A stretch of DNA of 64,000 nucleotides from Christensenella sp. (GTDB lineage Bacteria; Bacillota; Clostridia; Christensenellales; UBA3700), in contig JALFUR010000006.1 of the NCBI GenBank assembly GCA_022784465.1, positions 30,921 to 94,920 of the forward strand, in the 5' to 3' direction. Made by a program: the position numbers and the translations under genes. Below the pieces are notes generated by a model. The model saw only the letters and a list, made by a program, of their open reading frames with translations, was not told the origin of the DNA and searched no databases. Positions 1 to 64,000 of this stretch are shown in pieces; position 1 is the stretch's first letter, and every line of letters begins with the position of its first letter.

Positions 1-255
1 CAAAAACTCAATGTTATCTAATTCGCTATTTATAACTTCAATAGCTTCTTGCTTGCTAGAACAATTCTCAAGTTTTTTGGATAAATATGTAACAACTTCA
101 TTTTTAACTTGCATCTTTATTGCCTGATCTAATTCACTATTAGAATTTGCTCTAATATGAATTCTCAAATATTCTTCGTTACTTTTTCTTTCGCACCCGC
201 AAAAGATTCCTAATAATAAAAATATAAGCAAAAAAACAATCAATACTCTCTTCAT
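1..255 (-). CDS. spoIIR: Stage II sporulation protein R (SpoIIR), N-terminal part; truncated by the window edge
   Basis: Minus-strand frame from ATG at 255 reads MKRVLIVFLLIFLLLGIFCGCERKSNEEYLRIHIRANSNSELDQAIKMQVKNEVVTYLSKKLE...; signal/lipobox-like start plus the LRIHIRANSNSELDQAIKMQVKNEV motif typical of SpoIIR. Confidence 0.75.
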   Translation of the reverse strand, partial: MKRVLIVFLLIFLLLGIFCGCERKSNEEYLRIHIRANSNSELDQAIKMQVKNEVVTYLSKKLENCSSKQEAIEVINSELDNIEFL

Positions 256-297
256 GAATAACCTCACAATTTCAAGTATTGACCAAATATACAGATT

Positions 298-1116
298 TTA
301 TTCTTCTGAAATTATTTCTATTCCACTAGGAAGAAGTTTTACAGCTTTTGCAAATTTATAATCGCTTAGTTTCTTTACGCACTCCTGCGCTTTTTCAAAA
401 CTTTCAAAAATTCCAATAAAAGCACTTCCTGACCCTGTCATTAATACCTTGTCGGTGAATTTTAATAAATCTTGTTTTGCCTTTACAATTCCTGGAGCAC
501 AAACTTGTGCAGGATGAGATAAAACATTATATAATACTAATTCTTCACTTACACAAATATGCTCTATTTGTTTTTCATGATTATCAAACTCTTTGTAAAC
601 ATCTTTAGTGCTAGCCCCATATTCTTTTTGAGCAACGACCAAATTTAGATTAATCTCTCTGTGATCAGGAATTACTATTTCTCCTCTACATTTTACTTTT
701 GCCAATCCGCCTTTAAGCATATATGGAACATCGCTGCCTATTTGAAGAGCAAGTTTTGTCATGTCTTCTAATTTAATCCCATATAGTTTCCCATACGCAA
801 AAAATACTCCGGCTGCATCCGCACTTGATCCTCCAAGTCCTGCATTCATAGGAATATGTTTTTCAATTTCTACTTTAACTGAATAACCATATGCTTGTTT
901 TAATAATTGAGCGGCTTTAGTTGCAGTATTTGTTTCATCTTGAATTTGGTTGTCCATAAAAACTTCAACGCAATCAGACTTTGATACTTTAACAATATCA
1001 TATATATCAACTGACGCCTCAAGCATGTCCAATGAATGATATCCGTCGTCAAAAACACCACGGATATCAAGTATAAGATTTATCTTTCCATTGACCTTTA
1101 GTGATATACTCTCCAT
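298..1116 (-). CDS. ispE: 4-diphosphocytidyl-2-C-methyl-D-erythritol kinase
   Basis: KVNGKINLILDI start, GHMP kinase motif PMNAGLGGSSADAA, and C-terminal MTGSGSAFIGIF. Confidence 0.93.
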   Translation of the reverse strand: MESISLKVNGKINLILDIRGVFDDGYHSLDMLEASVDIYDIVKVSKSDCVEVFMDNQIQDETNTATKAAQLLKQAYGYSVKVEIEKHIPMNAGLGGSSADAAGVFFAYGKLYGIKLEDMTKLALQIGSDVPYMLKGGLAKVKCRGEIVIPDHREINLNLVVAQKEYGASTKDVYKEFDNHEKQIEHICVSEELVLYNVLSHPAQVCAPGIVKAKQDLLKFTDKVLMTGSGSAFIGIFESFEKAQECVKKLSDYKFAKAVKLLPSGIEIISEE

Positions 1117-1154
1117 ATTTTTATTATATCACTAGTTGAACAATTTTGAATAGG

Positions 1155-2654
1155 CTAGTAAGATGTGCCTATTTCTTTAAATACCAAAATATTCTCATTT
1201 CCATCCATAACATCTTTTATGTCATTGTTTTGTTTAGATATCTCATCCATTCCTACGCCAATTCTTTTTGCAACGTCCCACAAAGATTCTCCTTTTTGCG
1301 GTTTATATATTCTAATTGCGCAGTGACATTCCTTTTTCTCTTCTTTGATCACAACTTCGCTAATTCCATTTAGATCTATCTTCTTACAATTACACAATCC
1401 TGACACGACATTTACAATCAATTCTACTTCATTTGCAGATTTTATCTTTGAATATATTCCTAAAACCAATACTTCTGGATATACATCACAATTGATTAAC
1501 TCTTTTGAATTATTCACCTCAAAAGCATACGGCATCTCTACTATATGCGAATTGGTTTCGTCATTATCGTTTATATAGATAATTGATGCGTATATAATTC
1601 CTTCTGAAACGAATATCCCATCTTGCTCTACAATTGGCACAATATCTTCTTTTGTTATGCTTATTGAGATAATCTTCTTTATGTTATCTTCCATCTTTGC
1701 CGTGGCATTTAATCTGCTTTCATTTATAGTTAATCCTACTTTTGAAAAATATTCATAATTATTTTTAGTTGTCTCAATGTTGACTGATGGAGAATATAAA
1801 TCCTCTATTATTTCTTTTTGCTCAATGTTAAACAATGCGCCTTTTATAAATGTGTCAAGCTCTAATCGAATCTGCCCCTTCATATCTGAAGGAATAATCA
1901 ATCTAGAATCGTTAATTAAAATATATGGACAAACAACAGGTTTTGAACCAATTGAATCAATTTCTTTAGAGAATGTAAAATCTTCAATTTTTTGCTCAAT
2001 CTCGTTATTTGATTTATATAAAATATCTACGCTAATTTGCCCGACAATATTTACTTTATTCTCCATTGACTCAACGCTTATTATCGCGCTTTTTGGAGTA
2101 TACAAAATTACCTCATCAATTGGTTTTTCTATTGATATGTCTTGAGTTATTGTTTCAAATTCATTTAAATATCTTTCAAATGTCTGTATTGTTGCTTCTT
2201 GTGTTTTATATATAGCACCATCAATTTGAGTTAATAGTTTTTGCTCATTAGATACAATTTTATATCCCCATAATTGAATCACGTTTTGTACTCTTATTTC
2301 TTCCCCTATAATAGTAGCAATGCTATCTATAACATTGCTTTTAAAATCAATAGTTTCATCTTTTAACAAATCATTTGTTAAAACGCTTTCTGTAAAATCT
2401 ATAACATAATCCAATCCTTTTATATTGTTTTCATTGTCGCAATAGCAAACCTTAACAAAAGTCTTTCCCTGGATTTTTATTTGTTTTCCTATAATTTGCG
2501 TCTTTACAATAACGCTATTTGCTTCATTAAATAGGATTTTACTTATTTCCCCTTTTTGAGAAACATCTATATTGCTTTGTGTTATTACTTGTTTTTGACA
2601 AAATAGTTCTTCTCCTGAAATTGTATAGTCTTCATAATTTGTTTTTATATCCAT
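1155..2654 (-). CDS. sipL: DUF3794/SPOCS-domain protein with C-terminal LysM, SipL-like spore morphogenesis protein
   Basis: Repeated SPOCS-like blocks and C-terminal LysM (IRIYKPQKGESLWDVAKRIGVGMDEISKQNND); ispE/veg/spoIIR neighbourhood. Confidence 0.75.
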   Translation of the reverse strand: MDIKTNYEDYTISGEELFCQKQVITQSNIDVSQKGEISKILFNEANSVIVKTQIIGKQIKIQGKTFVKVCYCDNENNIKGLDYVIDFTESVLTNDLLKDETIDFKSNVIDSIATIIGEEIRVQNVIQLWGYKIVSNEQKLLTQIDGAIYKTQEATIQTFERYLNEFETITQDISIEKPIDEVILYTPKSAIISVESMENKVNIVGQISVDILYKSNNEIEQKIEDFTFSKEIDSIGSKPVVCPYILINDSRLIIPSDMKGQIRLELDTFIKGALFNIEQKEIIEDLYSPSVNIETTKNNYEYFSKVGLTINESRLNATAKMEDNIKKIISISITKEDIVPIVEQDGIFVSEGIIYASIIYINDNDETNSHIVEMPYAFEVNNSKELINCDVYPEVLVLGIYSKIKSANEVELIVNVVSGLCNCKKIDLNGISEVVIKEEKKECHCAIRIYKPQKGESLWDVAKRIGVGMDEISKQNNDIKDVMDGNENILVFKEIGTSY

Positions 2655-2706
2655 TGCGCCTCGCTCCTTAATACATTTTATTAAGAAGACGCTTTAAATA
2701 TACCTA

Positions 2707-2940
2707 TTATGCATAACCAATTAGTACAATATCTTTTGTTATTAAATCGGTAAAAGAGTAACTTTGAGTAATTTTAGTTTCATCTAAAGGAACAATAGTA
2801 AATATATTGTTATATACACCATTTATAATCCCTTTAAATTTTTTATATTTCTTCCTTCCCTTATGAACTTGAATAACAATTGGAATGTCTTTTATCTTAC
2901 ATAACATATCGAAAATTTTTATAGATAATTCTTGTTGCAT
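2707..2940 (-). CDS. veg: Veg family protein
   Basis: 77 aa, VIQVHKGRKKYKKFKGIINGVYNNIFTI matches the Veg pattern; next to ispE. Confidence 0.85.
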   Translation of the reverse strand: MQQELSIKIFDMLCKIKDIPIVIQVHKGRKKYKKFKGIINGVYNNIFTIVPLDETKITQSYSFTDLITKDIVLIGYA

Positions 2941-3044
2941 ATTATTAGTTTTGACACATTTTATTTAATTAAAACAATTAAGTAAAAAAAATAAAAACAA
3001 CTATTGTATCAACAATCGCATAGTGATAATATAATTAATAATAT

Positions 3045-4214
3045 ATGGAATTAATAGCAAAATTATTTATAAAAGATTATAAAGATACAAAAAATCCTAC
3101 AGTTCGTTTTAGATATGGAACAACTGCAGGAATAATTGGAATTGTCGTAAATGCCATTTTATTCGCCTTTAAACTTTTGATTGGTATCATTGGTAATAGC
3201 ATTACAATAATTGCCGATGCTATAAACAATTTATCTGACACATCAAGTAGTGCCGTTACACTATTTGGATTTAAAATCGCAGCAAAACCTGCAGATAAGG
3301 AACATCCATATGGTCATGCTAGATTTGAATATATTGCTGCTTTTATGGTAACAATGCTTATTTTTGCTGTTGGAGCAATGCTATTAAAATCTTCAATTGA
3401 AAAAATAATCTCACCAAGTGTTACAACTGTTACTATCTATACATATATAATTCTTGCGGCTTCTATTTTAATGAAAGTCTTTTTGCTTTTCTTATATAGA
3501 AATTTTGCAAATAAAATTGATTCATCTTCTCTAAAAGCGTCATCTCAAGACAGTCTAAACGATATAATTACAACTACTATTGTTTTAATCTCAACAATTG
3601 TAATAGATATAGTTGGACCAACAAAAGTAAGTATAGACGGAATATTTGGTGTAATAATTTCAATTTACATTATTTTATCTATAGTTAAATTAACTAAAGA
3701 GATTATTAATTCTCTAATAGGAGCAAAGCCAGATCCTGAACTTGTAAAATCAATTGTAGATGCTATTATGTCTTATGATAAAGTACTTGGAATTCACGAT
3801 TTAATGCTTCACAACTATGGAGTAGGAATAAACATTCTAATGGTACACGTTGAAGTCGATGCAAATATGTCTATAATGGATAGCCATTCTCTTGCAGATG
3901 AAATTGAGGTGAAATTAGAAAAAGATTTTAATATAAAAGCTTCTATCCATATTGATCCAATTGTTGTAGATAATCCTGAAGTTAATAGGCTAAAGGAAAA
4001 GGTTATAGATTGTTTAAATAGCTTTGATGAGCAACTTAAAATTCACGATTTTAGAGTTGTATTTTGTGCAAATTCAAATAATATAATCTTTGATGTAGTT
4101 GTTCCTTTCTCAGATCAAACAACGCTTCAAAGTATTAATGAAGCGTTGAATAAATCTTTTGAAAACGAATCTAAATTAAATAATTTCGTTATTAAAGTAG
4201 ATAGAGGAGAATAA
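3045..4214 (+). CDS. Cation diffusion facilitator (CDF) family transporter
   Basis: N-terminal TM region with ADAINNLSDTSSS and HPYGHARFEY motifs; C-terminal cytoplasmic domain. Confidence 0.92.
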   Translation: MELIAKLFIKDYKDTKNPTVRFRYGTTAGIIGIVVNAILFAFKLLIGIIGNSITIIADAINNLSDTSSSAVTLFGFKIAAKPADKEHPYGHARFEYIAAFMVTMLIFAVGAMLLKSSIEKIISPSVTTVTIYTYIILAASILMKVFLLFLYRNFANKIDSSSLKASSQDSLNDIITTTIVLISTIVIDIVGPTKVSIDGIFGVIISIYIILSIVKLTKEIINSLIGAKPDPELVKSIVDAIMSYDKVLGIHDLMLHNYGVGINILMVHVEVDANMSIMDSHSLADEIEVKLEKDFNIKASIHIDPIVVDNPEVNRLKEKVIDCLNSFDEQLKIHDFRVVFCANSNNIIFDVVVPFSDQTTLQSINEALNKSFENESKLNNFVIKVDRGE

Positions 4215-4217
4215 GTA

Positions 4218-5813
4218 TTATTTTCCTGATTCCCCATAGTTAGATAATACTCTAGCGGATGGATCGTTAACATCACAACCTTTCCACTTTTTGTTTGGCA
4301 TCCAGAAATCTTTTATCATTTCTGCTTGTCCAGGATAATATTTTTCAAATATTTCTCTATACAATAAACTTTCTTTTGTAAATGGCATTGCATGGTATGC
4401 ATATTTTTTTCTCTTTTCTTCAAATTCTTCATCTGAATACAAACTCTCTGCATATTCTTTTAAATCATCAACCATTGAGTGTCCTACGGCATCTGAAAAC
4501 GCTGCTTTTTCTCTATATAAAATAGAATCAGGAAGATAGTCTCCTTCAAAAGCTTTTCTAAGCAAGAACTTACCCTTGCCATATGTGTTCATTTTCTTTT
4601 TAGGATCAATGCTCATAACGTATTTGACAAAATCTAAATCTCCAAAAGGAACACGAGCTTCAATTGAGTTTGCAGAGATGCATCTATCTGCTCTTAATAC
4701 GTCATACATATAAAGCTCAGATATTCTCTTTTCTGCTTCTTTTTGGAACTCTTCTGCACTTGGAGCAAAATCTGTATATTTATATCCAAAAAGTTCATCA
4801 GATATTTCACCTGTCAACAAAACTCTTATATCGCTTTGTTCATGTATTGCTTTACATATTAAATACATACCCATGGAAGCTCTAATTGTCGTTATATCAA
4901 ACGTTTCTAATACTTTAATAACTTCTTCTAGGCTAGACAATACATCTTCTCTAGTCATTATTATTTCTTTATGATCTGAACCAATATAATCAGCTACTTC
5001 TTTAGCATATTTTAAATCAATAGCATCTTTTTTCATTCCAATAGCATAAGTTCTTATTGGCTTTTTTAACATTTTTTGTGCTACAGCACAAACTAGTGAA
5101 GAATCCAATCCGCCACTTAACAAGAATCCAAGTGGCGCGTCAGCATCTAGTCTCTTTTCTATACCATATGTTAATTTATCATGGATTTTCTTATAAATTG
5201 TGTCTAAATCATCATCTACATATGATTTAGCAGTAGCAATATCATTGTAGCAAATGAACTTTCCATCTTTATAATAATGTCCTGGTGGGAATGGCATAAT
5301 TTTATCTGAAAAAGCTAAAAGGTTTTTAGCTTCAGATGCAAACATTATTTTACCCTCTTTAGAATAAGCATAGAATAAAGGTCTAATACCAATTGGATCT
5401 CTTGCTGCAATAAATGAATCTGTTTTTGAATCATAGATAATCATTGCAAACTCAGCATCTAATTCCTTAAACATTTCTACGCCTTTTTCTTTATATAAAG
5501 GCAAGATAATTTCACAATCGCTATCTGATTTAAACTTATATTTTTTAGACAACTCTTCTTTTATTGGTCTAAAACAATAAATCTCTCCATTGCATACAAC
5601 AAAGTCCCCATCTAAACTAAATGGTTGCATACCTTCATCTGTTAAACCCATAATGGCTAATCTGTTGAAACCAATATAACCCGACTTTAATTGAATAGTC
5701 CTTGTCATATCTGGACCACGTTTACTAGTTTTAGACAAACTATCTTTAAATTCTTCTAAGCTGATATCCAAACCAGCATAACTCATAATTGAACACATTG
5801 TGTACCTCCACAA
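4218..5813 (-). CDS. asnB: Asparagine synthase (glutamine-hydrolysing)
   Basis: Class II GATase N-terminus (CSIMSYAG...) and synthase motif FLLSGGLDSSLV; start probably at the internal Met of MCSIMSYAG. Confidence 0.92.
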   Translation of the reverse strand: MWRYTMCSIMSYAGLDISLEEFKDSLSKTSKRGPDMTRTIQLKSGYIGFNRLAIMGLTDEGMQPFSLDGDFVVCNGEIYCFRPIKEELSKKYKFKSDSDCEIILPLYKEKGVEMFKELDAEFAMIIYDSKTDSFIAARDPIGIRPLFYAYSKEGKIMFASEAKNLLAFSDKIMPFPPGHYYKDGKFICYNDIATAKSYVDDDLDTIYKKIHDKLTYGIEKRLDADAPLGFLLSGGLDSSLVCAVAQKMLKKPIRTYAIGMKKDAIDLKYAKEVADYIGSDHKEIIMTREDVLSSLEEVIKVLETFDITTIRASMGMYLICKAIHEQSDIRVLLTGEISDELFGYKYTDFAPSAEEFQKEAEKRISELYMYDVLRADRCISANSIEARVPFGDLDFVKYVMSIDPKKKMNTYGKGKFLLRKAFEGDYLPDSILYREKAAFSDAVGHSMVDDLKEYAESLYSDEEFEEKRKKYAYHAMPFTKESLLYREIFEKYYPGQAEMIKDFWMPNKKWKGCDVNDPSARVLSNYGESGK

Positions 5814-6090
5814 ATAAAATACAGCTACTCGACCTAATTATTTTAGGGCGAATAGCTGCTGCTTCGCGGTACCACCTAATTTCACTCATAAAGAGCCTCT
5901 TTTCACTTCACGTCATTGTAAAGCTAACACCTGTAACGGGCTGTACCCGGATTCCCTACTCTCTTGCGATTTCAGTTCACAACTTCTGAGTGTTATTCAA
6001 TTTAGGCTATCGATGGTTTTTCACTATCACCAACTCACTGTGCATAGTTGACTAAATCTACTTGTCTCAGTCACCGTCTTTATTTAATAT
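5814..6090 (-). ncRNA. T-box leader upstream of asnB, predicted Asn (AAC) specifier
   Basis: Minus strand contains the T-box core AGGTGGTACCGCG (about 5865-5877), a downstream CAGCTATTCGCCCTAA...TTAGGTCGAGTAGCTG terminator followed by U-rich sequence, and GAATAACAC with AAC at 5994-5992 in the specifier-loop region. Confidence 0.88.
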
Positions 6091-6096
6091 GGCTTG

Positions 6097-6125
6097 ATTA
6101 TAATTCCATTTTTTATACTTGTCAA
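6097..6125 (-). promoter_or_regulatory. Consensus sigma-A promoter for the T-box/asnB transcript
   Basis: Minus strand TTGACA (6125-6120), 17 bp, TATAAT (6102-6097). Confidence 0.8.
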
Positions 6126-6188
6126 TAATCTTTTTTTACAATTTTTACATTTTTTTAAACTTCCTAAATGCAGTAAAATGCATTCATT

Positions 6189-6214
6189 AAAAAAGCAACT
6201 ATGTTGCAAGTTGC
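6189..6214 (-). terminator. Intrinsic terminator after pyrG
   Basis: Minus strand GCAACT-TGCAACAT-AGTTGC followed by TTTTTT. Confidence 0.7.
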
Positions 6215-6253
6215 CCTTTTATTTATTATCAAATAATATTGTTTATTTTAACT

Positions 6254-7867
<1,614 letters not shown>

Positions 7868-10800
7868 TTATACCTCGATTTCTCCATTATATACAGTTTC
7901 AGCGCTACCGGTCATATATACAACATCGTCATCTGTATATCTTATTGTAAGATCTCCACCAAGTAGTTTGACTGTTATGTCCTCATTTCTCTTACAATAT
8001 CCATTTAAAACGGCAGCTACAGCACTAGCACATGCGCCAGTTCCGCAAGCCCAAGTTTCGCCACTTCCTCTTTCCCAAACTCTCATTTTTAAAGTATGGT
8101 CATCAACCACTTTAATAAATTCTGTATTTACTCTCTCTGGGAATAGTGGATCGTTCTCGAAAATTGGTCCTATTTTTTCAATGTCCAGATTATCTACGTT
8201 GCTTACAAATGTTACACAATGAGGATTCCCCATAGAAACACATGTAATCTTGTAATCTTTTCCATTGATTGTGTATAGTTCATTTATCATAGATTTTCCA
8301 TTGAACTTTATTGGAATCTTCTTTGGATCAAGTTCTGCCTTTCCCATGTTTACAGTTACTGCATTAACTTCTCCATAAACAGTCTGAACTTTTACATCTT
8401 TAATTCCTGATAAAGTTTCAATTTTAAATTCTTTTTTATGAACAATATTGTTATCATAGCAATATTTTGCTACGCATCTTATACCATTTCCACACATTTT
8501 TCCTTCAGAGCCATCAAGGTTAAACATTCTCATTTTTGCATCAGCAACATCTGAATCGCAAATTAAGATAACTCCATCTCCTCCAATTCCAATGTGTCTA
8601 TCTGATAATCTTACAGATAATTCTTCTGGATTATCTAGCACGTTGTTATTTGTACAATCAAAATAGATGTAGTCATTTCCGCAACCTTGCATCTTTGTAA
8701 ATGGTCTTTTTTGTTTGTGCTTATGAAGCTTATTGATATCAATAAGTTCTGTATTGTATTCTGTATATCTACTCAATAGACTATTAGCAACAGCAGCAGC
8801 TGTATCAATAGAAGTTAAGCAAGGAATTGCTCTTTCTACAGCTTTTCTTCTAATCTTTACACTGTCTCTTGTTGGAAGTTTACCTTTCGATGATGTGGAT
8901 ATAATATAGTTAATTTTTCCTGTTTCAAGTAATGTTAAGGAATTGTGTATAGGATCTTCGTGAATCTTATTTACTATATTTACTTCAAGCCCAATATCTC
9001 TAAGAATTCTTGCTGTTCCTTCTGTTGCATAGATGTTGTAACCTAAATCAGAGAACTTTTGTGCGATTTCTCCAATTTCAGCTTTATCTGTTTGTCTAAC
9101 AGTAATAAATACACCGCCCTTTTTCTCAAGTTTATATCCAGCAGCGATTAGTCCCTTATAAATTGCCTCTTCTTGAGTTGTAGCAATACCAAGTACTTCT
9201 CCAGTAGACTTCATCTCTGGTCCTAAATGAGTATCTACATTTATTAATTTTTCAAAGCTAAATACTGGAATCTTTACAGCAACATATGGAGAGTTTGGAT
9301 ACAATCCTGTTCCAAATCCTAAATCTTTTAATTTTTCACCTAAGATACATTTTGTTGCCAAATCTACCATTGGAACACCTGTAACTTTAGAAATGTATGG
9401 AACTGTTCTTGAAGATCTTGGATTTACTTCAATAATGTATAACTCATTTTTATAAATTAAATATTGGATATTTACAAGACCAATTGTATGAAGTTCAAGT
9501 GCCAAACTCTTTGAGCATTCGATTATTCTATTTATCATTTCGTCTGTAAGACCAAATGCAGGATAAACAGCAATACTATCACCTGAGTGAACACCAGTTC
9601 TTTCAACGTGTCTCATAATACCTGGGATTAAAATGTCCTCTCCATCGCAAATAGCATCAACCTCAAGTTCTGCTCCCATTAAATATTGGTCAATAAGTAC
9701 TGGGTTTTCAATTCCTTGCGACAAAATTACGTCCATGTATTCAATTACGTCTTCATCGCTGTTACAAATGGTCATGTTTTGACCACCAAGTACATATGAA
9801 GGTCTAAGCAATGTTGGATAGCCAATTTCATTTGCAACTTTTAAAGCTTCTTCTTTCGTCATAACTGTATATCCTACAGGACGCTTTATCTTCAACTTCT
9901 CTAAAAGTTCATCAAACAATTCTCTATCTTCAGCCATATCGATGTATTCTATTTGAGTACCAAGAATTTTAACATCCATATTCTTTAGCATTTTTGTTAA
10001 CTTAATTGCTGTTTGTCCACCAAAAGCAACAACAACGCCATATGGCTTTTCCGTTTCAAGAATATTTATTACATCCTCATTTGTTAATGGCTCAAAATAC
10101 AATCTATCTGCTGTGTCAAAATCTGTAGATACTGTTTCTGGGTTATTATTTACAATAACAACCTCGTATCCTGCTTTCTTTAACGACCAAACACAGTGAA
10201 CTGAAGCATAGTCAAACTCGATTCCTTGGCCAATTCTTATTGGGCCAGCACCAAATACTATTACTTTTTTCTTGTCAGATTTCCTTTTTTCTATAAACTC
10301 TGCTGCTTCATTTTCATCATCATATGTTGAATAGAAATATGGAGTTTGAGCTTCAAACTCTGCAGCACAAGTATCTACCATTTTATATACTGCATGTCTC
10401 TTGTTCTTAATTTTTTGATTAGAAAACTCTTCTATTGTTTTATCTAAAAAGCCTAATTTCTTTGCTTCTAGATATAATTCATCTGTTAGTTCCTCTTTTT
10501 GCAATCTATTTTGCATTTGAACTAATTTCGAAAGTTTTGCTATAAACCATTTATCTATTTTTGTCTTTCTATTAATCTTCTCAATAGAAACTCCTCTTTT
10601 TAAGCTCTCATATACACAGAAGATTCTCTCATCGTCTACATCGTACAACTTTTGTGCTAATTCTACATCATCCATTGCCATAAACTTTGGATCATTAAAT
10701 GTGTCATGAGAAATTTCAGCTCCACGAACAGCTTTCATAATAGCCTGTTCAAAAGTAGGAGCTATGGCCATAACTTCTCCTGTTGCCTTCATTTGTGTTC

Positions 10801-11917
10801 CAAGTTTTCTACTTGCATAGAAGAACTTATCAAAAGGCCATTTTGGATACTTTACAACCACATAGTCTAATGCTGGTTCAAAACAAGCATATGTTGTTCC
10901 TGTTACGGCATTTTTAATTTCGTCAAGTGTATATCCTATTGAAATTTTTGTAGCTACTTTAGCAATTGGATATCCTGTTGCTTTTGATGCTAAAGCGGAA
11001 GATCTACTAACACGTGGGTTTACTTCAATAACTGCATATTCAAACGAATCTGGATTTAATGCAAATTGACAGTTACATCCACCCTCTATCTTTAAAGCAT
11101 CAATTATGCTTAAAGCAGCAGATCTTAGCATTTGGTATTCCCTATCTGCTAAAGTAACAGCTGGAGCAATTACTATACTATCTCCTGTATGCACACCAAC
11201 AGGGTCAAAGTTTTCCATTGAACAAATAGTAATAACATTACCAGCGCTATCTCTCATTACTTCAAATTCTATTTCTTTCCAACCTGATATACATTTTTCA
11301 ACAAGAATTTGATGTATTGGAGAACTTCTTAATCCGTTTTGTGCAATCTCTATAAATTGATCTTCATCATTACAAATTCCACCACCAGTTCCTCCTAGTG
11401 TAAATGCTGGACGAACTATAACTGGATAGCCAAGTTTTCTTGCAACTTCAATTGCTGAATCAATATCGTTAACAACCTCTGATGGAATTGTTGGTTGATT
11501 TATAGATGCAAGTGTATCTTTGAATAATTGTCTATCTTCTGCCTTATCAATGGTGTCTGGTCTTGCTCCTAAAAGCTTAACTCCCATTTTGTCTAAAAAT
11601 CCTTCTTTTGCAAGCTGCATAGAAAGAGTTAATCCAATTTGTCCTCCCATTGTTGAAAGTAAACTATCTGGTCTTTCTTTTTCAATTATTCTCTTTATTG
11701 TTGTAATTGTTAAAGGTTCAATATAAATTCTATCTGCAACCGCATGATCGGTCATAATTGTAGCAGGATTTGAGTTTACAAGAACAACTTCAAGTCCGTC
11801 TTCTTTTAAAGCTTTACAAGCCTGTGTTCCAGCATAGTCAAACTCTGCTGCTTGTCCTATAATAATTGGGCCGGAGCCAATAACCATAACTTTTTGAATA
11901 TCTTTTCTTAGTGGCAT
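7868..11917 (-). CDS. carB-dapF: Fusion protein: carbamoyl-phosphate synthase large subunit (N-terminal about 1070 aa) + diaminopimelate epimerase (C-terminal about 275 aa)
   Basis: One uninterrupted 1349-aa ORF. N-term MPLRKDIQKVMVIGSGPIIIGQAAEFDYAG and second ATP-grasp half VIVFGAGPIRIGQGIEFDYASVH; C-term FTKMQGCGNDYIYFD, GSEGKMCGNGIRC and GSGETWACGTGACASAV (both DapF catalytic cysteines). Confidence 0.95.
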   Translation of the reverse strand: MPLRKDIQKVMVIGSGPIIIGQAAEFDYAGTQACKALKEDGLEVVLVNSNPATIMTDHAVADRIYIEPLTITTIKRIIEKERPDSLLSTMGGQIGLTLSMQLAKEGFLDKMGVKLLGARPDTIDKAEDRQLFKDTLASINQPTIPSEVVNDIDSAIEVARKLGYPVIVRPAFTLGGTGGGICNDEDQFIEIAQNGLRSSPIHQILVEKCISGWKEIEFEVMRDSAGNVITICSMENFDPVGVHTGDSIVIAPAVTLADREYQMLRSAALSIIDALKIEGGCNCQFALNPDSFEYAVIEVNPRVSRSSALASKATGYPIAKVATKISIGYTLDEIKNAVTGTTYACFEPALDYVVVKYPKWPFDKFFYASRKLGTQMKATGEVMAIAPTFEQAIMKAVRGAEISHDTFNDPKFMAMDDVELAQKLYDVDDERIFCVYESLKRGVSIEKINRKTKIDKWFIAKLSKLVQMQNRLQKEELTDELYLEAKKLGFLDKTIEEFSNQKIKNKRHAVYKMVDTCAAEFEAQTPYFYSTYDDENEAAEFIEKRKSDKKKVIVFGAGPIRIGQGIEFDYASVHCVWSLKKAGYEVVIVNNNPETVSTDFDTADRLYFEPLTNEDVINILETEKPYGVVVAFGGQTAIKLTKMLKNMDVKILGTQIEYIDMAEDRELFDELLEKLKIKRPVGYTVMTKEEALKVANEIGYPTLLRPSYVLGGQNMTICNSDEDVIEYMDVILSQGIENPVLIDQYLMGAELEVDAICDGEDILIPGIMRHVERTGVHSGDSIAVYPAFGLTDEMINRIIECSKSLALELHTIGLVNIQYLIYKNELYIIEVNPRSSRTVPYISKVTGVPMVDLATKCILGEKLKDLGFGTGLYPNSPYVAVKIPVFSFEKLINVDTHLGPEMKSTGEVLGIATTQEEAIYKGLIAAGYKLEKKGGVFITVRQTDKAEIGEIAQKFSDLGYNIYATEGTARILRDIGLEVNIVNKIHEDPIHNSLTLLETGKINYIISTSSKGKLPTRDSVKIRRKAVERAIPCLTSIDTAAAVANSLLSRYTEYNTELIDINKLHKHKQKRPFTKMQGCGNDYIYFDCTNNNVLDNPEELSVRLSDRHIGIGGDGVILICDSDVADAKMRMFNLDGSEGKMCGNGIRCVAKYCYDNNIVHKKEFKIETLSGIKDVKVQTVYGEVNAVTVNMGKAELDPKKIPIKFNGKSMINELYTINGKDYKITCVSMGNPHCVTFVSNVDNLDIEKIGPIFENDPLFPERVNTEFIKVVDDHTLKMRVWERGSGETWACGTGACASAVAAVLNGYCKRNEDITVKLLGGDLTIRYTDDDVVYMTGSAETVYNGEIEV

Positions 11918-12996
11918 TATCTTACTCCTCCCATTCTTTGTATAAATTGATCAAACAAGAATCTTGTATCTAGTGGACCAGCACATGCTTCTGGATGGAA
12001 TTGAACAGAAAATGCATTAGTCTTTAAATAATTAACACCTTCCACTGTTCCATCGTTTGCGTTTATAAAACTAATTTGTGCAACATCACTTGCTAAAGAT
12101 TCTGGGTCAACTGCATATCCATGATTTTGTGTTGTTATATATACTCTAGATGTAGACAAATCTTTTACAGGTTGATTTGCTCCTCTATGACCATATTTCA
12201 ATTTATAAGTGTCTCCTCCATGAGCTAATGCTAACAATTGATTTCCTAAGCAAATACCAAATACGCTCAAGTTTGTATTTAATAGTTTTTTAATTTGTTC
12301 AATTTCATAAACGTTTTCTTTAGGATCTCCTGGGCCATTAGACAACATTACCCCATCTGGATTAACTTTCATAATATCTTCAAAGGAAGTATTATGAGGC
12401 ATTATATAAACTTGGCAATTTCTCTTTAAAAGTTCTTTTGCAATGTTTCCTTTAACACCATAGTCCATTAATACAACTTTTTTATCTACTTTTTCTGGAG
12501 TTAATATTTCAACTTCTTTGCACGAAGTTGCGGCAACTGCGCCTAAAACTTTATAATCACGAAGCTTTTGCATTTTTTCTTCGGTTATATCCTTAGTGAA
12601 AGAAACCATACCATTCATTACGCCGTGATCTCTAACAATTTTTGTTAATTTACGAACATCAATGCCTTGAATTCCTATTACATTGTTTTCTTTTAAGAAA
12701 GTATCTAAGTCGCCTTGGCTTCTGAAATTCGAAGGAAAATCACATACATCGCGAACGATATATGCTTTGTGGTAAACTTTTTTGCTTTCAAAATCTGATG
12801 GGATTACACCATAGTTGCCAATTAATGGGAATGTCTGAACTACAATTTGACCATAATAACTTGGATCTGTAAGGGTCTCTAAATAACCAGTCATTGCTGT
12901 GGTAAAAACAACTTCGCCAATTACTTCTCCCTCTACTCCAAAGCTTTGGCCTTCAAAGATTTCTCCGTTTTCAAGAATTAAATAAACTTTTTTCAT
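11917..12996 (-). CDS. carA: Carbamoyl-phosphate synthase small subunit
   Basis: MKKVYLILENGEIFEGQSFG start and class I GATase SVFGICLGNQLLALA; abuts carB. Confidence 0.97.
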   Translation of the reverse strand: MKKVYLILENGEIFEGQSFGVEGEVIGEVVFTTAMTGYLETLTDPSYYGQIVVQTFPLIGNYGVIPSDFESKKVYHKAYIVRDVCDFPSNFRSQGDLDTFLKENNVIGIQGIDVRKLTKIVRDHGVMNGMVSFTKDITEEKMQKLRDYKVLGAVAATSCKEVEILTPEKVDKKVVLMDYGVKGNIAKELLKRNCQVYIMPHNTSFEDIMKVNPDGVMLSNGPGDPKENVYEIEQIKKLLNTNLSVFGICLGNQLLALAHGGDTYKLKYGHRGANQPVKDLSTSRVYITTQNHGYAVDPESLASDVAQISFINANDGTVEGVNYLKTNAFSVQFHPEACAGPLDTRFLFDQFIQRMGGVR

Positions 12997-13014
12997 TTGG
13001 CCCTCTTGTTAAAA

Positions 13015-13581
13015 TTATTCATATATGTCTAAAACGGCCTTCGCGATTTCTTTTCTTGTTCGTCTTTGATTCATCGCAGTTTTTTCAATATGCTTATGCG
13101 CATCTTCCTCGCTCATATGTTCGTGAATAATAAGTGCACATTTTGCCCTATCTACTAGTTTTAGTTCCTCAATCTTGTCTTCTAACTTCCTGTTTTTCTT
13201 TAAAAGATTTTCAAATCTTTCGTTCATTGCTCTAAAAATTGATAGACTTTTCATTAACAATAATAGTGATACAGGTTTTGGTAAAACTAGAACTCCGTTA
13301 CTCTCCAACTTTGACTCGACAGCCTCACGAATATCCGATTTTACTAATAGTATCACATTAGTGATATTATTATCAAGCGCGAAAAGGGATAAATCACTGC
13401 CAAATTCGTCCTCAAGTGGAGCATTAATTATAACCATCGAAAAAGGTTGCGCGCCAAGCATTCTTCTCGCTTCACTTCCATTTGTAACTCTTTGGATGTT
13501 TAAAAATCCAGCAGACTTAATAACCTGCGTGATTTCTTGTGGAATCTCTCCTTTTGAAACGAAAAGTAACGTGTCTAGCAT
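13015..13581 (-). CDS. ANTAR-domain response regulator (putative RNA-binding antiterminator)
   Basis: C-terminal ANTAR signature LEDKIEELKLVDRAKCALIIHEHMSEEDAHKHIEKTAMNQRRTRKEIAKAVL; N-terminal receiver-like domain. Confidence 0.88.
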   Translation of the reverse strand: MLDTLLFVSKGEIPQEITQVIKSAGFLNIQRVTNGSEARRMLGAQPFSMVIINAPLEDEFGSDLSLFALDNNITNVILLVKSDIREAVESKLESNGVLVLPKPVSLLLLMKSLSIFRAMNERFENLLKKNRKLEDKIEELKLVDRAKCALIIHEHMSEEDAHKHIEKTAMNQRRTRKEIAKAVLDIYE

Positions 13582-13585
13582 TTAA

Positions 13586-14860
13586 TTAAACTCTACCAAA
13601 ATATCTTTCTGTTAAATATTTGTGCTTGTCTCCAGATGACTCAACATCTTCAATTTCTTTCTTCTTATATGCAATTATTTGTTTAAACAACGAATCAGGA
13701 AGTACACTCTTAACAAATTCGCTGTTTTCTGCCAATTCTATTGCTTCATGTAAATCTTGAGGTAAAGATAAAGCTCCATCACTTTCATCTAATTTATGTT
13801 CGATTTTGTTTTCTAAAACCATATTTTGTTTTAGACCCTCAAGACCTGCCATCAAAAGTAATGCGTATACAATGTAAGGATTACATGATGGATCTGCAGA
13901 ATTAATTGTTGCTTTGTATTTTCCAATTTTTATAACTTGGTTAAATCTTTGAGATGCCCAAGCTACATATTTTGGAGAACTTTCTGATTGGAATCTTTCA
14001 TAAGAATTTGGCATTGGATTCATAAACAATGCAATTTCTCTCAATCTATTCAATATTCCAGCTAAGAAGGATTTTACTTCTACACTATCTATATCGCAAA
14101 TTTCTAATCCCTTTAGTAAAGATATATTTATCTTTAAACCGCTTCCTTCTTTGTCTTTTAATGGCTTAGGTAAAAATGATGCATATAAGCCATTAGATGC
14201 AGAAATTGACTTAACTGTTGTCTTAAATGTCATTACGTCATCTGCAGCTTTTAGCGCATCATTATAATTAAATCTAATTTCGTTTTGTCCTGGACCTTTT
14301 TCGTGATGTGATGAGGTAGGTTTTAGTCCTAATCTTTCAAGAGTAAAACAGATCTCTCTTCTAACATTTTCACCTTTATCTAATGGAGCTACATCTAAAT
14401 AGCCTGCTCTATCAAAAGGAATATTAGTTGGTTGACCTTTTTCGTCTAATTCAAATAAATAAAATTCGCAATCTGAGCCAATTGTACACTTATATCCTAA
14501 TTTCTTTAATTCCTTTTCTGCTTGTTGAAGCAAACTTCTTGAATCGCATTCAGCAACTGTACCATCAGGGTATTTTAAATTGGAATATAATCTTATAACA
14601 GAACCATGTTGTGGTCTCCATGGTAGTACTTGTATTGTTGATGGATCTGGGAATAATCTTATATCTCCTTTGTCATAAGAAGCAATTCCATCAAAAGCTT
14701 CAGCATCAATGGATATGCCCTTTTCAAAAACATCTTCGATTTCAGAAGCAAGAACAGAAATATTCTTTAAATTTCCCAAAATATCGCAGAATGTTAATTT
14801 GACAAACTTAACATCATTCTCCTGAATAAAATCCATAACTTCTCTAATTGTTTGATTCAT
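13586..14860 (-). CDS. glnA: Glutamine synthetase type I (short, GSI-alpha-like)
   Basis: VKLTFCDILGNLKNISV, SSHHEKGPGQNEIRF and NPYIVYALLLMAG motifs. Confidence 0.95.
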   Translation of the reverse strand: MNQTIREVMDFIQENDVKFVKLTFCDILGNLKNISVLASEIEDVFEKGISIDAEAFDGIASYDKGDIRLFPDPSTIQVLPWRPQHGSVIRLYSNLKYPDGTVAECDSRSLLQQAEKELKKLGYKCTIGSDCEFYLFELDEKGQPTNIPFDRAGYLDVAPLDKGENVRREICFTLERLGLKPTSSHHEKGPGQNEIRFNYNDALKAADDVMTFKTTVKSISASNGLYASFLPKPLKDKEGSGLKINISLLKGLEICDIDSVEVKSFLAGILNRLREIALFMNPMPNSYERFQSESSPKYVAWASQRFNQVIKIGKYKATINSADPSCNPYIVYALLLMAGLEGLKQNMVLENKIEHKLDESDGALSLPQDLHEAIELAENSEFVKSVLPDSLFKQIIAYKKKEIEDVESSGDKHKYLTERYFGRV

Positions 14861-14902
14861 TTTTCTACCTCATTTTACATATAAACGTACTTAGATTTAT
14901 TT

Positions 14903-15625
14903 TTAATTACTTACATATAATTGTTTATACGGATTTTTACTATTAGCTTCAAGAACATAAAAGCTCTTTTTCATAATATCCGATTTTTTTGCTCCAAAAT
15001 AATCACAATATTCTGAAACATATTTTTCAATTTCTACTATATCTTTTTCATTTGCCTTATGGCAAACGATTTGACTTGGAAGTTCCGGAACAGTATCACA
15101 TCTTAATATAATTTTTCCACCATGCATTCCATTTCCAGTAAAATAACCGACTATTTTATCGTTTTCAACACCAATGCCTAGAACTATTATAACACCACCA
15201 GCTTGATATTCGCCCAAGAAACTTCCCGCTTTTCCGCCTATTACTAAAATAGGATATTTTTCCTTATAAGCTTTCATGTGAATTCCTGCTCTATATCCAG
15301 CATTTCCTTCAATGAAAATCTTTCCGCCTCTCATAGCATATCCAGTAGCATCACCTGAATTTCCTCTGATTATTATTACTCCATCATTCATTGTATCGCC
15401 AACAGCATCTTGCGCAGAACCCATAACCTCGATTCTGCAACCATTTAAATACGAGCCAAGAGCGTTTCCAGGAGTTCCTTCAATAACAACATTCTTGCCA
15501 CCAACACCAGAACATATGTATCTATGTCCCATACAATTAATAATTTTTATGTTCTTTTCTTCAGATTCTCTTACTTCTTTACAAATTTCCTGAAAATCCT
15601 TTCCGTTGCAATCAATAATTTTCAT
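14903..15625 (-). CDS. Stand-alone glutamate synthase alpha-subunit C-terminal domain (GXGXG beta-helix)
   Basis: Repeated G-x-x-G-x-x-x-G blocks: GAKNVVIEGTPGNALGSYLNGCRIEVMGSAQDAVGDTMNDGVIIIRGNSGDATGYAMRGG type. Confidence 0.88.
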   Translation of the reverse strand: MKIIDCNGKDFQEICKEVRESEEKNIKIINCMGHRYICSGVGGKNVVIEGTPGNALGSYLNGCRIEVMGSAQDAVGDTMNDGVIIIRGNSGDATGYAMRGGKIFIEGNAGYRAGIHMKAYKEKYPILVIGGKAGSFLGEYQAGGVIIVLGIGVENDKIVGYFTGNGMHGGKIILRCDTVPELPSQIVCHKANEKDIVEIEKYVSEYCDYFGAKKSDIMKKSFYVLEANSKNPYKQLYVSN

Positions 15626-16884
15626 TAATGCGACCTCCCAAGAATGTATTCTCTCTTTTCCTTTTTAAATGCCATCAATTGAGGAGCAACTCTAATCAAT
15701 GAATAATCAAGTTCTTTTAAATCTGTCTTGCTCCTAACTAGCGATGTATATATACCAGCTCTTGATATATCTCCAATCATAATGAAACCTTTAAGAACAT
15801 TATCTTTTGTAAATAATACCTTATAATTTTTTCCATCATCGCACACAACGTCTTTATCTCCAATATAACTACCAGCGGTAACTACATGTAGATTAAAAAA
15901 TCCAATTGAGTTCATAGGTAGCCCCTGATCAAAACTGCTTTCTACCCCTGCCATTGTTCTACCTGCTGCGCGACCTAAAAAATATGCATTTGGTAGTATT
16001 GCAACAATTCTATCTGTATCGCAAGAGATATCATGACAAACACAATTATCTCCGCCAGCATAAATGTCTTTTATAGACGTTCTAGAGCAATTATCTATAA
16101 CTATACCTTTTTCAACTTTTCCTCCGATATCGCTTAGAAGCTGAACGTTTGGTCTAACTCCTACCGCCGTTACAAGAATGTCAAAATCAACCTTCTTTTC
16201 AGATTTTAATATCGCAGTATTTTTGTCAAACTTTGCAACGCTGTCAGATAAAATAAATTCAACGCCCAAAGATTCTAGATAAGTTTTTATATACTCGCTA
16301 CCTCTTGAATCTAATATGCTTGGCAACACTCTATCTGCTAAATCTACAACAGTAATTTTGTCTACTCTATCTTTAATACCCTCTACACATTTTAATCCTA
16401 TCAAACCGGCACCAACTACTAGCACCTTTGAATCTTTAGTTAACACTTTCTCTAGCGAAAGAGCATCATCAAGCGTCATAAAAGAAAATCTATTTTTAAC
16501 ATTTTCAATGCCTTCCATTTTTGGTAAAAAAGGAACAGAACCAGTTGCTAACATTAATTTTTCATAAGGAATAATTTGATTATTACTCAATACAACTTCC
16601 TTTTTTTCTTTATTTATTGCAGTTGCTCTTACTCCTAATATCGTTTCAACTTTATTGTTTATATAATAGTCTTTATCTCTATAATCAATCTTGTCTAATG
16701 AAGTCTTTCCCATTAATAAATAAGAAATTAATGGACGTCCATAGACAAAATGATTTTCCTCCCCAATTACAGTAATTGAGCCTTCTTTGTCTATTTCTCT
16801 TATACCCTCAATACAACCACATGCAGCAATTGAATTTCCAATAATAACATACTTTGCCATATCTTTATCTCTCCTCATATACAA
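15625..16884 (-). CDS. NAD(P)/FAD-dependent pyridine nucleotide-disulfide oxidoreductase (glutamate synthase electron-input subunit)
   Basis: KYVIIGNSIAACGCIEGI, KVLVVGAGLIGLKCVEGI, DIYAGGDNCVC; in operon with gltS pieces. Confidence 0.85.
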   Translation of the reverse strand: MYMRRDKDMAKYVIIGNSIAACGCIEGIREIDKEGSITVIGEENHFVYGRPLISYLLMGKTSLDKIDYRDKDYYINNKVETILGVRATAINKEKKEVVLSNNQIIPYEKLMLATGSVPFLPKMEGIENVKNRFSFMTLDDALSLEKVLTKDSKVLVVGAGLIGLKCVEGIKDRVDKITVVDLADRVLPSILDSRGSEYIKTYLESLGVEFILSDSVAKFDKNTAILKSEKKVDFDILVTAVGVRPNVQLLSDIGGKVEKGIVIDNCSRTSIKDIYAGGDNCVCHDISCDTDRIVAILPNAYFLGRAAGRTMAGVESSFDQGLPMNSIGFFNLHVVTAGSYIGDKDVVCDDGKNYKVLFTKDNVLKGFIMIGDISRAGIYTSLVRSKTDLKELDYSLIRVAPQLMAFKKEKREYILGRSH

Positions 16885-17294
16885 TTGCTCTATTTGGGCA
16901 ACCCTTTACACAAGCTGGTTCACCGCAAGCATTTTTGGTGCATAGTTCACACTTTTGCATTGGGCCCTCATCGCTTGGCATTATAGCTCCAGCAGGGCAT
17001 GCCATTACACAACTAAAACAACCAACACATTTTTCTTTATCTATGCAAATTAGTCCATCTTTAATACTAAGCGCTCCTGCAATACATGAACGAACACATA
17101 CTGGGTCTTCGCACTGTCTACATTGAACAGCAAAAGACACTCCGTTTAAAGTTTCAACTCTAACTCTAGGATTTATCTTTACCCCTTTTAAAGCTTTAAC
17201 CATATCTTCTTTACCTGAATTTGCAAATGCACAATTGTATTCACAAAGTCTACATCCTAAACACCATTTTTCATTTACATAAATTCTTTTCATA

Positions 17295-17308
<14 letters not shown>
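16865..17308 (-). CDS. 4Fe-4S ferredoxin-type electron transfer subunit
   Basis: Multiple CxxCxxCxxxC clusters (CLGCRLCEYNC, CRQCEDPVCVRSC, CVGCFSCVMACP, CELCTKNACGEPACVKGCP). Confidence 0.88.
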
Positions 17309-18800
<1,492 letters not shown>

Positions 18801-18801
18801 A

Positions 18802-19896
18802 TTAACGATCCTCCTTTTTGTTCAAATTAACAATTACTGGTTCTCCACCTCTTGGAGCCCAAATATTTTTAATATTTGGCTCTAGCACTCTTATAGCACA
18901 TTCTTCTGATGCAATATATGTCGTATTTCCCTTTTCGCCTACAACCATACTTCTTAATTTCAATCTGTCGTTTAGTGCCATAAGTCCGCCGTTATATCCT
19001 ACAATAATAGAAAATGGACCAGTGATTAACAAGCTTGAAAACATGTTTCTTAAGTATTCAAACTTTTCTCTTTCCTTTTCTGGCTTTGATGCAATTGTAG
19101 ACCAGAATGGTGCAGCAATAACTGATGCCATTTCTTCCATAGACAATTTTTGACGTCTAACTAAATAATCTACAATGTAGGCAATAACTTCTGTATCTGT
19201 CATTAAAGTGCATTTATAGCCAAACATTTCAATAAATCTTCTGTTTGCATCATAAGAAGATATTTCTCCATTATGAACAACTGAGTAGTCTAATATGCCG
19301 AATGGATGAGCGCCTCCCCACCAACCAGGAGTGTTTGTTGGATATCTTCCATGCGCAGTCCAGCAATATCCTTCATATTCGTCTAAGCGATAATACTCGC
19401 CAACGTCTTCTGGGAAACCAACAGCTTTAAAAATGCCCATATTCTTTCCGCTAGAAAAAACATATGCGCCTTTTATTTGTGTATTAATTTTCATAACGCT
19501 TCTAGCAACGAATTCCTTTTCTTCTAAATTAGTTTCAAGCAATCTAGCGTCCAAAGGATTAACGAAATATCTATAAATTAGAGGCTCATCTGTAATCCCT
19601 TTAGTTTTTCTTGTTGGAATCATAGACATATTTATAATTGCATAGTTTTGATATAAATATTGTTCACATTCTTGTCTAGATATATTTGAATCAAAGAAAA
19701 TGTGAAATGCATATAAATCTTTGTATTGGGGATATATTCCATATCCTGCAAAACCACCGCCAAGACCATTGGATCTATCGTGCATAGTAGCAATAGATTT
19801 TATAATTGCTGAACCATTAATAGCTTCTCCATCTTTATTAATGATTCCACAAATTGCACAACCTGATGGTATTCTTACTTCTCCTTCTTTTAACAT
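18802..19896 (-). CDS. Glutamate synthase amidotransferase (class II GATase) domain protein
   Basis: Start re-assigned from 19977 to Met at 19896 (SD AAAGGAG): MLKEGEVRIPSGCAICGIINKDG...; HGRYPTNTPGWWGGAHPFGILDYSVVHNGEI. The ORF-track N-terminal 27 aa overlap the promoter -10 and the attenuator hairpin. Confidence 0.88.
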   Translation of the reverse strand: MLKEGEVRIPSGCAICGIINKDGEAINGSAIIKSIATMHDRSNGLGGGFAGYGIYPQYKDLYAFHIFFDSNISRQECEQYLYQNYAIINMSMIPTRKTKGITDEPLIYRYFVNPLDARLLETNLEEKEFVARSVMKINTQIKGAYVFSSGKNMGIFKAVGFPEDVGEYYRLDEYEGYCWTAHGRYPTNTPGWWGGAHPFGILDYSVVHNGEISSYDANRRFIEMFGYKCTLMTDTEVIAYIVDYLVRRQKLSMEEMASVIAAPFWSTIASKPEKEREKFEYLRNMFSSLLITGPFSIIVGYNGGLMALNDRLKLRSMVVGEKGNTTYIASEECAIRVLEPNIKNIWAPRGGEPVIVNLNKKEDR

Positions 19897-19917
19897 ACCA
19901 TTTACTCCTTTAAACAA

Positions 19918-19975
19918 CAAAAAAAGGAAAAGGTGCCAAATCGCACATACGACTTGAACACCTTTGTCCTTTTGC
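19918..19975 (-). terminator. Promoter-proximal intrinsic terminator/attenuator in the gltS operon leader
   Basis: Minus strand AAAGGTG-TTC-AAGTCG-TATGTG-CGATTT-GG-CACCTTTTCCTTTTTTTG; 5' edge lies about one transcript start from the -10. Confidence 0.75.
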
Positions 19976-19978
19976 ATT

Positions 19979-20008
19979 AGTGTAATTTAAATCCTTTTGT
20001 CATGTCAA
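19979..20008 (-). promoter_or_regulatory. Putative gltS operon promoter
   Basis: Minus strand TTGACA (20008-20003), 18 bp, TACACT (19984-19979). Confidence 0.55.
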
Positions 20009-20187
20009 TATTTTTTTACAAAAATTATTTGAAAAAATCCTACTTTTGCAAATTAATATTGATTAAATTCTTAAGTCTTTTTTATATAATTTTTATTAAA
20101 AAAATTTTATCTATATAGAGCTTTAAAAAGATTTTTTTAGCTCATTTTTCCAAGAAAAATTTTTTTTGAAAAACTTGTATTTTAATA

Positions 20188-20216
20188 TTGACAACAAAAA
20201 AATATGTTCGTATAAT
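20188..20216 (+). promoter_or_regulatory. Perfect-consensus promoter for the type III glutamine synthetase
   Basis: TTGACA (20188-20193), 17 bp, TATAAT (20211-20216). Confidence 0.85.
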
Positions 20217-20242
20217 GATGCCATAAATTATAAATGAATTGC

Positions 20243-20279
20243 AAAGGCGCGTTTAGTGTTGATCTAAATGGCGCCTTTT
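20243..20279 (+). terminator. Promoter-proximal intrinsic terminator/attenuator upstream of GSIII
   Basis: AAAGGCGC-G-TTTAG-TGTTGAT-CTAAA-TG-GCGCCTTTTT, starting about 20 nt after the predicted transcription start. Confidence 0.78.
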
Positions 20280-20320
20280 TCATTTGTTGAAGAATAAACA
20301 AAGAAAGGAGAATATATTAA

Positions 20321-22408
20321 ATGAGTACATCAGAAATTTTTGGTAGCAACGTTTTTAACGATGCGGTTATGCAAGAAAAGTTGCCAAAAGCAACATATAA
20401 AGAATTAAAACAATGTATAGCAAATAATAAGTCTATACCTTTAGATCTTGCTCAAGTTGTTGCCAATGCAATGAAGGACTGGGCAATTGAAAAAGGTTGC
20501 ACACACTACACTCACTGGTTCCAACCAATGACAGGTATTACTGCAGAGAAACATGATGCATTTATTCAGCCTTCAAGTGATGGAAAAGTAATTATGGAAT
20601 TTTCCGGTAAAGAATTAGTTAAAGGTGAGCCTGATGCTTCTTCTTTCCCTTCTGGCGGAATTCGTGCTACTTTCGAAGCAAGAGGTTATACAGCATGGGA
20701 CCCTACAGCTTTTGCATTTGTAAAAGATTCATCTTTATACATTCCTACAGTATTTTGTTCATATACTGGAGAAGTTTTAGATAAGAAGACTCCACTTTTA
20801 AAATCTATGCAAGCTGTTTCTACGCAAGCATGTAGAATACTAAAATTATTTGGAAAAGATGTAGATAAAGTTACATCAGAAGTAGGACCTGAACAAGAAT
20901 ATTTCTTAGTAGATAAATCAGTATATGAAAAAAGACCAGATTTAGTTTTCACTGGAAGAACACTATTTGGTGCTCCAGCTCCAAAAGGACAAGAACTTGA
21001 AGATCACTATTTTGGTGCAATTAAGGAAAGAGTTGCTTCATACATGAAAGAACTTGATGAAGAACTATGGAAACTTGGAATTTATGCTAAGACAAAACAC
21101 AACGAAGTTGCTCCAGCTCAACATGAGCTTGCTCCAATTTATGGAGATTCAAACACAGCAACAGATCATAACCAATTAACAATGGAGATTATGAAAAAAG
21201 TTGCTTCAAGACATGATATGGTTTGTCTATTACATGAAAAACCATTTAAAGGAGTAAATGGATCTGGTAAACATAACAACTGGTCTATGTCAACATCATC
21301 AGGTGAAGGATTATTTAAACCAGGCGACACACCAGAAGAAAACTTACAATTCTTATTATTCTTAGCTGCAACAATTAAAGGTGTAGATGAATATCAAGAT
21401 TTATTGAGAGTATCTGTAGCAACAGCAGGCAATGATCATAGATTAGGCGCAAACGAAGCCCCTCCTGCTATTGTATCTATGTTCTTAGGTGATGAATTAG
21501 CTGGTATTGTTGATGCTATTGCTGAAGGTAGAAGTTATTCAAAACGTGCAAAATGCGCTTTTGAATTAGGCGTAGATGTACTTCCTACATTCATTAAGGA
21601 TACAACAGATAGAAATAGAACATCTCCATTTGCTTTTACTGGAAACAAATTTGAATTCAGAATGCTAGGTTCTTCCCTATCTATTGCTGGTCCAAACATT
21701 ATTCTAAATACAATGATGGCAGAAGAATTAGAAGAATTTGCTGATATACTTGAAAAAGCAAGTGACTTTACAAGTGCTGTTAAAGATTTAATCAAGAAGA
21801 CTATTATTGAACATAGAAGAATAATCTTCAATGGAAACGGTTATTCTGATGAATGGGTTAAAGAAGCTGAAAAACGTGGCTTACTAAACATTAAGTCTAC
21901 TCCTGAAGCAATTCCTCTATTTAAGGCAGAGAAGAATATTAAACTATTTGAAAAACATGGTGTATTTACTCCAGCTGAAGTCATTTCAAGAACAGAGATT
22001 CTTTTAGAGAACTATTCAAAGATTATTGATATTGAAGCAAATACAATGATTGAAATGACAAAGAAAGAAGTATTACCTGCTGAACTTGAATACATAAAAG
22101 AATTAGCTAAGACAATTTCTAAAGCAACAAGCATTTGTGATTGCATTGATATGTCTAGTGAAAAAGAACAATTAAAAACTGTAACTGATTTATATAACAA
22201 GGCCTATAAAGCAGTAAATGAATTAATTGCAGCTGTTGATGAAGCACAAGGCATTAGCGATGGCGAAGCTCAAGCACTAGCATTTAGAAAGAGTGTATTT
22301 GAGAAGATGGAAGAATTAAGAACTTATGTTGACGCAATGGAAGTTAATACTGCAAAGAAGTATTGGCCATATCCAAGTTATGGTGACATGTTGTTCTCTG
22401 TTAAATAA
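20321..22408 (+). CDS. glnN: Glutamine synthetase type III
   Basis: 695 aa; THWFQPMTGITAEKHDAFI, EVGPEQEYFLVD, KHNEVAPAQHELAPIY; SD AAAGGAG. Confidence 0.95.
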   Translation: MSTSEIFGSNVFNDAVMQEKLPKATYKELKQCIANNKSIPLDLAQVVANAMKDWAIEKGCTHYTHWFQPMTGITAEKHDAFIQPSSDGKVIMEFSGKELVKGEPDASSFPSGGIRATFEARGYTAWDPTAFAFVKDSSLYIPTVFCSYTGEVLDKKTPLLKSMQAVSTQACRILKLFGKDVDKVTSEVGPEQEYFLVDKSVYEKRPDLVFTGRTLFGAPAPKGQELEDHYFGAIKERVASYMKELDEELWKLGIYAKTKHNEVAPAQHELAPIYGDSNTATDHNQLTMEIMKKVASRHDMVCLLHEKPFKGVNGSGKHNNWSMSTSSGEGLFKPGDTPEENLQFLLFLAATIKGVDEYQDLLRVSVATAGNDHRLGANEAPPAIVSMFLGDELAGIVDAIAEGRSYSKRAKCAFELGVDVLPTFIKDTTDRNRTSPFAFTGNKFEFRMLGSSLSIAGPNIILNTMMAEELEEFADILEKASDFTSAVKDLIKKTIIEHRRIIFNGNGYSDEWVKEAEKRGLLNIKSTPEAIPLFKAEKNIKLFEKHGVFTPAEVISRTEILLENYSKIIDIEANTMIEMTKKEVLPAELEYIKELAKTISKATSICDCIDMSSEKEQLKTVTDLYNKAYKAVNELIAAVDEAQGISDGEAQALAFRKSVFEKMEELRTYVDAMEVNTAKKYWPYPSYGDMLFSVK

Positions 22409-22437
22409 AACATTATTACTTATCATATTATAAACAC

Positions 22438-22476
22438 AAAGATGTGCTCTTACCTTTAGGGCACATCTTTCTTTTT
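22438..22476 (+). terminator. Intercistronic intrinsic terminator/attenuator between glnN and amt-PII
   Basis: AAAGATGTGC-TCTTACCTTTAGG-GCACATCTTTCTTTTT. Confidence 0.75.
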
Positions 22477-22503
22477 CGAATTAAAATTTTGGAGGATAAA
22501 TAT

Positions 22504-24303
22504 ATGGAAGAATTATTGCAAGCTTTTCCTGCACTAAGTGAGATTACTGGTTCATTAGATGCGACTTGGATCTTAGTTGGAATCACTTTAGTATTTTTCA
22601 TGCAATGTGGATTCGCAATGGTAGAAACTGGTTTCACACGTGCAAAGAATGCAGGAAACATTATTATGAAAAACTTGATGGATTTTTGTCTTGGTGCAAT
22701 CGCATTCTGGTTAATTGGATACTCAATTATGATTGGCCATCTTATAAATCCTATTACTATGACATATGTTGTAGATGGTGTTACTGAGAATGTTGACATG
22801 CTACACTTTATGTTCTTCTTAGTCTTCTGTGCTACAACAGCTACTATTGTATCTGGAGCTATGGCAGAAAGAACAAGATTTATTACATATTGTGTATATA
22901 GTGTTTGCATTTCAGCCTTCATCTTCCCTGTTACAGGTAACTGGATTTGGAATGGTGGATTCTTATCTCAATGGGGCTTCCATGATTTTGCAGGATCTAC
23001 AGCAGTTCATATGATTGGTGGTATCCTTGCTTTAATCGGTGCATGGATGCTAGGCCCAAGAATTGGTAAATATAAGAAATTAGAAAATGGAAAATTAGAA
23101 TCTAAAGCTATTCCTGGACACAGTTTAACTCTTGGTGCATTAGGTGTATTCATCCTATTCTACGGATGGTATGGATTCAATGGTGCAAGTGAATATGCTA
23201 TTGTTGGTGCAGAAACAGCAGCAAATGTATCTTTAGTATTTGTTACTACAACTATGGCACCAGCCGTTGCTACAACTACTGTTATGATCATTACATGGAT
23301 TAGATATAAAAAGCCTGATGTTTCTATGACATTAAATGGAACACTTGCTGGTCTTGTTGCTATTACAGCAGGATGTGATCAAGTTTCTGTATTTGGTGCA
23401 GTATGTATTGGTTTATTAGCCGGTTTTGTCGTTGTATTTGGTATTGAATTTTTGGATCAAAAATTGCATGTTGATGACCCAGTAGGTGCTGTTGGTGTTC
23501 ACTGCTTCAATGGTGCTTTAGGAACAGTGCTAACAGGCGTATTTAGTATAAATGGTATATATGGTGCTATTACAAAAAATGTAACAGTTAGCGAAGGATT
23601 TAAATTTTTTGGAATTCAAGTAGCTGGTGTTGCTATATGTGCTGTCTTCACTATTGCTTGTGGTTTAGTATTATTCTTCATTTTAAAGAAGACATTAAAA
23701 CTAAGAGTTACAAAGGAAGAAGAAATTTTAGGTCTAGATTTAACAGAGCATGGTCTTGTAAGTTCTTATGCAGACTTTATGCCTACAGTTGCTGGTGAAT
23801 CATTAACTGGTTCAATGGATAAAGGTGAAATGGCTACACAAGAGGTTGTTAAATCTAAAGATGAAGTATTTGATGTTAATAAGCCTTTAACAGTTGATGA
23901 ATCTGTTCCTGTTAAGAAGGTTACTACTTCAATTGGAAAAGAAGGTCCAAAGATGAGTAAAATTGTAATTTTAGCAAACCCAGCTAAATTTGAAGATTTG
24001 AAAAAAGCTATGGATGGAATTGGAATTACAGGTATGACAGTTACTAATGTAACAGGATGCGGATTACAAAAAGGTGATACAAACAATTACTATCGTGGTG
24101 TTAAAGTTGATATTTCATTACGTCCAAAGATAAAGATGGAACTTGTTGTATCAAAGATCCCTGTAGAAACAGTAATTATGGCAGCAAAAAATGCTCTTTA
24201 TACAGGTAACTATGGTGATGGAAAAATATTTGTCTACGATGTTGATAATGTCTATAAAGTTCGTACTGGCGAATGGGACTATGCAGCATTGCAAGATGAA
24301 TAG
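22504..24303 (+). CDS. amtB: Ammonium transporter (Amt) with C-terminal PII (GlnK/GlnB-like) domain
   Basis: Start at MEELLQAFPALSE (SD GGAGG). Amt motifs ATWILVGITLVFFMQCGFAMVETG and GSTAVHMIGGILAL; C-terminal PII-like MSKIVILANPAKFEDLKKAMDGIGITGMTVTNVTGCGLQKG...YTGNYGDGKIFVYDVDNVYKVRTGE. Confidence 0.92.
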   Translation: MEELLQAFPALSEITGSLDATWILVGITLVFFMQCGFAMVETGFTRAKNAGNIIMKNLMDFCLGAIAFWLIGYSIMIGHLINPITMTYVVDGVTENVDMLHFMFFLVFCATTATIVSGAMAERTRFITYCVYSVCISAFIFPVTGNWIWNGGFLSQWGFHDFAGSTAVHMIGGILALIGAWMLGPRIGKYKKLENGKLESKAIPGHSLTLGALGVFILFYGWYGFNGASEYAIVGAETAANVSLVFVTTTMAPAVATTTVMIITWIRYKKPDVSMTLNGTLAGLVAITAGCDQVSVFGAVCIGLLAGFVVVFGIEFLDQKLHVDDPVGAVGVHCFNGALGTVLTGVFSINGIYGAITKNVTVSEGFKFFGIQVAGVAICAVFTIACGLVLFFILKKTLKLRVTKEEEILGLDLTEHGLVSSYADFMPTVAGESLTGSMDKGEMATQEVVKSKDEVFDVNKPLTVDESVPVKKVTTSIGKEGPKMSKIVILANPAKFEDLKKAMDGIGITGMTVTNVTGCGLQKGDTNNYYRGVKVDISLRPKIKMELVVSKIPVETVIMAAKNALYTGNYGDGKIFVYDVDNVYKVRTGEWDYAALQDE

Positions 24304-24308
24304 TCATA

Positions 24309-24345
24309 ATAAGGGAGAGACAATAGGGTCTCTCCCCTTTATTAC
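24309..24345 (+). terminator. Intrinsic terminator/attenuator between amt-PII and purF
   Basis: AAGGGAGAGAC-AATAG-GGTCTCTCCCCTTT. Confidence 0.65.
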
Positions 24346-24355
24346 TTGAGGAATT

Positions 24356-25744
24356 ATGCAGACAAAACAATTAAAAGAAGAATGTGGAATATTTGGAATT
24401 TATAATAAAGAGAATATTCCATGTATTGGTAACTTAGTATACTATGGTCTATTTGCCTTGCAGCATAGAGGCCAAGAAGCAGCAGGTATTGCTGTAAATA
24501 TTAATAGAGATATTTATCTTAAAAAGAATCTGGGGCTCGTTAGTGAAGTTTTCGCTAGCGATAATTCATTTTTAGAACAAACTGGAAATATTGCTGTTGG
24601 ACACGTAAGATATTCAACTTGCGGTGGTAATATTTTGGAAAATGCACAGCCTATTAGCGTTAGATATGCTAAAGGCAATTTAACTATTTGTCATAATGGA
24701 AATATATATAACGCTCAGGAGTTAAGACAAAACCTAGAAAACGAAGGCGCAATATTTCATACCACATCAGATAGTGAAGTAATATGTTATTTAATAGCAA
24801 GAGAAAGGCTTCACTGCTCTACTGTTGAGGAGGCTGTTAAAAATATTTTGCCTAAATTAAAAGGCTCTTTTTCGCTTTTAGTTATGTCCCCAGAAAAACT
24901 AATCGCTTTACGTGATCCTTATGGCTTTAGACCATTATGCATGGGCGAACTTGATAATAGCATTGTATTTTCAAGTGAATCATGTGCGCTTGAGACAATA
25001 GGAGCAACATATAAAAGAGATGTAAAACCTGGAGAAATTATAGTAGTTTCAAAAAATGGAATATCCTATGATACTTCATTAGCATGGAATCAAACTGGTT
25101 TATGCATTTTTGAGCACATATATTTTGCAAGACCAGATAGTATAATAGATGGTCAGAGCGTTCAAGAAGCAAGAACGAATGCTGGTAAACTACTTGCTCG
25201 TCAATATCCAATAGATGCAGATATAGTAATTGGCGTTCCAGACTCTGGACTAGCAGCAGCGCAAGGATATGCTGAAGAGAGTGGGATAAAATATGGCGTT
25301 GGACTAATAAAAAACAGATACATTGGAAGAACGTTTATTCAGCCTACTCAAGCATTAAGAGAAAAGTCTGTTGCTTTAAAGTTAAACACTTTATCTATGA
25401 ATATAAAAGATAAGAAAGTAGTAATGATAGATGATTCAATAGTCCGTGGTACAACGCTAGCAAATATAATTAAACTATTAAAAAAATCTGGCGCAAAAGA
25501 AGTACATGTAAGAGTTGCATCTCCAAAGTTTATGTATCCTTGTTATTTTGGAACAGATATTCCTAGTCGTGATCAACTTGCTTGTAACAAATGGAGTGAA
25601 GAGGAGTTAAGAAAGAAAATTGGAGCTGATTCATTAGGTTTTTTAAAACTTGAAACAGTCAAGCAAATTGCCCCAAATTCAAAAGTTGATTTTTGTACTG
25701 GTTGTTTTAGTGGTATATATCCAGGAAAAATATATAGTGAATAA
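24356..25744 (+). CDS. purF: Amidophosphoribosyltransferase (canonical, catalytic Cys retained)
   Basis: CGIFGIYNKEN, LQHRGQEAAGIAV, VVMIDDSIVRGTT; C-terminal CTGCFSGIYPGK. Confidence 0.94.
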   Translation: MQTKQLKEECGIFGIYNKENIPCIGNLVYYGLFALQHRGQEAAGIAVNINRDIYLKKNLGLVSEVFASDNSFLEQTGNIAVGHVRYSTCGGNILENAQPISVRYAKGNLTICHNGNIYNAQELRQNLENEGAIFHTTSDSEVICYLIARERLHCSTVEEAVKNILPKLKGSFSLLVMSPEKLIALRDPYGFRPLCMGELDNSIVFSSESCALETIGATYKRDVKPGEIIVVSKNGISYDTSLAWNQTGLCIFEHIYFARPDSIIDGQSVQEARTNAGKLLARQYPIDADIVIGVPDSGLAAAQGYAEESGIKYGVGLIKNRYIGRTFIQPTQALREKSVALKLNTLSMNIKDKKVVMIDDSIVRGTTLANIIKLLKKSGAKEVHVRVASPKFMYPCYFGTDIPSRDQLACNKWSEEELRKKIGADSLGFLKLETVKQIAPNSKVDFCTGCFSGIYPGKIYSE

Positions 25745-25769
25745 AAATGGTCTGAAAAAGACCATTTTT
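25743..25769. terminator. Bidirectional intrinsic terminator between convergent purF and cadA
   Basis: AAAAATGGTCT-GAAAA-AGACCATTTTT. Confidence 0.8.
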
Positions 25770-25781
25770 ACTACACTTATA

Positions 25782-27713
25782 TTAATTATTTATCTTTTTA
25801 TTTGCTCTCATGGCATTAATTATGGCAATGAACGCAACGCCAACATCTCCAAATATTGCCATCCACATTCCTATGCTTCCAAATACGCCTAGTGCTGTTA
25901 ATATTAAAATTAAAGCTTTTACTCCTAGAGCAAAATATATATTTTCATGAACAATTCTCATTGTTCTTTTGCATACTTTTTTTGCTTTGATTAAGTCGGA
26001 TATATTATCCTTCATTAGAACAATATCTGAAGCTTCTATTGCGGCATCAGAGCCAACTCCGCCCATTGCGATACCAATATCTGAACGCATCAATACTGGC
26101 GCATCATTTATTCCATCTCCTACGAAACATAACACATCATCTTTTTTCTTATTGTTAAGTAACGCTTCTACTTCTTCTACTTTGTTTTGTGGTAACAATG
26201 AAGCCTTATATTGAGTTAATCCAATTTCGCTTGCTACGCTTTTTGCAATTGTTTCGTTATCCCCTGTCAACATAATTGTTTTAGCATTTAGTTTGTTTAA
26301 CTCGCTTATTGTGATTTTGCTCTCTTTTTTAATTTCGTCGCTTATTAAAATATATCCAAGATACTCATCATCTTTTGCTACATAAACGCACGTTCCAACA
26401 CCATCCGCTTGCACGTATTCAATGTTTCTTTTTTTCATCAATTTTTCATTGCCGCATATTATAGTAGATTCTCCTTTTGCAATAATTCCGAATCCTTGAA
26501 CATCTTCAATTACATAATCTGTATCTATTTTTTTACCATAGCATGCAACGATTGATTTAGCTATTGGATGATTTGAACCGCTCTCGGCAATAGCTGCATA
26601 ATGCAATATTTCGTCTTTTTTATCTTCTGGAAACACTTTAGTAACAACGAAGTTTCCTTTTGTTAAAGTTCCTGTTTTATCAAAGACAAAGATATTAGCT
26701 TTATTATACATTTCCAAATAATTTGAGCCTTTAACTAATATACCATTTTTTGAAGCGCCGCCTATTCCCGCGAAAAATGTTAGTGGAATAGAAATTACTA
26801 AAGCGCATGGACAAGAGACAACTAAAAACGTCAATGCTCTATATATCCAAATAGCTGGATTTTTAGTAATAATACTTGGAATTAAAGCAAGCAAAAACGC
26901 AGAAATTACAACAATTGGCGTATAATACTTTGAAAATTTTGTAATAAAATTTTCCGCTCTAGATTTTTGAGAAGATGCATTTTCAACTAAATCCAAAATC
27001 TTTGAGACAGTTGAATCGTAAAAGGCTTTTTTTACTTTAATCTCAATTGTACTAGACATATTTACTGAGCCTGAAATTACATTTGCTCCTTCTCCTACTT
27101 CTAAAGGAATAGCTTCTCCTGTTAATGCTTTTGTATCTAGAGTTGTCATACCTTTAACAACGACCCCATCTAGAGGAACCTTTTCTCCTGGCTTAACTAA
27201 AATGACATCGTCAACATTAACTTCTGACGGATCCACCATTTCTTCTAGAACTCCATCTTTGTATACATTGGCATAATCTGGTCTAATATCCATTAATGAA
27301 GATATATCTTTTCTAGACTTACCCACAGCATATGCTTGGAACCATTCCCCAACTTGATAAAACAAAAGTACCGCACACGCTTCATCAAATCCTTCAACTT
27401 CCATATTGTTTAATGCTCTAAAAATAGCCAAAGCAAATGCACCTATAGTTGCTATACACATCAAAAAGTTTTCGTCGAGCAATTGACCATGAGCAATATT
27501 TCGAGCTGCTTTGTAAAGGATATCGTAACCAATATATAAATATATAGATAAATATAATGCAAAAGCTAAAAGCCAACCATATTGCCCTGGAATTACTGTT
27601 GCCAATACAAGTATTTTATCTAGAACAAATAAAACAATAAAAGCTGTTAATGCGATTAATATTCTTATTAATCTTTTCTTTAATTTTTTACTCATATTAA
27701 TATTCCATTTCAA
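25782..27713 (-). CDS. cadA: Heavy-metal translocating P-type ATPase (Cd/Zn/Pb class)
   Basis: SCPCALVISIPL, FDKTGTLTKGNF, MLTGDN, VGDGINDAPVL; no N-terminal HMA domain. Confidence 0.93.
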   Translation of the reverse strand: MKWNINMSKKLKKRLIRILIALTAFIVLFVLDKILVLATVIPGQYGWLLAFALYLSIYLYIGYDILYKAARNIAHGQLLDENFLMCIATIGAFALAIFRALNNMEVEGFDEACAVLLFYQVGEWFQAYAVGKSRKDISSLMDIRPDYANVYKDGVLEEMVDPSEVNVDDVILVKPGEKVPLDGVVVKGMTTLDTKALTGEAIPLEVGEGANVISGSVNMSSTIEIKVKKAFYDSTVSKILDLVENASSQKSRAENFITKFSKYYTPIVVISAFLLALIPSIITKNPAIWIYRALTFLVVSCPCALVISIPLTFFAGIGGASKNGILVKGSNYLEMYNKANIFVFDKTGTLTKGNFVVTKVFPEDKKDEILHYAAIAESGSNHPIAKSIVACYGKKIDTDYVIEDVQGFGIIAKGESTIICGNEKLMKKRNIEYVQADGVGTCVYVAKDDEYLGYILISDEIKKESKITISELNKLNAKTIMLTGDNETIAKSVASEIGLTQYKASLLPQNKVEEVEALLNNKKKDDVLCFVGDGINDAPVLMRSDIGIAMGGVGSDAAIEASDIVLMKDNISDLIKAKKVCKRTMRIVHENIYFALGVKALILILTALGVFGSIGMWMAIFGDVGVAFIAIINAMRANKKINN

Positions 27714-27912
27714 AATCAGGTTCTATTTTTCTTGCTGCTTTATGAGCTTGTTTTAATATTTCAGAAAATTGATCATCTTTAGCCTGTATAATCATTTTTT
27801 GTGTCATAAAATTAATTGAACATGACTCAACACCTTCAATTTTTTTTATTGCTTCTTCACATTTTTGTGCACATACTGCGCAATCTACTTCAATTTTTAT
27901 TACTTTTTTCAT
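27697..27912 (-). CDS. Stand-alone heavy-metal-associated (HMA) domain protein
   Basis: 71 aa; VDCAVCAQKCEEAIKKIEGVESCSINFMTQKMII; overlaps the start of cadA. Confidence 0.88.
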   Translation of the reverse strand: MKKVIKIEVDCAVCAQKCEEAIKKIEGVESCSINFMTQKMIIQAKDDQFSEILKQAHKAARKIEPDFEMEY

Positions 27913-27928
27913 ATATACTCTGCTCCTT

Positions 27929-28294
27929 TTATTTTTCTAATAAATGCGATAAACCACACTCAAAAATCTTTGAAACGTGGTCATCGTCTAATGAATAAAA
28001 CACTTCCTTTCCGCTCTTTCTTGCTTTTACAAGTTTAGATTGTCTTAGTATTCTAAGCTGATGAGATACTGCAGATTTTGTCATATTTAAGCATTCACAA
28101 ATATCGCAAACACATAATTCACTTATCTCAAGCGAAGATAAAATCTTTGCTCTTGTAGAATCACCGAAAACCTTAAATAATTCTGCTAAATCATAAATTA
28201 AATCATCATCAGGCATTTTCTCTTTTACAATACTTACTATATTCTCATGAACATGGTTTTCGCTACATACTAAATCTTTCATATACCCCTCCAA
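27929..28294 (-). CDS. ArsR/SmtB-family metal-responsive repressor
   Basis: ELCVCDICECLNMTKSAVSHQLRILRQSKLVKARKSGKEVFYSL. Confidence 0.93.
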   Translation of the reverse strand: MEGYMKDLVCSENHVHENIVSIVKEKMPDDDLIYDLAELFKVFGDSTRAKILSSLEISELCVCDICECLNMTKSAVSHQLRILRQSKLVKARKSGKEVFYSLDDDHVSKIFECGLSHLLEK

Positions 28295-28387
28295 TGGTTG
28301 AACAATTATTCAACTATTATATTATACAAGTTTACATGCGCTGTCAATAATAATGATTTAAAATATTTAAAAAAATCTTATAAAAAA

Positions 28388-28412
28388 AAGTGTTGCTAAA
28401 TTCGCAACACTT
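28388..28412 (-). terminator. Intrinsic terminator after the CobW-type operon
   Basis: Minus strand AAGTGTTGC-GAATTTA-GCAACACTT followed by T run. Confidence 0.8.
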
Positions 28413-28417
28413 AATGA

Positions 28418-29341
28418 TTAAAACTTTGTTATTGGCTCTTCAATAGGATACGCCATTCCAATATCTATTACGTGCATCATTGGGCCTTCTTCAATGCTAT
28501 CTACATATTCTAATTTAGCAGTGATTTTAACCCACTCCCCTTCCTTAACTTTCTTTTTTGTCTCGTTAATCGCAGGAAATCCAAGAACTGTTAAATCGTT
28601 TGAACAACAAGTCATAGCTACTCTTCCAGGAATAAAGAACTCTTCAGGTATTCCCTTTGGTTTATATACTTGAGCAGTAAATTTAACTATTTTATTAGCA
28701 TATCTATCTCTTAGTTCCATTGCATCGAAAAACCAAATGCCGAAATCTTCATCGTTAATTTCAATTATGCTTTTATGAACATCATATGGTAAATCTTCTT
28801 CAAAAGAAGAATTTATTGGACCATTTTCACCTTCAAACATTATTTGAGTATTTGGATTGGCAAGCTTTGAGTTTCTTTTCATTGATAGCAAATTCATACT
28901 CTCATTTGCTCTATTAAAGATCATTGCATCGCTTGCTTGTATCATGGTAACCATTTTTTGACGCATATTGTTAAAATACATATCAAAAGTTGAAGCATCT
29001 ACCATCATAACAATTTGACCAATGTTTATATAGCTTGGCAAATCAACTTCATTTATATCCCACATTCCATTAAATTCTATAATCAATCTATCTGGCTTAT
29101 GAGCTTGAATTAGTCTATCAATATTAGTAGGATTAAAATCCTCAATTTTTTCAATGTATTCAACAGCTGTATAGGCTGTTCCCATTTGAATAGGATCATA
29201 TTCTTCAATGCCTTCTTCACAAACTATTACTAAAGTATTACCTTTTTCTGAAAAACCATCTTGAGTAACAGTTTCTCTAATTAAAGAAGTTTTTCCTGAT
29301 TCTAAAAATCCTAATACTATAAATGCGCTTAATTGTTCCAT
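28418..29341 (-). CDS. CobW/G3E-type GTPase with C-terminal TIGR03943/DUF1980-like domain
   Basis: N-terminal FIVLGFLESGKTSLIRET P-loop; C-terminal VKFTAQVYKPKGIPEEFFIPGRVAMTCCSNDLTVLGFPA resembles the C-terminal domain of the TIGR03943 family. Confidence 0.65.
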   Translation of the reverse strand: MEQLSAFIVLGFLESGKTSLIRETVTQDGFSEKGNTLVIVCEEGIEEYDPIQMGTAYTAVEYIEKIEDFNPTNIDRLIQAHKPDRLIIEFNGMWDINEVDLPSYINIGQIVMMVDASTFDMYFNNMRQKMVTMIQASDAMIFNRANESMNLLSMKRNSKLANPNTQIMFEGENGPINSSFEEDLPYDVHKSIIEINDEDFGIWFFDAMELRDRYANKIVKFTAQVYKPKGIPEEFFIPGRVAMTCCSNDLTVLGFPAINETKKKVKEGEWVKITAKLEYVDSIEEGPMMHVIDIGMAYPIEEPITKF

Positions 29342-29342
29342 A

Positions 29343-30665
29343 TTACTTAAATAATTCTCTTATTTTATCTTCATTAAGGTTTGAACCAATTACACATAGT
29401 CTTCCTGTATAATCTGGATCACCTTTTCTAATTTCATATTCGTCTACAGTTAAATCAAAATAAAACCATGTTTCTTCTCCCTTTAAAATACCCTTAGCTC
29501 TAAGAATTGTTCCATAGCCATTGTCTTCTTTAGATAAAGTCTCAAGAATTTCTTTTAAATGGTCTTCTGTAAACACTTTTGTTGTTTCAATACCGATTGA
29601 AGTAAAGACCTCATCTGCATCATGACCGTGATGGTGATGATGATGGTGATGATGTTCGTGATCTTCGTCCTCTTCATCGTCATCGTGGTGATGATGTCCG
29701 CAGCAACACTCTCCATCCTCGTCATGGTGATGGTGATGATGTTCGTGTTCTTCTTCCTCTTCGTCGTCATCGTGGTGATGATGCCCGCAGCAACATTCTC
29801 CATCCTCGTCATGGTGATGGTGATGTTCGTGCTCTTCGTCCTCTTCGTCGTCATCGTGGTGATGATGTCCACAGCAACATTCTCCATCCTCGTCATGGTG
29901 ATGGTGATGATGCTCATGTTCGTGCTCTTCGTCCTCTTCGTCGTCATCGTGATGATGATGTCCGCAGCAACATTCTCCATCCTCGTCATGGTGATGGTGA
30001 TGATGCTCATGTTCTTCACTGTTAAATTCTAGATTTAACTCTTGAGCAAGATCTCTATGATTTCCTTCCATTACTTTTAATATCTCTTCTGCAGATAATA
30101 AAGAAATAGGTGTTGTAATAATTCTTGCATGAGGATTAATCTTCTTTATTTCCTCTACAACAGTTTCCATTTTATCTGAAGTCATTTTATCTGCTCTTGA
30201 AACAATAACTGTTGTAGCAGCTTCTATTTGATTGTTGAAAAACTCTCCAAAGTTTTTGATATACATTTTGCATTTAATTCCATCAACAACAGTTGTTAAA
30301 GAATTAATTGTCAAATCTAACGATTTTTGAGCCTTTTGTATAGCAACGATTATGTCTGATAATTTGCCAACACCAGATGGTTCAATAATAATTCTTTCTG
30401 GACTATATTTTGTAATTAATTCCCCAAGAGACTTTTCAAAATCTCCAACTAATGAACAACAAATACATCCTGAATTGATTTCTTTAATTTCAATTCCAGA
30501 ATCCTTCAAGAAAGAGCCATCTACTCCAATCTCACCAAACTCGTTTTCTATTAAAACTGTCTTATCTTTTATAGTTTCACTAAGCAACTTTTTAATTAAT
30601 GTTGTTTTTCCAGAACCTAAAAAACCTGAAATTACATCAACTTTAACCATTTTTTCACCTCGCAT
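29343..30665 (-). CDS. CobW/ZNG1-like G3E GTPase metallochaperone with expanded His/Cys/acidic tandem repeats
   Basis: GFLGSGKTTLIKKLL, SGCICCSLVGDF (CxCC), VVSRADK; internal repeats HHHHHHDEDGECCCGHHHHDDDEEDEE. Confidence 0.92.
   Translation of the reverse strand: MRGEKMVKVDVISGFLGSGKTTLIKKLLSETIKDKTVLIENEFGEIGVDGSFLKDSGIEIKEINSGCICCSLVGDFEKSLGELITKYSPERIIIEPSGVGKLSDIIVAIQKAQKSLDLTINSLTTVVDGIKCKMYIKNFGEFFNNQIEAATTVIVSRADKMTSDKMETVVEEIKKINPHARIITTPISLLSAEEILKVMEGNHRDLAQELNLEFNSEEHEHHHHHHDEDGECCCGHHHHDDDEEDEEHEHEHHHHHHDEDGECCCGHHHHDDDEEDEEHEHHHHHDEDGECCCGHHHHDDDEEEEEHEHHHHHHDEDGECCCGHHHHDDDEEDEDHEHHHHHHHHHGHDADEVFTSIGIETTKVFTEDHLKEILETLSKEDNGYGTILRAKGILKGEETWFYFDLTVDEYEIRKGDPDYTGRLCVIGSNLNEDKIRELFK
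29625..30020 (-). repeat. In-frame tandem repeat array within the CobW gene (4 units, roughly 28-31 codons each)
   Basis: Four copies of (H)5-6-DEDGECCCGHHHHDDDEE(D/E)E(E/D)HEH visible in the translation, with matching DNA repeats (gtcatggtgatggtgatgatg...ccgcagcaacattctccatcctc). Confidence 0.93.
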
Positions 30666-30771
30666 TTAAATCATATAGTATTTTAGACCTTTTTTTTGTC
30701 TTTTACAACTTTTAATAATAAATATATATTCTTGCTAATATTCTATTTCTATTGATATACTTGTTCATGCT

Positions 30772-31461
30772 ATGAAAATAAAAAACATTTTTAAATCATT
30801 ATCTATTTTTGAGATTTGCTTGTGGTCAATATCTAGCCTAGTAATAATTATATCATCAATAGTTACTAAAGGTGATATTTTCGCAACTATAACGTCTCTT
30901 ATTGGAGCAGCTTCTCTAATCTTCATAGCGAAAGGTTATCCGCTTGGACAAATCTTGGGAATAGCTTTCATGATTATGTATTCATACATTTCATATAAGT
31001 CAAAATATTACGGCGAATTAATATGCTCTCTTCTTTTAAGCCTGCCAATGGCTGTATATACTTTAATAGTTTGGCTTAAGCATCCTTTTGATAAAAAAAC
31101 TTCTCAAGTACAAGTTGGCAAAAGCGAAAAAAAATCAATACTTGTTATTGTTTTTTTAGCTATTTCTTTTTCTATAATATGTTATTTTATTCTAAAAATA
31201 TTTAACACTCCAAATATATTTGTTAGCACATTATCTATCACAACCAGTTTCATTGCCGTATCGTTTATGGCAATAAGATCACCTTATTATGCAATAGGTT
31301 ATGCCCTAAATGATATTGTTCTTATTGTTCTATGGTCAATGGAAACAATAACCAATATTATGTGCTTGCCTGTTCTAATAAACTTTATTGTGTTTTTAGC
31401 AAATGATATTTATGGATTTTTTAACTGGATTAAAATTAGAAAAAACCAAACTAATCTGTAA
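30772..31461 (+). CDS. pnuC: PnuC-family nicotinamide mononucleotide/ribonucleoside transporter
   Basis: About 229-aa membrane protein; GYPLGQILGIAFMIMYSYISYKSKYYGELI and C-terminal W-rich TM segments. Confidence 0.75.
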   Translation: MKIKNIFKSLSIFEICLWSISSLVIIISSIVTKGDIFATITSLIGAASLIFIAKGYPLGQILGIAFMIMYSYISYKSKYYGELICSLLLSLPMAVYTLIVWLKHPFDKKTSQVQVGKSEKKSILVIVFLAISFSIICYFILKIFNTPNIFVSTLSITTSFIAVSFMAIRSPYYAIGYALNDIVLIVLWSMETITNIMCLPVLINFIVFLANDIYGFFNWIKIRKNQTNL

Positions 31462-31912
31462 TGTCTTCAAAGCCTGCCTTGACATATAAACAAAGGTCAT
31501 TTGGATTTAATTCTATCTGAACTCCTACTTTGCCTGCAGAAACACATATCGTATCAAATAGCATCGCTGTTTCATCGATTACTGTTTTGAATTGTTTTTT
31601 CATTCCAATTGGAGAACATCCGCCGTGTATATATCCCGTTAATGGCAATAATTCTTTTTGATGAATCATCGCTATTGATTTTACCCCAACAGCCTTTGCT
31701 GCTTTTTTCAAATTTAAGCTGTTACATACCGGAACACAAAACACAAAGTGCTCATTTGTGTTTGCTATTGTAACAAGCGTTTTAAATACCTGATGGGGAT
31801 CTTGATTTAAAAGTTGTGCCACCTTCTCTCCATCAGTAGTGTTATTGTCATATTCGTGAATATTATATTTAATTTTCGCTACATCAAGTAGCCTTGTAAC
31901 ATTTGTTTTCAT
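31451..31912 (-). CDS. ybaK: Cys-tRNA(Pro)/Cys-tRNA(Cys) deacylase YbaK-like
   Basis: TDGEKVAQLLNQDPHQVFKTLV, KAVGVKSIAMI, GYIHGGCSPIGMKK. Confidence 0.9.
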   Translation of the reverse strand: MKTNVTRLLDVAKIKYNIHEYDNNTTDGEKVAQLLNQDPHQVFKTLVTIANTNEHFVFCVPVCNSLNLKKAAKAVGVKSIAMIHQKELLPLTGYIHGGCSPIGMKKQFKTVIDETAMLFDTICVSAGKVGVQIELNPNDLCLYVKAGFEDITD

Positions 31913-31940
31913 TGCTTAATTTCTCTACCATTGCTGTATA

Positions 31941-32450
31941 ATGTATATATATATGATAACACATTGCTCTCACTTACTAAAACCAATAATAAACAAAGAA
32001 TCTCAAATATTAATATTAGGTTCTTTCCCTTCTGTTATGTCTAGAAAAAGTTTCTATTATGGACACAAAAGCAATAGATTTTGGAAAGTGTTAGAAGCTA
32101 TTTTAAATATTGAATTGTACTCAAAATCTCCAAATGAAAAAGCAAAAATTTTATTAGATAATAAAATTGCTTTATATGATGTAATTGAAGAATGCGATAT
32201 TTCATTATCTAGTGATTCTTCAATTAAAAATGTCACTCCCGCTCCCTTGCAAGAGCTAATAAGCTCGGCAAACATTAAACTAATACTCTTAAATGGAAAG
32301 AAAGCAACTTCGCTATTTTACAAATTCTTTCCAGATATTACATTAAATGTTATATCGCTTCCATCTACAAGTTCAGCAAACGCGGCTTGTTCATTAGATA
32401 ATTTGATAAAAAAATGGAGAGATGCGCTCTCTCCATATATAGTCAAATAA
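31941..32450 (+). CDS. DNA-deoxyinosine (hypoxanthine) glycosylase, UDG superfamily
   Basis: ILILGSFPSVMSRKSFYYGHKSNRFWKVL and LPSTSSANAA motifs. Confidence 0.82.
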   Translation: MYIYMITHCSHLLKPIINKESQILILGSFPSVMSRKSFYYGHKSNRFWKVLEAILNIELYSKSPNEKAKILLDNKIALYDVIEECDISLSSDSSIKNVTPAPLQELISSANIKLILLNGKKATSLFYKFFPDITLNVISLPSTSSANAACSLDNLIKKWRDALSPYIVK

Positions 32451-32456
32451 TATTGA

Positions 32457-33863
32457 TTATTCTTCGCCGGTCCAACAATAAGTGCATAATTTGTCTGGAT
32501 CAATCTCGCATGCTTTTTTAAGATCATCTAATCTATTGAACCCTAAAGATGTAAAGTTTAATTCTTTGCATATGCCATCAACCATAGCTTTGTATTTTGC
32601 TCCATCTGGGTCAACATATTGTTTTACTTCTTCTCTTGTTGCATCTTTTCCTTCCAATTTATTAATTACTCTTCTAGCAACAAGTTCATTCTCCGAAGTA
32701 GATCTTGAGAAATTTAAATATTTGCATCCAAAAAGAAGCGGTGGACAAGCTGCACGTATATGAACTTCTTTAGCTCCGCTTTTATATAAAAATTCTGTTG
32801 TTTCTCTCATTTGAGTTCCTCTAACAATTGAATCGTCTATTAAAAGCAATCTCTTTCCTTTAATTAAATCATGTACAGGAACTAGCTTCATTTTAGCTAT
32901 AAGATTTCTCATGCTTTGAACTGGTGGCATAAAACTTCTTGGCCATGTTGGCGTATATTTTATAAATGGACGTTGAAATGGAACTCCTGATTCATTAGCA
33001 TAACCAACAGCATGCGCAATTCCCGAATCTGGAACACCTGCAACTGAATCTACCTCTACATTATCTCTTTGTGCCATATAGCGGCCACAGTTACATCTCA
33101 TTTTTTCAACACTTAATCCTTCATACGATGTTGGTGGATATCCATAATAAACCCATAAGAATGTACATATTTTCATTTTATTGCCAGGCTTAACTAGTGT
33201 AGTTACTTTTTCATTATCTACAACACATATTTCTCCTGGTCCTAATTCTTTATATTGAGAAAATCCTAAATTTAAAAAAGCAAAAGATTCAAAGGATAAA
33301 CAATAACCATCTTCTCTTTTACCTACAACAATAGGAGTTCTTCCATATTTATCTCTAGCAGCATAAATTCCTTTTTCATTTAATATAAGTAAACTCAAAG
33401 AGCCCTCAACTGAGTCTAAAGCATACTTAATACCGTCAATTAGGTTTTCTTTTTGATTTATAAGCGATGCTACTAATTCTGTAGGATTTACATCACCACC
33501 ACTCATTTCTAAGAAATGAGAATGGCCATTTTTAAATAATTCCTCTTCAAGCTCTTTTGCGTTATTAATCTTGCTAACAGTCGTTATTGCATATGTTCCA
33601 TGATGAGATTTTATTAATAATGGCTGTGGTTCATAATCTGATATACAACCAATCGCCATGTTGCCATGCATTTTCTCTATATCTTTTTGGAATTTTGATC
33701 TAAAAGGTGCTGTCTCAATATTATGGATGGCTCTATTGAAAGATTTGCCATCATATATTGCAATACCTGCTCTTCTTGTTCCTAAATGCGAATGGTAATC
33801 TGTTCCAAAAAATACATCATTAAAACAATCTTCTTTTGTTGCTACACCAAAAATGCCGCTCAT
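32457..33863 (-). CDS. PurF-like amidophosphoribosyltransferase paralog lacking the N-terminal catalytic Cys
   Basis: MSGIFGVATKED start (Ser where canonical PurF has Cys); LGTRRAGIAIYDG; PRPP loop LLIDDSIVRGTQM; C-terminal CTYCWTGEE. Confidence 0.88.
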   Translation of the reverse strand: MSGIFGVATKEDCFNDVFFGTDYHSHLGTRRAGIAIYDGKSFNRAIHNIETAPFRSKFQKDIEKMHGNMAIGCISDYEPQPLLIKSHHGTYAITTVSKINNAKELEEELFKNGHSHFLEMSGGDVNPTELVASLINQKENLIDGIKYALDSVEGSLSLLILNEKGIYAARDKYGRTPIVVGKREDGYCLSFESFAFLNLGFSQYKELGPGEICVVDNEKVTTLVKPGNKMKICTFLWVYYGYPPTSYEGLSVEKMRCNCGRYMAQRDNVEVDSVAGVPDSGIAHAVGYANESGVPFQRPFIKYTPTWPRSFMPPVQSMRNLIAKMKLVPVHDLIKGKRLLLIDDSIVRGTQMRETTEFLYKSGAKEVHIRAACPPLLFGCKYLNFSRSTSENELVARRVINKLEGKDATREEVKQYVDPDGAKYKAMVDGICKELNFTSLGFNRLDDLKKACEIDPDKLCTYCWTGEE

Positions 33864-33961
33864 AAAAAACTCCTTTTGTCTATGTATGCATATAATAGCA
33901 CAATTATACTTTTTGCATAACCAAATTAATATATATTTTCTTAATTTATTTACATATAAAA

Positions 33962-33995
33962 TAAACGCCCAAAGTTTTTTTATCTTGGGCGTTTA
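33962..33995 (-). terminator. Intrinsic terminator after metallophosphoesterase
   Basis: TAAACGCCCAA...TTGGGCGTTTA inverted repeat. Confidence 0.75.
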
Positions 33996-34002
33996 TGTTT
34001 TA

Positions 34003-37000
34003 TTATTCTTGTTTGTCTACCAACTCAACTGATTCGTTTTGAGATTCTTCCTTATCGCTAGTTTTATCTTCAATTGTGTCGCTTTGAAGTATTACTTGCT
34101 CAGGAGTAAGTTTTTTCTTCTTTTGAACAAAATATATTGCTAATCCAACTCCTACAGCCACTACAACACATGCTGCTGTTATGACAATCCACCAATATTT
34201 AAATCCACCATCTAAATACTTTTTATACTCTTCTATAGTCATAAGCGAATCTGTATCTTTATTATAAGCGTATGTACTTACAACAATAGCCCCATTATCA
34301 TTAAATGATATGTTTGTCATCATAGGAGCATTAATTTGACTATAAATAGTATAATCATCATTTAACAAAGCTTCTGTTTCTGCAACTTGTCTATATTCAT
34401 AGTATTTGTCAGAAATTGTTCCTAAAGTCATATAGACAACTCCGCCCTCATTGTTAGATATTGTGAAAGCATTATCCTTATTAGATAAATCTTTAACTAC
34501 TTTTCCATTTGCATCAATAACTTGAGTTGTATTATAAACATGGTCATGTCCTTGAAGAACTAAATCTACACCATATTCAGCAAATATTGGAGTTAATTGT
34601 TTTTTCATTGCAATTACTTCTTTATCTGACACATGAGATCCAACTGAATACAATCCTTTATGCATTGCTACAACAATATTTGTTATATTAGTATTCTCAT
34701 TTGCAGCTTGTAAATCTTCTTTTAACCATGTTAATTGTTTATCTGCTAAACCTGTTTTATAATCATTTGTGTTTAGTACAACAAAATGAGTTTTACCATA
34801 ATTAAAGCTATAATATACACCTGTATCTGTTTTTTGAGATGAAGCATTTCCAAGATTACCAAAGTTATAATATGCAGCTAAAGCACCAGATGAAGCTTCA
34901 TGATTTCCTGCAGCGATAACTGTAGTTGTGTTTCCTAAAATAGTAGAAAGTTTATTTTGAGCATAACTCCATTGTTTGATATTTGATCCACTATCTGTAA
35001 CATCTCCACAATTTATTATAAAATCGTAACTAAATGTATCAGCGCTAGCTTGCAATGCTTTTTTAGCAAGTTCATATGATGATTCTATTGTTCCTTGTAA
35101 ATCTGAGATTGCTAAAAGTGTAAAGTCATTTGATTCACCTTCTTTGATTGCTGTTTTAAATGAATATGCCTTACCTTTTTCCCAATCCTCAATATAATCT
35201 TGCAAGCAATATTCGTCACCTTTATATGTACCATATACTTTAAATTCGTATTCAGTGTTTGCTTCTAAGTTAGTCAAAAAGACTTCATGAACATTAGCAA
35301 GTTTTACAGAAGAAGTAACATTATGTCTTTCTCTATCTATAAAGAATTGCTCCTCTGTTGTATATACAATATCTTTCTTTTTGTCAACACTGAAACTATC
35401 TGCTGTAACGGTAACTGGTTTATATTGAGTAGCAGTTTTTGTTGCAAATAATCCTAAATCAATTAGTGGTATTTCCACTATTTGTCTCGTCGTAGTAACT
35501 GTTGCTTCAATCCACTGTGTTTCTCCAACTTTTCTATAAAGCAATTTTCCACCAACTTTATAATCTGTATACCACTTAAAGTTTTGAGAAGAAGCTGCAT
35601 CATCACCAAATGTTGATGTAAATATTGAAGGAAGTCTTCCATCTTTAAATGTTGGTGGATTTAATTCTATAGATAAAGCCTTGCCATTATATGTATAAGA
35701 AGAATCGTAGCCTTCAACATCAGGAATAATCGCAGTTCCAACCCAATCTGACTCTTCTATTCCGCTAGATTTATACAAAATAATCTTTCCATCATTATAT
35801 TCATCAATTGAGAATGACATAATTGCTTCAGCAAGCAAGCCGCCTATTCCTGTATAAAAACTATCCGTCAAGTACTTATCCAAAAAATCATCCGCCCAAT
35901 TAATTACGCCTACATTCAATACTTCATTAATCATATCTGTAATCGTAGAAGATAGCTTTAATAAAGGTAGAACTATTTTTAAAATCTTTGCATCTGAACG
36001 CAACAAACTATTAATTGTTAGCTTTCCGCCATTATTTACAGGATGAGTAGGATCTGTATCTGGAATCAATAATGACACTAAAGCAATAAAATTATTTCTC
36101 TTTTCTGTATCTTCGCTATAAACCAAAGAAGACACATTAAACTCATGAGTAAACAATTGCTTTAAAATTGAATTGTCTGCATAGAATAATGGGTCTAATA
36201 AATCGCTAAACAATTGCCTTACTAAAGTTCCATCTTCCATCATACTTATCATCTTTTGAGCAGCTCTGCCTCTTGTTGTATTTAAATCATAAGTAGATCC
36301 TTCTTCTCCAGCAAGATGAGATGTATATGCCCATAATACCATTTGTTCTAATGTATATGACTCTCCATCTTCTTGATATATAACCATATTCAAAGACTCG
36401 CCTTCTTTATCTAATAAATTCATTACATAATCAGCCAAGTTTTCTCCACTAACACCATCAATATTGAAATCAAAATCGTAGAAAATTTCATGAATAAGAA
36501 TTGGAGCTAAATCTTTTATTGAGTTGATTGGCTTAACTAAAGATGTAATTGAAGACAAATCCAAATTAGCAACTAAATCATTTAATGTATCTACCAATTT
36601 TTCATTTAATAATCCACCTAACATTCTATCTACAATATTATAGAAAATGTCTTCTCTTGTGGCTTTGTTTAAATATAAAATGTTTTGGAACAAATACAAA
36701 GAAGCATCGTTTGCAGATGGATCATCTATTTTCAATCCTTTAACCCCTTCTAACGATTCTAGTTTAACAACCAATGATTCAACAATTTCGTTTACTGTGT
36801 CTGATTCTAAATATCTAGACACCTTTGTAAATCTAGAAGGATTTCCTACAGAAATAACGCTTCCTGTTTCAAAATCTTGAAGGATATTTCCCTCATATGA
36901 TATAAATTGAGCTCTATCTGTTGAATGCATATGTCCAGTAAAGCCATATCTAATTCCCAATTCATCTGTAAGGAATGATGCAGCATCTTGCCAGTTATAT

Positions 37001-38121
37001 ACCACAAAGTCTTTTGTAAAGTTCTCTTCTAAAGAATAATGAGGAACAAAATTATGATGGGCAACAGCAATAGTAGTATCCTTTGCTGCTATGCTTGTAG
37101 CTGCAACAGTTTTCATCCATTGTTGAACTGCTACTCCTACTCTTCCTCCAGTCAATTCTTCATAGTATGAATATGTATTATTTAAAGTGTTATGTTTTCC
37201 TTCAGGATAATCTTCTAAAATGTATTCTCTTTCTGTAGTATCAAAACATGCAAACGAGTAGTTATTATCTGCTTGAACAAAATATGATAAGCATCCTTGT
37301 CGTCTATCATATCTATTAGGATACCAATCTGCACCTAGAGTATCTTTATAATAACTAATTGTTAAATTATCAGCATTATTTGAAGCATGATATTGAGTTG
37401 TAAAAGCATATTCTGCACTTGCTTGATCATCATAATATGACATCATGTGAGAGCCTATTGCTGTAGATCTAAGTTCAGCTTCTGTTAAATCAGGATAACC
37501 TAATCCGTGATAAATGATAGCAAAAGCTTCAGCAGTTGTAATATTATCAGCTATCTTAATTTCATCTCCAGCTTTATACGATACGCCATCGATAACACAA
37601 TCACTATCAGCATAATATGATGCTCTTGAGTTATATAAATCATGGTTACCAGGAACAACTAAGACCTGAAAGTTTGGTTTTCCATTTGCTCTAATTTTCT
37701 CTTGCATCCATCTTAAAGCATTTGCAACATCATAATGACCTAACAATTCTCCATTTGATGTGATATCTCCACTAACCAATAAATAATCAGGGCTTTCTTT
37801 TATAATCCCTTGAATTGTTTCTGCAAACAAAGAAGTTGACTCATGTTTCATTTGTGTTGCTGATTGCATATCTGAATAAAACTCTGTATTTTTGTAATCT
37901 GCAGAATTTGGATCTCCGTGATAACAAGAAGCAAACGAATAATAGTGCAAATCTGTTATGTGAGCAATTTCTATTTCGCCAACCTTTACACTTTCTGCCT
38001 CTACACTTGTAGCAATTGAAACAAGAAAAACTGCTATTGTAAGCAATATTAGTAATAATGTTACAAACAGCGTTGCCTTATTTTGTTTTATTAAATTCAT
38101 ATTTTTTCTCCAAAAAGTCAT
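34003..38121 (-). CDS. Large cell-surface protein with two calcineurin-like metallophosphoesterase domains and C-terminal TM anchor
   Basis: 1372 aa; signal-like N-terminus; domain 1 IAHITDLHYY...VSGDITSNGE...VPGNHDLYN...FTGHMHS; domain 2 LLAISDLQG...NCGDVTDSG...AAGNHEASSG...LQGHDHVYN; C-term WWIVITAACVVVAVGVGLAIYFVQKKKK. Confidence 0.9.
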   Translation of the reverse strand: MTFWRKNMNLIKQNKATLFVTLLLILLTIAVFLVSIATSVEAESVKVGEIEIAHITDLHYYSFASCYHGDPNSADYKNTEFYSDMQSATQMKHESTSLFAETIQGIIKESPDYLLVSGDITSNGELLGHYDVANALRWMQEKIRANGKPNFQVLVVPGNHDLYNSRASYYADSDCVIDGVSYKAGDEIKIADNITTAEAFAIIYHGLGYPDLTEAELRSTAIGSHMMSYYDDQASAEYAFTTQYHASNNADNLTISYYKDTLGADWYPNRYDRRQGCLSYFVQADNNYSFACFDTTEREYILEDYPEGKHNTLNNTYSYYEELTGGRVGVAVQQWMKTVAATSIAAKDTTIAVAHHNFVPHYSLEENFTKDFVVYNWQDAASFLTDELGIRYGFTGHMHSTDRAQFISYEGNILQDFETGSVISVGNPSRFTKVSRYLESDTVNEIVESLVVKLESLEGVKGLKIDDPSANDASLYLFQNILYLNKATREDIFYNIVDRMLGGLLNEKLVDTLNDLVANLDLSSITSLVKPINSIKDLAPILIHEIFYDFDFNIDGVSGENLADYVMNLLDKEGESLNMVIYQEDGESYTLEQMVLWAYTSHLAGEEGSTYDLNTTRGRAAQKMISMMEDGTLVRQLFSDLLDPLFYADNSILKQLFTHEFNVSSLVYSEDTEKRNNFIALVSLLIPDTDPTHPVNNGGKLTINSLLRSDAKILKIVLPLLKLSSTITDMINEVLNVGVINWADDFLDKYLTDSFYTGIGGLLAEAIMSFSIDEYNDGKIILYKSSGIEESDWVGTAIIPDVEGYDSSYTYNGKALSIELNPPTFKDGRLPSIFTSTFGDDAASSQNFKWYTDYKVGGKLLYRKVGETQWIEATVTTTRQIVEIPLIDLGLFATKTATQYKPVTVTADSFSVDKKKDIVYTTEEQFFIDRERHNVTSSVKLANVHEVFLTNLEANTEYEFKVYGTYKGDEYCLQDYIEDWEKGKAYSFKTAIKEGESNDFTLLAISDLQGTIESSYELAKKALQASADTFSYDFIINCGDVTDSGSNIKQWSYAQNKLSTILGNTTTVIAAGNHEASSGALAAYYNFGNLGNASSQKTDTGVYYSFNYGKTHFVVLNTNDYKTGLADKQLTWLKEDLQAANENTNITNIVVAMHKGLYSVGSHVSDKEVIAMKKQLTPIFAEYGVDLVLQGHDHVYNTTQVIDANGKVVKDLSNKDNAFTISNNEGGVVYMTLGTISDKYYEYRQVAETEALLNDDYTIYSQINAPMMTNISFNDNGAIVVSTYAYNKDTDSLMTIEEYKKYLDGGFKYWWIVITAACVVVAVGVGLAIYFVQKKKKLTPEQVILQSDTIEDKTSDKEESQNESVELVDKQE

Positions 38122-38378
38122 TATTAATAAATTGTATTTATAATTGTTAAATAGAATAAACTTTATTTATAATATAAATATTTACTAACACAATCATAAT
38201 ATAATGACTCAAATCTTTTTTTCAAGTTAGATTTTAAAATAATTGCTTATTTTCCTAAAAATATACACTTTCATTATATGAAAATATAATTCATTACAAT
38301 TCCTTTACAATTCTATATTTGACAAAATTCGACAAAGAGAATTAAGATAAACTTATCTACGACAAATACTAAGGTGGT

Positions 38379-39089
38379 ATGAAAGTGAAAAGTTTAAGAA
38401 TATTTGATCCAAGCAACAAGATGCCTCAATTCATTTTAAAACACCAAAATATATATGAAATCATCCTTGCTCTATATTGCTGCATAGTAGTACCAACTCT
38501 TTGTGCTGTTATTTCTACAAGAGGTGAAGATAGAGCTATATATAAGTCTCTTTCCTATTTAGCATATACGGAAGGACATATGGCAATTGTTCTTATACTT
38601 GGTTTAGCTTTTTTAATTGGATATTTTTTTGCTCTTACCTTCGTTTTGTTTAATGGTGGTTTTACTAAAATTTGGAAAATAATATTTTATTCCCTTGCCA
38701 TAATTAGTAGCATGGTTTTAATTGGGGGAATTTCTGTTCCTTGGCTTCATATTGAAGGAGAAAAAGCAGAATACTATAACAAATTAAGACAAATCCATAA
38801 CAATCTAGCCACAGCAGGATTTGTTCTATTAATTGTAACAACAATATTATTATTTTTATCTACCTTTTTTCGTAACATAAAACATGGGTTATTCTCCCTT
38901 GCCACTATAGGTTATTTCTTCGTTACTGCGTTTTATGCTATGAAAGAAGCAAACATTATTCCTGGACCATGTAAAGTTTCCTCTGTTGCTCAAATATATA
39001 TTTTCTCAGCTTTATCTTTTATTATGTTTTTGCAATATTTGTTTACTCGTTTTATACCAATTAAAACTAATTTAGTTAAAGAAAATTAA
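38379..39089 (+). CDS. Multi-pass integral membrane protein, function unknown (DUF998-like topology)
   Basis: 236 aa with several hydrophobic segments; no catalytic motif recognised. Confidence 0.6.
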   Translation: MKVKSLRIFDPSNKMPQFILKHQNIYEIILALYCCIVVPTLCAVISTRGEDRAIYKSLSYLAYTEGHMAIVLILGLAFLIGYFFALTFVLFNGGFTKIWKIIFYSLAIISSMVLIGGISVPWLHIEGEKAEYYNKLRQIHNNLATAGFVLLIVTTILLFLSTFFRNIKHGLFSLATIGYFFVTAFYAMKEANIIPGPCKVSSVAQIYIFSALSFIMFLQYLFTRFIPIKTNLVKEN

Positions 39090-39118
39090 TTTGATAAATA
39101 CTATTAGAGTGTTGATTG

Positions 39119-39350
39119 TTATCGATTACAAAAGAATAATAATTTAACTAGAGTTTTTTCATGATTATAAGGATGTTCCTTTGACAAACCTTCCGCGATA
39201 AAAAAGTAGAAGTAAAAAGGAATGGTTAACAATTTCTGCTTATCGTCGAAAGTATAATTGTTTTGCAAGAGTTCAGACGTATTATTTGCACCTTTTTCGG
39301 TGTTTTTTAAAGCATTATTTGCACCTTTTAGAGTATTATTTTATGTATTA
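39119..39350 (-). pseudogene. Degenerate coding remnant with 11-codon repeats
   Basis: Minus frame reads ...NNTLKGANNALKNTEKGANNTSELLQNNYTFDDKQKLLTIPFYFYFFIAEGLSKEHPYNHEKTLVKLLFFCNR* with upstream stops; repeated ATTATTTGCACCTTTT at 39281, 39314 and 39347 (33-bp spacing). Confidence 0.45.
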
Positions 39351-39487
39351 TTTACACTTTTTAATGTTATTTTGCTAAAAATATATATACTATATTGCTA
39401 ATTTCTACGACCAAAATAAGATGATTTTTGTTTATTTTAACATGGAATAATCACTTGCTTTGGTTTGCCAATACATAAAAATAGCAC

Positions 39488-39766
39488 TTAAAACTTTTCA
39501 TTTTTGCTGATAAAGTCTATTAGATTCACGTGTTTTATCCCACTACGTTGTTGCAAAAGATAGTCGGTTGTAACAACATATCGCGGATAATCATCTGCAA
39601 TAGATTCAAAAAGTCTTTCAATCTCCGAAACGTCCCAGACGTATTCTCTTTGAATATCGGGCAAGAGAATATTCTTGTCTTTCACAAATTTAAGTGCAGT
39701 CAAAGCACTCATATCTTCATATTTGTTAGCAGTTGGTATAAAACACTCCATTTCTTTTATGTTCAA
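39488..39766 (-). pseudogene. Chimeric gene remnant: DUF262-type N-terminus joined to DUF4143-type ATPase C-terminus
   Basis: MSALTALKFVKDKNILLPDIQREYVWDVSEIERLFESI is DUF262-like; DDYPRYVVTTDYLLQQRSGIKHVNLIDFISKNEKF duplicates the 3' end of the ATPase at 56195-57424. Confidence 0.75.
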
Positions 39767-39949
39767 GAATCTTTAAAAAGTATAACGCATGAAAGCAAAT
39801 TGTCGATGGTGCATTATCCGAATATTTTAATAAATACAATTCGTCTCTGGAGGGAGAGGGCAATTGTTCTAACACCTATCATTTAAGGCACCAAACATAA
39901 AGTGTTTTTCCATTGTTTTTCTCCCTAATTAAATTATCTTCCCAAACTT

Positions 39950-41674
39950 TCACAGCCCCATCAAGAAACGTTCAACGTTCTTGTACTCAACACCGTCAAT
40001 AGTCGTATCGTCACCACGATACAAAACGCATTTTTGTGTGATTTTTCCGTACTTATGTTCAATGATGTCACATTTATTTTCATCGAGCAAATAGCGCGCT
40101 TGTTCTTTTACAGCTTTGTCGCTATGCTTGATTTCATAAACTTTGCAGGTGTAAGCGGATTTATCGAAGATAACCATATCGAATTCGCCGCCGATATCGA
40201 ACTTGAACTTGAACGCTACTTTGTTTTTCGGTAGTACTTTTGTAACTTCAAGAAGCACGATATCTTCAAGCATTCTGCCTTTTATGTCTTCGAGTATTTT
40301 TGTTATGATGTAATCCTTGTCCTTTTCCGATACCGATTTGAAATATTCGTCTTGTATCAAAGAATAAACTAACGCTTTTGCAATGGAATATCTCATACCC
40401 GGCTGAGAAAAGACGTAATATTCTTCCGTTTTGCCGCTTTCATAACGAATCGGACAATTTACAATCAGGTCAAGCAAAACGAGATACTTTTTAACTTTCT
40501 CGATATGCTCCGGAGTGACTTTTACCCTTGTTTCTTCTTTTTCTTTAACATCGATAATATGCTTTAATCGCTCGATAATGGTTTGTGTGTCGACAGCGTT
40601 CAAAACATAAGCCCTTTCGTTCGGCGCATCGTGCAAGAGAAGATTTTTTACCGAGCCTAAATCGTGAGATTTGAATCTATCTTCGATAACGCTAAGCAAA
40701 AAACGATGCCCCATGTTTTCCACGATGCGATTTATTATATTGGTCAGTTCGCCGTTTTCGTATAGGGCACGCAGTTCGTTAAAATATTCGCCCCCGTTAT
40801 CGTTTTTAAGCGTATGTTGAATGTTACGGCTGATAGCGGTATCGATGTATTTTCTCGTACTCTCGTCATCTCTAAACGAAACGTCGTCTAACATATAGTC
40901 CGGATCGTCAAAACTCATATTTTCCATTTTGAGCGTTCCGCCATACTCGATGTATTTGTCAACCGAACGCAGGCCGAGAAGTCTTGCATACTCCTTAAAC
41001 GAAATAAACGACGTGTGAATCATTATATTTCTATCGTACAATTCATCTCTGTTTGCCATCGCAAAGCCAAGAGAATCCGTTCCCGAAACGACGATTTTCA
41101 TCCCCATCATACTAAAGACATCGGACAGAACCGCTGCTGTATCGATAAAATCGTCAAGCAATGTTATTTCGTCGATAAACACATATTTGCAGCCCATATT
41201 ATGCAATGTCGTCAAATCCTTGGAAAGATCAGACATTGTATCGGTTACTTGCGTTTTGATATACGCCGCTTCGTTTACCTGCAGTTCTCCGAGCATTTGA
41301 AAAAGCAAAGTTGTTTTTCCCGTTCTGCGAAGCCCGTACAGAATACATATTTTGCCGCTATAATCTCCTGTCACAAAGCGTTTTAATTGCTCGAAACACT
41401 TTCTTTTTTTAAATTTTGCAACTGTTTTATAAAACAAGCGGAGAGGCTCGCCCGTAACAACGTTTGTATTAAAAGATGCGGATGCGGAAACGGCTGGTGT
41501 TATATTGTTTGCCGAGTAATTCTCGACTTTTTGGTAAATTGCATTGTAACGTGCCGTACTTACTTTTTGGGCATCGTTTTCATAGTTTTGATAGTTTCGC
41601 ACGGTCATTCCCAAATAATCGGCACATTCTTTTTGCGATAATCCTTTTTGAATTCTCAATTCTTTAAGCATCAT
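39950..41674 (-). CDS. XRE-type HTH fused to AAA ATPase (DUF4143-like)
   Basis: MMLKELRIQKGLSQKECADYLGMTVRNYQNYEND (HTH) followed by CILYGLRRTGKTTLLFQML (Walker A) and KYVFIDEITLL (Walker B); start re-assigned to Met at 41674 (SD GAGGTG). Confidence 0.82.
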   Translation of the reverse strand: MMLKELRIQKGLSQKECADYLGMTVRNYQNYENDAQKVSTARYNAIYQKVENYSANNITPAVSASASFNTNVVTGEPLRLFYKTVAKFKKRKCFEQLKRFVTGDYSGKICILYGLRRTGKTTLLFQMLGELQVNEAAYIKTQVTDTMSDLSKDLTTLHNMGCKYVFIDEITLLDDFIDTAAVLSDVFSMMGMKIVVSGTDSLGFAMANRDELYDRNIMIHTSFISFKEYARLLGLRSVDKYIEYGGTLKMENMSFDDPDYMLDDVSFRDDESTRKYIDTAISRNIQHTLKNDNGGEYFNELRALYENGELTNIINRIVENMGHRFLLSVIEDRFKSHDLGSVKNLLLHDAPNERAYVLNAVDTQTIIERLKHIIDVKEKEETRVKVTPEHIEKVKKYLVLLDLIVNCPIRYESGKTEEYYVFSQPGMRYSIAKALVYSLIQDEYFKSVSEKDKDYIITKILEDIKGRMLEDIVLLEVTKVLPKNKVAFKFKFDIGGEFDMVIFDKSAYTCKVYEIKHSDKAVKEQARYLLDENKCDIIEHKYGKITQKCVLYRGDDTTIDGVEYKNVERFLMGL

Positions 41675-41692
41675 ATTATTCACCTCGAATAT

Positions 41693-41721
41693 ATTGTAGC
41701 ACACCAGTCTGTTAATTCCAA
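41693..41721 (-). promoter_or_regulatory. Putative promoter of the HTH-ATPase gene
   Basis: Minus strand TTGGAA (41721-41716), 17 bp, TACAAT (41698-41693). Confidence 0.5.
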
Positions 41722-41738
41722 CGCTTTTCAGGTAGAAT

Positions 41739-41793
41739 TTCGTGTTTTCTTCGCGTTTTCTTCGCGTTTCTTTCGTATTTCTTCGTGTTTTTC
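41739..41793. repeat. Five 10-11-bp iterons upstream of the HTH-ATPase promoter
   Basis: TTCGTGTTTTC / TTCGCGTTTTC / TTCGCGTTTCT / TTCGTATTTC / TTCGTGTTTTTC starting at 41739, 41750, 41761, 41772, 41782. Confidence 0.8.
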
Positions 41794-42001
41794 AACAAAA
41801 CACACAGGAAATACACCATAATTATTGGATAATCATACCCGACGTGGTAAAGGAAATGAGAGAATCCGATCCCAAATCGGTGATAACCTATGCCCTAATT
41901 AAAGAGTTAATCTAACAAAAGAAACTCACTGCAATGAAATACGGAAATGTTTGGCTCGTTAACCTTGACGAGCTATATTTTCACTTTCGAGGGAACAAAA
42001 A

Positions 42002-42265
42002 ATGAAAAACCTAATTACTTCCGGTAAGTTGCTAAAACTGTTTCTTGCTGAAGATGCAAACACAATTATTCGTCGACCAAACTGCCGAAAGTTTTGCCTT
42101 AACAACGACATATTTATGGAAATACACGAAAAGGCTTGGTTAATAGACATTGAAAACTTTATGAGAAAAGTCAACCCAAAATCAATGAGCGAACATTACG
42201 AAGTGCCACGTCTGAGAGTTCTTCGTTACTATGTAAATAGTTGGAACAAGCGTTATAAAAGGTGA
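42002..42265 (+). CDS. Small hypothetical protein (excisionase/accessory-element-like)
   Basis: 87 aa MKNLITSGKLLKLFLAEDANTIIRRPNCRKFCLNNDIFMEIHEKAWLIDIENFMRKVNPKSMSEHYEVPRLRVLRYYVNSWNKRYKR; start overlaps a preceding stop (ATGA). Confidence 0.4.
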   Translation: MKNLITSGKLLKLFLAEDANTIIRRPNCRKFCLNNDIFMEIHEKAWLIDIENFMRKVNPKSMSEHYEVPRLRVLRYYVNSWNKRYKR

Positions 42266-42514
42266 CAAATTGATAAGCACGACATAGAATATCTAATAAA
42301 AAAACGAAAAGATTATTAGTTTCAAACACGGTAACAGATAGGTGTTAAACTAAGACGAAGTACTAAAAGAATTCAAAATTTACGTCAAAACCTACAAAGG
42401 TCATACGAACGGAAAGAAAAAACGTAAAAAATAGAATTAGTAATGTAATTGGTAATGCGTTTTTTCGCGTTCATCTTTTCTCGTTTTCTATATATTGTGT
42501 CAAATAAAAAGAAA

Positions 42515-42536
42515 AAACCACAATGTATTGTGGTTT
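42515..42536. terminator. 22-bp near-perfect palindrome next to the left att site
   Basis: AAACCACAAT-GT-ATTGTGGTTT. Confidence 0.45.
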
Positions 42537-42537
42537 G

Positions 42538-42581
42538 TGGCGCACTCACCGGGAATCGAACCCAGAGCTAACCCTTAGGAG
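42538..42581 (-). repeat. Left attachment-site copy: 3' half of tRNA-Arg(CCU)
   Basis: TGGCGCACTCACCGGGAATCGAACCCAGAGCTAACCCTTAGGAG, identical to 57897-57940 inside the intact tRNA-Arg gene. Confidence 0.93.
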
Positions 42582-42625
42582 TTTCAAAAATATGCAAAAA
42601 TGGATTCTAAACCGCAAATATAAGG

Positions 42626-43483
42626 TCAAAACGTGCATTTTGGGCGATAATTTGCATACATTTTGTATAAATACCAAATACCAAGTCCCGAGAAACTCGC
42701 CCAATACTCGTCGCAATCGAGCGCACGTAAAAAAACCTCTTGTGCCATACGATTCTCACCTTTCCATAGATAATAATGATAGAGCCCAAATAGATACATA
42801 ACCCTCGTTAGGTTGTCGGTTTGAGAGTCTTGTTCTAATTCTTCCGGCGATGCGCCCAAAAACAATCGAATCGCCAAGTCATACCCCGCGTGGTGGGTTA
42901 TCTTCATAGGAAAATAAAACCTATTTAGGGCTTGCTCGACATCTTGGTTTAGTCTTACGATACAGCAAATATACCAATATAATGCAGCAATATACATCTC
43001 GTGATTATCCTTGCACATAGCCAAAGTATCGCAAAAGTTCTCTTTTGCTTGCTCGTAATCAGCCATATAAAAATGACATAGGCTTATGCGATAAGCAATA
43101 TCTAATTTGTCGGTGCTCTCGTCTTTCAGACTGACAAATATTTTCAATGCCTTATCGGCTTGCCCTATAGATAAATACCTAATAGCAAGGAGCCTACGTG
43201 CTTCATAACTATTTGGTTTTATCTCAAGCGCCTTATGACAACATACGATAGCTTCTCTATATCTTAACTGCTTGCACAAGTTTTTTGCGAGCGCTAAAAG
43301 GTTGTCAAATGTAGCCCCTTCGATGTCTATCTTTTCTTGGGCATGTCTTACTTCCTCGCTATCCTCTATATTCGATTGCTCCCCAAAAAATTCCGCTTGG
43401 ACAGTAGAGCGAATATCGGCAAGTGCTACGTGGATATGCGTATTATATAATTTATCGTGTTGTTGATTGGTTATCTTGCACAT
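42626..43483 (-). CDS. Tetratricopeptide-repeat protein
   Basis: TPR-like blocks LAKNLCKQLRYREAIVCCHKALEIKPNSYEARRLLAIRYLSIGQADKALKIF. Confidence 0.7.
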   Translation of the reverse strand: MCKITNQQHDKLYNTHIHVALADIRSTVQAEFFGEQSNIEDSEEVRHAQEKIDIEGATFDNLLALAKNLCKQLRYREAIVCCHKALEIKPNSYEARRLLAIRYLSIGQADKALKIFVSLKDESTDKLDIAYRISLCHFYMADYEQAKENFCDTLAMCKDNHEMYIAALYWYICCIVRLNQDVEQALNRFYFPMKITHHAGYDLAIRLFLGASPEELEQDSQTDNLTRVMYLFGLYHYYLWKGENRMAQEVFLRALDCDEYWASFSGLGIWYLYKMYANYRPKCTF

Positions 43484-43491
43484 AATTTCTC

Positions 43492-44307
43492 CTATTTCAC
43501 GCCGTTGATTGTGCTATGTTTTTCCTCTATATAGATGCCGACAAAATAAAATGACAGCGATACGAGCATGATACATACGCAAGGCGCAAGTAGATATTGA
43601 TAAGCCCCAAAAAGAACTGCACCTCTAAGGCGAGCCAAATTGATCATGACTCCCCAAGTAGGATAATATAGGTCGCCAAAACCCAAGAAACTCAAGGTGG
43701 ATTCCATCATTATGCAACTGGTCATCGACGCTAAAAACCTTGACGAAATCACGTCGTACAAGTTGGGTAATACGTGCTTTAGAGCTATATGACCTCTAGA
43801 ATACCCATATATTTTGCACGCTTCTATATATGGTTGAGCATAGATATGCACGACCTTTGCACGCACGGCACGAGCAGTACCAACCCAACCGAAACAAGCA
43901 ATCAGTATTATGAGATTGATCGTCGAACTACCCAAAAACGACGACAATACTATCAATATTATCAGCTTCGGCAACAATACAAACACGTTGATTAATCCGT
44001 TAAATAGCACCCCGACCAAGCCTTTGGCTGTTGCCAATATTCCAACCAGTATGCCAAATACTAGGCTCAACAGACTTGCAGTTATCGCCACCGTCAAGGT
44101 GACGGAAGCACCATAAACTAACTCGGCAAAAATATCGTAACCGAGAGAATTGGTCCCCAATATATGCTCGGCAGAAGGTGGCAACCACGCCCCAAAAGAC
44201 TGCTTGCGGTCAAGAGAACTAAAAAGCTGAGGGAATAATGCCATCAGCACGAAAAAGGCTAGGATAGCAATGCCGATTACAAGAAAAGCGAGGCGAGATT
44301 TTTTCAT
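43492..44307 (-). CDS. ABC transporter permease, DppC/NikC-like
   Basis: AEHILGTNSLGYDIFAELVYGASVTLTVAI; ...HVLPNLYDVISSRFLASMTSCIMMESTLSFLGFGD. Confidence 0.88.
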   Translation of the reverse strand: MKKSRLAFLVIGIAILAFFVLMALFPQLFSSLDRKQSFGAWLPPSAEHILGTNSLGYDIFAELVYGASVTLTVAITASLLSLVFGILVGILATAKGLVGVLFNGLINVFVLLPKLIILIVLSSFLGSSTINLIILIACFGWVGTARAVRAKVVHIYAQPYIEACKIYGYSRGHIALKHVLPNLYDVISSRFLASMTSCIMMESTLSFLGFGDLYYPTWGVMINLARLRGAVLFGAYQYLLAPCVCIMLVSLSFYFVGIYIEEKHSTINGVK

Positions 44308-45281
44308 ACTTCTTCCCCCTTTCTCACTTTAGGGTCAATCAAAATGCACACTATATCAGACAGCGTCACACACACGACTATAGACAATGTCGTCACTAAC
44401 AAAATGCCTTGCATAAGCGGATAATCGAGTGTGTACACGGCTTGGTTGAGCAGTCCGCCGATACCCTTGATAGAAAAGACGCTTTCTACTACTATCGCCC
44501 CGCCCACGCAACTGCCTATCGACGAACCGACCATGGTCACGAAAGGTTGCGCGACGTTTTTTAAGACGTAATCTCGCTTGATTTTTCCATTTCCAAGGCC
44601 TCTTTGCTTGGCGTACGTTACGCTTTTGTCGTCTACGAATTTTGCTACCGTGTTACGAACGAGCAAATACTTAGAAGGCAGCGAAGCTAATACCACAGCT
44701 GTAATAGGCAAAATCAAGTGATATATTCTATCTACTAAATACTGCCAAGTTCCTACCTGAACCCAGCTGCTCGAAAGCCCCACGTAAGGGAACCACTTGA
44801 GTTGAACTCCCAATGTTATAGCTAATATCAAAGCTATCGCAAATCCGGGCAAAGCGTTGATTATAACCATAGCCGAGGTAGATATTTTGTCTGCTAAACC
44901 TTCCTTTTTGTAGCCACTGTTTAGTCCCCAGAATAGTCCGATTATTATAGAAATCAATGTGGCGGGAATGGTAATTTGCAAAGAATATCCCAGCTTTTCT
45001 AATATTAAAGTACTGACCGTGGATTGCTGTTGATAAGAGTATCCTAACGTTCCGTCAAAAATCGATAGCAAATAATATTCAAATTGTACCCAGATGCTCT
45101 CGTCCAAATGCAGAGCATGATAATAATACTCGTACTTTTCCGCCGACATCTCTTCTTCTTCAAAGCCCGTCAAATACGCAATAGGGTCACCCGATAGTGC
45201 GCGCGGAAGAACGAAGTTTAGCACGAGTATCAAAAGAAAGCATATCAATGCCACTACGATATGTTTTATGTATTTTTTCAT
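44304..45281 (-). CDS. ABC transporter permease, DppB/NikB-like
   Basis: LVLNFVLPRALSGDPIAYLTG; VVLASLPSKYLLVRNTVAKFVDDKSVTYAKQRGLGNGKIKRDYVLKN. Confidence 0.88.
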   Translation of the reverse strand: MKKYIKHIVVALICFLLILVLNFVLPRALSGDPIAYLTGFEEEEMSAEKYEYYYHALHLDESIWVQFEYYLLSIFDGTLGYSYQQQSTVSTLILEKLGYSLQITIPATLISIIIGLFWGLNSGYKKEGLADKISTSAMVIINALPGFAIALILAITLGVQLKWFPYVGLSSSWVQVGTWQYLVDRIYHLILPITAVVLASLPSKYLLVRNTVAKFVDDKSVTYAKQRGLGNGKIKRDYVLKNVAQPFVTMVGSSIGSCVGGAIVVESVFSIKGIGGLLNQAVYTLDYPLMQGILLVTTLSIVVCVTLSDIVCILIDPKVRKGEEV

Positions 45282-45299
45282 AGATATGCCCCCCTATAT

Positions 45300-46889
45300 T
45301 TATTTTTTCGTTATAGAAAACCACGTGTTGACGTTGTTCAAACCAAAAGTCGAGTCAACTACTAGATTATTTAACTTTGCCGAGTGAGCCAAAATCATAC
45401 TATCCCAATACAGCGCTATAGCAGGCGTTTGCTCGACGTAAAAGTTTTGCAATTTTGCCGTTGCCGACAAGTATTGATTTAGCGTATCGGCGGACGACAT
45501 CTCTACTCTGATTGCAGTCAAAGTATCGCTAAATACTTGTGCACCTCCTTGCACGGCGTGATTACCGTCAATATACATATCTCCCAAATTTTGCATGCCA
45601 AACGCAGTATATCCCATTATCGCCGCCTCCATCGTGATAACTCCGCTGCCCTTCTCGGTGGCGTACTTGTTGCTTGTCTTGACGTTGTAAGAAGTTGCGT
45701 CCACGCTTTCTAGATTCACCTTGATACCAAATTCCTCTAGTTGTGTCTTGACAAACTCCGCGTAGCCGATATGGTTGGTTTTAGACGCATTGACGGTAAG
45801 CGAAAACTCCGCTACCTTATCCTCCTTCTGCCACCATTTTCCCGACTTGCTATAACCTGCTTTCGACATAAATTGCGAAGCTAGGTTTATATCGTTTTTC
45901 AGTTGCTCGGTTTCTACGTAACCCACTAAAGTAGATGGCGCAAAACTACGATTGGGGGTTGCAGCGTAAGGCGAACCAAAATATTCTTTGAAAGCTTGAT
46001 AATCGAGGGCGTAAGACACGGCAAAACGTAAGTCTTTGTCGGCAAACAAACCTCTTGAATTGTTAAAAACAAGCATTGCGGGACAGTTGGTAGCAGCAAC
46101 GCTCTCAAGCGTTACACTGCTCACACCACCCAATAGTTTTTGATAATTTGCGTCCACACCCATAGAATAGTTCCACACCATATCAACGTCACCGTTCATA
46201 AGAGAAGCGTACAATAGTTCTTCGTTGTCAAATAACTTGTACGTCACTTGCTCAACGTTAGGTCTTTGAGGATAAAACTCATTGATCACGAAAGTCAGTG
46301 TGTTTGCTTGTTTATTAAAGTCGCTGAGCGTATACGGTCCACAACTCACCCTCGCCTCCTGTGTAGTAATTTGAGATACGTCTTTGTTCTCGTAGATATG
46401 TTTCGGACGAATGCGAAAGGTCGTCATATCGTCAAGCGCCTTGACGTTCTTAGATTTCAGCTGCAAAATAACGCTCTTATTATCTTCAGAAACGACCGGA
46501 TTTTGCTGGAATTTTTCTGCTATGCTTTCCTCATAATTTAGCGAAAATACGATATCATTCGCCGTCACCGGCACTCCGTCCGACCACGTCAACCCCTCCT
46601 TGACCGTAAAAGTCCAAGCTTTGCTATCCGTTGTTGCAAAGTCGGCAACTAATGGCAAGTATTCACCCGTAGCGCTTTTTGCAATTAGTGGCATTTCCGA
46701 TACTCCGCTTGCCAAAACGTCGTAAGTGTATTCGTCTCGAATGGCTTTTTCTATCTTAGAGGTAGTACCAATAACCACCGTTGAAATGTTGTCTTCTTCA
46801 TGCACAATCGCGCAACCACTGACGAAAAAACACGCCGTCAAGATAGCTTCAATCATTATTATTACGCCTATTTTTTTCAATACTTTCAT
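45300..46889 (-). CDS. Extracellular solute-binding lipoprotein, family 5 (peptide/nickel class)
   Basis: Lipobox FFVSGC; WTFTVKEGLTWSDGVPVTANDIVFSLNYE; FADKDLRFAVSYALDYQAF. Confidence 0.88.
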   Translation of the reverse strand: MKVLKKIGVIIMIEAILTACFFVSGCAIVHEEDNISTVVIGTTSKIEKAIRDEYTYDVLASGVSEMPLIAKSATGEYLPLVADFATTDSKAWTFTVKEGLTWSDGVPVTANDIVFSLNYEESIAEKFQQNPVVSEDNKSVILQLKSKNVKALDDMTTFRIRPKHIYENKDVSQITTQEARVSCGPYTLSDFNKQANTLTFVINEFYPQRPNVEQVTYKLFDNEELLYASLMNGDVDMVWNYSMGVDANYQKLLGGVSSVTLESVAATNCPAMLVFNNSRGLFADKDLRFAVSYALDYQAFKEYFGSPYAATPNRSFAPSTLVGYVETEQLKNDINLASQFMSKAGYSKSGKWWQKEDKVAEFSLTVNASKTNHIGYAEFVKTQLEEFGIKVNLESVDATSYNVKTSNKYATEKGSGVITMEAAIMGYTAFGMQNLGDMYIDGNHAVQGGAQVFSDTLTAIRVEMSSADTLNQYLSATAKLQNFYVEQTPAIALYWDSMILAHSAKLNNLVVDSTFGLNNVNTWFSITKK

Positions 46890-46890
46890 T

Positions 46891-47562
46891 TTATTTCCTT
46901 TGCATTATTTTGCCGTTATGCAGTTCAAAGACACTATTGCAAATGCAGTCTAACAGTTGCTTATCGTGACTTATTATCAATATAGAGCCGTCATACTTTT
47001 TGGTTTGTTTTTTTATTATTCCTAGCACGTTGGCTTGCGTGGATATGTCAAGCATAGAAGTTGCCTCGTCTAAAATAAGCAAGCGTGGCTCAAACATTAG
47101 ACTCTTGGCTATAGCTATGCGCTGCGCTTCTCCTCCCGATATTTGGTGTGGCAAATGATAAAATATATCCTTATCCAAATCCATTTCCTCGGCTATTCTG
47201 TCAATAAAACTATCTGTTTCGTTGGCTTTGACGATACTGTGATAGCGTATCAATTCCTTAAATCCCTTGATTATCTTTTGAGACGGATCTAGCACGGAAT
47301 AAGGTTGTTGATAGACCATTTGAACACCTAGTCCCAACTTTCTATCGTATTTTTGCTTGTCCGACAAGAGAGGTTTTCCATCCAATTCCACTCTTCCGCC
47401 GTCCGGCACAACTACGCCGCACAAAATTTTGGCAAGGGTGGTCTTACCCTCTCCGCTCTCACCATATAGTCCAACGATTGTGCCCGTGCATATTTGCATA
47501 TCTACCTTGTCAAGCACTTGTTTGTTGCCGTATTTTTTGGATATATTTATAAGTTCTATCAT
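46891..47562 (-). CDS. ABC transporter ATP-binding protein, DppF/NikE-like
   Basis: LYGESGEGKTTLAKIL, HQISGGEAQRIAIAKSL, LLILDEATSMLD. Confidence 0.9.
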   Translation of the reverse strand: MIELINISKKYGNKQVLDKVDMQICTGTIVGLYGESGEGKTTLAKILCGVVVPDGGRVELDGKPLLSDKQKYDRKLGLGVQMVYQQPYSVLDPSQKIIKGFKELIRYHSIVKANETDSFIDRIAEEMDLDKDIFYHLPHQISGGEAQRIAIAKSLMFEPRLLILDEATSMLDISTQANVLGIIKKQTKKYDGSILIISHDKQLLDCICNSVFELHNGKIMQRK

Positions 47563-48458
47563 AATTTACAGGTATAAGTTACCCCCTCTTCCTTCTTTGT
47601 GGGGATATTATGCAAGCATTCTTGGCTAGCACTAACACAACGATTATAAAAAGGACATTCTCCTCTTTGCTCTCTCAAGCGAGGAGTTTCTCTCATTCCG
47701 TTTTGTACCAATGCGTCAATCAACGCTTTGGTGTAAGGGTGGCGAGGGTTGTCTAGCACGATACTCGTCTTGCCTCTCTCCATAACCTTGCCTTGGTTGA
47801 GCACTATTACTTCGTCGCATTTCTTAGCTAAGGAAATATCGTGCGTGATAACTAACAACGCCGCCGATGGAAAGAGTTCCTTAAGTAGCAAGAGAATTTC
47901 GCCTTTTCTATCATCCTCAAGACCACCAGTTGGTTCGTCGGCTATTACCAATTTCGCATTGGAACAAGTAGCCAACGCGATCACCACTCTCTGAGCCATT
48001 CCACCCGACAGCTCAAAGGGATATCTTTCCAAAACGTCTTCTGGGGCTTTTAAGCCAACGCTTTTTAGTTTTTGGATAGCGACAGCATAATGGTCGCAAC
48101 GTGGCACACCTATCTTTTTAAGGCTATCATATACGTGGTGCATGACTTTACGCGAAATAGACAGACATTCGTGTCCGTTTTGTGGCACGTACACGATTTG
48201 ATCGCCTAGTAATTTTTGAGTTTTCTCTTTGTTTTTTACTTGTTTTCCCTCAAATTCAAAGCTTAGTCCAGAGCAAACCATGTTGGGTGGCAAAGTATTC
48301 ATAATAGAATAGGCTAGAGTTGTCTTACCCGACCCTGTTTCTCCAATGATTGCCAAACTTTGCCCCTCGTCTAAACAAAAACTTACGCCTTCAACGATGA
48401 GTTTCTTAGTTTTACTAAGTATAGCTTCTATTTTTCCGCTAACATACTTTACTATCAC
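47559..48458 (-). CDS. ABC transporter ATP-binding protein, DppD/NikD-like
   Basis: IIGETGSGKTTLAYSIM, FELSGGMAQRVVIALA, LVIADEPTGGL; C-terminal Cys motif CPFYNRCVSASQEC. Confidence 0.9.
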   Translation of the reverse strand: MIVKYVSGKIEAILSKTKKLIVEGVSFCLDEGQSLAIIGETGSGKTTLAYSIMNTLPPNMVCSGLSFEFEGKQVKNKEKTQKLLGDQIVYVPQNGHECLSISRKVMHHVYDSLKKIGVPRCDHYAVAIQKLKSVGLKAPEDVLERYPFELSGGMAQRVVIALATCSNAKLVIADEPTGGLEDDRKGEILLLLKELFPSAALLVITHDISLAKKCDEVIVLNQGKVMERGKTSIVLDNPRHPYTKALIDALVQNGMRETPRLREQRGECPFYNRCVSASQECLHNIPTKKEEGVTYTCKL

Positions 48459-48550
48459 ATATTATTTATAACATTCCACCTCAACCAAGTCAAATAAAGT
48501 GGCTGTTTTTGTATTGTTTATGCAAAATTTTTCGAACAAAATCGAATATA

Positions 48551-48595
48551 ATGTTTTGATATGTAATTGACGCAAAACATCGTGTATGATAAAAT
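48551..48595 (+). promoter_or_regulatory. TetR-gene promoter with overlapping inverted-repeat operator
   Basis: ATGTTTTG (48551-48558) ... CAAAACAT (48573-48580) perfect 8-bp arms around TTGACG (48567-48572), 17 bp, TAAAAT (48590-48595). Confidence 0.7.
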
Positions 48596-48613
48596 GACGA
48601 TAGAGGCAAACTT

Positions 48614-49168
48614 ATGAACAAAAAACTTTCCAAGACCAACGTAAAAATATATAAAGCCTTCGAAACGGTTTTGTATACCAAAAATTACAACGAAATTCGC
48701 ATACAAGACATATTAGACCAATCGGGCATTGCACGTAGCACGTTTTACGCCCATTATAGAACAAAAGAAGACTTGTTACACTCGATATGTATCACTATAT
48801 TTGAGCACGTTTTTTCGCATACTCTCGAAGAAGAAAAAAGCCACGACTTTTCAAAGTCGTCGATATTTGAATACAAGCACTTTATCACCCATATCTTCTA
48901 TCATCTGCACGACGAAAAGCAACTCATGGCGGCAATCTTTCTATCCCAAAGCAAGGATGTCTTTTCAGAATACTTGCGAGAGTCCATTCGTCCGCTTGTC
49001 GTGAGGTGCGTTGAAAGCAATTTCGTACCTATGCAAGATTTGCCTAAGGATATCAAAATCAATAGCATCATCGAAAATTTCTTGGTGATAATTAGATATT
49101 GGATAGATACGGATTTCAAGCAATCGCCAGAACAACTTACGGAATATTTTATCACTATCAATTCGTAG
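48614..49168 (+). CDS. TetR/AcrR-family transcriptional regulator
   Basis: IRIQDILDQSGIARSTFYAHYRTKEDLL; divergent from the ABC transporter operon. Confidence 0.9.
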   Translation: MNKKLSKTNVKIYKAFETVLYTKNYNEIRIQDILDQSGIARSTFYAHYRTKEDLLHSICITIFEHVFSHTLEEEKSHDFSKSSIFEYKHFITHIFYHLHDEKQLMAAIFLSQSKDVFSEYLRESIRPLVVRCVESNFVPMQDLPKDIKINSIIENFLVIIRYWIDTDFKQSPEQLTEYFITINS

Positions 49169-49256
49169 CGATAATTTTTCACAACTCGTATCAGGTTATT
49201 AAACAATTTACCCGCAAAGCGTTAGCCTTGCGGGTATTTATTATTGGTCTAAGACT

Positions 49257-49607
49257 TCAATTGTCCACTACTTCTATTTGTTTGATAGATATTTCATTAC
49301 CCTTCAAAAGATAGGTTTTTTCACTGCCACAATAAGGGCATATTTTGCCGTGAGCCACGGTTGGATAATCCTTGATGCAATTTTCGCAATGCGTGACAGC
49401 TTCAATCTTTTCGATATATAGTTTAGCGTCTTTGAGCACCGTTTCCTTTTTAACAGCCCAATTCCAACAATCTTCGAAATAATAAGGTATTACAGTAGAC
49501 ACTTCGCCTATTTCGACCGTGACGGAGTTCACCCTTTTCACGTTGTTTTCTTCGGCTATTTCATTGACCTGTTTGATACAATGAAACACCACACCCAACT
49601 CGTGCAT
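49257..49607 (-). CDS. hypA: Hydrogenase/urease nickel-incorporation protein HypA
   Basis: MHELGVV Ni-site start; zinc motif CENC...CPYC. Confidence 0.9.
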   Translation of the reverse strand: MHELGVVFHCIKQVNEIAEENNVKRVNSVTVEIGEVSTVIPYYFEDCWNWAVKKETVLKDAKLYIEKIEAVTHCENCIKDYPTVAHGKICPYCGSEKTYLLKGNEISIKQIEVVDN

Positions 49608-52480
49608 TAGTCCTTATTCTCCTTTTTCTTCTTAAATTCTTCTTTTCTCTTTTTAACGAATTCTTTGTCGGCATCGTCCTTCTTAGAGAAGAGAATCTTA
49701 ACTGCACGCTTTGCGGTATACGGCAAAATGCTCTTAAACTTATCTTCGGCAACCACCATCTTCGAAGCCTCAGGGTGATCGCGGTGGAGCGTAATTGCGT
49801 CAAACTTACATTTAGTAGTGCAGATACCGCAACCGATACATCTGTTTACGTCTACAACGGTTACGCCACAGCCCAAGCATCTTGACGTTTCTGTCTTGAC
49901 TTGCTCCTCGGTGAGCGTCTTGTGAGCGTCTTTGAAGGACTTAGCGTCAATGCTTTCGTCCATGCCTGCTTCTTGACGAGAAGAATTGTCATAGCTCTCT
50001 ACCTTGATATCGTCGGTGTCAATTTGTATAAACTGTCTTCTATTTCTACCAATCGTCATATGACCGTGTTGCACATAACGGTGCAAAGACTCAGCAGCCT
50101 CGTGTCCTTGTGCAATGGCGTCGATGGCAAACTTAGGTCCCGTAAATACGTCACCGCCGACGAAGATATCCTCCTCAGCAGTTTGATATGTCAAGGTGTC
50201 CGCTACAGGTCCGTTACCTCTACCAAATTCAACCTTGCTGCCTTTAAGCAAATCGCCCCATACGATAGTTTGACCTACGGCAAAGATAACATTGTCGCAA
50301 GCTACTGTTTGAGTTTCGTTCTCGTCGTATACAGGATTAAATTTATGATTTTCATCAAATACCGATAGGCACTTTTTGAATACCACGGCTACTGCCTTGC
50401 CGTTTTCAACGACGACTTCTTTTGGACCCCAACCGCAGTTGATAGCAACGCCGTCCTCTTGCGCCTCTGCGATCTCCTCATTGGAAGCAGGCATAATGTC
50501 GCGAGTTTCCAAGCAATACATAGCCACTTCTTTTGCTCCCGAACGAACGGATACTCTAGCTGCGTCGATAGCAACGTTACCGCCACCAACGACTATTGTC
50601 TTGCCCTTCACGGCATAGCCACCGCAATTGGCAACTTTAAGGAAGTCAACGGCAGTCGTTACGCCCTCGGCGTCACTACCGACAACATTAGGTTTTTTTC
50701 CTCCTTGACAACCAATAGCAACGTAGAACGCCTTGTACCCCTCGGCTCGCAATTGGTCAATAGTGATATCCTTGCCCACTTCTACACCGCATTTTATCTC
50801 CACGCCCATTTCTCTCATTATATCTATTTCGGCGTCGATTACGTCCTTTTCAAGTTTATAAGAAGGGATACCGTATGTAAGCATACCACCCGGCTTTTCG
50901 TTCTTTTCAAATACTGTTGGATAATATCCCATTTGTGCTAGATAGTACGCGCACGACAATCCGGCAGGTCCACCGCCGATGATAGCAATCTTTTCTTTCC
51001 AACGTCCCCTATTGGATGCCACTACGATATCGGGCACGTATCTATGCTCGGCATGCAAATCTTGCTCGGCAATAAATTTCTTGACTGCGTCAATCGACAC
51101 TGCTCTATCTATCGTACCACGTGTACAAGCGTCCTCACAGCGACGATTGCATATTCTTCCGCACACTGCAGGGAACGGATTTTCCTTTTTGATGATAGCT
51201 AGCGCCTCTTTGTACTTACCTTGCGAAGCCTTTTTAAGATAGCCTTGTACTGCAATATGCGCAGGGCAAGCCGTCTTACAAGGGGAAGTACCCGTATCGT
51301 GACAGTTGATTCTATTTTTGTCGCGATAGTCCTCGTCCCACATATGTTTGCCCCACTTGAAAGTGTCAGGGAGAGGTTGTTTTGGATAAGTAACTTCACT
51401 GCCGTCGGACTTACATAGCTTTTGTCCAAGTTTCAAAGCTCCAGCAGGACAATATTCTACGCACGCACCGCATGCCACACACTTTTGTTTGTCAACGTGT
51501 GCACGATATGCCGATGCGGACATGTTAGGCGTGTTGAAAAGTTGCGACGTACGCAACGCATTACAAATCTTGACGTTGCAGTTGCAAATTGCAAAAATCT
51601 TATTTTCACCGTCAATGTTGGTAACTTGATGCACAAAACCGTTATCCTCGGCCCTCTTCAATATCTCCATTGCCTCGTCGTAAGTGATATCGTGACCTCT
51701 ACCCGTCTCACGACAGTAGTCAGCCATATCTCCAACGCCGATACACCAATCTTGATAATCATCTGCACAACCTTCGTCTAGCTGTTTTCTACCATAACGG
51801 CAAGAACAAATCGATGCGCCAATGTGTCCTTCGTATTTTTTCAACCAATAGGATATGTGTTCTATATCCATAGTAGTGTTTTCCATAGAGATTGCCTTCT
51901 CGACAGGAATGACGTGCATTCCTATTCCGCCACCCCCAGGTGGAACCATTGCAGTAACGTGCTCAAGTGGCAAAAATGTCATACGCTCAAAGAACATCGC
52001 AAGTTCAGGGTGTTTATCCATAAGCTTGGTGTTCATGTTGGTATATTCGGCAGAACCCGGCACGAAGAGAGGAACCCAATAGTGTCTATCTTCTCGATTG
52101 TATGTAGTGCCAGGGATAGGTCCGTCCTTAGTGTACTTGTCACCGTAATCATATTCTAGCATACCCAAAAATGATAGTTTATCCACGATTTCGTCAAAAG
52201 TCTTGTCATCGTATCCTGCCATTTCTTTCAATTTGGCATAAGGGTACTTTACTCTAGTCTTCATTTTGAGTAATAGGTCTAAAGAGTTGTCGCGCTCTTG
52301 CTCACTCATTTCGTCTTCAAAAATGCACGCAAAGCCCCAATACTCAGGGTCTTTAGCTGTAATTCCCTTCACTTTTCCTGGTAATCTGTCAGTGACCCTT
52401 CTCACGAACTTCAAAAGCTTTGGATTTGGGTCTTTGTCAAACATGTGCGCCGGTACGTACTTACTACTTATCTCAGGCAT
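49607..52480 (-). CDS. 957-aa FAD/NAD(P)-dependent oxidoreductase (GltD/NfnB-like) with N-terminal Fe-S domain and ferredoxin modules
   Basis: ICSCRYGRKQLDEGC...CIGVGDMADYC..., ICNCNVKICNA, CVACGACVEYCPAGAL, AIIGGGPAGLSCAYYLAQMGY, CLGCGVTVVDVNRCIGCGICTTKC. Confidence 0.88.
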   Translation of the reverse strand: MPEISSKYVPAHMFDKDPNPKLLKFVRRVTDRLPGKVKGITAKDPEYWGFACIFEDEMSEQERDNSLDLLLKMKTRVKYPYAKLKEMAGYDDKTFDEIVDKLSFLGMLEYDYGDKYTKDGPIPGTTYNREDRHYWVPLFVPGSAEYTNMNTKLMDKHPELAMFFERMTFLPLEHVTAMVPPGGGGIGMHVIPVEKAISMENTTMDIEHISYWLKKYEGHIGASICSCRYGRKQLDEGCADDYQDWCIGVGDMADYCRETGRGHDITYDEAMEILKRAEDNGFVHQVTNIDGENKIFAICNCNVKICNALRTSQLFNTPNMSASAYRAHVDKQKCVACGACVEYCPAGALKLGQKLCKSDGSEVTYPKQPLPDTFKWGKHMWDEDYRDKNRINCHDTGTSPCKTACPAHIAVQGYLKKASQGKYKEALAIIKKENPFPAVCGRICNRRCEDACTRGTIDRAVSIDAVKKFIAEQDLHAEHRYVPDIVVASNRGRWKEKIAIIGGGPAGLSCAYYLAQMGYYPTVFEKNEKPGGMLTYGIPSYKLEKDVIDAEIDIMREMGVEIKCGVEVGKDITIDQLRAEGYKAFYVAIGCQGGKKPNVVGSDAEGVTTAVDFLKVANCGGYAVKGKTIVVGGGNVAIDAARVSVRSGAKEVAMYCLETRDIMPASNEEIAEAQEDGVAINCGWGPKEVVVENGKAVAVVFKKCLSVFDENHKFNPVYDENETQTVACDNVIFAVGQTIVWGDLLKGSKVEFGRGNGPVADTLTYQTAEEDIFVGGDVFTGPKFAIDAIAQGHEAAESLHRYVQHGHMTIGRNRRQFIQIDTDDIKVESYDNSSRQEAGMDESIDAKSFKDAHKTLTEEQVKTETSRCLGCGVTVVDVNRCIGCGICTTKCKFDAITLHRDHPEASKMVVAEDKFKSILPYTAKRAVKILFSKKDDADKEFVKKRKEEFKKKKENKD

Positions 52481-53156
52481 TCTCGTTATTCCTCCATTTT
52501 GCTATATTCTTTATTATCCAGTCGGCAAACTTGTCGACTCCTTCGCCCGTCTTGGCACAGATAGGTATTATCTCTGCGTTCGGGTTTCTCATTTTTATAT
52601 ATTGACTGCACTTGTCAAGGTCAAAATCAAAATATGGCGCGACGTCCATTTTGTTGATAAGCACTAGGTCGCATATCGAAAACATCAAAGGATATTTTAG
52701 CGGTTTGTCGTGTCCTTCCGGTACCGACAAAATCATACAGTTCTTGCTTGCACCCGTATCGAACTCGGCAGGACATACAAGGTTGCCCACGTTTTCCAAA
52801 ATAGCTAAATCTACGTCGTTTAGATCAAGCCCTCTCAAGCCTTGACGCGTCATCTCTGCGTCCAAATGGCACATTCCGCCCGTATGCAGCTGTATCGATT
52901 GAACCCCAGTCGCTTCCTTTATCTTAATGGCGTCCACGTCCGAATCAATATCGGCTTCCATAACCGCAATTTTGATTTTGTCTTTCAATGCGTTGATAGT
53001 ACTAATCAGCGTCGTCGTCTTGCCGCTGCCCGGCGAAGACATAAGATTGAGCAAAAATACACCCTTTGCTTTGAGTTCTTCCCTCAATCTGTTAGCATCT
53101 TTGTCGTTGTCATCAAATATACTCTTCTTAATTTCAATAATTCGTACTTCATCCAT
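52473..53156 (-). CDS. hypB: Hydrogenase/urease nickel-incorporation GTPase HypB
   Basis: LMSSPGSGKTTTLI, HTGGMCHLDAEM, VPEGHDKPLKYP, LINKMDV; no N-terminal His-rich stretch. Confidence 0.92.
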   Translation of the reverse strand: MDEVRIIEIKKSIFDDNDKDANRLREELKAKGVFLLNLMSSPGSGKTTTLISTINALKDKIKIAVMEADIDSDVDAIKIKEATGVQSIQLHTGGMCHLDAEMTRQGLRGLDLNDVDLAILENVGNLVCPAEFDTGASKNCMILSVPEGHDKPLKYPLMFSICDLVLINKMDVAPYFDFDLDKCSQYIKMRNPNAEIIPICAKTGEGVDKFADWIIKNIAKWRNNENA

Positions 53157-53390
53157 ACTTTATTCACCAAACTATAATAACAATTTAACTTAATTTATAT
53201 TTTTTTGCAATACGTTACACTTGCTAGACAATGTCAATTGTTTTAGCGTCAAATGCTAAACTAAAATACGTTAATGACCATTTTATGTTTTTTTCGCAAA
53301 TTAGTTCTTCTCTCATAAATAAGTATATCATAAAAATAAGTTATGCAATACTGTTCCGGTTTCTAAATTTCCAAAGAGGTATATAAATTA

Positions 53391-53517
53391 TGAATAGGAA
53401 GGAACAAAACATCTAACTTTAGATGAAAAATATCACATATGCTCTGCTTTAAAGCAAGATTTGTCTTGTAAAAGAATAGCTCAAAACTTAGCAAAAGATA
53501 ATCGTACGATCTCTTAG
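53391..53517 (+). pseudogene. IS30-family transposase N-terminal remnant
   Basis: Frame from 53410: HLTLDEKYHICSALKQDLSCKRIAQNLAKDNRTIS* (IS30 HTH pattern), ending at a TTAGGAG sequence. Confidence 0.7.
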
Positions 53518-53613
53518 GAGGATATTGCCGCTCCTAATGTAGGGTTTGCAAAATACCTAAAATGCATATTTTGCATCATTTCCGCCGTTTATTCGTCGTA
53601 TTTTGCGTATTTT

Positions 53614-53679
53614 CTACACCGTTTCATAACTTTTATAGCGTTCAAAAAAACCAAGGCAACCAAATAGGCAGCCAAATCT
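53614..53679 (-). pseudogene. Possible tyrosine-integrase C-terminal tail remnant
   Basis: RFGCLFGCLGFFERYKSYETV*, parallels KFGDLFGDHGEKSS... at 55781-55858. Confidence 0.35.
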
Positions 53680-53722
53680 TGTGACCAAGGTTTATTTACA
53701 CCACGCTTTCGCTATTTTTTAT

Positions 53723-54448
53723 TTAATCCTTTTTAATGAACTTGCATTTTGGATAATTAGAACAACCCCAGAATTCACCATATTTACCATTTCTTAAAAC
53801 TAAGTTCCCACCGCAACGAGGACAAATTCCAAGTTCTAAATTCTGTTGCTGTTTCCTAATGTTTTGTACATGTTCTTTTGTGGAAATATCAGACTGATTT
53901 GATAATAATAAGTTATAAGCAGTTTGCATTTGTTCAACCGTCAAAATAATTTCACCCGATTGTAGCGCTGTTCTTAATGCAGATAAAGGAATAACGCCTT
54001 TTATATCAATATTATGCGTATTATTTTGAACAAACACTACTAAAGAGTAAACAGGTAGCCTACCAACAATCTTTTTAACATTATAAACATGAGTAGCATT
54101 TTGTTTCAAAGGGTTATAAAGTTTATTTTTAACTTTCCCATAAGCCAAAACCTGTGTCCATTCACGTTGACTCTCAGAACCATAAATTTCGCCTGAATAA
54201 TTTTTCGTCTCAAGAACAAATATACCGTGCGGATTTATAACGATATGGTCAATCTGAGAACTTTTTTCTTCGTTAACGAGAATAAGGTCGTTAATAACAT
54301 ACTGCTCATTTTCAACTGTTTCTCCGATTACCCGACGAACTTTATTTTCACCATACTTGCCTCGTGCTGACGGGTGTTTTAGGTAAACAATTAATATTAT
54401 AAATAATATTATAAAAAGAATCACAGGGATTATTATAAGAAAAGGCAT
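53723..54448 (-). CDS. NERD-domain protein with N-terminal TM and C-terminal topoisomerase-type zinc finger
   Basis: GKYGENKVRRVIGE, QIDHIVINPHGIFVLETKNYSGEIYG; CPRCGGNLVLRNGKYGEFWGCSNYPKCKF. Confidence 0.92.
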   Translation of the reverse strand: MPFLIIIPVILFIILFIILIVYLKHPSARGKYGENKVRRVIGETVENEQYVINDLILVNEEKSSQIDHIVINPHGIFVLETKNYSGEIYGSESQREWTQVLAYGKVKNKLYNPLKQNATHVYNVKKIVGRLPVYSLVVFVQNNTHNIDIKGVIPLSALRTALQSGEIILTVEQMQTAYNLLLSNQSDISTKEHVQNIRKQQQNLELGICPRCGGNLVLRNGKYGEFWGCSNYPKCKFIKKD

Positions 54449-54457
54449 AATTTCTCC

Positions 54458-54639
54458 TTAACTTTTACATGTTTTTTCAATGGCATTCATGATGGATTTA
54501 CAATTGGGAACAGACATTCTAAATTCTTTACCTACCGCAAGTAAGTCGCCATTAGTGGGATTGCCGTTGCCGTTAACCATCATTTCGTGCTCATGTTTTT
54601 CGAGCGTATGCGAAAAATCGGTCGTTTTATTTATTCGCT
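54458..54639 (-). pseudogene. HipA-family toxin C-terminal remnant
   Basis: Minus frame ...TTDFSHTLEKHEHEMMVNGNGNPTNGDLLAVGKEFRMSVPNCKSIMNAIEKTCKS*; no upstream body, overlaps the 3' end of the DUF4238 gene. Confidence 0.5.
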
Positions 54640-55650
54640 TTCTTCTTCAAAAAGTTCGTCTTCTAATAGGTGATAGTTTTGTTTAATATCGCCACGCCTA
54701 TTAAAGGCGTAGATTGAATCAGCAATGCGTTCTTCGTCCCTAAACATAACCCCTACACGAGCCTCGTTGAGAAATAAGGCATTTATGTACTCAACGTCAT
54801 CTTGGTAAATTTTTCTCACCCTATAGGTGTACGTGTCACTAGGAAGAAAAGCCGTCGCCATCGCACGCTTGCTTTTAGGCGGTATAATCATATCGCCAGA
54901 TATTTTTGAGAAGGATTTGATTTGTTCAAACAAAGGACTATTAACTTCTCCCTTAAACATAACATGGTTTAATATGAGCATTCTTGTTGGCGATAACGGA
55001 TAAAAGCAATGCATATGCAAATTTATACCAGGTTGTACGGGAAAAATTTCTAAAGTTGGATAAATGTCCGTTAAAAGGAATTCTCCGCCACGTGCATCAA
55101 CAAGAGTCATATACATACCCTTTAAGTCGTTAAAAAAGTCGGTTTTGATAATAGGGTCAACAACTTCATTAGATTGCACGTCTGCGTAAGAACGGCATTT
55201 TGCCAGTTCTTCTACTTCGCGTTTCCATAAATCCTCAAAACCTTCAGTAGAATACTCCTTTAGAATTTTACGAGTACTTTCGTTAAAATTATTATTACGA
55301 TACTGTTCCATTCTAGAATTAGAACGAAAAGACAACAACGACAAGAAAATCCTTAATTTTTCAAGTTCCTCGCGGGTAATCACAACTTCGTTATTGGTCA
55401 AAAACTTTTTATTTATAAGTTCAGCAATTTCCTTTTCAAAAACAGCAAGGGTGCTTTCTATACTAGTGGGGTTGTCCTGATGGTTTATTTCATCTCGGTA
55501 CATATTCATGTTCATAAACACACTTCTAGTATTGCGTTTTTCTAGTTTGCTGTTTTCAATATCCCAGTATGTTACTTGCGAATTCTCGTCTTGGAAATTT
55601 CGCAAAATAAATTGTGGGATATAGTGATGCCTTTTAGGTTCTGGTTTCAT
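54631..55650 (-). CDS. DUF4238-domain protein
   Basis: MKPEPKRHHYIPQFILRNFQDENSQVTYWDIENSK (HHYIP-x-F-LRNF signature). Confidence 0.88.
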   Translation of the reverse strand: MKPEPKRHHYIPQFILRNFQDENSQVTYWDIENSKLEKRNTRSVFMNMNMYRDEINHQDNPTSIESTLAVFEKEIAELINKKFLTNNEVVITREELEKLRIFLSLLSFRSNSRMEQYRNNNFNESTRKILKEYSTEGFEDLWKREVEELAKCRSYADVQSNEVVDPIIKTDFFNDLKGMYMTLVDARGGEFLLTDIYPTLEIFPVQPGINLHMHCFYPLSPTRMLILNHVMFKGEVNSPLFEQIKSFSKISGDMIIPPKSKRAMATAFLPSDTYTYRVRKIYQDDVEYINALFLNEARVGVMFRDEERIADSIYAFNRRGDIKQNYHLLEDELFEEESE

Positions 55651-55701
55651 ATATAACTCCTGAGATAAATCAAGGCTACATTATAAATGTACCTCAAATT
55701 T

Positions 55702-55776
55702 TGGTATGCCCGGCGAGAATCGAAGTCACAATAGTGCCTTAGGAGGGCACGGTTATATCCATTTAACTACGGACAC
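55702..55776 (-). pseudogene. tRNA-Arg(CCU)-like gene, probably degenerate
   Basis: RC folds: acceptor GTGTCCG/CGGGCAT, anticodon arm GTGCC-CTCCTAA-GGCAC, encoded CCA; T-stem GTGAC/CTCGC lacks the conserved G53-C61 pair. Confidence 0.65.
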
Positions 55777-55780
55777 ATAT

Positions 55781-55858
55781 TCAGTTTTTTACAGGATATA
55801 GCAATACCCACTTTGGAGAACTTTTTTCGCCGTGGTCACCAAATAGGTCACCAAATTT
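55781..55858 (-). pseudogene. Possible tyrosine-integrase C-terminal tail remnant
   Basis: KFGDLFGDHGEKSSPKWVLLYPVKN* directly beside the tRNA-Arg-like gene. Confidence 0.35.
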
Positions 55859-55966
55859 TATTTTAGCAGTCTGCCTTATCGCTAAAATGCACGATTTTGA
55901 GCAGTTTTCGCATTGTTTTGCCCCGTTTTGATGGGTTCATGTCAGGAATAACACCCCCTTAGGAGT

Positions 55967-56195
55967 TTACTGTCCTTTGCCAAATATCGTGAAAACTGCA
56001 ATTTTGTTGCGTTTTTCACCGTTTTGAGCATTATCTGAAATTGAAAACTGTTTTATGGTTGTAGCCCCGTCGTCAATTTTCTTTTGACTTCCAGTTAATC
56101 TACTATCGGCAGCTATAGCTATTCCTTCAGGTAAATAAACTATACTTACAATTGACTTGTTCTTCTCCTTTTTAACATTAGTACTGAACGCTGCC
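55967..56195 (-). pseudogene. Truncated Ntn-hydrolase (proteasome/HslV-like) N-terminal remnant
   Basis: VKKEKNKSIVSIVYLPEGIAIAADSRLTGSQKKIDDGATTIKQFSISDNAQNGEKRNKIAVFTIFGKGQ*; stop falls in the att-like CCCTTAGGAGTTTAC. Confidence 0.45.
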
Positions 56196-57424
56196 TAAAA
56201 CTTTTCATTTTTGCTGATAAAGTCTACCATATTCACGTGTTTTATCCCACTACGTTGTTGCAAAAGATAGTCGGTTGTAACAACATATCGCGGATAGTTA
56301 TCTTTTATGCTTTCAAGCGGGCGATATTCACGTTCTTCCGTTTCTTTGCTTAAAGCAATAGTATAGGCGACTTGAATATAAGCATATTGCATATCCGTTC
56401 CGCGAACAATAAAATCACACTCGAACTTGCCGAATCTACCTACGCTTACAGAATAATCGAGCGACTTTGCATAAATATAGACGATATTCTCAAGTACCGG
56501 TCCGTAGTTAATTTTGTTATCCGTATTTTCGGCATAATAAAAACTTAAATCGGCAAGATAGTATTTCTTTTCTCCGGAAAGAGAACGTTTGGATTTCATG
56601 TCAAAACGAGGGCATTCATACAAAATCTTAGCATCGATTAGTGCTTTGACGTATTTTGAAACGGTAGAGATATTGATAGGTGTACCGCTTTTTCTTATTG
56701 CATCGCAAATATTGTTCAGGCTCGTAGTAGCACCAAAGTTGTTGATAACATATTTGCGAATTGTTTCAAAGGTTTCTTTGTTTTTAATTTTCAAACGTTT
56801 TCGAATATCTTTTTCAAAAATTTCCGAAACGACATCTTGAACATATTTTCTTTTATCAGCCGTATCATCAAACAGAACCGCTCTCGGAAAACCGCCTTCA
56901 AGAATATAATTCGTAAGCTCTATCATTGGATTAGGATTTATAGGTTTTCCAAAGAAAGCTTTAATTTCTTCATATTCTTGAAAATTTAACGTAAAAAGTT
57001 CAAACTCGACATATCTACCTGTCAGTTTCGTAACTAATTCACCGCTTAATAGATACGAGTTTGATCCAGTAATAAAAATTGACCAGTTTCCTTCTGTTCT
57101 AAAACCGTTAATAACTGTCTCAAAATCTGTGACATTTTGAACTTCATCGATAAAGAGATATTTCATCTCTTCCGTTTTACATTTTGACATAATCAAAGAT
57201 TCTAATTGATTAGCCGTTACAATTTTTCTATATTCACGTTTGTCGAGGTCGAGATAAATGATTCTCGATTCTGGAATTCCAGCTGCTTTAAGCTCATTTG
57301 CAATCATTTGCATTAAACTTGATTTTCCGCAGCGACGTACACCTGTGATAACCTTAATCAAATCGTCCGCATGGTAGAAACCACGTATTTTTTTTAAGTA
57401 ATTTTCTCTGATATACCAGTCCAT
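56195..57424 (-). CDS. ATP-binding protein (AAA_14 + DUF4143)
   Basis: VITGVRRCGKSSLMQMI Walker A; KYLFIDEVQNV; C-terminal DUF4143 region. Confidence 0.92.
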   Translation of the reverse strand: MDWYIRENYLKKIRGFYHADDLIKVITGVRRCGKSSLMQMIANELKAAGIPESRIIYLDLDKREYRKIVTANQLESLIMSKCKTEEMKYLFIDEVQNVTDFETVINGFRTEGNWSIFITGSNSYLLSGELVTKLTGRYVEFELFTLNFQEYEEIKAFFGKPINPNPMIELTNYILEGGFPRAVLFDDTADKRKYVQDVVSEIFEKDIRKRLKIKNKETFETIRKYVINNFGATTSLNNICDAIRKSGTPINISTVSKYVKALIDAKILYECPRFDMKSKRSLSGEKKYYLADLSFYYAENTDNKINYGPVLENIVYIYAKSLDYSVSVGRFGKFECDFIVRGTDMQYAYIQVAYTIALSKETEEREYRPLESIKDNYPRYVVTTDYLLQQRSGIKHVNMVDFISKNEKF

Positions 57425-57574
57425 ATTAGAAATCTCCTTTGCGAATACTATATCAAAAAAAAATAAAAAAAGTCAAGTTATGGATAGTGATTTTTAATTT
57501 TTTGCAAAAATGCTATCGATAAAACGCTTCATTTTGTTCTGATATGTCTACTTTCCATATTTAATTGCCTTTAG

Positions 57575-57705
57575 TTATTTGTTCAAGCATGGTTGTTTTT
57601 CCTACTTCTCCTTGGACCGGCTCTACAAGCACCGCTCCAAAAATTTCGGATAATTTTTTAGCTGATTTTTTCTGCATGTCTTTTGATATACATAACCAAC
57701 CTCCA
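57575..57705 (-). pseudogene. Frameshifted N-terminal remnant of a DUF4143-type ATPase
   Basis: MYIKRHAE..(frameshift)..SAKKLSEIFGAVLVEPVQGEVGKTTMLEQITKGN*. Confidence 0.55.
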
Positions 57706-57864
57706 TTTCGGCTAATTCACTTTCCAATATTGTTATAGCCGAAAAAATAAAAGGTCAAGTTAATTTGAATAATGTAAAAATCTTGTTAATTGTAATAGTA
57801 AATTCCAGTTGTATTATTAAGAAAAAAACATAATTGGAAGTTTGAGCTTAACTTTACAATAAAA

Positions 57865-57889
57865 AAGCGTAAAAATTGTTAGTTTTACG
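57865..57889 (-). terminator. Intrinsic terminator after tRNA-Arg
   Basis: Minus strand GCGTAAAACTAACAATTTTTACGCTTTTTT. Confidence 0.7.
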
Positions 57890-57896
57890 CTCAAAT

Positions 57897-57971
57897 TGGC
57901 GCACTCACCGGGAATCGAACCCAGAGCTAACCCTTAGGAGGGGTTTGTTTTATCCGTTAAACTATGAGTGC
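57897..57971 (-). tRNA. tRNA-Arg(CCU)
   Basis: RC GCACTCA-TA-GTTT..AAAC-A-AACCC-CTCCTAA-GGGTT-AGCT-CTGGG-TTCGATT-CCCGG-TGAGTGC-GCCA; anticodon CCT. Confidence 0.95.
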
Positions 57972-58156
57972 TTAAAATTTAACAACATAGCCAACAATTT
58001 TGCTAGTGATTTCACATAGGAGTATAAACTTTTTAAATAAATAAAGTCAACACGTTGATATTTGATTAAAGCTATATAAATATCGAAATTTTTGTATATT
58101 AACAATTATATTTTACATGCTATAATTTAAGTACAAATTAACATAAAGAGGAAATT

Positions 58157-59596
58157 ATGGAAAATACTTTAAAAGCTTCTAAGCCTTTTGGTTGGTCTGA
58201 CAAAATTGGATATGCATTAGGCGATTTCGGATGCAACATGAGTTTTGCATTTATCAACAGTTATTTCATGCTGTTCTTTGTAACTTGCATGCACATCAAG
58301 CCAGAACATTTTGCAATTATTATTTTATTAGCAAAAATCTTCGATGCTATTAACGACCCTATTATTGGTGCTATATGTGATGCTTCTAAACCTGGAAAAG
58401 AAGGAAAATTTAAGACTTGGATTAAATGGGCATCTATTCCTTTACTTTTATCAAGTATAGTTATGTTTATATATGTTCCAGAAGCTCCATATGGATTAAA
58501 AATAGCAATGTGTTTAGTGCTATATTGCATTTGGAGTGTATCTTATACTTCTGTAAACGTTCCTTATGGATCTATGCAATCTGTAATTAGTGCAAATCCT
58601 AAAGAAAGAACTGAATTGTCTTCTTGGAGAAGCATAGGAGCTATGATTGCACAAATACCTATTATGATTCTTTTACCTATGATTATTTATGATAATGACA
58701 AAAATCCTAAAGGAGAAATATTTATTATAATCGTAGCAGTTATGGGCGTTTTAGGTTTTATTGCCTTTATTTTGCTTAGAAAACTTACAACAGAAAGAGT
58801 TGAACCAGTTATCAATGATCAAAAAACAAACTATTTAAAGACATTAATATCATTCTTTAAAAACAAGCATATGCTTGGAGTTACAATATCAAGCGTAGCA
58901 ATGCTTGCCTTAATGATGACAGTTACAACTTCTATTCAATATACATTTATGATATATTTCAAGAACACAGCACTAATATCAATTGCTACAGTAATTTCTG
59001 GACTACCTGTTGTTCTTGGACTTGTACTTGTAAAACCAGCAACAAAAAAATTCACCAAAAAACAACTTTGCACATATCCTTTTGTTGTGTCTATAGTGGC
59101 AAGTGCCATTATGACTTTTATAAAAATATCTAATCCATTTATATGGATGATTTGTGCTGCATTTATGTTGTTTGGAACAAGTTTCTATATGGTTCTTATG
59201 TGGGCACTTGTTGCAGATTGTATCGACTTCCAAGAAACACAATCAGGAAGACGAGAAGAAGGATCTATCTATGCAACATATTCTTTATTTAGAAAAATCG
59301 CACAAGGTGTTGGTGCTTCTGTTGTTGCTTTTGCTCTTGGCTTAACTGGATATAATTCAGCTTTAACTGCTGCTGAACAAGCTGCAGGTGTTGCTGATAA
59401 GATATATTTTATGACTGGATTCTTACCATTATTAGGATCTATTATCGCTTTTGTATCTATGCTTCTTTTATATAAATTAGGTGATGAGAAAATTGTAGAA
59501 AAAGAAATAGACGCATTATTACATAACGATGAAAATACTGCAATAGAACAAGATGAACAAATTGTAAAAGACGAGGTAAACAATGAGAATAATTAA
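58157..59596 (+). CDS. GPH-family (MelB-like) sugar/glycoside-cation symporter
   Basis: KIGYALGDFGCNMSFAFINSYFMLFFV; NDPIIGAICDA; TSVNVPYGSMQSVIS. Confidence 0.9.
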   Translation: MENTLKASKPFGWSDKIGYALGDFGCNMSFAFINSYFMLFFVTCMHIKPEHFAIIILLAKIFDAINDPIIGAICDASKPGKEGKFKTWIKWASIPLLLSSIVMFIYVPEAPYGLKIAMCLVLYCIWSVSYTSVNVPYGSMQSVISANPKERTELSSWRSIGAMIAQIPIMILLPMIIYDNDKNPKGEIFIIIVAVMGVLGFIAFILLRKLTTERVEPVINDQKTNYLKTLISFFKNKHMLGVTISSVAMLALMMTVTTSIQYTFMIYFKNTALISIATVISGLPVVLGLVLVKPATKKFTKKQLCTYPFVVSIVASAIMTFIKISNPFIWMICAAFMLFGTSFYMVLMWALVADCIDFQETQSGRREEGSIYATYSLFRKIAQGVGASVVAFALGLTGYNSALTAAEQAAGVADKIYFMTGFLPLLGSIIAFVSMLLLYKLGDEKIVEKEIDALLHNDENTAIEQDEQIVKDEVNNENN

Positions 59597-61865
59597 CAAC
59601 ATTAACAAAGATTGGTTATTTACAAAAAACAATCAGGCAATTCCTACTTCCCTACCAAAAGATTGGGAAAGCATTGATTTGCCATACACATGGAACGGCA
59701 AGGATGGACAAGATGGAGGAAACGACTATTATAGAGGCACTTGCTATTTTGCAAAAGAATTACCAATATCTTCTTTTGAAGAAAACAAAGTGAACTATAT
59801 TCAATTTGATGGAGTAAACTCTTCATGCGATGTGTATTTTAATGGAGAAAAACTATTCTCCCACGATGGAGGATATTCAACATTTAGAGTCCCATTAAAA
59901 GACATCAAAGAATCCAATTTGCTTGTTGTTGCTGTAGACAATTCTGTCAATGATAGAGTCTATCCTCAAACGGCAGATTTTACATTCTATGGAGGAATAT
60001 ATAGAGATGTATCCATTTTATCTGTTGAGAAAAATCACTTTGAACTAGATTATTATGGAACTCCAGGTATTAAAGTAACACCATCAATTAATGGTTCTAA
60101 TGCAAATGTAAATATAGAAGCTTATGCAAATGGAACTGTTCAGTTTAATATCATTGATAAAAAGAAAATAATAGCTACTCAAACAATCACTGGCAATAAT
60201 CCTAGTGTTGATTTAACTATTAACAATGTCCATTTATGGAATGGAACTATAGACCCATATTTATATACAGCAGAAGCAATTTTATTAGATGGAGAAAACG
60301 AAATTGATAAGGTATCAACAAGATTTGGTTGTAGAACATTTAAAATTGACCCTAATAAAGGATTTATTTTAAATGGAAAGGAATACCCTCTTCGCGGCGT
60401 TTGTCGTCACCAAGACAGACCAGAAATTGGAAACGCTCTTTTATATAAGCATCACAAAGAAGATATTGATTTAATTTGTGAAGTTGGAGCAAATACTATA
60501 AGACTTGCACACTATCAACATGCTCAAGCTTTCTATGATTTATGCGATGAGAAAGGTTTAGTTATTTGGGCAGAAATTCCATACATTTCTAGACATATGC
60601 CAAACGGTTTAGATAATACTATTTCTCAAATGAAAGAGTTAATAATCCAAAACTATAACCACCCTTGTATTGTAACTTGGGGCTTATCTAATGAGATTAC
60701 TTTAAATGGAGCTTCTGATGAAAGTATGGTCAACAATCATAGAATCTTAAATGACCTTGTACACAAATTAGACAAAACAAGATTAACAACTATGGCTGTT
60801 GTAACAATGTGCGACCCTTCTTCTGAATATGTACAAATACCTGATGTAGTATCATTTAACCATTATTTTGGATGGTATGGTGGAACCACATCTATGAATG
60901 GAGAATGGTTCGATAAATTCCATAAAGATTATCCAAACATTGCAGTTGGCTTAAGTGAATATGGTTGTGAAGCGCTAAATTGGCATACTTCTACGCCAAC
61001 ACAAGGAGATTATACCGAAGAATACCAAGCATATTATCATGAAGAATTAATTAAACAAATATCAACTAGACAATTTATTTGGGCAACGCATTTATGGAAC
61101 ATGTTTGATTTCGCTGCTGATGCAAGAGCTGAAGGCGGAGAAAACGGAATGAATCATAAAGGCTTAGTCACTTTTGATAGAAAATATAAAAAAGATGCTT
61201 TCTATGCATATAAAGCTTGGTGGTCAAAAGAACCTGTTCTTCATATTTGTTCAAAAAGATATATTGATAGAGTTGAAGATAAAACCAAAGTCACAATCTA
61301 TTCTAATCAAGACGAAGTTGAATTATTTGCAAACGGGGTCAGCGTAGGCAAGCAATCTAAAGGAGAATTCCCTTTCTTCTACTTTGAAGTTAACAATGAA
61401 GGCGAAACAACTCTTCTTGCTAAAGCTGGTGATTTAGAAGACACAGCAACAATTAGAAAAGTAGACAAAATGAATGAATCTTATGTAATGAAAGAAGAAG
61501 GTGCAGTAATTAACTGGTTCGAAATCGAAGCACCAGCCGGATATTTGTCTGTTAATGATACAGTCGGAGAAGTTTGGTCAACATTTAGAGGTAAATTTAC
61601 TCTACTAAAGCTAGCTCTTTCTTTGAAAAAAGCTCTTTCATCAAAAGAATCTAACCAAGATTCAAAAAACAAAAAAGGCAAAAAGAAAATGGAAATTATG
61701 GGAATGCCTGTAACTATGAATTCTTTAAAATCTATGATGAAAATTGCCGCTGGCTTCCCTATTAAAAGAGTCTTCTCTATGATAGGATCAAAAATTCCTA
61801 AAGAAACCATACTTGCATTAAATAAAAAACTAAATAAAATAAGAAAACCAAAGAGTAAATCATAA
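59583..61865 (+). CDS. Glycoside hydrolase family 2 (beta-galactosidase/beta-glucuronidase-like) with basic C-terminal extension
   Basis: INKDWLFTKN...YRGTCYFAKEL; NTIRLAHYQHAQAFYDLCDEKGLVIWAEIP; VTWGLSNEI; VGLSEYGCEALNWHTSTPTQGDYTEEYQ; starts inside the symporter ORF (14-nt overlap). Confidence 0.93.
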   Translation: MRIINNINKDWLFTKNNQAIPTSLPKDWESIDLPYTWNGKDGQDGGNDYYRGTCYFAKELPISSFEENKVNYIQFDGVNSSCDVYFNGEKLFSHDGGYSTFRVPLKDIKESNLLVVAVDNSVNDRVYPQTADFTFYGGIYRDVSILSVEKNHFELDYYGTPGIKVTPSINGSNANVNIEAYANGTVQFNIIDKKKIIATQTITGNNPSVDLTINNVHLWNGTIDPYLYTAEAILLDGENEIDKVSTRFGCRTFKIDPNKGFILNGKEYPLRGVCRHQDRPEIGNALLYKHHKEDIDLICEVGANTIRLAHYQHAQAFYDLCDEKGLVIWAEIPYISRHMPNGLDNTISQMKELIIQNYNHPCIVTWGLSNEITLNGASDESMVNNHRILNDLVHKLDKTRLTTMAVVTMCDPSSEYVQIPDVVSFNHYFGWYGGTTSMNGEWFDKFHKDYPNIAVGLSEYGCEALNWHTSTPTQGDYTEEYQAYYHEELIKQISTRQFIWATHLWNMFDFAADARAEGGENGMNHKGLVTFDRKYKKDAFYAYKAWWSKEPVLHICSKRYIDRVEDKTKVTIYSNQDEVELFANGVSVGKQSKGEFPFFYFEVNNEGETTLLAKAGDLEDTATIRKVDKMNESYVMKEEGAVINWFEIEAPAGYLSVNDTVGEVWSTFRGKFTLLKLALSLKKALSSKESNQDSKNKKGKKKMEIMGMPVTMNSLKSMMKIAAGFPIKRVFSMIGSKIPKETILALNKKLNKIRKPKSKS

Positions 61866-61872
61866 TATTATT

Positions 61873-61909
61873 ACAAGCGAATAATTATATATTGTTCGCT
61901 TGTTTTTTT
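61873..61909 (+). terminator. Intrinsic terminator-like hairpin after GH2
   Basis: ACAAGCGAA...TTCGCTTGTTTTTTT. Confidence 0.75.
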
Positions 61910-61943
61910 ATTTAAGTTATTGAAAGGATAAAGAGGTTAAAAA

Positions 61944-62867
61944 ATGACTTTAGATGTAGTGGTATTTAAATTTATAGATTATGTATATAATTATTTACAA
62001 AATAGAACCAGCAAAATGAGACATTATAAGAAAATCGTTACGGTAGAAAAAGACATTGTTTATGATGAATCTTTGCCAGATGTTTGCAAGTTAGATCTTT
62101 ATCATATTAAAAAAGATACTACTAATAAATACCCTATTGTTTTCATAATACATGGTGGAGGTTTTGTCGCTGGAGATAAAAAATATAGAAGACATCTTAG
62201 TTCATGGTTTGCCGAAGAACTTGGCGCATATGTAATAAATGTAAATTACGGACTTGGCCCAAAGTATTATTTCCCTGAGATAATGAAACATTTTCAAAAA
62301 GCTTTAGATTGGGTTTATGACAATGCTGAAAAATATAATTTTGACTTAGATAATTCCATTATCACTGGCGATTCTGCAGGCGGATATTTTTCCGCTGAAT
62401 TATGCGCTATGCAGGATGATATAAAAATGCAGGAAAAATTCAACTTTACTCCAAAATTTAAATTTAAAGGCATTTTATTAAATTGTGGTATTTACAATTT
62501 AAATAAAGCTTTAAGTGTTAAAATGCCATTTAATTTAACTAATTCCGTATGCAAAAGTTTTACTGGAGTAGGAATTGATGAATTAAAGCAATATGAATTT
62601 ATACATGAAATTTCGCCCGTTGAACATGTCACTAAAAACTTTCCAAAAACTTGTATAGTATATTCTGAGAAAGATATTTTCTGCAATGGACAAGGACAAG
62701 ATTTTATAGAAAAACTTAAAGAAAACAATGTATATTTCGAAGAGTACCATTCTTCAAAAATGTTGGACAATCATACTTTCCCTAGCATCTGGAAAGGAAA
62801 GGCCGCTGTTGAAGCAAACAATTTGTACATAAGTTTTGCCAAACGCCTTTTCGAGAATAAAATATAA
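61944..62867 (+). CDS. Alpha/beta hydrolase (esterase/lipase, BD-FAE-like)
   Basis: VFIIHGGGFVAGDKKYRRHLSSWFAEELGAYVINVNYGLGP; ITGDSAGGYFSAEL. Confidence 0.9.
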   Translation: MTLDVVVFKFIDYVYNYLQNRTSKMRHYKKIVTVEKDIVYDESLPDVCKLDLYHIKKDTTNKYPIVFIIHGGGFVAGDKKYRRHLSSWFAEELGAYVINVNYGLGPKYYFPEIMKHFQKALDWVYDNAEKYNFDLDNSIITGDSAGGYFSAELCAMQDDIKMQEKFNFTPKFKFKGILLNCGIYNLNKALSVKMPFNLTNSVCKSFTGVGIDELKQYEFIHEISPVEHVTKNFPKTCIVYSEKDIFCNGQGQDFIEKLKENNVYFEEYHSSKMLDNHTFPSIWKGKAAVEANNLYISFAKRLFENKI

Positions 62868-62983
62868 GCGCAATAGTTTAGTTTTCGGATATATGCTTTG
62901 GACATAGTTTAAGAAGCATTTTTAGATTATTTCAATAGACAAATGCTTCTTGTTATGATATTATTTGAATGCTTTACTTAAAT

Positions 62984-63059
62984 GGCTCCATGGTCAAGCG
63001 GTTTAAGACTCAGCCCTCTCACGGCTGCTACTGGGGTTCGAATCCCCATGGAGTCACCA
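62984..63059 (+). tRNA. tRNA-Glu(CUC)
   Basis: GGCTCCA ... CAGCC-CTCTCAC-GGCTG ... GGGGTTCGAATCCCC ATGGAGTC ACCA; anticodon CTC. Confidence 0.93.
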
Positions 63060-63123
63060 TTATTAAAATCTTTACTAATAATAATATTTTGTGTTATTAT
63101 TTTTGAAGAAACAGATTAACTAC

Positions 63124-63214
63124 GGAGTGATACCCAAGAGGCCGAAGGGGCGCCCCTGCTAAGGGTGTAGTACTGGAAACGGTAGCGAGGGTTCAAATCC
63201 CTCTCACTCCGCCA
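63124..63214 (+). tRNA. tRNA-Ser(GCU)
   Basis: GGAGTGA ... CGCCC-CTGCTAA-GGGTG, long variable arm, ... GAGGGTTCAAATCCCTC TCACTCC GCCA; anticodon GCT. Confidence 0.94.
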
Positions 63215-63218
63215 TGCG

Positions 63219-63258
63219 GTCAACAGAAGCACACCTTATATGTTTCTGTTGATTTTTT
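63219..63258 (+). terminator. Intrinsic terminator after tRNA-Ser
   Basis: CAACAGAA...TTCTGTTG followed by ATTTTTTTA. Confidence 0.7.
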
Positions 63259-63568
63259 TATTACCAAAGTACAAATTCGTGATTTTTAAATTTTTAAAAA
63301 TTTATTACGCAAATGGCTGAAAAGCGCGATAGAATCGAATCTCAATTTTTTGATAATATGCTCTTTTCCGCCATTTTCCGCCATGTATAGAATTCAACCC
63401 ACCATTTTGTAAATTGAATTTTTATCGTTTGAAAAATAGTATAAAAAAATCTTTATCCACTTTTCCATAAATTTTAAAAGAGTGCGGATAAAGATTTCTT
63501 GGCGGAAAGCAAATGTATTAAAACATATTCTAACAATACATTCCCAGATAAACTAGCTTAAATTACCC

Positions 63569-63763
63569 CCATATATTTTGCCTTTTCGTTTGGTCCTTTT
63601 TTAGCATATTTTATTCTCATACAAAGGGAAAAAGATTTTGCTTAAACATTTAATTTATTTATCTTTTAAAGACAAAATAATTTTCTTATTCCTTTGTATT
63701 CTTCCCTATTCAAATAAAGCTATGCTGTTTGGTCCCTGCCGAAAGGCAAAATAAAATATATGG
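63569..63763. repeat. About 195-bp imperfect palindrome (long inverted repeat)
   Basis: Outer arms CCATATATTTTGCCTTTTCG / CGAAAGGCAAAATAAAATATATGG; inner matches AGCATA/TATGCT, ATACAAAGG/CCTTTGTAT, AGATTTTG/CAAAATAA. Confidence 0.7.
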
Positions 63764-63769
63764 AGGTAT

Positions 63770-64000
63770 ATGAAAATGAAAAAAGTTATTTATTCAGTAA
63801 CTAAAGTAACAAAACAAGAAAACTTTAAAATATCTGGGATAGGATATATCACAGATACAGATCTTATTACTACTTGTATGAGTAAGAAAAATACTCCTTA
63901 CATTAGAGTTTTTGAAGATTGCATCAAAGATTGTCATTTGGTAGACAAAACCACAGACCAATTTAAAGGCTCATATTTTGAATGGGCTGAATACGATGGA
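63770..64000 (+). CDS. Hypothetical protein, truncated by window end
   Basis: Open frame MKMKKVIYSVTKVTKQENFKISGIGYITDTDLITTCMSKKNTPYIRVFEDCIKDC... with SD GGAGG. Confidence 0.6.
   Translation, partial: MKMKKVIYSVTKVTKQENFKISGIGYITDTDLITTCMSKKNTPYIRVFEDCIKDCHLVDKTTDQFKGSYFEWAEYDG

Follow-up and report, generated by a model that had tools for sequence, protein, structure and literature searches.

The gltS operon, glnN and amt in this window (the whole 64,000-nucleotide stretch of Christensenella sp. DNA that was analyzed) each appear to lie under an attenuator whose antiterminator is a single hexaloop hairpin recognized by an ANTAR protein, a reading to which we give a probability of roughly 80%. 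The attenuator is real and conserved and probably ANTAR-operated, with a one-hairpin, 5'-terminal layout that departs from the dual-hexaloop kind known so far. Published ANTAR targets consist of two small hexaloop hairpins with A1 and G4, the second of which overlaps the 5' arm of a terminator (PMC3369931). The consensus for the eut targets is AGC-AANGRR-GCUY (AGCAANGRRGCUY), in which A1, G4 and the closing pair are essential in vivo, and the eutP loops are found at A29-G32 and A53-G56 (PMC3369931). A single hexaloop is the minimal EutV binding unit, with a Kd of 3-6 uM, and binds like the pair (PMC8934654). For antitermination, EutV requires the two hairpins together with a short linker (PMC3369931; PMC8934654); a lone hexaloop might therefore be bound and yet fail to antiterminate.

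The GOGAT operon on the minus strand and glnN on the plus strand diverge, and the gap between them holds two divergent near-consensus promoters. The operon begins with a class-II glutamine amidotransferase (GATase) subunit, labeled gltS (18802-19896), followed by a glutamate synthase FMN/synthase domain subunit (17295-18800), a 4Fe-4S ferredoxin subunit (16865-17308), a pyridine-nucleotide disulfide oxidoreductase subunit (15625-16884) and a GXGXG (GltB C-terminal) GOGAT subunit (14903-15625). A glutamine synthetase (GS) homologue (13586-14860), the ANTAR antiterminator gene (13015-13581) and then carA complete the run, all on the minus strand. Translation of gltS probably starts at 19896 (AAAGGAG...ATG), the start of the longest open reading frame, 19977, being upstream of the predicted transcription start. 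The 1.59 Mb source assembly contains no ANTAR gene besides the one in the gltS operon (PF03861, E=9e-14). On the plus strand, glnN encodes a type III GS (20321-22408) and is followed by an ammonium transporter fused to a P-II domain in one open reading frame (amt-PII, 22504-24303). A second type III GS gene of the same genome (G000:C11:32059-34137) has no hexaloop upstream. Further along the window, a T-box leader (5841-6083, minus strand, 97 bits) lies directly upstream of an asparagine-synthase-like open reading frame (4218-5813). Downstream of carA, a single 1349-amino acid open reading frame (7868-11917, minus strand) looks by eye like a carB-dapF fusion, a carbamoyl-phosphate synthase large chain followed by a diaminopimelate-epimerase-like (DapF) C-terminus.

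The glnN promoter (TTGACA-17-TATAAT, 20188-20216, plus strand), the only 12/12 match in 8 kb, has its predicted +1 near 20223, and the gltS-operon promoter (TTGACA-18-TACACT, 20008-19979, minus strand) has its predicted +1 near 19972; all transcription starts given here are predictions, set 7 nt after the -10 box. Intrinsic terminators begin at about +21 in the glnN leader (AAAGGCGC...GGCGCCUUUUU, 20243-20280, plus strand, predicted -16.3 kcal/mol) and at about +8 in the gltS transcript (AAAGGUGUUC...GGCACCUUUUCCUUUUUUU, 19965-19919, minus strand, predicted -21.7 kcal/mol). A mechanical terminator scan missed both, probably because of its simple loop and stem rules, and is no evidence against either. 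A third terminator lies before amt, in the glnN-amt gap (22438-22476, plus strand). The earlier note on this DNA had described good promoters on both strands, an intrinsic terminator almost straight after each predicted start and an ANTAR gene within the gltS operon, all of which we found; its "twin" attenuators are in fact a trio, the element between glnN and amt (22435-22476) having been overlooked.

A hexaloop hairpin of the ANTAR type stands at the 5' foot, that is in the 5' arm, of each of the three terminators. In the gltS transcript, GGAC[AAAGGU]GUUC begins at about +4 (19969-19956, loop 19965-19960, minus strand), and its loop and 3' strand are the 5' arm of the gltS terminator. The glnN leader carries UGC[AAAGGC]GCG at about +18 (20240-20251, plus strand), the weakest of the three, and CAC[AAAGAU]GUG (22435-22446, plus strand) occupies the glnN-amt gap before amt-PII. 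The loops AAAGGU, AAAGGC and AAAGAU fit the published ANTAR hexaloop rule of A1, G4 and a C-G closing pair, and at these sites the hairpin overlaps the terminator as the second hairpin (P2) of an ANTAR-target RNA does. The stems have 4 bp (gltS), 3 bp (glnN) and 3 bp (amt), where ANTAR-target RNAs call for 3 bp or more (Ramesh et al. 2012), each with a C-G closing pair; those of glnN and amt, with only 3 bp and about -1 kcal/mol, count against the reading. Our covariance model R1 scored the gltS element at 36.0 bits (19970-19924, E=1.1e-6, this sequence being itself part of the model) and the glnN element at 23.8 bits (20238-20283, E=0.0012); its search of the window did not pick up the amt hexaloop. 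Extra matches to the model at C3:50820 and at window position 33956 were rejected as further members because there is no hexaloop there, and when the whole assembly was searched for the pattern, no hexaloop with complementary terminator arms came up beyond those of gltS, glnN and amt. The apical hexaloop of the gltS terminator (AAGUCG-UAUGUG-CGAUUU), previously put forward as the ANTAR site, was discarded: its first loop position is U and not A, it falls outside the conserved element, and RNAfold closes it to a tetraloop.

It is highly improbable that the hairpin serves a different RNA-binding regulator or a ligand-binding RNA. The pairing of hexaloop with ANTAR is here made from sequence, which leaves such a reading some room, but the hexaloop is identical to the ANTAR consensus and, as had been noted before, the leaders are too short for a riboswitch aptamer. 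No known RNA family matched at the Rfam gathering threshold, and the matches at permissive thresholds were at chance level.

In order to follow the element beyond this genome, the regions upstream of GATase and glnN homologues were collected and scanned across 149 relatives, which are a non-independent sample. Dozens of genera of Clostridia have this element ahead of GOGAT and GSIII genes, with Ruminococcus albus, Clostridium methylpentosum, Acetivibrio mesophilus, Defluviitalea phaphyphila and Marasmitruncus massiliensis among the named carriers. When 104 promoter-proximal terminators were chosen blind to any hexaloop, 84 had an A1/G4 hexaloop at the 5' arm whose stem ran to 4 bp or more, against a mean of 18 and a maximum of 25 in 200 trials with a shuffled 5' flank. 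Stems picked regardless of loop sequence gave 60 sites with at least 5 bp at a loop size of six, compared with 11.6 in shuffles, and among these 60 loops A1, G4 and the C-G closing pair were each present in 58. An excess at loop size eight is most simply the same stems minus their closing pair. One clade of close relatives (L003-L011) has kept the ANTAR gene and the hexaloop on the glnN side and has no hexaloop on the GOGAT side, which counts against the reading; in L003 a different weak hairpin (GACGGAA...TTTCCGTC) takes its place. In five upstream regions of the collection, two hexaloop attenuators follow one another 65-150 nt apart, apparently each with its own terminator.

The hexaloop helix and the terminator helix are mutually exclusive, and both covary. 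In a 35-sequence alignment the hexaloop stem was 94% paired with 51 double changes and the terminator stem 96% paired with 57 double changes; the covariation score was reached by none of 500 shuffles, and slid controls fell far lower. These sequences, like those of the wider set, were selected on the hexaloop stem, which biases percent paired upward and leaves the diversity of compensating pairs unaffected. These data bear on two other explanations. Plain constitutive terminators close to the promoter, merely damping expression, would by themselves account for an A-rich start and a U-rich end (AAAGGC...GCCUUU). However, the hexaloop stem has an outer strand that usually plays no part in the terminator and yet covaries with the inner one, A1 and G4 are fixed while loop position 3 varies, and hexaloops track ANTAR genes, so that we regard this explanation as very improbable. 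Somewhat less improbable, though still not to be expected, is that ANTAR binds the hexaloop and acts through RNA stability or promoter escape instead of antitermination. A 5'-terminal hairpin can protect an mRNA, and in actinobacteria ANTAR RNAs often work at the level of translation (PMC8164766); against this, the terminator always takes the 3' strand of the hexaloop stem as its 5' arm, the helices covary as exclusive alternatives, and U-tracts follow.

The element differs most from described targets in what precedes it. We took 203 sites with a strong promoter and defined the leader as the distance from the predicted +1 to the hexaloop stem. The predicted leader had a median of 5 nt and was shorter than 15 nt at 192 of the 203 sites, the near-consensus promoters stopping 4-12 nt before the stem in most of them. 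Such a leader is too short for a 12-nt first hairpin (P1) plus linker, so that, with the start sites as predicted, the obligatory P1 of described dual-hexaloop targets cannot exist there. A P1-like hairpin occurred at only one of the 203 sites, and none was found in the leaders of the window, where the tandem arrangement of Ramesh et al. 2012, P1 and P2 separated by a linker of 5-12 nt, is absent. In relatives, a candidate P1 before amt (GUC-AAAGACU-GAC) was dismissed as the end of the glnN coding sequence. One glnN leader (L118) has an extra hairpin ahead of P2 with a loop that does not fit A1/G4. These results weigh on the main competing explanation, a conventional dual-hexaloop element transcribed from another promoter further upstream, with P1 before P2. 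All described ANTAR targets are dual stem-loops, and amt is in a read-through position with upstream RNA available, but the close promoters and the single P1-like hairpin among the 203 sites, together with a glnN-amt gap that likewise lacks P1, make this explanation unlikely. The earlier alternative of an "otherwise unusual" attenuation was apt, given that the first hairpin of the known dual motif would not fit into these leaders.

If the hexaloop is an ANTAR target it should occur with ANTAR genes, and a covariance-model search for the leader in relatives, suggested earlier as a check, gave that result. At E<=0.01 the model matched 75 of the 93 relatives with an ANTAR gene and 7 of the 56 without one (149 in total); the Fisher p of about 1e-16 ignores shared ancestry, and the E-values of the model are rough. 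At E<=0.001 four ANTAR-lacking genomes had matches, which counts against the reading; three of these genomes are 70-80% complete, and the fourth (G083) is 95% complete, its best match having no hexaloop. Among the glnN leaders examined in ANTAR-lacking genomes, those of five genomes have no hexaloop and those of two, 80% and 70% complete, do have it. Titled genome records supplied a second set, of 80 loci, which partly overlaps the first; here an ANTAR gene was found within the same locus of about 17 kb for 38 of 42 hexaloop loci versus 9 of 21 loci without the hexaloop, counting those with enough flank. ANTAR-mediated nitrogen attenuation, as first proposed, is thus strongly supported by the identity of the motif, its covariation, its co-occurrence with ANTAR genes and the single ANTAR gene of this genome, although the hexaloop named in that proposal was the wrong one.

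Matches to the model elsewhere precede apparent gltB, purF, asnA, cyanase and biuret-hydrolase-like genes and an ANTAR gene itself, the products being read by eye from the beginning of the following open reading frame. In six of the collected loci the same attenuator stands before an apparent cyanase, biuret-hydrolase-like enzyme, asnA or purF. These genes appear to have mostly nitrogen functions, which suggests a wider nitrogen regulon.

The ANTAR domain encoded in the window scores 51.4 bits against PF03861, for which the curated cut-off is 27.3. Compared with EutV it keeps the RNA contacts K143, K149, E160, M172, N173 and R175, has Y164H (His as in AmiR), and has lost R142, R168 and R177. 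K149, E160, M172 and N173/D173 are largely kept in the ANTAR; R142 and R168 of EutV are replaced in this ANTAR subfamily, which counts against the reading. Loss of R142 is not supported as the cause of single-hexaloop use, since an ANTAR of family f21 keeps R142 and leaders of that family also have one hexaloop. The pseudo-receiver (IINAPLEDEFG) has no Asp at the position aligned with the phosphorylated Asp of the EutV type. In a motif search that position was Asn in 43 of 52 homologues, with six left unassigned, and homologue receivers mostly read I-N-A/T-P-L-x-D-E. Activation of this ANTAR is therefore probably not by a kinase.

Of the 48 loci with both a GS homologue and an ANTAR gene, 46 have the homologue immediately upstream of ANTAR. 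In the window it has the substitutions H269K, E327S, R339F, E357T and R359N, and it falls below the cut-off of the GlnA equivalog for active type I GS (285 versus 429 bits). Having lost catalytic residues, it is, on this evidence, a clear pseudo-GS in the window's genus. Degeneration as a general rule was rejected, the full loss being confined to that genus and mainly E327 and N264 varying elsewhere. Across the wider set, E327 of the catalytic flap is replaced by Lys in 23 of 48 and is Glu in only 12 of 48, R321, R359 and H269 are nearly always kept, N264 varies, and in other Clostridia the usual Asn of NGSG is never present. By analogy with FBI-GS and GlnR, it is plausible that this GS-derived candidate sensor passes its state to ANTAR; a role of the homologue as nitrogen sensor is the most tentative part of the proposal.

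In the mechanism that we favor, transcripts from the gltS and glnN promoters would carry, close to their very 5' end, a single ANTAR-recognized hexaloop. By default its loop and 3' strand would pair as the 5' arm of the terminator, and RNA polymerase would stop about 50-60 nt after initiation. Under nitrogen limitation, active ANTAR (13015-13581) would bind the hexaloop as it emerges from the polymerase, with G4 flipped onto the ANTAR helix, and by holding that strand would leave the terminator unable to form. With the ANTAR gene inside the gltS operon, such control would be positive autoregulation.

That ANTAR proteins control nitrogen genes, GOGAT and GS among them, is an established prediction (PMC3369931). 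For Clostridium saccharobutylicum, NitR is cited as a GS/GOGAT antiterminator (PMC6316151), and the C. thermocellum cluster Clo1313_2036-2030 (GATase, GS, ANTAR), apparently in the same order as here (GATase ... GS, ANTAR), is co-expressed and has been suggested to be under ANTAR control (PMC4676874). Like the ANTAR gene of the window, those of NitR and Clo1313_2030 are encoded with GS/GOGAT genes and are proposed nitrogen antiterminators; the texts consulted give no RNA target architecture. With EutV/eut of Enterococcus faecalis, NasR/nasF and AmiR/amiE (PMC3369931) our sites share the A1 and G4 hexaloop, the C-G closing pair, the terminator-overlapping hairpin, nitrogen genes and a genome-encoded ANTAR protein, but they have only the terminator-overlapping hairpin, at about +5, with no P1 and no linker. 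One G4 hexaloop binds in vitro as the minimal unit of Walshe et al. 2022, who predicted that single-hexaloop sites might exist (PMC8934654), and the sites described here have the sequence that such a site requires, making them candidates for binding. Those authors expected single sites where the time limit of transcription is absent, whereas here they overlap promoter-adjacent terminators. FBI-GS control of GlnR/TnrA in Gram-positive bacteria likewise places a GS beside a regulator gene as nitrogen sensor (PMC9249791, abstract); here the partner would be an ANTAR protein that binds RNA, and many of the GS homologues have altered catalytic residues.

Walshe et al. 2022 concluded that antitermination requires contact with both loops and called for work and bioinformatics on single-hexaloop sites, and the EutV structural work left open whether one hexaloop serves transcription antitermination (PMC8934654). 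Our search of the open-access literature found no description of single-hexaloop ANTAR antiterminators. This locus and its relatives provide about 200 natural single-hexaloop candidates with a competing terminator, a promoter and a cognate ANTAR protein, some of them in cultured or named species. We tentatively extend the proposal to a three-part nitrogen switch in much of Clostridia, in which a GS-derived, often disabled sensor would act on a phosphorylation-independent ANTAR and this in turn on one hexaloop at the RNA 5' end; it is a possible reading, though a doubtful one as a whole. If it is true, the rule of two hexaloops for ANTAR antitermination would be overturned, and the GS-like protein would be a possible nitrogen sensor for an RNA-binding antiterminator. 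The ANTAR RNA searches consulted define their target as two stem-loops (PMC3369931; PMC8164766), and if our reading is correct, published searches limited to two hairpins have passed over a nitrogen regulon that is widespread in gut and rumen bacteria.
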